NCBI GenBank assembly: GCA_022565365.1
Contig: JAIUMW010000003.1
Span: forward strand, 1-43,700
Length of the DNA stretch: 43,700 bases
Direction: 5' to 3'
DNA from: Oceanicaulis sp.
GTDB lineage: Bacteria; Pseudomonadota; Alphaproteobacteria; Caulobacterales; Maricaulaceae
In this document: positions 1-43,700 of the stretch, in pieces
Layout: every line of letters begins with the position of its first letter
How positions within the stretch are numbered: position 1 is the stretch's first letter
Made by a program: the position numbers and the translations under genes
The notes under the pieces: generated by a model
The model's database searches: none
What the model saw: only the letters and a program-made list of their open reading frames with translations
What the model was told of the DNA's origin: nothing

Positions 1-468
1 AAATTCCGGCCAGGCTTCGCCGGGGCGGGTATTGGTCAGGTCAGACCAGCTACGGTCACAGGCCGGCACGACAGCGCGGTAGCGGTTGAAGGAGAAGATG
101 ATCGGCGCCCCGGCCCGGCCGCGCGCGGCATAGGCCCCGCCGCCAATGGCGCGCCAGTCCAGACCGGGCGCGTAAAGCTGGGCGCGCGCCTCGGCGATCA
201 CGGCGATGGCGGTGTCGGAATCGTGTGAATTTTGCGGATAGGAGATCACCAGCGGGCCATGGCCGCGCGCCTTGTACTCGGCAGCCACCGACGAGATCAG
301 ATCCAGCTGGCGCCAGGTCAGACCATTATCGCGCATGTCATAGGCCATCTCCACGCGCACGGTTTCCGGCGCAGCGGTGGCCTGCGGCAGCGGGCGCGGG
401 GGCTCGGACGCGCAGGCCGCCAGCAGCGCGGCGCCGGACAGGGCGAGGATCAAATGCTTGATAGCCAT
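1..468 (-). CDS. cpaD: CpaD-like pilus assembly lipoprotein (3' end outside window)
   Basis: Manual reverse-strand translation from ATG at 468 gives MAIKHLILALSGAALLAACASEPPRPLPQ... with a lipobox (LLAAC) and ...EYKARGHGPLVIS...; open to the window edge; directly downstream of cpaC. Confidence 0.85.
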   Translation of the reverse strand, partial: MAIKHLILALSGAALLAACASEPPRPLPQATAAPETVRVEMAYDMRDNGLTWRQLDLISSVAAEYKARGHGPLVISYPQNSHDSDTAIAVIAEARAQLYAPGLDWRAIGGGAYAARGRAGAPIIFSFNRYRAVVPACDRSWSDLTNTRPGEAWPEF

Positions 469-473
469 CACGA

Positions 474-1958
474 TTACTCCAGCACGAAGCCGACTGGGCC
501 GGTCCAGCCGCGCCCGTCCACCTGCGCACCCGGCGCGGCGTAGACGCGGTTGAGACGGCCCAGAACGATGTTTGACGCCATGGAGGCGGCCACGAAGCCT
601 TCGCCCGGCTCCTCCAGCGCGCCCGGATTGGCGGGGTCGACCAGATAGGGCGTGACCAGCACGACCAGCTCGGTCTCGTTATTGGTGAAGTCGCGCGAGC
701 GGAACAGCGCGCCCAGGACCGGCAGGCGGTCAATGCCGGGCACCGAATCCATCGCCTGGCGGGTTTCTTCCTTGATCAGGCCCGCGATCACCAGGCTGCC
801 GCCAGACGGCAACTCCACCGTGGTCTGGGTGCGATTGACGCTGAGCGCAGGGATGGTCAGCCCGCCCGTGGTGCCAATGACATTGCCCTGGCCATCAAAC
901 TGCGGGGTCGCGCCCAGCGAGATGGCGCCTTCATTGGACAGTTCAGACACTTCGGTGGAGATGCGCAGCGAGATGCGCCCTTCGGACAACACCACCGGCG
1001 TGAAGCCCAGGCCGACGCCGAACGGTTTGAACTCGATGGTGATATTGCCGTCGCGATCACGCCCCACCGGCACCGGGAACTCGCCACCGGCCAGGAATTG
1101 CGCCGATTCGCCGGAGATCGCGGTGATATTGGGTTCGGCCAGCGTGCGCACCAGGCCGATGCGCTCCAGCGCGGTCAGCGTAGCGCCCAAGCGCGTACCC
1201 GATCCCAGCGCGTTGAGAAGATCCATCTGGCCGCTGAGCCCCCCCAGCGCCGAACCGGCGAGGCCGAACGCGTTTTCGGTATTGATGCGGTTGACCGTGG
1301 GCGTGTTGCCGCCGGTGGACAGATTGGCCGACAGATTGACGCCCAGCTGGCGCACGATGGTGCGGCGCATCTCGACGATGCGCACACGCAGCATCACCTG
1401 GTCGCGGCCTTCAATAGCCAGGAAGGACACCACCTGGTCAGGATCATCGGCCCAGCGGCGCGCCACCTGCATGGCGGCGTCAGCGGCGGCGGCGGACGGC
1501 ACCGCGCCCGACAGCACGATATTGGAATTCATGCTTTCAGCTTCGATGCGCGCGCCCGGCACGAAGCGGGCCAGCGCCTCGCGCAAGCCCACCATGTCGC
1601 GCTCCACGCGCACATCAAGATCAAGGATGAGCTGGCCGTCGCCGTCGAAGAAGAAGATATTGGTCCGGCCGACAGCCTGACCCAGCAGCAGCGCGCGGCG
1701 CGGCGTGCGCACCACAGCGTCGGCGACCGAATCATTGGCCACCATCACCTCCACCGCATCGACCGGCAGATGCAGGATCGCGGCCTGACCCAGCGGCAGG
1801 TTCAGACGCTCGGACACGCGGCCCTCGCCCGGTGACCGGATCACCACCTGCATGGTGTTGGTGCGCTCAAGGTCGGCCTGGGCCTGAGCGGCGCCCGTGG
1901 CGGCGGCTGCCAGCGCGGCGCCGGCCAGACACAGATTGCGGAGCAAAACGATCATCAT
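474..1958 (-). CDS. cpaC: CpaC/RcpA family Flp pilus secretin
   Basis: 494 aa, signal peptide, N-terminal pilus domain and secretin signature (VGLGFTPVVLSEGRISLRISTEVSELS...PALSVNRTQTTVELPSGGSLVIAGLI). Confidence 0.93.
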   Translation of the reverse strand: MMIVLLRNLCLAGAALAAAATGAAQAQADLERTNTMQVVIRSPGEGRVSERLNLPLGQAAILHLPVDAVEVMVANDSVADAVVRTPRRALLLGQAVGRTNIFFFDGDGQLILDLDVRVERDMVGLREALARFVPGARIEAESMNSNIVLSGAVPSAAAADAAMQVARRWADDPDQVVSFLAIEGRDQVMLRVRIVEMRRTIVRQLGVNLSANLSTGGNTPTVNRINTENAFGLAGSALGGLSGQMDLLNALGSGTRLGATLTALERIGLVRTLAEPNITAISGESAQFLAGGEFPVPVGRDRDGNITIEFKPFGVGLGFTPVVLSEGRISLRISTEVSELSNEGAISLGATPQFDGQGNVIGTTGGLTIPALSVNRTQTTVELPSGGSLVIAGLIKEETRQAMDSVPGIDRLPVLGALFRSRDFTNNETELVVLVTPYLVDPANPGALEEPGEGFVAASMASNIVLGRLNRVYAAPGAQVDGRGWTGPVGFVLE

Positions 1959-2764
1959 GGGGCGCCGCCTCCCAGCGCCACGCGCTGTTCTTCGCCATAG
2001 CGGAAGACGCGCACCACCCGGGCCGTCCCCGCTTCATCCACACCTTCGGGCAGGCGGGCATTGCCTTCAGTGTCCGCGATCGAGCGCAACGCCAGCGACA
2101 CCGTGCCCGAGGCGACCGCCATCGAAACCGCGCGCGCCTGGGACGGGCTCAGCTCCAGCGTGGCGGTGGCGCCCACCAGAGCACCTTCGCGTGATTCGGA
2201 ATGGCTCTGATCAATGGCCAGAACCCGCACATTCTCCACCACGGTGCGCGTGGCGAAATTCTCGTTGGCCGGCAGGGTCAGAAGGATGTCCACCCGGTCA
2301 TTGGGCAGGATGAAACCGCCTGCGCCCGCCCGCGCCGAAGTCGGCACGGCGACGGCGCGCATGCCCGGATCAATCACGGCGGCCATGAAGCCGGCCTGAC
2401 CAGGCTGGACCAGACGGCGCTCCAGGATCGGCTCTCCGGCCACCATGGCGGTGCGCGACACCGCGCCCGACAGACGTTCGATGGCTTCAGAATCACGTGC
2501 GCGCACCAGATAGCCCTGCACCACCGCCTCGTCCGGCCAGGGCGCCCAGCGGAAGGAGCCGGCGCTGACGCGCTCGCCCGGCGCAATGTCGCGCGCGGCG
2601 ACCAGCACGCGCGCGGTTTCCACCGGCGGGGCTGGCGCGGGCGCGGTTTCACTGGAAACCTGAACGGCGGGAGGAGGAGGCTGCATGGCTCCGCGCACAA
2701 GCACAGCCGCGCCGACGGCGGCGACGCCCGCGACGGCAAGCACGATCAGACGCACAGCATTCAT
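1955..2764 (-). CDS. cpaB: CpaB/RcpC family Flp pilus assembly protein
   Basis: 269 aa, N-terminal TM, SAF-like domain (VLVAARDIAPGERVSAGSFRWAPWP), ATGA overlap with cpaC. Confidence 0.92.
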   Translation of the reverse strand: MNAVRLIVLAVAGVAAVGAAVLVRGAMQPPPPAVQVSSETAPAPAPPVETARVLVAARDIAPGERVSAGSFRWAPWPDEAVVQGYLVRARDSEAIERLSGAVSRTAMVAGEPILERRLVQPGQAGFMAAVIDPGMRAVAVPTSARAGAGGFILPNDRVDILLTLPANENFATRTVVENVRVLAIDQSHSESREGALVGATATLELSPSQARAVSMAVASGTVSLALRSIADTEGNARLPEGVDEAGTARVVRVFRYGEEQRVALGGGAP

Positions 2765-2933
2765 GGCGGTCAGGGCCCCTTCAGACTGCCGGCGCGCGCA
2801 AAGACGCGCCTTGGGCCTGATGTGACCGCGAAAACCTCAAGGCCGCGTTAATGCTTGGGCCGATTGGGGGCAGGGTGAACAGGCGGTTCACGCCGCCTGA
2901 CGCCACCTCGTCATGGCAAGGCGCAGGCGTGCG

Positions 2934-3803
2934 TCAGCGATAACCGCCGACGCCGCCGTCCAGCATGAGCGTCATTGAGGACGCCTCGGCGACCATGCTG
3001 CGCTCCACTGTCTCGCTGTAATACTCTTCCCAGCGCATATAGACGAGCATGGCGCCGGGTCCGTGGAGACGCAGAAGCGAGCGCTCATTACAGTCGCGCT
3101 GAGGCGTCTCGCGGGCGCAGAACACTTCGCCGCCAGGGCCATGGCGCAGGGCCTGACCCTTTTCACACATAATGGTCTGCCCCCCCTCGAACCGGTCCTC
3201 GCCGCCCTCGCGCCAGCCCAGCGTCGCCTGCAGGGCGGTGCCGGATACGCAGCGGTACAGCTCGCCGTCGAAATCGGGATCGACCCGGTCGAACGGGTTG
3301 GGCCGGGCGGCCGGATGGGGCGCGCCGCGGGCATCGATGCAGATGGCGCGGATCAGGCGCCATTCCTCGCGGAAGCGCGAGCGCTCCTCGTGAATGCGCT
3401 CGCTCATGCCCGCCAGACGCAGACCCGTCAGGGCCGTCGCCCCCGGCGCCGTCCCGCCGGAGACATAGCCGCCGCCCGCATAGATAAAAGTGGAGGCGCC
3501 CGCACCGGCCTGACCGGACGCAGTGGCCAGGGCGTTGGCTGAGGCGTTGGCCTGGACATTGACGTTCACATTCACCGAGTTGTGCACGCCAACATTGATG
3601 TTCGGTCCGCGCACATGAATGTTCGGGCCGCCGATATGGATGGACGGGGGCCGGATGTTCGGACCGCCCGGATGACCGCAGCACGGATGGTGCGACGGCG
3701 GCGGCGGCGATGGCGGCGTCAGCGACCAGGCAGGTGCGCTTGCGGCGATGACGCCGGCGGCTACGGCTGTTATCAGGGCTGCGTGCCGGGATGATACGCG
3801 CAT
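2934..3803 (-). CDS. Secreted hypothetical protein with GPNI-type repeats and N/V/A-rich segment
   Basis: 289 aa, signal peptide, internal GGPNIRPPSIHIGGPNIHVRGPNINVGVHNSVNVNVNVQANASANA, several Cys in the C-terminal half. Confidence 0.75.
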   Translation of the reverse strand: MRVSSRHAALITAVAAGVIAASAPAWSLTPPSPPPPSHHPCCGHPGGPNIRPPSIHIGGPNIHVRGPNINVGVHNSVNVNVNVQANASANALATASGQAGAGASTFIYAGGGYVSGGTAPGATALTGLRLAGMSERIHEERSRFREEWRLIRAICIDARGAPHPAARPNPFDRVDPDFDGELYRCVSGTALQATLGWREGGEDRFEGGQTIMCEKGQALRHGPGGEVFCARETPQRDCNERSLLRLHGPGAMLVYMRWEEYYSETVERSMVAEASSMTLMLDGGVGGYR

Positions 3804-4089
3804 GACGGTCTCCGAATCTGTTCAGAACCTCCTCATGCAAGCCCGGGGCCGTTTGGATGTCCGGGGCGGCCTTGATCCGCACCGGACCGGTTCATCCCGG
3901 CGGAGGCGGCGCCCGCCGGTCACCCTGGGTCCGGGAACGGCGCCGCCGCCGGTGCGAGCCGGACTCTATAATGCGAGTGCGGCCGGTCCGAGACCCTTGA
4001 AAACACCGCGCGGCGCGCGACTGGCAAGGCCCTTGCAGACGGCAGCGCCAAGGCTGCATCCGCGCCATTTCAAAGCGGGCCTGCCGCCG

Positions 4090-4680
4090 ATGAGGACATT
4101 ACAGAAGGACGCAAGGCTCGTGCGGCATCCCAATTCAAGAACCTTGCATGCCTATTGGGATGCAAGACGGCGCGGCGGCTCTGCGCCGGCGCGCGCCGAC
4201 ATCGCGCCCCAGGATCTGGGCGCGCTCCTGTCGCACCTGTTCCTGTTGCGCCGCATGGATCAGGACCATCACGTCTTCCGGCTCGCCGGGACCGGCCTGT
4301 GCCGGCTGCACCAGCGCGAGTTCCGCGACCAGAATTTCCTCAGCCTGGGGACCGGTCAGGACCGGCCCATGATGAGCGCCCTGCTGGAAGGCGCGCTGGG
4401 CGCACCGGCCCCGGCGACCGCCATGGCTGACGCCATCACGCTGGACGGCCGCGCCTGCGCGGTGGAAGTGACGCTGTTGCCGTTACGCGGCCCGGAAGGT
4501 CAGGTGGACCGGGCGCTGGGCCTGTATCAACCGCTGGACGCGAGCCGGCTGGGCGGACGCCCGGTGGTGCGCCACCGCCTGGCGCTGCTGCATCCCGCCC
4601 GCCTGCCAGACCCCAGCCTGTCGCTGTTCGCCACACGCGAGCGCACGCCGCGCCGGGCGCTGGCGGCCAATGACGGCTGA
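4090..4680 (+). CDS. PAS_5-family (PAS-like) regulatory/sensory protein
   Basis: In-frame ATG at 4090 within ORF 3748..4680; LHAYWDARRRGGSAPARADIAPQDLGALLSHLFLLRRMDQDHHVFRLAGTGLCRLHQREFRDQNFLSLG resembles alphaproteobacterial PAS_5 proteins. Confidence 0.75.
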   Translation: MRTLQKDARLVRHPNSRTLHAYWDARRRGGSAPARADIAPQDLGALLSHLFLLRRMDQDHHVFRLAGTGLCRLHQREFRDQNFLSLGTGQDRPMMSALLEGALGAPAPATAMADAITLDGRACAVEVTLLPLRGPEGQVDRALGLYQPLDASRLGGRPVVRHRLALLHPARLPDPSLSLFATRERTPRRALAANDG

Positions 4681-4743
4681 TATAGCGAAATCTTAAAACC
4701 TGCCGGGCCAGACTGGCCGCCATGTGTTTCACAGCGGCGTGCC

Positions 4744-5385
4744 ATGGCGCAGATCACTGACTTCAATGGCCGGCTGGACCGGCGCAAGATCAAGATAGCC
4801 GCGCGCGGCGCCGAAGAGCGCCGCCGGCATCGCCGTGTGCGCCTGGCGATTCCGGGCCGCGCCCTGTGTCCCAGCCGGGGCGAGTTCATCTGTCAGCTGG
4901 TGGATATCTCACCCGGCGGGGTGCGCGTCACCACAACAACGCCCCCCCAGCGCGGCGAGCGCGTGGTCATGCTGTTTGACGGTCTGGGACGGATCGAGGG
5001 CGAAGTGGTCCGCGCCGGGCAGACCGGGTTCGCGGCCCGTCTGGCCGCCACCCAGCGAAAGCGCGACCGGCTGGCCGACGCCATCACCTGGCGTTTCAAT
5101 ATGGAGCGCCTGGGTCTGAAAGAAGACCGTAGCGCGCCGCGCAAGCCCGGCCGGGGCCGCGCCAGCGTGTATCTGCGCGATGGCGTGGTGATCCAGGCGG
5201 ATGTGCTGGACGTGTCGGTCACCGGCGCAGGCTTCGCCTGTCTGGAACGCCCGCGGATCGGCGAACCGGTGCGGGTGGGCGGCATGACAGGCCAGGTGGC
5301 GCGCTGGCTGGACAACGGGTTTGCGGTGCGTTTCGATCCGCCGCCCGGCGAGCCCGATCCCGGTGAGGCTTCGCCTGAAAAATAG
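4744..5385 (+). CDS. PilZ domain protein, apparently two tandem PilZ-like domains
   Basis: 213 aa; ERRRHRRVRL...LVDISPGGVRV (RxxxR + DxSxxG) and a second copy ...VLDVSVTGAGFA.... Confidence 0.85.
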   Translation: MAQITDFNGRLDRRKIKIAARGAEERRRHRRVRLAIPGRALCPSRGEFICQLVDISPGGVRVTTTTPPQRGERVVMLFDGLGRIEGEVVRAGQTGFAARLAATQRKRDRLADAITWRFNMERLGLKEDRSAPRKPGRGRASVYLRDGVVIQADVLDVSVTGAGFACLERPRIGEPVRVGGMTGQVARWLDNGFAVRFDPPPGEPDPGEASPEK

Positions 5386-5528
5386 CCGGCCGGCGCATGC
5401 AGACGTCATGTATGACAGCCATATATCAGGAGCGGCCTGAATCTTGCCTCTAATGGAGGTGAAGCTGGCCCGTCTGACAGATTACGGGCCGGGAGGTGGA
5501 AGCAATGCCGCGCGACGACGGAATCATC

Positions 5529-6029
5529 ATGTCCTGGTTTGTTAAAGTCGAAGGCCGGGTTTACGGCCCCTATACCGGCGCCCAGATGCGCGCCTTCATC
5601 GGTGAAGGCCGCGTCGCTGCGCACTCATCGGTGTCTGACCGGCGCGAGGACGGTTTCAAATCCGCTCAGGACATCGCCCAGCTGAAGACATGGCTGGAAG
5701 AAGCCCGGCGCAGCCCGGGCGAAAAGCGCCCGGCCCCCGCCGACGCACGCACCGCCAATTTCATCATCGTCGCCGAACTGGCCCAGGCCAGCGCTGCAGG
5801 TTTTGAAGCCGCGCTCGCCGATCATGGCGATGCCGAGCCGATCACGCCCGGGGTCTGGATCCTGCGCGGCGCGTCCAGCGCGTCCCATCTGCGCAATGAG
5901 CTCAGCCATTTGCTGGCCCGCGAAGACAAGCTGCTGGTGGTCGACGCCTCGCGCGACCGCACCGCCTGGTTCAATCTGGGCCGCGACGCGGACGAGCGCA
6001 TTCGCAATTTGTGGGGCCGCCGGGTCTGA
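5529..6029 (+). CDS. GYF_2-like domain protein
   Basis: MSWFVKVEGRVYGPYTGAQMRAFIGEGRVAAHSSVSDRREDGFKSAQDIAQL; alternative upstream starts at 5496 and 5505. Confidence 0.7.
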   Translation: MSWFVKVEGRVYGPYTGAQMRAFIGEGRVAAHSSVSDRREDGFKSAQDIAQLKTWLEEARRSPGEKRPAPADARTANFIIVAELAQASAAGFEAALADHGDAEPITPGVWILRGASSASHLRNELSHLLAREDKLLVVDASRDRTAWFNLGRDADERIRNLWGRRV

Positions 6030-6041
6030 GCCCGGCCCGCT

Positions 6042-9000
6042 TCACGGTTCGATGACGGCGCGCGGACGCAGCCAGCGCCAACCGATATACGCCGCCGCGA
6101 CAAGAATGGCGGCCACAAACCCGACGATCGGTTGACCCGCGGCGAGCCCCGCAATCAGGACCGCCAGCCCGGCCAACACCGCCAGGGCCGGGCCCGGCCG
6201 CGCGCGCATATTGTCCGCCACCATCACGAAAGCCGGCAGCAGCAGCAATATGGCGATGGAGGCGAAGATCAGCCCCACGCCCAGGCTGACCACCATCGGC
6301 ACCAGGAACTGGGCCTGCGGGCTGGTCTCCGACATGATCGGCAACAGGCCCAGCGCGGTCGTCAGCGTGGTGATCAGCACCGGGCGGAAGCGGCGCGCGC
6401 AAGCCTCGGCGATGGCTTCGCGCGGATCGCCGCCATTGGCCACGGTGCGGTTATAGCGGTCGATCAGCACGATGGAGGCGTTCACAACCACGCCCGACAG
6501 CGCCACCATTCCGAAAATCGACGGAAATGACAGGTCAAAGCCGAGCAGGAGATGGCCCAGAATGGCGCCCGCCACCCCGTAGGGAATGGCGACCAGGATG
6601 ATCAGCGGCTGGACATAGCTGCGCAGCTGGGTGGCCAGCAGCGCGTACATGATGATCACCGCAAACAGGAGCCCGACCAGCAGGCTGGCGAAGTCCTGGG
6701 CCTGTTCGCGCCCGGCGCCCGCCAGCGAGAAGGTCAGGCCCGGATAGCGCTCCACCAGTTCAGGCAGGAAGGCCTCCACCTCATCACGCGCCGCGCCGGG
6801 CGTGGTCACCGCCGTGTCCACATTGGCCGTCCCCTCGATGATCCGGCGCCCGTCTATGCGCTCGATGCGGGTATAGCTGCGCGTCTCGCTGATCTGCGCC
6901 GCTGCGCTCAACGGCAGGGCGCTGCCCTCGCGTGTGCGCACGCGCAAATCGGACAGGGCGGCCAGATCGCGGCGGTCGGATTCAGGATAGCGCACGAACA
7001 CCCGCACCTCGTCGCGCCCGCGCTGGATGCGTTGGACTTCCTCGCCAAAGAAAGCCTGGCGCACCTGACGGGCAACATCGCCCGGCGTCAGCCCCGCCGC
7101 CTCGCCAGCCGGCGTAAGGGAGAAATTGAGCTGGGGCTTGCCCAGATCAAAGCCGTTATTGATATCGCGCGAGCCGTCGATCTCGCTGATAAACTCGGCC
7201 AGGTCCAGCACCGCGCGCTCCAGCACCCCGTCGTCGGGATGGGTCATTTCATAGGCGATGTCCGGGTCCTGGGGCCCGGCGGTGGAAATGATGGTCAGGC
7301 CGTCCACGCCCGCCAGCGGCTCGAAGCGTTCACGCCACAGCGCCTCGATGCGGCTGGAGCGGATGGAGCGCTTCGAGGCGGGCTCCAGCACCAGTTCGAT
7401 CTGCGCCAGATTGCCGGCCACCGAGGTGCTCACCGTCGATCCCGGACCGCCGAACTGGCTGGTGCGCCCGCCAATGGTGGCGGTGATGGAGCGGATCACC
7501 GGCTCGCCGCGCTCAGCATATTCGCTCTGGATGGATTCCGCGGCGGCGATCATTGCTTCGGCCGCCGCGCGGGTCTCCTCGAACGGCGCGCCCTCGGGCA
7601 AGCGCAGATCGGCGCTGATCAGCTCGGATTCAATGGCGGGGAAGAAGACAAAGCGCACCAAGCCTGACACCGGGATCGCCATGATCGCAATCAGGATCGC
7701 AACCCCCGCCGCGCTGACAAGCCAGCGCCGGCGCGCCGCGAACAGCGCCCAGCTGGCCACCGGCCCGTCGGCGAAGTTCTGCATGTGACGCTGCACCGCG
7801 CCCAGCACCCGCGCCAGCGGCCCGCGCGACCAGTCCGAGCCTGACGACAACTGCGAGGGCAGGATGAGGAAGGCCGCCACCAGCGAGACGGCCAGAATGG
7901 ACACCACCACAATGGGGATGGGCCGTGTGATCTCGCCAAACGTGCCGCCGGTGAAGATCAGCGGCCCGAAGGCGGCGATGGTGGTCAGCACGCCCACCAG
8001 CACCGGCGCGGCGACACCGGTGACCCCGGCGATGGCGGCGTCCTGACCCCGTCGGCCCTTGGACCGCTCCCGGTCGGTGTTCTCGCCCACCACAATGGCG
8101 GCATCGACCACGATGCCCAAAACGATGATCAGGCCGAACGTGGTGATGAAATTCATCGTCACGCCCGCCGCACCGAACCCCGCAAATCCGCCCCGGAAGG
8201 CGATGGGCACGCTCATCGACACCCAGAACGCCAGACGCAGATCCAGCATCAGCACCAGAAACACAAACACCAGGGTGAAGCCCAGAATGGCGTTGCGGGT
8301 GATCAGGGCGATCCGGTCGGCGAAGATCACGCTTTGATCAACCACCACCGTCACATCCACGCCCGGCGGCATGACCGCGTTCTCCAGCCAGTCATTGACC
8401 ACGCGGCGCACGGTCAGCAAATCCTCGCCTGGCCGGTTGAGCACGTCGAGGAATACGGCTGGCCGGCCCTGATGGAGCGAGATCAGCGGGTCTTCGCGAA
8501 AACCGTCCGTGACCGTGGCCACATCGCTCAGACGCACCCGGGCGCCCGACGCATCCGAGCGGATGATGATGGACTGGAATGCTTCGCCGGTGACCCTGCG
8601 TGCATCGGTGCGCAGCAGGATATCGCCGCCAGCGGTGCGGATCTCGCCGCCGGACAGATCGACAGAGCCCGCGCGCACCGCGTCGGCGACTTCGGAAAAA
8701 CTGATATTGAAGCGGCGCAGCGCGTCCTCACTGACCGCAATGGCGATCTCGTACTCGCGCACGCCGCGCAGCAGCGCCGTCGAGATGCCGTCCAGCGCCA
8801 GCAGCTCGTTCTCGGCCTGCTCGCCCGCCCGGCGCAACGCCGCCTCGCTCACCGGGCCGCTCAGCGCAAGGGTCAGCACGGTGGTGGTGGGCACGGGCAC
8901 GCGTATCTGGGGCTGTTCGGCGTTCTGGGGCGGGAAGTTTGCAATGCCGTTCACGGCGGTCTCGACATCGGTCTTGACCACCTGGGCGTCGGCGAAACTG

Positions 9001-9338
9001 CGCAGGATGACAGTGATCGTCCCGCGTCCTTCGGCTGCGACCGAGCGCACCCGCTCCACGCCATCCAGCCCGCGCACGGCCTCCTCGACACGCCGCGTGA
9101 CGCTTTCCTCCACCTCGCCCGGCGTGGCGCCGGGATAGATTACCGCGATCTGCACGGTGCGCGGCGACAGACTGGGAAAGACCTCGGTGGGCAGGGTCGC
9201 GGCGGTCAGCGCCCCGCCCAGCAGGAACCGCACCATCAACAGATTCGCCGCCACCGGATTGCGCACGAACCAGCCCGTCAGCGCCTTGCCCGGCCAGCTC
9301 TCAACCAGCGAGGACGGGATGTCGTCGCGGTCACTCAT
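6042..9338 (-). CDS. RND efflux transporter permease, AcrB/AcrD/AcrF (HAE1-like) family
   Basis: 1098 aa with typical RND topology and motifs (LPTEVFPSLSPRTVQIAVIYPGATPGEVEESVTRRVEEAV). Confidence 0.93.
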   Translation of the reverse strand: MSDRDDIPSSLVESWPGKALTGWFVRNPVAANLLMVRFLLGGALTAATLPTEVFPSLSPRTVQIAVIYPGATPGEVEESVTRRVEEAVRGLDGVERVRSVAAEGRGTITVILRSFADAQVVKTDVETAVNGIANFPPQNAEQPQIRVPVPTTTVLTLALSGPVSEAALRRAGEQAENELLALDGISTALLRGVREYEIAIAVSEDALRRFNISFSEVADAVRAGSVDLSGGEIRTAGGDILLRTDARRVTGEAFQSIIIRSDASGARVRLSDVATVTDGFREDPLISLHQGRPAVFLDVLNRPGEDLLTVRRVVNDWLENAVMPPGVDVTVVVDQSVIFADRIALITRNAILGFTLVFVFLVLMLDLRLAFWVSMSVPIAFRGGFAGFGAAGVTMNFITTFGLIIVLGIVVDAAIVVGENTDRERSKGRRGQDAAIAGVTGVAAPVLVGVLTTIAAFGPLIFTGGTFGEITRPIPIVVVSILAVSLVAAFLILPSQLSSGSDWSRGPLARVLGAVQRHMQNFADGPVASWALFAARRRWLVSAAGVAILIAIMAIPVSGLVRFVFFPAIESELISADLRLPEGAPFEETRAAAEAMIAAAESIQSEYAERGEPVIRSITATIGGRTSQFGGPGSTVSTSVAGNLAQIELVLEPASKRSIRSSRIEALWRERFEPLAGVDGLTIISTAGPQDPDIAYEMTHPDDGVLERAVLDLAEFISEIDGSRDINNGFDLGKPQLNFSLTPAGEAAGLTPGDVARQVRQAFFGEEVQRIQRGRDEVRVFVRYPESDRRDLAALSDLRVRTREGSALPLSAAAQISETRSYTRIERIDGRRIIEGTANVDTAVTTPGAARDEVEAFLPELVERYPGLTFSLAGAGREQAQDFASLLVGLLFAVIIMYALLATQLRSYVQPLIILVAIPYGVAGAILGHLLLGFDLSFPSIFGMVALSGVVVNASIVLIDRYNRTVANGGDPREAIAEACARRFRPVLITTLTTALGLLPIMSETSPQAQFLVPMVVSLGVGLIFASIAILLLLPAFVMVADNMRARPGPALAVLAGLAVLIAGLAAGQPIVGFVAAILVAAAYIGWRWLRPRAVIEP

Positions 9339-10561
9339 GACCGTTCCGCAGGCGCGGCGATGATGTCGGCGCGCCGGCCCAGCAGGATGTCAGGCACGGG
9401 CGAGACGATCACGCCCTGTGCTGCGTCGAACGGCTCGGCGAACACGGAGTCTGCGGTACGGGTGCGCACGGTGATGCGTGTGCGCTCAATCCGGCCATTG
9501 CTCACCCGATGGATGGTGTCGAGGCCGGAGACCGCAGCCGCAGGCAGGCGCATGACAGCGTCCAGTTCAGCGCCGTCCAGCGTGATTGTGGCGAACAGGC
9601 CGGGGCGCAAATCCGCCGGACCGCCCTCTTCGGGTGCAATGAACACATCAACAAGGCGCGTGCGCGGATCCAGCCGTGCGCCGACCCGGGCGACGCGACC
9701 GGCCATCGGCGTCTCGCGGCCTTCGATCCGGATCTGCGCTGGGCGGTCATTGGCGCCCTCCAGCCGGGCCAGGTCAGAGGGCGAGGCGGGCGCTACCAGC
9801 TCAATCTGCTCGGCGGCGTACACCTGGCCATAGGTCTGGCCCGGAGCGACCAGCAAGCCAAGTTCGATCCGGCTTTCGGTCACGGCGCCGGCAAACGGAA
9901 AACTCACGCGCGTGCGCTCCAGATTGAGCCGGGCCTGGGCACGTTACGCTTCGGCCGCCAGCAGCAGCGCGCGGGCCGCTTCCAGCTGCGGCGCGCGCGC
10001 CGCCCGCGGGGTGATCTCCCGCCCGGGGAAGGTGCGCTCCCATTCGCGCTGCGCAATCGTCGCTTCAGCGTCGAGCTGATTGAGCGCGCTGCGCGCCTCG
10101 GCGATTCCGGCGCGCGCGCGGGTCTCGGCGATCTCGTAATCGCGCCGGTCGATCTCGAACAAGACCTCCCCCGCCTCGAACGCTCCGCCTGCGCGCACCG
10201 CGGGCGAGACCGCGATGATGCGCCCGCCCACCTGAGGGGCCATGTCGATAAACGCGCTGGCCGTCACAGTGCCGGTCAGCTCCACCTGCACGCGGTGGCG
10301 CACGGTCTCTGGCTGAACCACGCGGACCGGCGCGGCGGCGCGCGCCTCGGGCGGCTCCCCACCCGCCTCGCCGCCGCCCATAAGAGCAAAGGTTGCAATG
10401 ATGGCGGCCAGAACCACCGCCGCGACAGCCGCGATCTGCAGCCATCCCGCCAGTTCCCGGCCTGTCCCGCCCTGCGAAGCCCCGTCTGCGGACATGATCG
10501 TGCGCCCTCTTCGCCAGCACGCGCATATGCGCTCGCCACTCACGCAAACTAATGCCTGCAA
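9335..10561 (-). pseudogene. RND periplasmic adaptor (membrane fusion protein) interrupted by one in-frame TAA at 9944-9946
   Basis: ORFs 9944..10561 and 9335..9907 are in the same frame (10561-9907=654=3x218); continuous reading ...ARALLLAAEA*RAQARLNLERTRVSFPFAGAV... rebuilds a ~408 aa adaptor; 3' end overlaps the RND permease start (ATGA). Confidence 0.85.
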
Positions 10562-10681
10562 TACGGCTGGCCAGCAGTTTCACGCGGGCGCGAAGAGTTT
10601 TTGCACACGCGGCGCGGCTGGCGCCTCGCACACCCGCGCCCGCACGGCTAGTCTGCGCGCAGGGGGGTAAGTAGACGCCCG

Positions 10682-12466
10682 GTGCTGAGCCAAGTGATTT
10701 TTCGCGCGACACGATATCTGACCGCCGTGCTGGCGGCCCTCGTCATGGGCCTGCCCGCGGCAATGGCCGAACCGCTGGCCCGGATCGAAGGCGTTGAAGA
10801 CGCCGCCCTGGCGCGGGCGCTGTCGCGGGCTGTGGGCGAGGCTGACGCGAGGCCTTCAGGCGAGCCCGATGCGCCCTGGCGGGCCCGGGCGCGGGCGCGC
10901 GAGGCCGCCGACATTCTGGATCGCTATCTCAATTCCCAGGGCTATTACGGCGCCGTCATTGATCCGCGACTCGATGACACCGGCCAGGCGGTAGTGCGCG
11001 TGCGCCCGGGCCAGCGCTTTGTGTTCGACACCATCGCCATTGACTGGATCGGCGCTGACTCGCCCGGCGCGCCCGGCGCCGAGGCGCAAGCAGCGCTCGG
11101 CATATCGGAAGGCGACCCGGTGGTCTCGGCCAACGTGCTCTCGGCGCGCGGCCGCGTGGTCACGCTGTTGCACGAGAACGGCTATCTCGAAGCGCGCGAG
11201 GGCGAGCACGACATCATCGTGGACCATGCCACAAGGAGCGCCGACGCGGCGTTCCGCTTCCATCCCGGCCCATTCATCCGCCTGGGCGCGCCGCAATTCG
11301 CCGGTGGTCTGGCCGATCTGCGCCCCGGCTTTATCGAGCGCCTGGCCCCTTACGAGACCGGCGACCCTGCCAGCCGCAGCGCCCTCAATGAGTACAGCCG
11401 CCGCCTCCAGGTTCTGCAATCGGTATCAGTCGCCGATGTGCGCCTGGCGCCGGACGACGAGGACGGCCTGCGCCCGGTGGACGTGCGCGCCGCCCCCACC
11501 CCGCGCCACCGCATCGAAGGCGCGTTGCGCTGGTCGACGTCTGAAGGCGCCGGCGCGGAAGCGGGCTGGACACGGCGCAATGTGTTTCGCGGCGATGAGA
11601 CCCTGCTCATCAGTGGCCAGGCCGCCGAACTGGTGCAGGGCTTCACAACCCGCCTGACCGTGCCGCACTGGCGGCGCTATGGTCAGGATCTCACCCTGAG
11701 CGCCGAATTGCTGGCCGAGCGCACGGACGCCTTTGATCAGGACGTGTTCCGGGTCTCCGCCAGCGTGGCCCGCCAGATGACCGACCGGCTCAGCATCACC
11801 ACCGGCGCCCGGCTTCAGACGGCGCGCGTGACCGATGTTCTGGGCGCCCGCTCGGCCACGACGCTGTCGCTTCCCAGCGGTGTGATCTGGGACGGGCGCG
11901 ACAGCTTGCTGGATCCCCAGCGCGGCCTGTACCTGAACGCCACCGCCGCGCCGGGCTGGTCCATCGGCAGCCAGGAGACCCGCTATGTACGCCTGGAAAG
12001 CGGCGTGCGCGCCTATTACCCGCTGAGCGACCGCCTGGTGCTGGCCGCGCGCGTGCGCGCCGGCGCCATTCTGGGCACGTCGCCCGACGCCCTGCCCGCC
12101 GACGAGCGCTTCTATGCCGGCGGCGGCGGCTCGGTGCGCGGCTACGCCTTCCAGTCGCTATCGCCTCAGCGCTTCAATCCCAATACCGGCCTCAACGAGG
12201 TGTTCGGCGGCCAGTCCCTGGCCGAATTCAGCGCCGAGGCGCGCTGGCGCCGGTCTGAACGCCTGGGCTTCACCGCCTTTGTGGATGGCGGCGCGGCCGG
12301 CAAGGAGCTTACCCCCAATCTGGGCGATATCCGCTACGGGGCCGGGGTGGGCGTGCGCTATTATCCAGGCTTCGGCCCGCTGCGCTTTGATATCGCGACG
12401 CCGCTGGACCGGCGCTCTGGCGAGGCGCCGGTACAAATCTACATCTCCATCGGCCAGGCTTTCTGA
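10682..12466 (+). CDS. tamA: TamA / BamA-family outer membrane assembly protein
   Basis: 594 aa, POTRA-like N-terminus and Omp85 barrel (YAGGGGSVRGYAFQSLSP); overlaps tamB start. Confidence 0.9.
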   Translation: MLSQVIFRATRYLTAVLAALVMGLPAAMAEPLARIEGVEDAALARALSRAVGEADARPSGEPDAPWRARARAREAADILDRYLNSQGYYGAVIDPRLDDTGQAVVRVRPGQRFVFDTIAIDWIGADSPGAPGAEAQAALGISEGDPVVSANVLSARGRVVTLLHENGYLEAREGEHDIIVDHATRSADAAFRFHPGPFIRLGAPQFAGGLADLRPGFIERLAPYETGDPASRSALNEYSRRLQVLQSVSVADVRLAPDDEDGLRPVDVRAAPTPRHRIEGALRWSTSEGAGAEAGWTRRNVFRGDETLLISGQAAELVQGFTTRLTVPHWRRYGQDLTLSAELLAERTDAFDQDVFRVSASVARQMTDRLSITTGARLQTARVTDVLGARSATTLSLPSGVIWDGRDSLLDPQRGLYLNATAAPGWSIGSQETRYVRLESGVRAYYPLSDRLVLAARVRAGAILGTSPDALPADERFYAGGGGSVRGYAFQSLSPQRFNPNTGLNEVFGGQSLAEFSAEARWRRSERLGFTAFVDGGAAGKELTPNLGDIRYGAGVGVRYYPGFGPLRFDIATPLDRRSGEAPVQIYISIGQAF

Positions 12467-15400
12467 TGACCGATACGACGCCTCCTGCCCCGACCCCCGC
12501 CTCCAGCCCCGCCCCGAAACGGCGGCGCCGCTGGCGCGGCTGGATCATCGGCATCACCGCCACTGTCACCACGCTGCTCGCCATTCTGGTGATCGCCGCT
12601 GTGTCGGGCGTCCTGCTGATGAGCGGCCCGTTCGGGCGCGAGCTGGTGCGCGAAACCATCAACGGCCAGGACATCGCCGGCTATGGCGAGGTGGAGATCG
12701 GCGCGATCAGCGGCAATGTGCTGGGCCGGTTCGAGATCGACCGCATACGGGTGCGCGATTCTGAAGGCGTGGGGCTGGAGGCGCGCGATGTGACGCTCGC
12801 CTGGTCGCCCTGGGCGCTGCGCCGCTATGTGCTGCGCATCGACGCCTTCACCGTGCGCGAGGTGACCATGTCGCGCACGCCGGTGCGCGCCGAGCGTCCG
12901 CCAGCCGAAGACCCGTTCGACCTGTCGCGCCTGCCGCGCATCCGTGTGGGCGAGGCGCGCATCAACGCCATACGCCTGGCCGAAGGGATCGCTGGTCCGG
13001 CCGCCGTCTACGCCCTGTCCGGCGAGCTGCGCCATGATACCGGGCGCTGGCGCGGCGCGCTGGACGCCCGCCGCACCGACGCAGTGGGCGACCGCCTGCT
13101 GGCCGAGATCGATTTCGCCGACGCGCTCTCGCTGGACGCCCGTTTTGACGCCCCGCCGGGCGGCCTGTTGTCACGCTTGCTCGACGCCGAATCGCAAGGC
13201 GCCACCGGCGTGGTCACGGCGGCCGGCACGCTGGACGCCGGATCAGGCGATGCGGAGATTTATATCGGCGGCGAGCTGGCGGTGGATGGCCGACTGGTCT
13301 GGGCGGACCGCGAGGCGCAAGCCTCGGCGCAGATCCGGCCCGACGCCTGGACCCGGCTGGCGCGGATTTCCGAGCTTCTGGGCGGCACGCTGAGCGCAGA
13401 GGCCCGCGCGCCGCTGGGCCGCGATGGCATCACACAGCCCGATATCGGCGGGCTCACCGCCCTGATCGAGGCGCCCAACGCCCGGCTTCAGGTGGCCATG
13501 ACCGGCGAGCGCATCGGCCAGATCAATCTGGAGGCCCGCAGCGCGCTGGTGGCGCTGGCCACCAATGACGCGGTGCTGGCCGAGCATCTGGCGCTCGACG
13601 GTGTCGCAGACCTGTCAGGCGACACGCCGGCCTTCACCGGAGAGATCGCCGGGCGCGCCGTCACCCTGCCTGGCGGCATACGCCTTGGCGCCGTCAGCGG
13701 ACCGGTCTCCACCACGGGCGCGCTCGATGCGCCGCGCATCAATACGCAGCTCGCCGTCACCGGCGCGTCCTATGATGGGGATGCGCTGGACCGGCTGCTC
13801 GGCCAGGCGCCGCAGCTCACCGCCGACTTCACCTTTGTGCGCGAAGACACGCGCGTTGAGATGCACAGCTATACCGCCCGCCTGCCCACCGGCGTGTTCA
13901 CCGGATCGGGCGGCGTGTCGGTCCCTGACCAGCGCTGGCGCGTGGAGGCGCAGTCAAGCCGCGCCCGCTTCAACCGCCTTGTGGACCTGATCAAGGGCGA
14001 GGGAGCCATCGCCCTCAACGCGGCGGGCGATTTCGCCGGCGCGCTGACCTTTGACGCGCAGCTTGACGGGTTCGCGCCTGCGGGCGAGCTGGCCGAGCGG
14101 CTGGAGGCGCCTTTGTCAGCGACCGTGTCCGGGCGGCGAGAGGCGGATGGCGGCCTGTTCCTTGATGCGGTGACGGCGCAGGGTCCGCAGTTCGCGCTCC
14201 AGGCGCGCGGCGAGCAGGCCGGCGATGACTGGCGCTTTAACGGCGATCTCGCCTGGTCGGGCACATCGCCGCTCGCGGCGCTCACCCTGGAGGGCGCGCT
14301 GGAAGCGGCGTTCGAGGCGCAATACGGCCCCGCCGGGCTCGACTTGCGGCTGGACGCGAGCGCAGGCGCGCTCAGCGCCGGTCCGCTGGGGATCACCGGG
14401 GCGCGGCTGCGCGTGGAGGCGGCGGGGCCGATGGACGCCCTGTCCGGCGCGGGACGCCTGACAGGCGCCAGTGACCGCGGGCCGGTGGATGTCAGCGCCG
14501 AGTTTGCCCGCGACGGCGAAACCATCCGCCTCAGCCGCCTCGACGGCCAGCTGGCCGCCGTGCGCATTGACGGCTCGGCCTCGGTCGGGCCGGAGGTGAT
14601 CGGCGCCGATCTCATCGTCAGCCCGGTCAGCGGGTTTGGCGAACTGTCGCTTCAGGCCGAGCTGCGTGAAGGCATGATCGCCATTCGCGCCGAGGCCGAA
14701 GACATCGTGGGCGAGGATGTCGCCTATATCGACCGCTTCCTGCTCACCCTCAACGGCCCGCTGGAGGCGGCGGTGATGCGCCTTGAGGCCGACGGCGCCT
14801 ATGGCGCGGTGTTCACGGCCCGGGCCGATGGCACGCTGCGCCTTATCGAAGAGCCGGGCGCTGAAGTGACGCTCAATGGGCGCTACGGACCATACGCCAT
14901 CGCCACCCTCTCGCCCATCGAGGTGCAAGCCGGGCCTCTGCCGTCGGTGGATGTCGCCCTGCGCATCGGCGATGGTTAGCTGCAGCTGAGCGGCGCCGGG
15001 GGCGACGCGCCCAGTGTCACCGCGCGCCTTGAATCGGTTCCCGCCGGGATCTTGTCCCTGCGCCGGGCGCGCAGCCCCGTGATCGGCCAGCTGAGCGGCG
15101 ATCTGACCGCCAACCGCACAGACGGCGTGTGGCGCGCGGACGCGACCCTTTCCGGCGCCGGTCTGCGCCCGCTGGAAGCGTCCGACGCTGAAGAATTGGC
15201 CGGTCAGGTGCGTCTGGTTGTCGACGAGACCGGCGTGTCCCTCACGGCCAGCGCCGAGGGCGTCGGCCTGACCGCCCGCGCCAATGCACAGATCGCCAGC
15301 GGACCGGTGAGCGGACCCGATGACGTGATGCGCCCCGATGCGGCCCTGTCCGGCGATGCCCTGGTGCGGGGCGAGATCAGCGCGCTGGCCGCCTTCCACC

Positions 15401-16620
15401 TGGCCGCCGCCCAGTCGCTGAGCGGTCAGGCCGATCTCGCCGCCCGTCTGACCGGCACGGTGGGTGAGCCGCGCTTTGAAGGCAGTCTGGGCCTCGAAGA
15501 CGGCGACTTCCGCGATGGACGCGCCGGGCTGGTGGTGGAGGCGATCTCTTTGCTGGCGCGGTTTAGCGAATCCAGCCTGATCGTGGAGCGCCTGACCGCC
15601 ACGGACGGCGACGCCGGCACGCTGCGCGGCGCGGGCGAGGTCAGCATCGGATCTGGCGGGCTGGGCTCGCTGGCGGCCGATCTCAATGTCGACTTCCGCC
15701 GCTTCCGGCTGGCGGGCAGCCGGGATCTGGAAGCCATCGGCACGGGCGATGTGCGCTTCCGCTTCGCCGATCAGGAAGGCCTGATCACCGGCGCCGCCGT
15801 GATCGACCGCGCCGAGATTCGCCCGCCCCAGGCCTCGCGGCCCTCCATCCCCTACATCACGGTGACCGAGATCAATGCGCCGGGCGGCAGCCGCGAGACG
15901 GAGCGCCGCACGACCCCGATCCGGCTGGACTACGCGGTCAGCGCGCCGGCGCGCATCTTTGTGCGAGGACCGAATTTCGACACCGAATGGTCCACGAATC
16001 TGGAGATCACCGGGACGGTGGCTGCGCCCTATGTGAGCGGCGTCATCACCGCCGAGCGGGGGCGGGCCGACATGCTGGGCCGGGTGTTCCAGATTGAACA
16101 GGGGCGCGTCACCCTGAATGGCGATCCCGGCGAGGCCATGCTCGACATCTCGCTGGCGCGCGAGGCCCGCGATATCACCGCGCGGGTGCGGGTTCGCGGC
16201 ACAGCGCGCGATCCGCGCATTTCACTGGCCTCGACCCCCGCCCTGCCCGAAGACGAAATCGCCGCCCGGCTGGTGTTCGGCGAGGGTGCAGCCAATCTCA
16301 GCGCTGTGGAATACGCCCAGCTGGCCGCCTCGCTGGCCTCGCTGTCAGGCGGTTCGGCCTTTGATCCGCTGGGCGCCCTGCGCTCGGTGACCGGGCTCGA
16401 CACGTTCGGGGTGCGCACCGATTCAGGCGGCCAGACCGTGGTGGCCGGCGGGCGGTACCTCACCGACACGGTGTATCTCGAGTTGGAAAGCGCCGGCTCC
16501 AGCGGCGGCCCGACCACGCGGATCGAATGGGCGCTGACGCGCTCGATCTCGCTTCTGTCGCGCTTGCGCGGCGATGGCGATGCGTCCGTGGCGGTGAGTT
16601 GGCGCACCGAATACGACTGA
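12466..16620 (+). pseudogene. tamB: TamB / translocation and assembly module protein, interrupted by one in-frame TAG at 14977-14979
   Basis: ORFs 12466..14979 and 15052..16620 are in the same frame (2586=3x862); ...VALRIGDG*LQLSGAGGDAPSVTARLES...; C-terminal DUF490/TamB domain intact. Confidence 0.87.
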
Positions 16621-16727
16621 CGCGCCCCGTGCGTGGCGCCACAGCAAATTTGTCCGAACAAAGTTGACGAGGGGCCTCGCGCCCGCTTTGGTGCGCGCCG
16701 GACACACCGGCACAGGGACGCACCATC

Positions 16728-17399
16728 ATGGATACGCAATGGCTCTATAACGCGCTCGTGTTCAGCCATATCGTGCTGTTCGCCGTCTGGCTGGGCGGCG
16801 ATATCGGCGTGTTCATCCTGGGCCCGCATTTCCGCAAGCGCTCATACCCGCTGGAGACGCGCCTGCATTTTCTGAAGCTCCTGGTGCTCAACGATATGGG
16901 CCCGCGCACCGCCTGGGCGCTGATGGTCCCGGTGTCGATCTCCATGATCGCCATGAGCTGGACGACCCTGCCGGGATGGCTGGTGGGGCTGAGCTGGGCG
17001 GTGGGGTTTGTCTGGCTGGGGCTGGTGTGGGGCGCGTATCTGAACGCCGAAACCCCGTTGGCGGCGCGGCTAAAGACAATCGAGTTCTGGCTGAAAATCG
17101 CCCTCACCGCCGGTTTTGCGGCGCTGACCCTGGCCGGTCCCGCCGGGTGGCTGGACCTGCCGGGCTGGCTGGCGCTGAAAGCCGGGCTGTTCACCGCCAT
17201 CTTCGCCATCGCGATCATGATTGATGTCAGCTACACGCCGGTGGGGCCGCTCTTGAAGCGGCTCATCGAGCAGGGCTCCAGCGACGAGACGGAAGTCCCG
17301 CTCCTGCGCGCCATGAACCGCACACGGCTGTGGGTGCTGGGGCTCTACGCCCTGCTGATCGTCATTGGCGCGGTAGGCGTGTTCAAGCCGGCTTTCTAG
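16728..17399 (+). CDS. CopD-like integral membrane protein of unknown function
   Basis: 223 aa, multiple TM segments, SHIVLFAVWLGGDIGVFILGP. Confidence 0.65.
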   Translation: MDTQWLYNALVFSHIVLFAVWLGGDIGVFILGPHFRKRSYPLETRLHFLKLLVLNDMGPRTAWALMVPVSISMIAMSWTTLPGWLVGLSWAVGFVWLGLVWGAYLNAETPLAARLKTIEFWLKIALTAGFAALTLAGPAGWLDLPGWLALKAGLFTAIFAIAIMIDVSYTPVGPLLKRLIEQGSSDETEVPLLRAMNRTRLWVLGLYALLIVIGAVGVFKPAF

Positions 17400-18634
17400 C
17401 CGAACAGCGCCTGGATCATGTCGGGGAACTGACCCGTCGCCATGAAGGGCAGCATCAGCGCCAGCGTCACCGACACGGCAAGGCCAATCCCCGCCCGGCC
17501 GATATCGGCCGCCACGTCCCTTACTGCGGCGGCGCGCGGCTGCAGGCGGGCGACGAAGGTGATCGCGATCTCCCGGCCCGCCAAGAGGCCCAGGAACACA
17601 TAGGTGGTGCTCATCGGGATATCGTTGAGCTCCTTGAAATACATCAGGATCACCCCGTAGAGGAAATCCACCACCGTGGCCGAGCGCACGTCCACCGTAT
17701 TGGTCTTGCGCAGGACGATTTTCTGAATCTCGCCCCCGCGCGCGGCGAAGATGATGGCGTGCAGGCCGACCATCAGCAGGGTGGAGAAGATCAACAGGCC
17801 GATAGAGAAGGTCACCTGCACACTGCCGTCGGGCATGAGCGTCGTTTCGCGCGGCAAATAGATGAAGATATTGGCCAGATCCTGCATCAGCCATTGCGAC
17901 CACAAGAAGCCCGTAGACAGCCATTGAAGAACGAACCAGGTGTTGAAGCGCCGTGTCGCGAAGGCCACCGCCACCGCAAACGCCGCCACGCCCCCGACGC
18001 CGATCATGTTGAGGTTTTCCGCGCTCGGCAGGGTGGGGCCGTTGACCAGCAGATAGACCAGCACGCAGATCAGCAGCGCCACCGCCGGCACGGTCCACCA
18101 GGGATCGCCGTCATCGTCCACTTCCGTGCGCGCCACCCATTTCTCGAACGCCCGGGCGATCACCACGAAGAGGATCCCGCCCGTGGCGAAGGCCACCGCA
18201 TAACCCACCAGGCTTTTCAGAAGCATGTCGCCCAGCACGCCGGCGGTGGCTGCGCCGCCCGTCAGGGTGAAGATCGTCAGCACAAGGAATGTCGTGGATA
18301 CCGGAATGCCGAACCGGGTCAGCACCAGCAGGGCCAGGGGCGGCAGAACGTGCCACCACTGGATGCCTGTTTCCGGGAACGGAATACGATTGAGGCGCCC
18401 GTAAGCGATATCGCCGTTATAGGCGAAATAGCCATACACCATGACGACTACGATGATGGTGGAGGCGAACGCCCACAAAACCAGCCAGGGCCGTTTGGCG
18501 TTGGAGGCCAGGAAGGTGCCCAGCGTCTGGATCACGTCATTGGCGACAATGGCGTAGGCCGCAAACAGGAAGCCGACGAGCGCCCAGAGCGGGACACCCA
18601 GAATTGCGACTGAAGCCAGGTCCGGCATGTACAA
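17396..18634 (-). CDS. Inorganic phosphate transporter (PiT/PHO4)-like membrane protein, divergent
   Basis: 412 aa; ANDVIQTLGTFLAS and PVSTTF / MSTTYVFLGLLAGREIAI pseudo-repeat resemble the PiT signature; start may be 18628. Confidence 0.5.
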   Translation of the reverse strand: MYMPDLASVAILGVPLWALVGFLFAAYAIVANDVIQTLGTFLASNAKRPWLVLWAFASTIIVVVMVYGYFAYNGDIAYGRLNRIPFPETGIQWWHVLPPLALLVLTRFGIPVSTTFLVLTIFTLTGGAATAGVLGDMLLKSLVGYAVAFATGGILFVVIARAFEKWVARTEVDDDGDPWWTVPAVALLICVLVYLLVNGPTLPSAENLNMIGVGGVAAFAVAVAFATRRFNTWFVLQWLSTGFLWSQWLMQDLANIFIYLPRETTLMPDGSVQVTFSIGLLIFSTLLMVGLHAIIFAARGGEIQKIVLRKTNTVDVRSATVVDFLYGVILMYFKELNDIPMSTTYVFLGLLAGREIAITFVARLQPRAAAVRDVAADIGRAGIGLAVSVTLALMLPFMATGQFPDMIQALFG

Positions 18635-18801
18635 CTCTCCGCGCCGGGCGCGATCCGCGCCACGCCGCGCCCCGATAGCGCGACAGGCGCACGCGGCAAA
18701 GCAATTCCTGCGGCTGGAATCGCAATTTCAAGGAAATGTCATAAAGCACGCGTCCGGCGGGCGCACGGGACATGGCTGAAATTTCATCTCACCCGCCTTG
18801 A

Positions 18802-18843
18802 ACCGTCCGTCTGGACGGTCTAAATGCAAACCGACCAGACGGT
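18802..18843. promoter_or_regulatory. Candidate TetR operator region: two inverted repeats upstream of the TetR gene
   Basis: ACCGTCC-GTCT-GGACGGT (18802-18819) and ACCG-ACCAGA-CGGT (18830-18843). Confidence 0.6.
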
Positions 18844-18876
18844 ATAGATGCGCCGCAGCATTTTTCTGAGAGAGTC

Positions 18877-19464
18877 ATGACCGACGCCCGCTCCATTGCT
18901 GACTCCCACCCTGATACGGTCCGCCCGGCCACGCGCGACGTGATCCTGGACGCGGCCGAACGCGTGGTGTCGCGCGAGGGCTCGGGCCGGTTGACCATTG
19001 ACGCCGTGGTGCGCGAAAGCGGCTTCTCCAAGGGCGGGGTGCTGTACAATTTCCCCTCCAAGCAGGCGCTGATCGAAGGCATGGTCTCGCGCCTCATCCT
19101 CCAGGCCCAGGAAGACTGCGACTGTGCACTGGAACAGGCCACAGCCACGGGCGCCAATCCGGTGGCGACCCTCATACATGTCATCCTGGCATTCAAACGC
19201 ACACACCGGGATGTGGCGATGGCTGTGCTGGCCGCGGCGTCGGAATCGCCCGAACTGCTCGACCCGGTGCGCGCCATGATGGCGCGCATTCGCAACGATA
19301 TTATCGCCAACGCGCCCGACCCGGTCATGGCGCGAATCGCGCTTCTGGCCGCTGACGGCCTGCATCTGGCCGATCTGCTAGGCCTCGACATGATCACCCC
19401 CGATGAGCAAGAGGCCGTTGAAGCCCGGCTCATCCAGCTGGTTTCGGAGCCCTCCCCCAAATGA
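18877..19464 (+). CDS. TetR/AcrR family transcriptional regulator
   Basis: 195 aa, HTH ILDAAERVVSREGSGRLTIDAVVRESGFSKGGVLYNFPSKQALI; first gene of an RND operon. Confidence 0.92.
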   Translation: MTDARSIADSHPDTVRPATRDVILDAAERVVSREGSGRLTIDAVVRESGFSKGGVLYNFPSKQALIEGMVSRLILQAQEDCDCALEQATATGANPVATLIHVILAFKRTHRDVAMAVLAAASESPELLDPVRAMMARIRNDIIANAPDPVMARIALLAADGLHLADLLGLDMITPDEQEAVEARLIQLVSEPSPK

Positions 19465-20540
19465 CCCGCGCCGCCGCCATGGTTTCATTGGCTGTCATGC
19501 TGATCATCGCAGCCTGCAGCCCGCCGCCCGTTGAGATGGAGCCCGCCCCCCGCCTGGCGCGGGTGGAGACCGTTCGCAGCGCCGAGAGCGCCAGCATGCG
19601 CGAATTTGTCGGCCGGGTGGAGCCGCGCCTCAGCGTCGACCTCGCCTTCCAGGTGGGCGGACGTCTCGCAGCCTACCCGGTGGTGGAAGGCCAGATCCTT
19701 CCTGAAGGCGAAGTGGTCGCCCGGCTGGACGCCGCCGATTTCGCCCGCGCCGTGCGACAGGCCGAGGTGCAGCGCCAGCAGGCCAGCCAGAATTTGGAGC
19801 GCCAGCGCACGCTGAATGAGCGGGGCATCTCGTCGGACGCGGCGCTGGAGCAGGCCCAGACCGAGTTTGACCTGCAGAGCGTGACCCTTGAGACCGCCCG
19901 CCAGAATCTGCGCTACGCCACCATCAACGCGCCGTTCGAGGGTCTGGTCTCGCGTCGGCTGGTGGACAATTTCACCACTGTGTCCGCCGGCCAGCCGATC
20001 GCGCGCCTGCAGGACATGAGCGAGCTGCGCGTGGCGATTCAGATACCTGAAAGCATCGTGGCGGTGGTCGACCAGAGCCAGCCAGCCGAGCTGACCGCCC
20101 GCTTCCCCTTCCTGCCGGGCGAGACCTTCCCGCTGACCTTCCGTGAACTGAGCGCAGAACCCGAACCGGCCTCGCGCACCTATACGGCGGTGTTCGCCCT
20201 GCCGCCCGACCTGCCGGGCAATATCCTGCCAGGCATGACCGCCACCGTCATGGTCTCGCTCGACGCCCTCACCGGCTCCGATCCGGCGCTTGTGCGGGTG
20301 GCCGCCGGCGCGCTCAGCGCTTCGCCGGACGGGGGCTTCCGCGTCTGGGGCTATGACCCGGACGCCGGTCTTGTGACCGCCCGCGATGTCGAGGTTGGCC
20401 CGATGGGCGGCGACACGGTGGTGATCCGCCACGGGCTGGCGCCTGGCGAGCAGATCGTCACGACCGGCGTGAACGCCCTGTTCGACGGCATGCGCATCCG
20501 CCCCATGCAGGGCCGCAACGGGCTCGCCTCCAGCCGCTAG
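19461..20540 (+). CDS. RND periplasmic adaptor (membrane fusion lipoprotein)
   Basis: 359 aa, lipoprotein signal (LIIAACSPPP), VGGRLAAYPVVEGQILPEGEVVARLDAADFARAVRQAE. Confidence 0.93.
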   Translation: MTRAAAMVSLAVMLIIAACSPPPVEMEPAPRLARVETVRSAESASMREFVGRVEPRLSVDLAFQVGGRLAAYPVVEGQILPEGEVVARLDAADFARAVRQAEVQRQQASQNLERQRTLNERGISSDAALEQAQTEFDLQSVTLETARQNLRYATINAPFEGLVSRRLVDNFTTVSAGQPIARLQDMSELRVAIQIPESIVAVVDQSQPAELTARFPFLPGETFPLTFRELSAEPEPASRTYTAVFALPPDLPGNILPGMTATVMVSLDALTGSDPALVRVAAGALSASPDGGFRVWGYDPDAGLVTARDVEVGPMGGDTVVIRHGLAPGEQIVTTGVNALFDGMRIRPMQGRNGLASSR

Positions 20541-20572
20541 CCCCCCACTGAGCTTCACGCAGGAATATCGCT

Positions 20573-23500
20573 ATGGCGGATACCAAATCGAGCGCCGCGA
20601 TGTCGGTGGCGCGCCTGTCCATCGAAAAGCCGGTGCTGACCTGGATGGTGATCCTGGCCTGCTTCCTTGGCGGGATTTACGGGATCAACACCGTCGCCCA
20701 GCTGGAAGATCCGGCCTTCACCATCAAGCAGGCGCTGGTCTACACCGCCTATCCCGGCGCCTCGGCCGAGGAGGTCGAGCGCGAAGTGACCGAGCGGCTG
20801 GAAACCGCCATCCAGCAAATGCCGCAGCTCGAAGCGGTCTATTCCAAGAGCCAGCCCGGGATCAGCGAGATCACGGTGGAGATCAGCGACCGCTACGCGT
20901 CCGGCGACCTCCCCCAGATATGGGACGAGCTGCGCAAGCGCCTCACCGACGCCGCCCCCGGCCTGCCCCCCGGCGCGCGCACACCGCAGGTGCTCGATGA
21001 TTTTGGCGACGTGTACGGAATATTCTACGCCGTCACCGCGCCGGGTTATACCGACGCGGAAATCCGCGACATCGCGCAGATGCTGCGCCGCGAGCTTCTG
21101 GTGACGCCAGGCGTTTCGAAAGTCTCCACTGACGGCGTGCCCGAAGAGCGCATCTATATCGAAATCCCGCAGGAAAACATCGTCCAGCTCGGCCTGCCGG
21201 TGGGCCAGGTGCTCGAAACCCTGTCGAGCGAGAATGTGGTGGTGTCCGCCGGCGAGGTGACGGCCGGCGATCTGCGCGTGCGCGTGGACATGCCCGGTTC
21301 CATCGGCGGGGTGGAGTCCATCTCCAACCTGCTCATTTCACCGCGCGATTCAGGCCAGACCCTGCGCCTGTCCGACCTGGGAGAGGTGATCCGAGCACCG
21401 GTGGAGCGCGCCGAGGTCTATATCTTCCACAATGGCGAAGCGGCGTTCACGCTGGGGGTCTCAGGCCTGCCCAGCGCCTATATCGTCGATGTGGGACGGG
21501 CGGTGGAGGCGCGCCTGGCGCTGATTGCGCAAGATCTGCCGCTGGGCGTGGAGATCGCGCCGATCTACAAACAGCACCGCGTGGTCGAGTCCTCGATCAA
21601 CAATTTCCTGATCTCCCTCACTGCGTCAGTCGCCATCGTGATCGGCGTCTTGTGCCTGACCATGGGCTGGCGCGCGGGCGTCGCGGTGGGCTCGGTGCTG
21701 TTGCTGACCGTGCTGGGCACGCTGTTCTTCATGTCGGTGTTTGGCATCACCATGCAGCGCATTTCGCTGGGCGCGCTGATCATCGCCATGGGCATGCTGG
21801 TCGATAACGCCCTGGTGGTGACCGAAAACATGCAGGTCGCCGTGCAGCGCGGCGTCAAGCGCCTCAAGGCCGCCGAGGAGGCCGCCGCCAACACCCAATG
21901 GCCGCTCCTGGGCGCGACCGTGATCGGCATCATGGCGTTTTCCGGCATTGGCCTGTCGCCCGATTCCACCGGCGAGTTCCTGTTCTCCCTGTTCGCCGTG
22001 ATCGGAATCTCCCTGCTTCTCAGCTGGGTGCTGGCGCTCACCGTGGGACCGATGATCGCCTATCATCTGTTCAAGTCCGAGCGCGGGACCGTCACCGAGC
22101 CCTATGCCGGGCGGCTCTATCGCGGCTATGGAGCGATCCTGATCGGGGCCCTGAAACGGCGCTGGATTACGGTCGGCGCGCTGGCCGCGATCACTGTGAC
22201 GAGCTATTGGGGCTTCGGCTTCGTGAACGCGTCCTTCTTCCCCAATTCCAACACGCCGATGTTCTTTGTCAGCCTCAATCAGGCTCAGGGCACGGACGTG
22301 CTCGCCTCGCGTGATCTGGCGCGCGATCTGGCGCGCTGGACCAGCACCCAGCCGGGCGTCACCCAGGTGGACGCCTTCGCCGGGCGCGGCGCCACGCGCT
22401 TCATGCTGACCTATAATACCGAACAGCCCAACGCCGCCTTCGCCCAGCTGATCATCCAGACCGCCGACATGCGCGATATCCCGGACGTCGAGGCGCGCGT
22501 GCTGGACTATCTGGCGCAGGACTATCCCCATGTGCAGGCGCGTTCCGACCGCATCGTGTTCGGCCCGCCCTCGGGCGCCCAGCTGGAGGCGCGCTTCCAG
22601 GGCCCCGATTCCCATGTATTGCGTGAGCTGGGCGAGACCGCGATCGCGCGCCTGCGCGAAGAGGCCGGCGTGCGTGATCTGCGCACCGACTGGCGCAATC
22701 AGGCGCTGACGCTGCGGCCCCAGATCATCGAGGCGCCCACGCGGACGGTGGGGGTCACACGCGGCGATATCGGCGAGGCGCTGCGCCTGGCCACCGATGG
22801 CGACCAGATCGGCGTCTACCGTGAGGGCATAGACCTCATTCCCATCGTGGCGCGCGCGCCCGCCAGCGAACGCGCCCAGCCCGACAATCTGTCCGACCGT
22901 CTGATCTGGAGCCCGGCCCAGAACGCCTATGTGCCCATGAGCCAGGTGGTGTCGGGTTTCACGCTGGAGGCTGAAGAGACGCTGATCCTGCGCCGCGACA
23001 AGGTGCGCACCCTCACCGTCCAGGCCAATCCGCAGACCGGCGAGACAGCCGCCAGGGCCTTTGCGCGCTTCTCAGCCGTGGTGAACGCCATGGAGCTGCC
23101 GCGCGGCTATAGCGGGGAATGGGGCGGAGAATATGCAGCCAACCAGATGGCCAATGAATCGCTGGGCGGGGGCTTGCCGATCAGCTTCATCGGCATGCTG
23201 GCGGTGAGTTTCCTCCTGTTCATGACCGTGCGTCAGCCGCTGATCGTCTGGCTGATCGTGCCGATGTCCATCTGCGGCGTGACGGCGGGCTTGCTTCTGA
23301 CAGGCATCGCCTTTTCCTTCACCGCGCTGCTGGGGCTGCTGTCGCTATCGGGCATGCTGATCAAGAACGCTATTGTGCTGATCGACGAGATCGACCGGCG
23401 CATCCGTGAGGGCGAAGCGCCCTGGGGCGCGCTGGTGGACGGGTCGGTGAGCCGTCTGCGGCCGGTGCTGCTGGCGGCGGGCACCACAATTCTGGGCATG

Positions 23501-23659
23501 ACGCCGCTCTTGGGCGACGCCTTCTTCCAGGGCATGGCGATGACCATTATCTCGGGCCTCGCCTTCGCCAGCATCATCACGCTGGTGGCGGTGCCGGCGA
23601 TCTATGCGCTGTTCTTCGGCATAAGGGCGCCAAAGCGTGAACCCGCAAGGCTTCAGTAG
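20573..23659 (+). CDS. RND efflux transporter permease
   Basis: 1028 aa; GMLVDNALVVTENM (TM4), SGMLIKNAIVLIDEID (TM10). Confidence 0.95.
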   Translation: MADTKSSAAMSVARLSIEKPVLTWMVILACFLGGIYGINTVAQLEDPAFTIKQALVYTAYPGASAEEVEREVTERLETAIQQMPQLEAVYSKSQPGISEITVEISDRYASGDLPQIWDELRKRLTDAAPGLPPGARTPQVLDDFGDVYGIFYAVTAPGYTDAEIRDIAQMLRRELLVTPGVSKVSTDGVPEERIYIEIPQENIVQLGLPVGQVLETLSSENVVVSAGEVTAGDLRVRVDMPGSIGGVESISNLLISPRDSGQTLRLSDLGEVIRAPVERAEVYIFHNGEAAFTLGVSGLPSAYIVDVGRAVEARLALIAQDLPLGVEIAPIYKQHRVVESSINNFLISLTASVAIVIGVLCLTMGWRAGVAVGSVLLLTVLGTLFFMSVFGITMQRISLGALIIAMGMLVDNALVVTENMQVAVQRGVKRLKAAEEAAANTQWPLLGATVIGIMAFSGIGLSPDSTGEFLFSLFAVIGISLLLSWVLALTVGPMIAYHLFKSERGTVTEPYAGRLYRGYGAILIGALKRRWITVGALAAITVTSYWGFGFVNASFFPNSNTPMFFVSLNQAQGTDVLASRDLARDLARWTSTQPGVTQVDAFAGRGATRFMLTYNTEQPNAAFAQLIIQTADMRDIPDVEARVLDYLAQDYPHVQARSDRIVFGPPSGAQLEARFQGPDSHVLRELGETAIARLREEAGVRDLRTDWRNQALTLRPQIIEAPTRTVGVTRGDIGEALRLATDGDQIGVYREGIDLIPIVARAPASERAQPDNLSDRLIWSPAQNAYVPMSQVVSGFTLEAEETLILRRDKVRTLTVQANPQTGETAARAFARFSAVVNAMELPRGYSGEWGGEYAANQMANESLGGGLPISFIGMLAVSFLLFMTVRQPLIVWLIVPMSICGVTAGLLLTGIAFSFTALLGLLSLSGMLIKNAIVLIDEIDRRIREGEAPWGALVDGSVSRLRPVLLAAGTTILGMTPLLGDAFFQGMAMTIISGLAFASIITLVAVPAIYALFFGIRAPKREPARLQ

Positions 23660-24672
23660 CGCGGCCCCCTGATCCGCACCTCGATCCACTCAAGCGACCG
23701 GGTCACGCCCATCAGCGAGAAGGTCGCCATCCGGTCCTGGCCGCGCGTGTCGACATATTGCACGGTCAGCCGGCCGCCCCGGCGCATGGCCTCGATCAGG
23801 CGGCGGGTGGAGTCAGGGTCGGACAGCACAAACGCGCCGGACGGATCGGCCGAGTAATGAGTCTGGGGGCGGAACACCACCGGATTGCGCCCGTCGACGC
23901 GCACCGAGATGGCGCGCGCGCCATCCACCGGGTGCTGATCGGACGTAAACACGATGTCATAGCCCTGACCGGTCGGCCGCGCGCGCACCTCAAGCCGGTG
24001 GCCGGACTGGCCGTCCCCGCCCGCCGTGGTGTAGGCGCCGCACATGCCGCCGCGGCGGCAGCTGGCCGTCCACTGCTGGAAGCGCTCGGTCTCCACCGCG
24101 CAGAACGGGCCTTCGCAAATGCCTGGGTCAGAACCGCCCGGCAGGCCCGGAAGACCCTGTCCGGGCGGATAGCCCGGCGCGCCGCCGCCCGCATCGATCT
24201 GGCTGGCCAGCTCGGCGAGGCGCGCGCGCTGGGAGCGCAGCAGCGAGACCCGGCACGACGTGGCCTGGAGATTACGCTCGGCGAAGGTCTGGCCCAGCAT
24301 GGCGCCTTCAAAATCGCACTGGAAATCAAGATAGCTGCGCCAGGTTTCGCGCGCAAAGCGCAGCGCCTCGGCCTCGGTGGCGCGCTGATAGCTGTCCTCG
24401 CGGCCCGTCACCATCGAGATCAGCCGCTGATGGGTGATGTCGTAATGGCTCTCGGCTTCCAGCAGCAGGCGCGACAGGCAGGCGCGCAATTCCAGCTCGC
24501 CCCCGGCCGTGCGCCGGCATTCATCCAGCGGCGTCGCGGCGTAATACCCCCCCCATCCGGTCTGCGCCGGGGCCCATCGGGCGTTGTCGGCGATGGCCGG
24601 GGCCGCAATGAAGACAGCGGCGATGGCAAGCACTTTGGCGGTGGCGGACAAAGACATGGCTAACCCCTTCAA
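23653..24672 (-). CDS. Secreted DUF1311/LprI-like domain protein
   Basis: 339 aa, signal peptide; DECRRTAGGELELRACLSRLLLEAESHY...RFARETWRSYLDFQCDFEGAMLGQTFAERNLQATSCRVSLLRSQRARLAEL. Confidence 0.7.
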   Translation of the reverse strand: MKGLAMSLSATAKVLAIAAVFIAAPAIADNARWAPAQTGWGGYYAATPLDECRRTAGGELELRACLSRLLLEAESHYDITHQRLISMVTGREDSYQRATEAEALRFARETWRSYLDFQCDFEGAMLGQTFAERNLQATSCRVSLLRSQRARLAELASQIDAGGGAPGYPPGQGLPGLPGGSDPGICEGPFCAVETERFQQWTASCRRGGMCGAYTTAGGDGQSGHRLEVRARPTGQGYDIVFTSDQHPVDGARAISVRVDGRNPVVFRPQTHYSADPSGAFVLSDPDSTRRLIEAMRRGGRLTVQYVDTRGQDRMATFSLMGVTRSLEWIEVRIRGPRY

Positions 24673-24886
24673 GCCTGGAGCCGGCGCCTCCCCCTTGATG
24701 CCGCCAACCCGCGATTCTGGACACTATAGCGCGCAAACGGGGGTCCGCATAAGGCTTCGTTAACCATTTTTTTCTGTTCAGGCCCAAAGCCCCTGCGCCG
24801 CCTGACGTTTGATCGGCGCAGGCGGTAGCCGTGCACGGCGCACGCGGCTAAGCTGGCGCAGATCAAAGCAAGCAGAGAGGCGTCAT

Positions 24887-25030
24887 ATGCCTGAGAAGAA
24901 AGAGAAGACCGAGGCCCGTCAGGGTGAGCGCAAACCAAGTCAGGAACGCGTCTTGCGGCGGTCGCTGGTATTCTCGGCCATCGCCCTTGTCGTGGCGCTC
25001 GCGGCTGTGCTGATCTGGCGCGCGCTCTGA
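24887..25030 (+). CDS. Small single-TM protein (47 aa)
   Basis: ATG at 24887 in ORF 24809..25030: MPEKKEKTEARQGERKPSQERVLRRSLVFSAIALVVALAAVLIWRAL. Confidence 0.5.
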   Translation: MPEKKEKTEARQGERKPSQERVLRRSLVFSAIALVVALAAVLIWRAL

Positions 25031-25167
25031 CGGGCGCGCCGATTGCCGTCATCGCTCGCGTGTGAACGCGATTGCGTGCCCTTGCGGATGTGATAATGTT
25101 CGCGCCGCTCCGGAGCCGCTGTCGAGGACAGTTGGCTGATAGCCGGAGCTACCTGGATGACACCATC

Positions 25168-25494
25168 ATGAAGACCATTTTGTTTGGCGCTGTGCCGGCC
25201 CTGCTGCTGACGTCGGCCTCGTTTGCTTCGCCTGCCGGCCAGGTGTTCGAAGTGACCGGCCCCGAAACCGCGTTCACAATCGCTCTGGACGCTGATGGCG
25301 GCTATGTCCTCACCGCTGGCGAGACCGAAGCTGTCGGCGCCTGGACCCTGGAAGATGGCGTTCTGTGCCTCGTCTCCGCGGACATCGAAGAGCCCAATTG
25401 CGGGACCTGGACCGATCTTGAAGTCGGCGAGTCGAACGTCTCGGCCGATTGGTCGCAAGACGGCTCGGAACACACGATCCTGCGCGTCGAGTAA
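25168..25494 (+). CDS. Small secreted protein, paralog 1 of a tandem family
   Basis: ATG at 25168 within ORF 25072..25494; MKTILFGAVPALLLTSASFASPAGQVFEVT...DGGY...GAWTLEDGVLCLV...NCGTWTDLEVGESNVSADWSQDGSEHTILRVE. Confidence 0.8.
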   Translation: MKTILFGAVPALLLTSASFASPAGQVFEVTGPETAFTIALDADGGYVLTAGETEAVGAWTLEDGVLCLVSADIEEPNCGTWTDLEVGESNVSADWSQDGSEHTILRVE

Positions 25495-25516
25495 ATCACC
25501 GCACCGACTGAAAGAC

Positions 25517-25549
25517 GCCCCGCGCCGCAACCCGGCGCGGGGCTTTTTT
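25517..25549 (+). terminator. Rho-independent terminator after paralog 1
   Basis: GCCCCGCGCC-GCAACCC-GGCGCGGGGC followed by TTTTTT. Confidence 0.9.
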
Positions 25550-25736
25550 ATGCCTGCGCCTCCAGGCGCGGGCCCCGGGCAGCGCGTCGCCAAATCTCCG
25601 CGCCTGCCATGCCGCGGAACCGCCCGCCAAGCGCTGCGTTGTCTCGTGACAGTAACGGCGTCGCTCTGGATAAGCTCCGCCGGGCGGGCTCTGCGCTTCA
25701 GAGCTTTATCGAAGTAAAACGACAGGAGATAGTACC

Positions 25737-26078
25737 ATGAAAACCGCTGCGAAGAGTTTTGTGTTTGGCGCTGCGTCAGCTCTGTTTCTGGCGTCGGCGG
25801 CTTATGCTTCACCAGCCGGACAGGTGTTTGAAATAACGGCTGGCGAAACCAGCTACAGCCTCTGGTTTGATGAGGATGGCGGCTATATCAAACAGACCGA
25901 GGACGGCGCCAAGGTCGGCGCCTATACCTTTGAGGATGGCGAGCTGTGCCTGACCTCCGCCGAGACCGAGGAGGCGCGCTGCGGCGAGTGGCCCGCCGAT
26001 CTTGCGGTGAACGAGTCAGCTGTCTCGACCGACTGGTCCGATGACGGGCTGGAGGCCACCATTCTGCGCGTCGAATAA
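25737..26078 (+). CDS. Small secreted protein, paralog 2
   Basis: MKTAAKSFVFGAASALFLASAAYASPAGQVFEIT...DGGY...GAYTFEDGELCLTS...RCGEWPADLAVNESAVSTDWSDDGLEATILRVE. Confidence 0.85.
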   Translation: MKTAAKSFVFGAASALFLASAAYASPAGQVFEITAGETSYSLWFDEDGGYIKQTEDGAKVGAYTFEDGELCLTSAETEEARCGEWPADLAVNESAVSTDWSDDGLEATILRVE

Positions 26079-26100
26079 GGCGCAACTGCGCTCCACAGTC

Positions 26101-26133
26101 GCCCCGCGCCGCAGCCCGGCGCGGGGCTTTTTT
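26101..26133 (+). terminator. Rho-independent terminator after paralog 2
   Basis: GCCCCGCGCC-GCAGCCC-GGCGCGGGGC followed by TTTTTT; stem identical to the one at 25517. Confidence 0.9.
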
Positions 26134-26220
26134 ATGCGCGATACAAACTGGCCCGCCTCTTGCGTCCCGCCCCGCGATAGTGAAGTCTGCCACCAATGCA
26201 TTCGTGGGGGGTGTAGAGCC

Positions 26221-26598
26221 ATGAGACGTCTAGTGAAATCCATACTCGCCGCCGCACTGGCGCTGCCAGCTTGCATGGCGCTGATGCTGGCCGCGCCGGA
26301 CACGGCCCAGGCGCAGTCCGCGCTCGGACCGGAGGGGCGGGTTTATGCCGTAGAGACCCGGCAGGGGCGCTACACCGCACAGTTCCGCCGGGGCGGCAGC
26401 TATCAGGACTCCCGTCCGCGCTCAGGCTCCTGGCAGTTTGACGGCCGCACGCTGTGCGTCCTCTTCCATGGCGCTTCGCGCACCGAGCCTGAATACGAGA
26501 TCTGCAAGCCCTATCGCGAACTGGCGGTGGGCGAGAGCTATGAGACCAACGCCTGGACAGCCGACGGAAGTCCGGCGCGCATCACGCGGGTGGAATAG
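26221..26598 (+). CDS. Small secreted protein, divergent paralog 3
   Basis: ATG at 26221; signal peptide then GPEGRVYAVET...GGSY...SGSWQFDGRTLCVLF...EICKPYRELAVGESYETNAWTADGSPARITRVE. Confidence 0.78.
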   Translation: MRRLVKSILAAALALPACMALMLAAPDTAQAQSALGPEGRVYAVETRQGRYTAQFRRGGSYQDSRPRSGSWQFDGRTLCVLFHGASRTEPEYEICKPYRELAVGESYETNAWTADGSPARITRVE

Positions 26599-26706
26599 GC
26601 CGCGCCGCCAGACCCGGCGAGACGCGCCGGGCGGCTTCTGGTAAACTGGCGCATGAGGGATATACAGGGTCCGATTGGGCCCGCCATGACGGGAGGGAGT
26701 CTGCCC

Positions 26707-27072
26707 ATGGGACGTTTATTCGGTCAGTTGACCGGCCGCTCGCTGCGCCTGAGCATCACGCTCTTTCTGGCCTTCATCCTCTCCTACATCTTCCTGGGCG
26801 TGCTCGCCTTCCAGTTCCCCGAAACCTTGCGGGTGATGCTGCGCTGGGCCGCGGACGCCGAGCGCTTCCTGACCTCCACCGGCCTGCCCGCGCGCTATAA
26901 TAATTTCATCGAGATCTATCTGAACAAGGCCACCATCCTCTTGGTCTTCCTTACGGTCATCGCGCGGATCGTCATCGCCGTTTTGGCGACGGTTGCCAGC
27001 GAGTCGATCCGCAGCCTGAACCCTCCGCCTGCGAAACATGCCGGCGTGCGCAAGATGGCCCCGGCGCGCTAG
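26707..27072 (+). CDS. Small membrane protein, two predicted TM segments
   Basis: ATG at 26707 in ORF 26653..27072: MGRLFGQLTGRSLRLSITLFLAFILSYIFLGVLAFQFPETLRVML.... Confidence 0.6.
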   Translation: MGRLFGQLTGRSLRLSITLFLAFILSYIFLGVLAFQFPETLRVMLRWAADAERFLTSTGLPARYNNFIEIYLNKATILLVFLTVIARIVIAVLATVASESIRSLNPPPAKHAGVRKMAPAR

Positions 27073-27199
27073 AGCGCCGTCCGGCCTGACTGCGGCGCGC
27101 CGGACGCTCTGGCTCTATATTGCGGAGCGCGCACCCGCATAGCGGCCATTGGCGCAGACCCGGCGCTGAGGCATGATCGGATCATGACCGCGGCGCGCC

Positions 27200-27928
27200 A
27201 TGTCTGATCCCCGCCCCCACCATGTGCTGGTCGTCGATGACGATGACCGCATCCGCGACCTGCTGGCGCGCTTCCTGCGCGCCAAGGGCCTGCGTGTCTC
27301 GCCCGCCCCGGATGGCGCGCGCGCCCTGGCCCTGATGGAGCAGATCAGCTTCGATCTGGTGATCCTCGACGTGATGATGCCGGGCCTTGACGGTTTCGAG
27401 GTGACCCGGCGCGTGCGCGAGCGCGCCGCAACGCCGATCCTGCTGCTGACCGCGCGCGGCGAGCCCGAGGATCGCATTCGCGGCCTGTCGCTGGGCGCCG
27501 ATGACTATCTGGCCAAGCCGTTCGAACCGGAAGAACTGGTGCTGCGCGTGCAGGCGATCCTGCGTCGCTCTCTGCCGCGCATGCTGGGTCCGGCCCGGGT
27601 GAGCTTTGGCGAGTGGATGTTCGAGATGGCCACGCTGCGCCTGACGCGCGGCGGCCAGCCCGTGCGCCTGACCGGCGGAGAGGCGGCGCTGTTGCATGCG
27701 CTGGCCGCCCAGCCGGGCGAACCGGTTAGCCGGGCCGCCCTGTCCGAGCGCGCCGCCGCCGGAGCGGGCGAGCGCGCGGTGGATGTCCAGATCACCCGGC
27801 TGCGCCGCAAGGTGGAGGCCGACCCCAAGGCGCCAGTCTGGGTCCAGACCGTACGCGGCGAAGGCTATCGCCTGGTCGCCGAGCCGGTCTATGCGCCCGT
27901 GACGCCCGCCACGCCTGCGGGCGGGTGA
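27200..27928 (+). CDS. OmpR/PhoB family response regulator
   Basis: Receiver (VLVVDDDDRIRDLLARFL...LVILDVMMPGLDGFEV...LGADDYLAKPFEPEEL) plus winged-helix domain. Confidence 0.95.
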   Translation: MSDPRPHHVLVVDDDDRIRDLLARFLRAKGLRVSPAPDGARALALMEQISFDLVILDVMMPGLDGFEVTRRVRERAATPILLLTARGEPEDRIRGLSLGADDYLAKPFEPEELVLRVQAILRRSLPRMLGPARVSFGEWMFEMATLRLTRGGQPVRLTGGEAALLHALAAQPGEPVSRAALSERAAAGAGERAVDVQITRLRRKVEADPKAPVWVQTVRGEGYRLVAEPVYAPVTPATPAGG

Positions 27929-29250
27929 GGCCGGTCATGCGATTCCGCCTGCGAACCATCATGCCCAAGGGCCTGTTTGCGCGCTCGCTGCTGATCATCG
28001 TACTGCCCGTGGCGCTGATGCAGGGCGCGGTGACCTGGGCGTTCTTCGAACAGCACTGGCGCTCGACCACGGCGCGCCTGTCAGAGAACATCGCCGGTGA
28101 TGTCGCCATGATTGTGCAGATGCACGCGCGCTCCAGCGCTGAGGAATTCGAGCCCATCGCGGACCTGGCGTTCTCCACCCTCGGCCTCAGCGTGGAGTTC
28201 CGCCCCGGCGACACCCTGCCCACCACGCGGCGCACCGCCTTCTTCCGGGTGCTGGACCGCACCTTGCGCCGGGCCCTCGCCGGCCAGCTGACCGAACCCT
28301 TCTGGTTCGACACCACCCGCTATCCCAATTACGTCGACCTCCGCGGGGAGGCGGGCGGCGGCGTGCTGCGCTTCATCGCTGCGCGTGATCAGGTGTGCGC
28401 CACGACGGGGCATATCTTTGTCATCTGGCTGAGCGGGGCCACGCTGCTCCTGCTGACCGTCGCCATTTTGTTCATCCGCAATCAGGTCAAACCGATCCGC
28501 CACCTCGCCGAAGCCGCCGAGGCGTTCGGGCGGGGCCAGGACGTGGAGCGCTTCAAGCCCGCCGGCGCGCGCGAGGTGCGTCAGGCCGCCCGCGCCTTCC
28601 TGGACATGCGCGCGCGTCTGAAACGCCATATGGAGCAGCGCACCCAGCTTCTGGCCGGGGTCAGCCATGATCTGCGCACGCCCCTCACCCGCCTGCGCCT
28701 GCAGCTGGCTCTGATGCCCGATAGCCCCGAGCGGGCTGCGGCCCGCAGTGATGTCGCCGATATGGAGGTGGCGCTGGAGGAATATCTCGCCTTCGCGCGC
28801 GGCCAGGCCGGCGAGGAGCCCGGCCCGGTGGACCTGACCGCTCTGTGCGAGACGCTGGGCGATGATGCGGCGCGTCAGGGCGTAGATCTGCGCCTGGATC
28901 TGGAAGAGGACCTGACCGTCGAGGCCCGCGAGGGCGCGCTCAAGCGTGCTCTGGTCAATCTGGTGCAGAACGCCGCCGCCCATGGACAGGACGTGGCGCT
29001 GAGCGCCCGGCGCCAGGGACTGCGCATCGAGGTGATCATTGATGATGACGGGCCGGGCATCGACCCGGACCTGCGCGAGGACGCCTTCCGCCCGTTCAAC
29101 CGGCTTGATGAATCGCGCAACGCCAACCGCAACGGGGTGGGGCTGGGCCTGGCCATCGCACGAGACCCCGTGCGCGCCCATGGCGGGGAGCTGCGCCTGG
29201 AGGACTCGCCGCTGGGGGGCTTGCGCGCGCGCATATCCCTGCCTGCCTGA
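27925..29250 (+). CDS. EnvZ-like sensor histidine kinase
   Basis: TM-periplasmic-TM-HAMP, H-box LLAGVSHDLRTPLTRLRLQL, G box GVGLGLAIARD; overlaps the response regulator. Confidence 0.95.
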   Translation: MRPVMRFRLRTIMPKGLFARSLLIIVLPVALMQGAVTWAFFEQHWRSTTARLSENIAGDVAMIVQMHARSSAEEFEPIADLAFSTLGLSVEFRPGDTLPTTRRTAFFRVLDRTLRRALAGQLTEPFWFDTTRYPNYVDLRGEAGGGVLRFIAARDQVCATTGHIFVIWLSGATLLLLTVAILFIRNQVKPIRHLAEAAEAFGRGQDVERFKPAGAREVRQAARAFLDMRARLKRHMEQRTQLLAGVSHDLRTPLTRLRLQLALMPDSPERAAARSDVADMEVALEEYLAFARGQAGEEPGPVDLTALCETLGDDAARQGVDLRLDLEEDLTVEAREGALKRALVNLVQNAAAHGQDVALSARRQGLRIEVIIDDDGPGIDPDLREDAFRPFNRLDESRNANRNGVGLGLAIARDPVRAHGGELRLEDSPLGGLRARISLPA

Positions 29251-29333
29251 CCGCCGGCGCCGCGCACCGCCTTGACCGCGCCATGATCGTCGCGTGTTCT
29301 CCCCACTGACGTCGGGTTCAAAGGAGACATCAC

Positions 29334-31082
29334 ATGGCAGGCAGCGCATTCATCGCATGGACGGGCGCCGCCATGCTGGCCGCAGCCAGCGCCCCGCCGG
29401 CCGGACCACACCTGCAGGGTGACGCCTATCTCGATGCCCGCGGCGCACCGCTTGCAGCCTTGTCCGACACGGTCTGGACCCGCACCCGTACGCCGCTGAC
29501 CGGCGGGGCCGCCTCAACCAGCGTCGAGGTCGCGGCGCGTTTCGGGACCGACTGGGCCGGCTGGCGCACTGCAGGCGGCGCGGAATCACTGGCCGACTGG
29601 CGCACGCGGCGCCTGATCACCCTCACCGCTGATGGCCAAACCCTGACCAATACCAGCCTGTATGGCGAGACCCGCCGGCGGCTCGACACCTATGTGGCCC
29701 TGTCGGGCGCAGGCGCGCTCGAGGAGATCGCCTTCGGCGCTGCGGGCGTCTTCCACCGCGTCTGGCTGGAAGCGGCCATGGGCATCGCCGCGACCGACGA
29801 CACGCTGAGCTTTGAAGACACCCCTGCCGGCTTTGATGCCCGGTTTGAAGATGAGCGCCTGTTTCGCGCCGATTTCGGCGGCACGGACGCCAGCTGGTGT
29901 CAGGCCGCGCCGCTGGACGGCGCGGCCGCGCGCTCTGCCCGGGGCTGGCTGCGCCATGCCGCGCCGGTCCATCCCGATGTGATGGCCAGGCTGGAAGGCG
30001 AGACGCGCTTCCCATGCGCCTTTGAGCTGACCGTCTACAGCCCGGAAAGCCCGCAAGGCCGGCGCGAGCGCTGGGTGATGACCCCGGCGCCGGACGCCGA
30101 ACCGGCAGACGACGCTGAAGCCGCTGAAGAAACGGCGCAAGCCAGCGCGCCGCCCGAAGCGCCGGCCCGGGACGCTGCGCCCACCATCGCCGAGCTGCTG
30201 GCCATGTTCGACGAAGCCGGAGAGGACGGCGTGGACGCCGAGCTGGTGATGCGCGCCCTGTCTGCCTCAGGCGAGAGCAGTACAAGCGCGGCCACACCAA
30301 CGGACACACCATCCTCACCCGCGCGCACGCGGCATCAGGCCGACGCCAGCGGCCCGCTGGGCCTGCGCCTGCCGCTCAGCGTGCAAGGCGACCGGCTGGC
30401 CCTTGAAGGGGACGAATATCTGGAACCCGCCGGCGCCGCGGCGCTGGCGGCCGTGACCGCTCTGGCAAGCCGCGCCCCGGATCACGCCGACTTCTACGAA
30501 GCCTTCGAGACCGCGCGCAGCACGGGCCAGCTCGCTGAAGCGCTGCTCATCAGCGTGCAGGAAACCCATCATTTCGGACCGTGCCCGGAAGACGCCATGG
30601 TGGGTAGCGCACGCCTGACCTGCGCCCTGGTTCGGGATCTGTCGCGCAGCGGCATCGGCAATGCCCGCTTCGAGCGCGCGGCCCGCGGCCTCGACGCCTC
30701 GCTGGAAGGCGCCCATCGCTCGGCGGTGGAATCGCTGTCGCTGTTTATCGACGGCGGCGCATATTCAGCGCCGGCGGCCCAGCTACTCACCGCCAGCGCG
30801 CTGATCGGCTGGGGGGCGGACGGCCTCGCCGCCCGGCCCGATCTCGACCCGGCGGGTCTGTTGCTGGAATCCATTGAAGCTGATCCGTTCGCGCCGGAAG
30901 CCTACTGGCGCCTCGGCCAGCGCTTCATGGAGGCCGGCTCGGCGGAGACCGCCTGGACGCTGTTCGATCTGGGCCGCAACCTGCCGGGCCGCGAGCCTGG
31001 GCCGGGCCTGATACAGGTGGACACGATCGAGGCGCGTCTGGCCGAGCTGGCCCCGCACTGGCTGCCGCCGCGGGCTGAATGA
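29334..31082 (+). CDS. Secreted/periplasmic hypothetical protein
   Basis: 582 aa, N-terminal signal-like segment, A/E-rich linker in the middle, helical C-terminus; no family recognised. Confidence 0.7.
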   Translation: MAGSAFIAWTGAAMLAAASAPPAGPHLQGDAYLDARGAPLAALSDTVWTRTRTPLTGGAASTSVEVAARFGTDWAGWRTAGGAESLADWRTRRLITLTADGQTLTNTSLYGETRRRLDTYVALSGAGALEEIAFGAAGVFHRVWLEAAMGIAATDDTLSFEDTPAGFDARFEDERLFRADFGGTDASWCQAAPLDGAAARSARGWLRHAAPVHPDVMARLEGETRFPCAFELTVYSPESPQGRRERWVMTPAPDAEPADDAEAAEETAQASAPPEAPARDAAPTIAELLAMFDEAGEDGVDAELVMRALSASGESSTSAATPTDTPSSPARTRHQADASGPLGLRLPLSVQGDRLALEGDEYLEPAGAAALAAVTALASRAPDHADFYEAFETARSTGQLAEALLISVQETHHFGPCPEDAMVGSARLTCALVRDLSRSGIGNARFERAARGLDASLEGAHRSAVESLSLFIDGGAYSAPAAQLLTASALIGWGADGLAARPDLDPAGLLLESIEADPFAPEAYWRLGQRFMEAGSAETAWTLFDLGRNLPGREPGPGLIQVDTIEARLAELAPHWLPPRAE

Positions 31083-31168
31083 CACGCCCCGTCCGGCGGG
31101 CGCGGTCATGTTTTGCTAACCGTGTCTTTTGACCGGGTATTAAGCGCGCTCAGCTAAGACTGCGCGCC

Positions 31169-31720
31169 ATGAGCACCCGTGTGCGTCAACCGGCGGGCCG
31201 CCGCCATTCTCTGACCCTGCGCTTTATCAAGGCGCGCGAGGGCGCAACCGCTGTCGAGTTCGCGCTGATCGCCGGTCCGTTCTTCCTGTTGCTCATGGGC
31301 CTGATCGAGATCGCCCTGTTTTTCTTCGCCTCCACCATGATCGAAACCGCCACCACCGAAGCCGCGCGCGATATCCGCACCGGCGAAGTGCTGGTGTCTG
31401 GCGATGGGCCTGAAGAGTTCCGCAACCGCATCTGCGCGCGCGCCGGCAGGATACTCGACTGCGCCCGCATCCAGGTGGATGTGCGCCGGGTCGACAGTTT
31501 CGGCGCCGCCGAGCTCGGCGCTCAGGTTAATGAGGGCGGTCTGGACAGCAGCGGCTTCGGCTTTGAGCCGGGCGGGCCGGGCGAGATTGTCGTGGTGCGC
31601 GCCGTCTATGAGTGGCCGCTGATCGCGCCGGGCCAGTTCAACGGCCTGGCCAATCTGCCCGGCAACAAGCGGCTGATCATCGCCTCGGCCGCCTTCCGCA
31701 ATGAACAGTTCGAGATTTGA
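31169..31720 (+). CDS. TadE-like pseudopilin
   Basis: REGATAVEFALIAGPFFLLLMGLIEIALFFFASTMIETATTEAARDIRTG. Confidence 0.9.
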   Translation: MSTRVRQPAGRRHSLTLRFIKAREGATAVEFALIAGPFFLLLMGLIEIALFFFASTMIETATTEAARDIRTGEVLVSGDGPEEFRNRICARAGRILDCARIQVDVRRVDSFGAAELGAQVNEGGLDSSGFGFEPGGPGEIVVVRAVYEWPLIAPGQFNGLANLPGNKRLIIASAAFRNEQFEI

Positions 31721-32438
31721 TCCGATGATCGCGCGTTTGGCCCGCATCCTGTCCCTCGCCCGCTTCACCCGCGACGAGCGCGGCGTGTCGGCGGTGGAGT
31801 TTGCGCTGATCGCACCGATCCTGATCGTGATGTATCTGGGCGCCGCCCAGCTGAGCATGGCGCTGAGCGCCGACCGCAAAGTGTCCAATGCGGCGCTGGT
31901 TGTGGCTGACCTCACGGCCCAGCGCGATACGGTCAACAATGCCGAGATCGCTGACTATTTCGCCGCCGGACGCGCCATGGCCGCGCCCCTCAATGGCGCC
32001 AATCTGGCCTTGCGCGTGTCCTCAGTGCGCATGCATGAGGATGGCGAGATTTTCCTGGCCTGGAGCCAGGCCGACGGCATGGCGCCCGCCGCCGCTGCGC
32101 CCGCCCTGCCCGCCGGCCTGCTGGTCCCGGGCGGATCAGTGATCGTGGTGGACGCTGAAATGCCGTTCACCACATCATTCGGCGATCTGTTTGGCGAGCC
32201 GGTCACCTTGCGCGATTCCGCGCTGCTGCGTCCGCGCCGCTCAGGGCATGTCAACAATGCCAGCGAGCCTAATGGCGGGCTGGAAGCGCCGCCCGTGGAG
32301 CTGGTCCCGGAGCCGGAGCCAGAGCCGGAACCAGAGCCGGAACCGGAGCCCGAACCGGAGCCCGAGCCTGCACCGCCGCCACCAACCGCGCCGCCGCCCA
32401 GCTGCTCTTGGCTCGCACGTCTGTTCGGTCTGTGCTGA
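31701..32438 (+). CDS. TadE/TadG-like pilus protein with C-terminal (EP)n repeat
   Basis: DERGVSAVEFALIAPILIVMYLGAAQLSMALSADRKVSNAALVVADL; C-term EPEPEP...APPPPTAPPPSCSWLARLFGLC; start may be 31725. Confidence 0.85.
   Translation: MNSSRFDPMIARLARILSLARFTRDERGVSAVEFALIAPILIVMYLGAAQLSMALSADRKVSNAALVVADLTAQRDTVNNAEIADYFAAGRAMAAPLNGANLALRVSSVRMHEDGEIFLAWSQADGMAPAAAAPALPAGLLVPGGSVIVVDAEMPFTTSFGDLFGEPVTLRDSALLRPRRSGHVNNASEPNGGLEAPPVELVPEPEPEPEPEPEPEPEPEPEPAPPPPTAPPPSCSWLARLFGLC
32307..32369 (+). repeat. Hexanucleotide-type tandem repeat encoding P(EP)10
   Basis: ccg gag ccg gag cca gag ccg gaa cca gag ... gag cct. Confidence 0.9.
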
Positions 32439-32459
32439 CCGGGCGCCGCAACGCCAAGC

Positions 32460-32957
32460 CTAGAGACTGAAAGTCGGCGACCAGCGGATAAACGTGGCCA
32501 GCATCAGGCTGAGCATGGCGCCCACGGTCAGCAAAAGCCGCAGCGGCAGATACCAGCCGGGGAAGGTGGCGCCGCGCACCGCCGCGCGGTCCCACAGATA
32601 TTGCAGCGCAAATCCGAAGATCAGCACGCCCCAGCCCGCCAGCTCCAGATCCAGCGGCAGGCCGGGCCGCGCCCAGACCTGCATCAGCACCGCCAGCCAG
32701 CCGGCCAGCGCCACGCTCACCGCCAGGATCAGCACGCCGGGACGGGGCGCATCGGCGCGGATGACAAGTTCCGCCGCCCAGCGCCCGCCAGCCAGGAAGG
32801 ACAGGATGACGGCGGCATAGACGGGCAGCGCGTTGGCCGCCTGCAGGGCGATTTGTCCGCCCAGCGCCAGCCCCAGCGCGCCGCCCACAAAGGGAACGAG
32901 CCCGGCGAAGCCGAGCACAACGGGCAGAAGCGGGGCGTCACTGAGGCGTTTCATCAT
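32460..32957 (-). CDS. DUF3429 family membrane protein
   Basis: 165 aa; PVVLGFAGLVPFVGGALGLAL...YAAVILSFLAGGRWAAEL...YLPLRLLLTVGAMLSLMLATF. Confidence 0.8.
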   Translation of the reverse strand: MMKRLSDAPLLPVVLGFAGLVPFVGGALGLALGGQIALQAANALPVYAAVILSFLAGGRWAAELVIRADAPRPGVLILAVSVALAGWLAVLMQVWARPGLPLDLELAGWGVLIFGFALQYLWDRAAVRGATFPGWYLPLRLLLTVGAMLSLMLATFIRWSPTFSL

Positions 32958-32972
32958 GGCCCTCCCGGGCGA

Positions 32973-33797
32973 TCAGGTGCGGCGCATCACGAACGCGGCC
33001 AGCCATCCGGCGAACACCGCGAACAGGACGGACAACAGGCCATAGGCGACCGGGCGCTCATGGGCAAGATCGTAGATGGCCCGCTCGGTCCCGCCCTTGA
33101 CCACCTCCAGCGAGGTGCGCCGCACGGCGATGGGCAACCCGTCTCGGAACAGATAGACGTCGGCGTCATACACGCCGGTGGGCGTGGCCGGCGGCAGTAC
33201 GACCCGGGCGCGGAACAGGCCGGCCTCGAGTATCTCCACCCCGCCTGGCGCCTCCACATAGAGCGCGTCGCGCGCCTTGTTGCGCACCAGGGCGGCGCGG
33301 TAATCGACGATCGCCGCGCCGATATCGGACACCACCACGCCCGCGACGCCGAAGCGGGTCTCGATGCGCTCGCTCTCCGGCGCTGACAGGCGGACATGCT
33401 CCATGCCGATACGGTTGCGGCGCAGCGCCGAGAAGGTGGCGAACTCCGCCCGCGGCCGGGTGGAGGCCACGGCGTAATAGCCCGCCACCTCTTCAAAAAC
33501 CACCGGATCGGCATTGACCCAGACGCCCAGCACGCGCTGGCGGCGCATCACCCGCAGATCACGCACCGGCCCGCGGATCACCACCGCGATGTCATCGCCT
33601 TCGGTAAGGCCCACTGCCGCGCCGTAGAGCACCATTTCCGCGCCGGCGAAATTGGAGCGGATCTCCACCACATCCTCGGTCAGCGCCGCGGCGATCTGGG
33701 GCTCGGGCGCGGGTGTTTCGGCCTGCGCGCGCGCGGGCGCGCCCGCCCCGGCCAGCCCCGCCGCCAGCATCGCGATCAGACAGAGCCGCGCGGTCAT
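32973..33797 (-). CDS. TIGR02186 family protein
   Basis: 274 aa; ALTEDVVEIRSNFAGAEMVLYGAA...DIAVVIRGPVRDLRVMRRQRVLGVWVNADPVVFEEVAGYYAVASTRP; normally next to TauE/SafE permeases. Confidence 0.85.
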   Translation of the reverse strand: MTARLCLIAMLAAGLAGAGAPARAQAETPAPEPQIAAALTEDVVEIRSNFAGAEMVLYGAAVGLTEGDDIAVVIRGPVRDLRVMRRQRVLGVWVNADPVVFEEVAGYYAVASTRPRAEFATFSALRRNRIGMEHVRLSAPESERIETRFGVAGVVVSDIGAAIVDYRAALVRNKARDALYVEAPGGVEILEAGLFRARVVLPPATPTGVYDADVYLFRDGLPIAVRRTSLEVVKGGTERAIYDLAHERPVAYGLLSVLFAVFAGWLAAFVMRRT

Positions 33798-34720
33798 GGC
33801 AGCCCCCTGAGCTCAATCAGCACATAGAGATCGGCGGGCTCCGCCGTGAGGTCCCAGGCCAGCTTGAGGCACACCGCCACCACGATCAGCGCCAGCCCTG
33901 CCCGCAATTACTCGGCCCGCACTTTCGCGACATAACGCGCGCCGATCTGGGCGCCGACCACGCCGCCCACGATCAGGATGGCGGCCAGAACGATGTCCAC
34001 CGTCTGGTTCTGGGCCGCGTGCAACACGGTGGTGAGCGCGGTCACAAACAGGATCTGGAACAGCGAGGTGCCGATGACGACATTGGTGGGCATGCGCAAG
34101 AGATAGATCATGGCCGGCACGGCGATAAAGCCGCCGCCCACCCCCATCAGCGCCGCCATCACCCCGACCAGAAAGCCCAGCGCCAGCGGCGGGATCACAC
34201 TCATATAGAGACCCGACACCGCAAAGCGGGTCTTGAACGGCAGGGCGTCGATCACGGTGCGCTTGCGCCGGGCGGGGCGGCGCGGGGCGGTGTTGCGCGA
34301 GCGGCGCACGATGGCCCCGATGCTTTCATAGAGCATCAGCGAGCCGATCACGCCCAGGAACCCGACATAGCAAAGCGCAATCACCAGATCGATCTGGCCG
34401 GTGGCCTGCAACAGCGCGAAAATCTGCACGCCCGCCACTGACCCCACCGCGCCGCCCGCGATGAGGATGAGGCCCATCTTGATGTCCAGCGAACGCCGGC
34501 GGAAATGCGCGATCGCACCAGACATGGACGAGGCGACGATCTGGTTGATCTGGGTGGACACCGCCACAGCGGGCGGCACGCCCATGAACATCAGGATCGG
34601 GGTCATCAGAAACCCCCCGCCCACGCCGAACAGCCCCGACAGGAAACCCACGCCAAGACCCAGGGCAAGCAGGACGAAGAGGTTCAGTGAGACTTCCGCG
34701 ATCGGCAGGTAGATCAGCAC
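33794..34720 (-). pseudogene. TauE/SafE (TSUP) family permease with one in-frame TAA at 33908-33910 before the last TM helix
   Basis: ORF 33908..34720 (GFLSGLFGVGGGFLMTPILMF); beyond the TAA the same frame reads LRAGLALIVVAVCLKLAWDLTAEPADLYVLIELRGLP and stops in an ATGA overlap with the next gene. Confidence 0.85.
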
Positions 34721-34724
34721 GGCC

Positions 34725-37700
34725 CTAGCCGGCCGCTTGCCAGGGCTGGCGCGGATAGCGGCCCTGGGCGCGCGGGTCGGCGGGGCGGGGCGTAAAACTC
34801 TCAGCCACGGAATCCGCTGCGGCGCGTTGCTCCGGGCTCAGCTCGCGGCGCAGCGTGGTGGCGCGCGCCCCGGCGTCTTCATCACCCGCCCCGGCCGCGA
34901 TGCGCAGCCAGGCATAGGCGTCGGCCGGGCTTTGCGGCACGCCGAAGCCTTCCTGGAACAGGAGGGCGATATTGAACTGGCTGTCGCGATTGCCGTGCAG
35001 GGCCGCCTGCTGGAACCAGCGCGCCGCCGCGGCCTGGTTGTCCGGCGTGTCGTCCGCGGCGATGAACAGACCGCCCGCTTCAAACATCGCCAGCACATTG
35101 CCGGCCTCCGCTGCGCGCACCATCCACAGACGGGCGGCATCCGGGTCGGCGGTGACGCCCTGACCGCGCTGTAGCATGCCGGCATAGCGGCGCATGGCGT
35201 CGGGCACGCCCTGCTCGGCGGCGCGGCGCATCAGGGCGGCGCCGTCCCCCAGCGCGCCGGCGTCCATCCGCTCCAGCGCCAGCTGATAACGCGCCACCGG
35301 ATCGCCCTCTGCGGCAGCGCGCTCCAGCGTCATCGGCTCGGCGGGCGTGGGGGCGGGCGCAGGGGTGGGCGCCGGCGTTTCGGCGCGCGGCTCGGGGCGC
35401 GGCTCGGGCTGAACGGGCACGGGATCGGCGCGCTGGACGGGCGCCGGCTCGGGCAGAGCCGGGGCCGGCTCGGGATCGGTCGCGGCTGGCGTCTGACCGG
35501 CGGCGTCGGCGCTGTCATCGCCGGACACAGCGCCGGCCACAGCCGCTGACGGTTCGGCGATGCGCGGGCGCACGTCCGGTCCGCCCGCATCGGCGAACAG
35601 CGTGCTGAGTGTCTCGGACGGATCAGCAGCGGCGGTCTCAGGGCGGTCGCCGCCGTTCAGCGCCTCCATGGCCAGCATGGCGGCTGCGGCGGCGACAGCG
35701 GTGAAGCCCAGCACGCTGGCGGCCACCAGCATCAGGCGGGTGCGGCCCGAGCCCGGCTCGGGCGGCGGGGTCCAGTCAGCGCCGGTGGCGGGGTTGGCGC
35801 GCACGGTCTTGCGTGCGGCGGCCAGGAAATCGGCGTCGGCCGTCGCGCCCAGGCGCGCGGATCTGGGCAGCGGCGCGGGGGCGGGTTCGGGCGCATGCCG
35901 GGCCGCCTGCTCGGGCGCGCCATATTCACCCGCGGCGTAGTCCGCCTCGCCGAACGCGTCCGCCTCGGTTTCCGCCTCGACGGCGGAAAGCTCGAAACTG
36001 TCGATATCGCCCGCCGGGTCCTGCAGGCCCGGCGCCTGGGGCAGCGGCGCATCGAAATCGACGGACGCCGACGCGGTCTCGAATGTGTCCAACGCCGCTG
36101 CGCGGGACGGGCGCGCGGCTTCGGCCTGATCGTCATCGCCGCCATCATCGCCGCCGCCACCGCCGCGACGGGGGGCAGAAGCATCAGAGGAGGGCGTTTC
36201 GACCGGCGGCGCTTTGTCGTCGCCACGCCGCTCGATGGTCTCCAGACGCTCGGCCAGCGCCGTCATGGCGCGCTGGACCGGCGACAGCACCTCGGCGGTT
36301 TCACTGCGCGCCTGGTCGAGGCGCTTGTGAACACCATCCATGGCGTCGGTGATGCGTTGGGCGGTGCGTTCCTCGGAAGCGCGGATACGCGCGTCCAGAT
36401 CCGCTTCCGGCTGGCGCACACGCGCCTGTTCGATGCGTTCGACTACCTGGGCCATGCGCTCGCCTGCCGCTTCGACCGCCTGGGCCGAGCGCTCCTCGGC
36501 CTTCTGCACCCGCTCGGACAGGGTTTCGCCCAGCCGGGCGACTTCTTCGCCGATCCGGCGGACAGCAGCGGTGTTTTCGGCCCGCACCGTGTCGAGCCTG
36601 TTTTCAAGTCCGGTCTGGTCTTCGCGGGACCGGCGCGCGCGCTCGGTCTCGCTGACGCGATGTTCAATGCGCTGCTCGGCCGCCTCGATACGCCGGTCGA
36701 CGGCGCGCGACACCCGCCCGACCTCGTGGGCGATGCGGTTGAGCGCCTCTGACTGGCGCGCCTCGGCGGCTGACAGGCGGCCCTCCGCCGCCTCCAGCGC
36801 CCGCTCGAGGCGGCCCGTACCAGCGCCGGCCCCGTCCAGCGAGGCGATCTGGCGCGCGCAATCCTCGCGGGTCTCGCGAATGATGGCGGCCAGCTCCCGG
36901 CCCAGCACTTCAAAACGGCGATTGATCTCGTCGGCGCCCACGGACGAACCCTGGCGCGCCTCCAGCTCACGCAGCCGCGCATCCAGCGCCTGCTGCGATC
37001 CGGCCAGCGCGTCGGCGGCCTGATGGGTGGCGTTTTCAGCGGCGATGATGCGGCTCTGCAGGCGGCGCGCAATGTCCTCGACGCCGCGCATGGTCTCGCC
37101 CACGCGCTGGGTCTGCGCCTCCACCTGATCACGCAGCGCCTGCTGGTCGCCGCGCAGGCGGGTTTCGGTCTCGTCCAGCCGCGCGCCCAGCGCCTTGGCG
37201 GCCCGCTCGGCGCCGTCGCGGCGGCGTTCGTCCTTGTGGGTGAGGTTGTCGAGCTCGGCGCGCACATCGCGCTCGGTCTCATAAAGGCGCGAGGCGAGCT
37301 TGCCGACGGTGGTCTCGACCGCTTTCAGGGCCGACGGATCAGCCCCGCCGCCCGGACCTGCGCGCTCCAGCCGGCGCAGGCGCTCCAGCAATTCGTCATG
37401 GCGGGCGCGGGTGCGCGCCAGCGCCTCTTCGACCTCGCCCTCGTCCGCGTCGCGGGATTCTTCCAGCGCCTCGAGCCGGCGCGACAGCGCCAGCACGGAC
37501 TGGTCCACGCCGGTCAGGGCGAGAGTGGAGCGTTGTTCGGCGGTTTCCAGCCGGTTGGTCAGGCGCGTGATGACCGCGCGCAACGCGTCATCATCCCCGT
37601 CATCGCCGCCGCCACCGCCAAATCCGGGATAGCCCGACAGGCGCTCATCCCAGTCAGGGGATCCGGCCTGGGGCCCGTCGTCCAGAATAACGCGATTGAG

Positions 37701-37802
37701 CCAGTCGCCCAGAGTCATGCCTTCCCGGCGCGCCGCCGTCTTGGCGATCGCGCGGGCGCGAGGGTCGATGCCCTTCACACTCCAAGGCGCCCCGGACGGC
37801 AT
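34725..37802 (-). CDS. podJ: PodJ-like polar localization factor, coiled coil + TM + SEL1 repeats
   Basis: 1025 aa; N-term PWSVKGIDPRARAIAKTAARREGMTLGDWLNRVI, long coiled coil, TM near LMLVAASVLGFTAVAAAAAML, C-terminal SEL1 repeats. Confidence 0.82.
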   Translation of the reverse strand: MPSGAPWSVKGIDPRARAIAKTAARREGMTLGDWLNRVILDDGPQAGSPDWDERLSGYPGFGGGGGDDGDDDALRAVITRLTNRLETAEQRSTLALTGVDQSVLALSRRLEALEESRDADEGEVEEALARTRARHDELLERLRRLERAGPGGGADPSALKAVETTVGKLASRLYETERDVRAELDNLTHKDERRRDGAERAAKALGARLDETETRLRGDQQALRDQVEAQTQRVGETMRGVEDIARRLQSRIIAAENATHQAADALAGSQQALDARLRELEARQGSSVGADEINRRFEVLGRELAAIIRETREDCARQIASLDGAGAGTGRLERALEAAEGRLSAAEARQSEALNRIAHEVGRVSRAVDRRIEAAEQRIEHRVSETERARRSREDQTGLENRLDTVRAENTAAVRRIGEEVARLGETLSERVQKAEERSAQAVEAAGERMAQVVERIEQARVRQPEADLDARIRASEERTAQRITDAMDGVHKRLDQARSETAEVLSPVQRAMTALAERLETIERRGDDKAPPVETPSSDASAPRRGGGGGDDGGDDDQAEAARPSRAAALDTFETASASVDFDAPLPQAPGLQDPAGDIDSFELSAVEAETEADAFGEADYAAGEYGAPEQAARHAPEPAPAPLPRSARLGATADADFLAAARKTVRANPATGADWTPPPEPGSGRTRLMLVAASVLGFTAVAAAAAMLAMEALNGGDRPETAAADPSETLSTLFADAGGPDVRPRIAEPSAAVAGAVSGDDSADAAGQTPAATDPEPAPALPEPAPVQRADPVPVQPEPRPEPRAETPAPTPAPAPTPAEPMTLERAAAEGDPVARYQLALERMDAGALGDGAALMRRAAEQGVPDAMRRYAGMLQRGQGVTADPDAARLWMVRAAEAGNVLAMFEAGGLFIAADDTPDNQAAAARWFQQAALHGNRDSQFNIALLFQEGFGVPQSPADAYAWLRIAAGAGDEDAGARATTLRRELSPEQRAAADSVAESFTPRPADPRAQGRYPRQPWQAAG

Positions 37803-38011
37803 GCCGAATCATCTCCCAAAAGCCTTCGCTGACCGTATCTGACCCGTTAATATTGTGTAAACCAGATGCAGGACCGCAATATCTGGTATCCACAACGAAT
37901 CACGATGTATCAGCCGCAGCGAGCACCATTGCCGGGTTAACAAAAGCGGGCGTTGCGGTTAACGCCGCGTAAAACTGTGTAAACATCCGTCACAGCCCGC
38001 ACAGCGCCATG

Positions 38012-38043
38012 CAAAACGGGGCGCCCCGAAAGGGACGCCCCGT
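38012..38043 (-). terminator. Rho-independent terminator of thrS
   Basis: On the minus strand ACGGGGCG(T)CCC-TTTC-GGGG(C)GCCCCGT followed by TTTGC; one C.A mismatch. Confidence 0.75.
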
Positions 38044-38071
38044 CTGGCGGCGCTCACCAGAACCGGCAGGC

Positions 38072-39910
38072 TCAGGCGTTTTCAGTCTCGCGCGCGGGCA
38101 GGTCACGGCGGGTGCGCTGCTCCTCACCGATACGGGCGATGAAATCATCCAGGCTGAACACGCCCAGATCGCCCTGATCGCGATGACGCACGGCCACAGC
38201 GCCGGCTTCGGCCTCGGCATCGCCGACAACCAGCATGTAGGGGATTTTCTGGGTCTGGGCGGTGCGGATTTTCTTCTGCATGCGCTCATGGCCCAGATCC
38301 GCCTCGGCGCGCACGCCGCCGCTGGCTGCGCCGATATCGGCCTTCATCAGCTTGCGGCGCACCTGCAGCGCATACTCCTCATGCCGGTCGGCGATGGGGA
38401 TGACCACAGCCTGCACCGGGGCCAGCCAGACCGGCAGCTTGCCGGCATAATGCTCCAGCAGAATACCGGTGAACCGCTCCAGCGAGCCGAACAGCGCCCG
38501 GTGCAACATCACCGGGGGCCGCTTCTCGCCGTCGGGCGCGATATAGGTGGCGCCCAGCCGCTCGGGCAGATTCAGATCCACCTGCAGCGTGCCGCACTGC
38601 CAGTCGCGCCCGATGGCGTCGCGCAGCACGAACTCCAGCTTCGGGCCATAGAAGGCGCCTTCGCCCGGATTGTGCGTATAGGGCAGGCCGGTGGCCTCGA
38701 TCGCGGTTTTCAGCGCCGCCTCGGACTTGTCCCAGACCGCATCAGAGCCGATGCGCTTTTCCGGACGGTCGGAGAATTTCACCCGCACGTCCTCGAAGCC
38801 GAACTCCTTGTAGATATCGATCACCAGCTTGCACACCGCGACGCTCTCGTCGGTGATCTGGTCTTCGGTGCAATAGATGTGCGCGTCGTCCTGGGTGAAG
38901 GCGCGCACGCGCATCAGCCCGTGCAGCGCGCCCGAGGCTTCAAACCGGTGCACCTTGCCAAACTCGGCGATGCGCAGCGGCAGCTCGCGATAGCTGCGCA
39001 GGCCGTGCTTGAACACCTCCACCCCGCCGGGGCAGTTCATCGGCTTCAGCGCAAACACCCGGTCCTCCACCTCGTCGGTGGTGAACATGTTCTCGCCGAA
39101 CTTCTCCCAGTGGCCCGAGCGCTCCCACAGCCGCCGGTCCATCAGGTCGGGCGTGTTGATCTCGACATAATCGGCCTCGGTCTGGCGCCGGCGCATATAG
39201 TCGATCAGGCTCTGGAACAGCGACCAGCCCTTGGGATGCCAGAACACCGCGCCGGGCGCCTCTTCCTGGAAGTGGAACAGATCCATCTCCCGGCCGAGGC
39301 GCCGGTGGTCGCGCTTTTCCGCTTCCTCGATCTGAATGAGGCGCTGCTCCAGCTCCTCCTTGGTGTCATAGCCCAGCGCATGAATGCGCTGGAGCTGGGC
39401 GTTCTTCTGGTCGCCGCGCCAATAGGCTCCCGCGATGGAGCGCAGCTTGAAATGCCCCACCTGGCCGGTGTGATCCACATGGGGACCGCGGCACAGATCG
39501 ACGAAATCGCCGGTGCGGAAAAAGGTGACGGTCTCGGCGCCTTCGGCCACGACGGACTCATCGCCGGTCTCCTTGGCGATCGCCGTGGAGCCCTTGTCGC
39601 GCAGGAGCTTCAAAAGCTCCACTTTCAGCGGCTGGTTCTCGCGCTCCATATAGGCGATGGCGTCGGCGATCGGCAGCTCTTCGCAGGCGAAGCGATGCTT
39701 CTGCGCGCGCATCTCCTTCATCCGCTTCTCGATTCTAGGCAGATCCTCCAGCGTCAGCGGCTCGTCCAGCGCGATGTCATAGTAAAACCCGGTCGCTGTC
39801 GCCGGCCCGACGCCAAACTGCGCGGTCGGGAACAAGTCCTTGATCGCGGCGGCCATCAGGTGCGCGGCCGAATGGCGGCGCGTCTCGACAGGAAAGGCGT
39901 CTTGCGACAT
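38072..39910 (-). CDS. thrS: Threonine--tRNA ligase lacking an N-terminal TGS domain
   Basis: 612 aa; RRHSAAHLMAAAIKDLFP..., motif 2 HRFEASGALHGLMRVRAFTQDDAHIYC, C-terminal anticodon domain. Confidence 0.96.
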   Translation of the reverse strand: MSQDAFPVETRRHSAAHLMAAAIKDLFPTAQFGVGPATATGFYYDIALDEPLTLEDLPRIEKRMKEMRAQKHRFACEELPIADAIAYMERENQPLKVELLKLLRDKGSTAIAKETGDESVVAEGAETVTFFRTGDFVDLCRGPHVDHTGQVGHFKLRSIAGAYWRGDQKNAQLQRIHALGYDTKEELEQRLIQIEEAEKRDHRRLGREMDLFHFQEEAPGAVFWHPKGWSLFQSLIDYMRRRQTEADYVEINTPDLMDRRLWERSGHWEKFGENMFTTDEVEDRVFALKPMNCPGGVEVFKHGLRSYRELPLRIAEFGKVHRFEASGALHGLMRVRAFTQDDAHIYCTEDQITDESVAVCKLVIDIYKEFGFEDVRVKFSDRPEKRIGSDAVWDKSEAALKTAIEATGLPYTHNPGEGAFYGPKLEFVLRDAIGRDWQCGTLQVDLNLPERLGATYIAPDGEKRPPVMLHRALFGSLERFTGILLEHYAGKLPVWLAPVQAVVIPIADRHEEYALQVRRKLMKADIGAASGGVRAEADLGHERMQKKIRTAQTQKIPYMLVVGDAEAEAGAVAVRHRDQGDLGVFSLDDFIARIGEEQRTRRDLPARETENA

Positions 39911-40061
39911 GGGTTCGGGCTTTCAGATCAGGTCCGGACCAAAACGGAAGCGCTGCGCGCGCCGGACACACGCACATCATGCCCTGATTTAAGCATTCGC
40001 TCCGACCCTGTCCACGCGGCGCGCGCGAGCAGGTGCAGCATGGGCGGCCGCGCGCCTCTGG

Positions 40062-41228
40062 CTACGCCCCCAGCGTCTCGGCCAGCGCTGTACAGACGCG
40101 CGCAGGATCATTGTCAGCCATGCCCGGCCAGAGCGGCAGGGACAGCGTACGCGCGTAGTGCGCTTCTGCGCCAGGCAACGGTCCGGCATTGTGGCGCGCG
40201 GCGTAAAACGGCTGGTGGTAGAGCGGGATATAGTGGACCTGGCTGCCTATGCCGTCCGCTTTCAGGCGCGCCATCACCTCAGCCCGGCTCACCCCCGCCG
40301 CGGCGAAATCGATGCGGACATTATAGAGATGCCGGCACGGATCGCCGGGCGCATCCGCCGGCGCCTGCACCAGCGGGGCGAGTGGCGCCAGCGCCTGCTC
40401 ATACAGCGCCGCCAGCTGGCGCCGGCGCGCCGCGAAGGCCGGCAGGCGCGCCAGCTGGGAACGGCCCAGCGCCGCGTTGATGTCGGGCATGCGGTAATTC
40501 CAGCCCAGCTGGACCATCTCATACCACCACGGCTCGTTCGCGCCGTCGCGCCGCTGAAAGCTTGCCGGATCGCGCTCCACCCCGTGGGAGCGGGCGCGGC
40601 GCATATGGTTGGCGAGCGCTTCGCTGCGCGTGGTCACCATGCCGCCCTCGCCGCAAGCCAGGGTCTTCACCGGGTGGAAGGAGAAGGTGGACGCATCGCT
40701 GTGATCGCCGGCCCCGGCCGGGCGGCCCTGCGCGTCGAACGAGCCAATCGCGTGACAGCTGTCCTCCACCACCGCCAGCCCGGCCTCGCGCGCCAGGTCA
40801 GCGATCGCGGGCATATCGCACATCGCGCCGGCCAGATGCACTGGCAGCACGGCGCGCGCGGCGGGTCCGGCGCGGGTCAGCGCTTCTTCCAGCGTATCCG
40901 GCGTCATCAGGCCGCTATCTGCGTCCACATCGGCGAAGACGACATTCGCCCCGCAGTAAAGCGCCGCATTGGCCGTCGCCAGAAAGGTGATCGCCGGCAC
41001 GATGCACACATCCCCCGCGCCCACGCCCAGCCCATCCAGCGACAGGTGCAGCGCCGCGGTAGCGCTGTTGCAGGCGACGGCGAAGGGGGCGTCCACAGCG
41101 GCGGCGAACGCGGTCTCAAACGCCTCGATCTCGGGGCCGGAGGTGAGGAAATCACTGCGCAGCACGCGCGTGACAGCCTCGATATCGCTGTCATCGATGG
41201 ACTGGCGCCCGTAGGGCAGATCGGTCAT
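40062..41228 (-). CDS. pseC: DegT/DnrJ/EryC1/StrS aminotransferase, probably PseC
   Basis: 388 aa; YGRQSIDDSDIEAVTRVLRSDFLTSGPEIEAFETAFAAAVDAPFAVACNSATAALHLSL; adjacent to flagellin genes. Confidence 0.82.
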   Translation of the reverse strand: MTDLPYGRQSIDDSDIEAVTRVLRSDFLTSGPEIEAFETAFAAAVDAPFAVACNSATAALHLSLDGLGVGAGDVCIVPAITFLATANAALYCGANVVFADVDADSGLMTPDTLEEALTRAGPAARAVLPVHLAGAMCDMPAIADLAREAGLAVVEDSCHAIGSFDAQGRPAGAGDHSDASTFSFHPVKTLACGEGGMVTTRSEALANHMRRARSHGVERDPASFQRRDGANEPWWYEMVQLGWNYRMPDINAALGRSQLARLPAFAARRRQLAALYEQALAPLAPLVQAPADAPGDPCRHLYNVRIDFAAAGVSRAEVMARLKADGIGSQVHYIPLYHQPFYAARHNAGPLPGAEAHYARTLSLPLWPGMADNDPARVCTALAETLGA

Positions 41229-41281
41229 GGCGCGGCGCTCCGGCTGATCGGGTCAGGATCGCGTGAGTCTCGCTCAAACGA

Positions 41282-41314
41282 AAACCGCCCGGCGGGGGTG
41301 GCGCCAGGCGGTTT
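41282..41314 (-). terminator. Candidate terminator downstream of flagellin
   Basis: AAACCGCC / GGCGGTTT inverted repeat with further pairing in the loop; T-rich minus-strand trailing end. Confidence 0.65.
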
Positions 41315-41333
41315 CGTGTCCAGCGGGCGAAGC

Positions 41334-42167
41334 CTACCGGTTGAACAGAGACAGGATGATCTGCGGCTCGGAGTTGGCGATGGACAGCGCCTGCACCCCC
41401 AGCTGCTGTTTCACCTGCAGGGCCTGGAGGCGCGCGCTTTCCTTGGCCAGGTCGGCGTCCACCAGATTGCCCACGCCCTTGGTCAGCGCGTCGGTCAACT
41501 TGCCTACAAACGTGCGGTGCGCTTCCAGCTTCTTGCCGTCGGAGCCCAGATTGGCCAGCGCCGCATTGACGTTGTCCAGGCTCGCCGAGATGGCGCTGAC
41601 GACCTGGGCGGCCAGCGTGACCGTGCCCAGGCTCGCCGTGTTCTCGATGGTGATGATGGCCCCGGAGAAGGACATGTCGTGGGCCGACAGGTTGATGGTG
41701 CGCGACGCATCAGCGTCGGCGAGGAAGTCGATGCCGTTGGTCAAGGAGCCGTTGAGGATGTTGTCGCCGTCAAACTCGGCATTGGAGATGATCACATTGA
41801 CCTGCTCCATCAGCGCTTTGAAGTCGCCGTCATAGGCCTGGCGCGCAAACGCGTCGATGGAGGGGTCCATGGCGGCGGTGGCTTTTTCGCGCATCTCGAT
41901 CAGAAGGTCCGAGATCGCTTCGGCTGCCGCGATGCCGACGTCGGTGATCGACACCGCCCGGTCCAGCGAGCCCTGAACCGAGCCCAGCGCGCCGATATCG
42001 GCCCGCATGCTCTGGGCGACGGCGAACACGGCTGAATTGTCCTTGGCCCCCGACACACGCAGGCCGGTGTTGACGCGGTTCTGGACCCCGTTGATGTCCT
42101 GATTGGTCTTGTTCAGGTTCTGCAGGGCGATCATCGCCGATGTGTTGGTATGGACGCTCAAGGCCAT
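41334..42167 (-). CDS. Flagellin
   Basis: ATG at 42167: MALSVHTNTSAMIALQNLNKTNQDINGVQNRVNTGLRVSGAKDNSAVFAVAQSMR...LQALQVKQQLGVQALSIANSEPQIILSLFNR. Confidence 0.95.
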   Translation of the reverse strand: MALSVHTNTSAMIALQNLNKTNQDINGVQNRVNTGLRVSGAKDNSAVFAVAQSMRADIGALGSVQGSLDRAVSITDVGIAAAEAISDLLIEMREKATAAMDPSIDAFARQAYDGDFKALMEQVNVIISNAEFDGDNILNGSLTNGIDFLADADASRTINLSAHDMSFSGAIITIENTASLGTVTLAAQVVSAISASLDNVNAALANLGSDGKKLEAHRTFVGKLTDALTKGVGNLVDADLAKESARLQALQVKQQLGVQALSIANSEPQIILSLFNR

Positions 42168-42221
42168 AGGTCTTCTCCTGTATCCCCTCGCCGCGTTCCG
42201 CAGCGCTGTCGCACGAACAGG

Positions 42222-42237
42222 AGCAAGGCCCGCACCA
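42222..42237 (-). promoter_or_regulatory. Candidate sigma-54 promoter for flagellin
   Basis: Minus strand TGGTGCGGGCCTTGCT versus consensus TGGCACGRNNNTTGCW; about 55 nt upstream of the flagellin ATG. Confidence 0.7.
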
Positions 42238-42366
42238 CTTGGCGGGCCGGACACATATCGCTTTGAAATAATGGAGTTGGAGGAAATGAGCTCGCGCCCG
42301 GCAAGTCCAGGCGGGCGCCGGCATGCTTAATTTCTGCCGGGCGGGCCGGTCAGTCTTGCCGGGCGG

Positions 42367-42744
42367 TCAGGCCTGTTGGTCGATCAATCCGCCCTGTCCG
42401 TCGCGCAAGTACGCGATCAGATCGAGATAGCCCTCGGGCGGCCATTGGCGCATGGTTTCGCCGGTATCGGGATTGAGAATGCGGTAGATGAAGCGGCCCG
42501 CGCTGTCTTCGCGGTCGATGAGCAGACGCGAACGTCCGCTGACATCGAGCTGGGCGCGCATCGCCTCGATCTTGTCTATGGTTTTCGGCAAAGCCTTGCC
42601 CCGGGCGGCTTTGATAAGCGCCTCAACCTGAGCATCCCCCTTAAGGCCGCGCTGCCCGGAGCCGATAACGGCTCCTTCCGCGTTTGCGGCCCAGTCCCGG
42701 GAAGACATGGCTGTCCCTGACATGAGCGTCGCAATGTCTGTCAT
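42367..42744 (-). CDS. FlaG-like flagellar protein
   Basis: ATG at 42744; C-term SRLLIDREDSAGRFIYRILNPDTGETMRQWPPEGYLDLIAYLRD; lies between flagellin genes. Confidence 0.75.
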   Translation of the reverse strand: MTDIATLMSGTAMSSRDWAANAEGAVIGSGQRGLKGDAQVEALIKAARGKALPKTIDKIEAMRAQLDVSGRSRLLIDREDSAGRFIYRILNPDTGETMRQWPPEGYLDLIAYLRDGQGGLIDQQA

Positions 42745-42859
42745 CTGTGTTTCACAGGACGCATTGGGCGCGTCCGGCGCCTCCCTTGTTGCACGCCGCC
42801 TCCCGGATCGGGAGACCATTGGGTTGTCATGACGCCTCCTTGACCAGGAGGCCGGTGAG

Positions 42860-42896
42860 GACGGCCGGAGGGAACCCCCGTTCGGCTCCGGCCGTC
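42860..42896. other. Strong inverted repeat between flagellin 2 and the FlaG-like gene
   Basis: GACGGCCGGAG-N15-CTCCGGCCGTC, perfect 11-bp stem, no T-tract on either side. Confidence 0.6.
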
Positions 42897-42915
42897 ATCC
42901 CCGTTCGGGCTTTTC

Positions 42916-43700
42916 CTAGCGGAAGAAGCCCAGCACCGTGCTCGGCGCCGAGTTGGCGATGGAGAGCGCCTGAATGCCCAGCTGCTGCTTGACCTGCAGC
43001 GACTGGAGACGGGCGGACTCTTTGGCCAGGTCAGCGTCGACCAGATTGCCGATACCCTTCTCCAGCGTATCCGACAGCTTGCCCACGAAGGTCTTGTGAA
43101 TCTCAAGAGACTTCGAGGCCGTGCCCAGACGCGCCAGAGCCGAGTTGATGTTGTTGAGCGAGGTTTCGATATTGCCGGCGATGTCAGACGCCTGGGTCGA
43201 GGTGGCGAAAGACGCCGCCGCGGCCAGGGTCACGATGGACCCGCCCAGGCTCATATCCTCGTCCACGACCGAGATCGTGTTGGAGCCGTCAGCATTGGCC
43301 AGAGCCGAGATGCCGCCGGTGACCGAGCCGTCGATCAGGTTGATGCCGTTGAACTCGGCGTTCTCCACGATGGTCGTGATCTGATCACGCAGCGCGGTGA
43401 AGTCCTCGTTCAGGGCCGTACGCGACGCCGTGTCCAGCGAAGTGTCGGACGCGGCGAGCGCCTTTTCCTTCATCTCGATCAGAAGATCGGAGATCGCCTC
43501 GCCAGCCGCCAGGGCCACATCGGTGACCGACACGGCCAGATCCAGCGACTGATTGACGGCGCGCAGGCCGCCCACTTCATCGAGCATGTTCTGGGCGATG
43601 GCGTAAATGCCGCCATTGTCCTTGGCCGACGAAACCGCCAGGCCGGTATTGATCCGGTTCTGGACCTGCATCAGGTCCTTGTTGGTCTTGTTGAGGTTCT
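42916..43700 (-). CDS. Flagellin (5' end outside window)
   Basis: ...NLNKTNKDLMQVQNRINTGLAVSSAKDNGGIYAIAQNMLDEV...LQSLQVKQQLGIQALSIANSAPSTVLGFFR; open reading to the window edge. Confidence 0.93.
   Translation of the reverse strand, partial: NLNKTNKDLMQVQNRINTGLAVSSAKDNGGIYAIAQNMLDEVGGLRAVNQSLDLAVSVTDVALAAGEAISDLLIEMKEKALAASDTSLDTASRTALNEDFTALRDQITTIVENAEFNGINLIDGSVTGGISALANADGSNTISVVDEDMSLGGSIVTLAAAASFATSTQASDIAGNIETSLNNINSALARLGTASKSLEIHKTFVGKLSDTLEKGIGNLVDADLAKESARLQSLQVKQQLGIQALSIANSAPSTVLGFFR

Follow-up and report, generated by a model that had tools for sequence, protein, structure and literature searches.

The window, by which we mean the whole stretch of 43,700 nucleotides analysed here (Oceanicaulis sp., assembly GCA_022565365.1, contig JAIUMW010000003.1), carries three tandem genes for small proteins with predicted signal peptides, P1, P2 and P3. 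These are followed by the gene for a predicted inner-membrane protein, M, and, after M, by a two-component pair of the OmpR/EnvZ type, a name that reflects domain content and not orthology. The features of the locus, with the evidence for each, are:

23653-24672, minus strand: LprI-domain gene, divergent neighbour (PF07007, 23.1 bits against a cut-off of 22)
25106-25153, plus strand: palindromic leader of P1, 48 bases (conserved upstream of P1 in six genomes)
25168-25494, plus strand: P1 (paralog 1), 108 aa (open reading frame, alignment, homologs, charge count)
25517-25543, plus strand: intrinsic terminator after P1 (11 G-C pairs, then T6)
25737-26078, plus strand: P2 (paralog 2), 113 aa (open reading frame, tree, AF2 structure)
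26101-26127, plus strand: intrinsic terminator after P2 (almost the same sequence as the P1 terminator)
26221-26598, plus strand: P3 (paralog 3), 125 aa (open reading frame, tree, dN/dS, AF2 structure)
26707-27072, plus strand: M, predicted inner-membrane protein, 121 aa (adjacency, alignment A5, hydropathy)
27200-27928, plus strand: OmpR-type response regulator (PF00072 and PF00486)
27925-29250, plus strand: EnvZ-type membrane histidine kinase (HAMP, HisKA, HATPase_c)

Two neighbouring flagellin-like genes were also recognised by sequence reading at 41334-42254 and 42916-43671 on the minus strand.

Three tandem paralogs and their signals

An earlier note, made from the DNA letters alone, had described P1, P2 and P3 as a tandem family of small secreted proteins, and the three open reading frames do lie where it put them, all on the plus strand and with the lengths that it gave. 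They are certain to be coding, judged by their homologs in many genera and by a dN for P3 that is far below dS between species. Alignment recovered the signal peptides, which end in A-x-A type sites, and export of all three proteins is a well-supported prediction. A reading of P3 as a lipoprotein (LPAC) was rejected, as its nearest orthologs do not keep that cysteine. The two cysteines, the (P)xGxVxx(V/I)(T/E) start, LxVxES, WxxDG and the terminal I(L/T)RVE were likewise found in the alignment. Two further motifs had been drawn too strictly: 'GGxY' is right in outline, being GGY in P1 and P2 and GGSY in P3, and 'GxWxxxDGxLC' is exact in P1 only, P2 having Y for W and P3 reading GSWQFDGRTLC.

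P1 is 58% identical to P2 and 35% to P3, in keeping with the description of P1 and P2 as close and P3 as divergent. A direct search of the genome with P2 returned P1 at E 1e-34, P3 at E 3.7e-4 and a fourth, solitary relative on another contig, C66, at E 5e-4. By sequence, the kinship of P3 to P1 and P2 is above chance, because P3 matches P2 at about 4e-4 and groups with homologs that keep both cysteines. The mature P1 protein, of 87 aa, is very acidic (1 basic against 18 acidic residues), as is mature P2; mature P3 is neutral. The fourth paralog (G000:C66:3814-4131; L004, L150) lies 3' of a gene pair whose products look, by eye, like an ABC ATPase and a membrane subunit of the CcmA/CcmB kind. 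Its orthologs occur in many genomes of the bacterial family with neighbours that are conserved within genera, and none of the gene neighbours seen was common to different genera.

In a tree of the family, P3 belongs to an old lineage (98/96 support) common to other genera of the bacterial family, and P2 pairs with its own copy in genome G085 inside the P1 clade (96/96 support), which places P2 as an offshoot of the P1 lineage. The P1 and P2 terminators are nearly identical and lie in a 142-nt direct repeat whose copies are 584 bases apart; gene and terminator were therefore duplicated as one unit. Between species, the mature part of P3 has a dN of ~0.01-0.05 and a dS of ~0.5-0.8 (NG86), values that mark strong purifying selection; P1 evolves faster.

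As RNA, the P1 leader would form a hairpin of 17 pairs with a GGAG in its 3' arm, a possible site of ribosome binding. The leader is nearly invariant in the six genomes, occurs once in its own genome and folds better than shuffled sequences (z ~-2.3). It matched no Rfam family at cut-off, and no covariation was seen across the copies because the helix hardly varies; with neither covariation nor an Rfam match, the leader may be an RNA hairpin or a DNA operator. One weak extra match, in L097, was judged to be chance, since no barrel gene follows it and the open frames around it overlap. Conserved TTGCG...GAT(A/G)-type stretches also occur upstream of P1 (25072-25098) and P3 (26165-26210), and may be promoters of an alphaproteobacterial type outside the sigma-70 scan.

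A family with two conserved cysteines

A profile built from P1-P3 matched 48 of 137 genomes of the same bacterial family; a profile of 32 members matched 138 of 398 genomes of the order; and a profile of 34 diverse members matched 53 of 385 genomes of the class, many with multiple copies. When the phylum was sampled, 24 matches resulted, 23 of them inside the class and one, partial and marginal, outside it. By these searches the family is spread across the alphaproteobacteria and is essentially absent outside the class. The profiles of near and distant members agree, and the two sets overlap. Two or three tandem copies are also seen in several other genera, and no relatives of two distant members were found in plasmid records.

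Among 86 sequences collected, the signature runs in the order DGxY, GxW, first cysteine ((L)C), second cysteine and VGxS/T. None of the 85 complete members lacks either cysteine, the glycine is kept in 82 of the 86 and the tryptophan site holds W, Y or F in 84.

The earlier note had recognised no described family, and had proposed a profile of the three copies, searched against other genomes and Pfam, as the way to check this. That search found homologs across the class, well beyond the one strain, and no match to a characterised family. No Pfam or NCBIfam model scored above cut-off for the window proteins or for sets of 32 and 24 members, and no literature on these proteins was found. The two-cysteine family is, on the strength of these searches, undescribed and unnamed.

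A small beta fold with a two-cysteine core had also been suggested, and structure prediction agrees. AlphaFold2 gives P2 a confident all-beta fold of eight strands (mean pLDDT 86.7, with block means of at least 84 from residue 21 on), and a separate run gives mature P3 eight strands at pLDDT 93.2. The predicted eight-strand fold is well supported, and probably forms a small antiparallel barrel. In the P2 model the cysteines lie in neighbouring strands (69-74 and 80-84), and a cross-strand disulfide is likely because the two invariant cysteines occupy adjacent strands.

Foldseek found no significant solved relative (none with E < 1e-3); its weak matches include many small barrels of lipocalin-like or related type. 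Among solved sequences, a profile search reached the lipocalin-like protein 4zgf (E 1.3e-4 across 31 residues), a weak kinship, and, more weakly still, fatty-acid-binding proteins. Matches to pilus tip proteins in PDB sequences (E 0.004-0.02) were judged to be a chance likeness of beta repeats. The small bacterial lipocalin-like barrels (DUF4847, 4zgf; Lipocalin_4, PF13648; TP0435, 4u3q; 5hal) share with P1-P3 a small exported antiparallel beta fold and are the best fold and profile matches to the family, yet these matches are weak: Lipocalin_4 reached a best E of 0.018 among 24 members, below the Pfam cut-off, and nothing convincing among 32. Unlike these barrels, the P1-P3 family keeps two cysteines without exception and lacks a conserved lipid anchor.

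Membrane protein M and the two-component pair

M has two helices predicted by hydropathy, at ~15-37 and 74-97, a loop at 36-72 with an LPARYNN motif, and basic N and C ends. It has no Pfam match and, to judge from its sequence, represents an unnamed family of two-helix membrane proteins. A ~217-aa open frame in genus g13 contains two M domains, and M has distant relatives elsewhere in the order, outside this bacterial family (E 1e-6 to 1e-11).

Of the 60 genomes in the bacterial family that bear M, 39, from seven genera, have a barrel gene upstream of it in the same orientation, and the gap between the two genes is 73-227 nt in 32 of the 39. The loci that carry the pair otherwise have little in common. 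This recurrent pairing of P3 with an undescribed M is a new finding beyond the earlier note, which also lacked the fourth paralog, the spread of the family through the class, the link to the OmpR/EnvZ-type pair and the conserved P1 leader. In 21 genomes M has no adjoining barrel gene and therefore does not need one there; the link is frequent but not obligatory. None of the barrel members seen outside the bacterial family stands beside an M-like protein. Given the spacing of P3 and M and the absence of any terminator found between them, we infer that transcription of P3 reads into the M gene.

The OmpR/EnvZ-type pair is found near barrel and M genes in two genera, g1 (the genus of this genome) and g8, with changed gene order. 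Genus g1 shows both P3-M-regulator-kinase and regulator-kinase-P3-M, and genus g8 has the order regulator, kinase, barrel, a further gene, M. In those tested g8 genomes whose sequence extends far enough, as in several of g1, the kinase gene precedes the barrel gene. Two genomes of the genus that have no barrel beside M still have M adjoining the regulator. In genera g6, g13 and g15, and in genome G094, the barrel has no such pair nearby. In genus g8 a gene of roughly 200 codons (its size read in L033; L159-L163) lies between the barrel gene and M.

That barrel genes in this bacterial family usually adjoin M, and often an OmpR/EnvZ-type pair, is a hint that they may act in the cell envelope. 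MzrA is an example of an EnvZ accessory protein, and M resembles such proteins in its small size, its predicted place in the membrane and the position of its gene next to an OmpR/EnvZ-type pair; it differs in its two helices and otherwise distinct layout, the comparison being one of layout.

Possible roles of the barrel proteins

The note had offered a periplasmic stress protein, an inhibitor or a small surface protein as possible roles. None gained support: there was no clear match to inhibitors or stress proteins and no sign of surface exposure. The reading that we favour, tentatively and at somewhat less than an even chance, is that P1-P3 are periplasmic partner-binding barrels that work together with M as an envelope module linked to the OmpR/EnvZ-type pair. 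The three proteins would be exported by the Sec route with removal of the N-terminal signal peptide, and the mature protein would fold in the periplasm into the small eight-strand antiparallel barrel, with a disulfide between two neighbouring strands. The P3 transcript would continue into the gene for M, which is predicted to span the inner membrane with two helices and to expose a short loop to the periplasm; the barrel would engage a periplasmic partner or small ligand and act through M, which may anchor it or relay its state, and the barrel-M module would feed, or be controlled by, the neighbouring two-component pair. P1 and P2 would be separately transcribed acidic offshoots with their own terminators, probably serving a different partner or ligand or different conditions.

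A partial parallel is YedD/LptY (9fz5_C), a small lipocalin-like lipoprotein bound to LptDE, the outer membrane translocon (PMC12644819). It too is a small envelope beta barrel, is among the weak Foldseek matches and works by binding a membrane partner. LptY is a lipoprotein, however, whereas the signal peptides of P1-P3 are of the AxA type and lack a conserved lipobox, and the pairing here is with a protein predicted to lie in the inner membrane.

Adjacency to a two-component system may mean no more than being under its control, and the barrels could accordingly be mere targets of OmpR/EnvZ-type regulation: structural or stress proteins, in the periplasm or associated with the outer membrane, that take no part in signalling and do not touch M directly. 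Regulator genes commonly adjoin their target genes; the separate terminators of P1 and P2 and the conserved P1 leader are as expected for regulated single genes; and the class-wide family occurs mostly without M or the kinase. We consider this rather unlikely; taken alone, it leaves unexplained the pairing of barrel and M in seven genera where the kinase is not near. A stronger version of the favoured module, in which P3 and M form a two-part envelope sensor, seems improbable: M would hand on to the EnvZ-type kinase a signal (a ligand, or a misfolded or cell-wall product) bound by the periplasmic barrel, and P1 and P2, as duplicates under separate regulation, would serve as decoys or as other sensing heads.

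The barrels might instead inhibit envelope hydrolases, whether proteases or lysozymes, in the manner of AprI/Inh, the potempins or MliC/PliC. The AprI/Inh metalloprotease inhibitors (PF02974) are periplasmic two-Cys beta barrels of ~100 residues, and P1-P3, as small secreted two-cysteine barrels, resemble them in size and design. Potempin E and the cathepsin C exclusion domain are among the weak fold matches, and 2 of 24 members touch PF02974 at E ~0.02 (best 0.023). The LprI-domain gene, whose lysozyme-inhibitor-like product also has a weak DUF1176/IalB-like stretch, adjoins barrel genes in three genera, including g15 and g19. The Inh matches are nevertheless below cut-off, the curated model (cut-off 25 bits) finds nothing in the genome itself, hhalign against a small sample of two alphaproteobacterial Inh proteins gave a probability of 0.7%, and no protease gene was recognised near P1-P3; MliC was absent among the Pfam matches listed to E 1 for 32 members and among the 25 families listed for 24 members. 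Membership of the Inh family was rejected by the direct model search and the profile comparison, and we hold an inhibitor role to be quite improbable. The least probable reading is carriage of a small hydrophobic ligand (lipid, haem or quinone) in a lipocalin-like cavity, which the weak resemblance in profile and fold to lipocalin-like and fatty-acid-binding proteins would suit, but the Foldseek likeness is below significance and a barrel of ~90 residues may be too small for a real cavity.

On present evidence, a modest observation has led to two unnamed families and a conserved pairing, and not to a categorically new system. Both families, the class-wide two-cysteine barrel and M, are now defined with clear signatures, and their genes offer a testable genetic link to an OmpR/EnvZ-type system. 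Furthermore, the barrel profile can be used by annotators, and few periplasmic functions are known in prosthecate marine bacteria.
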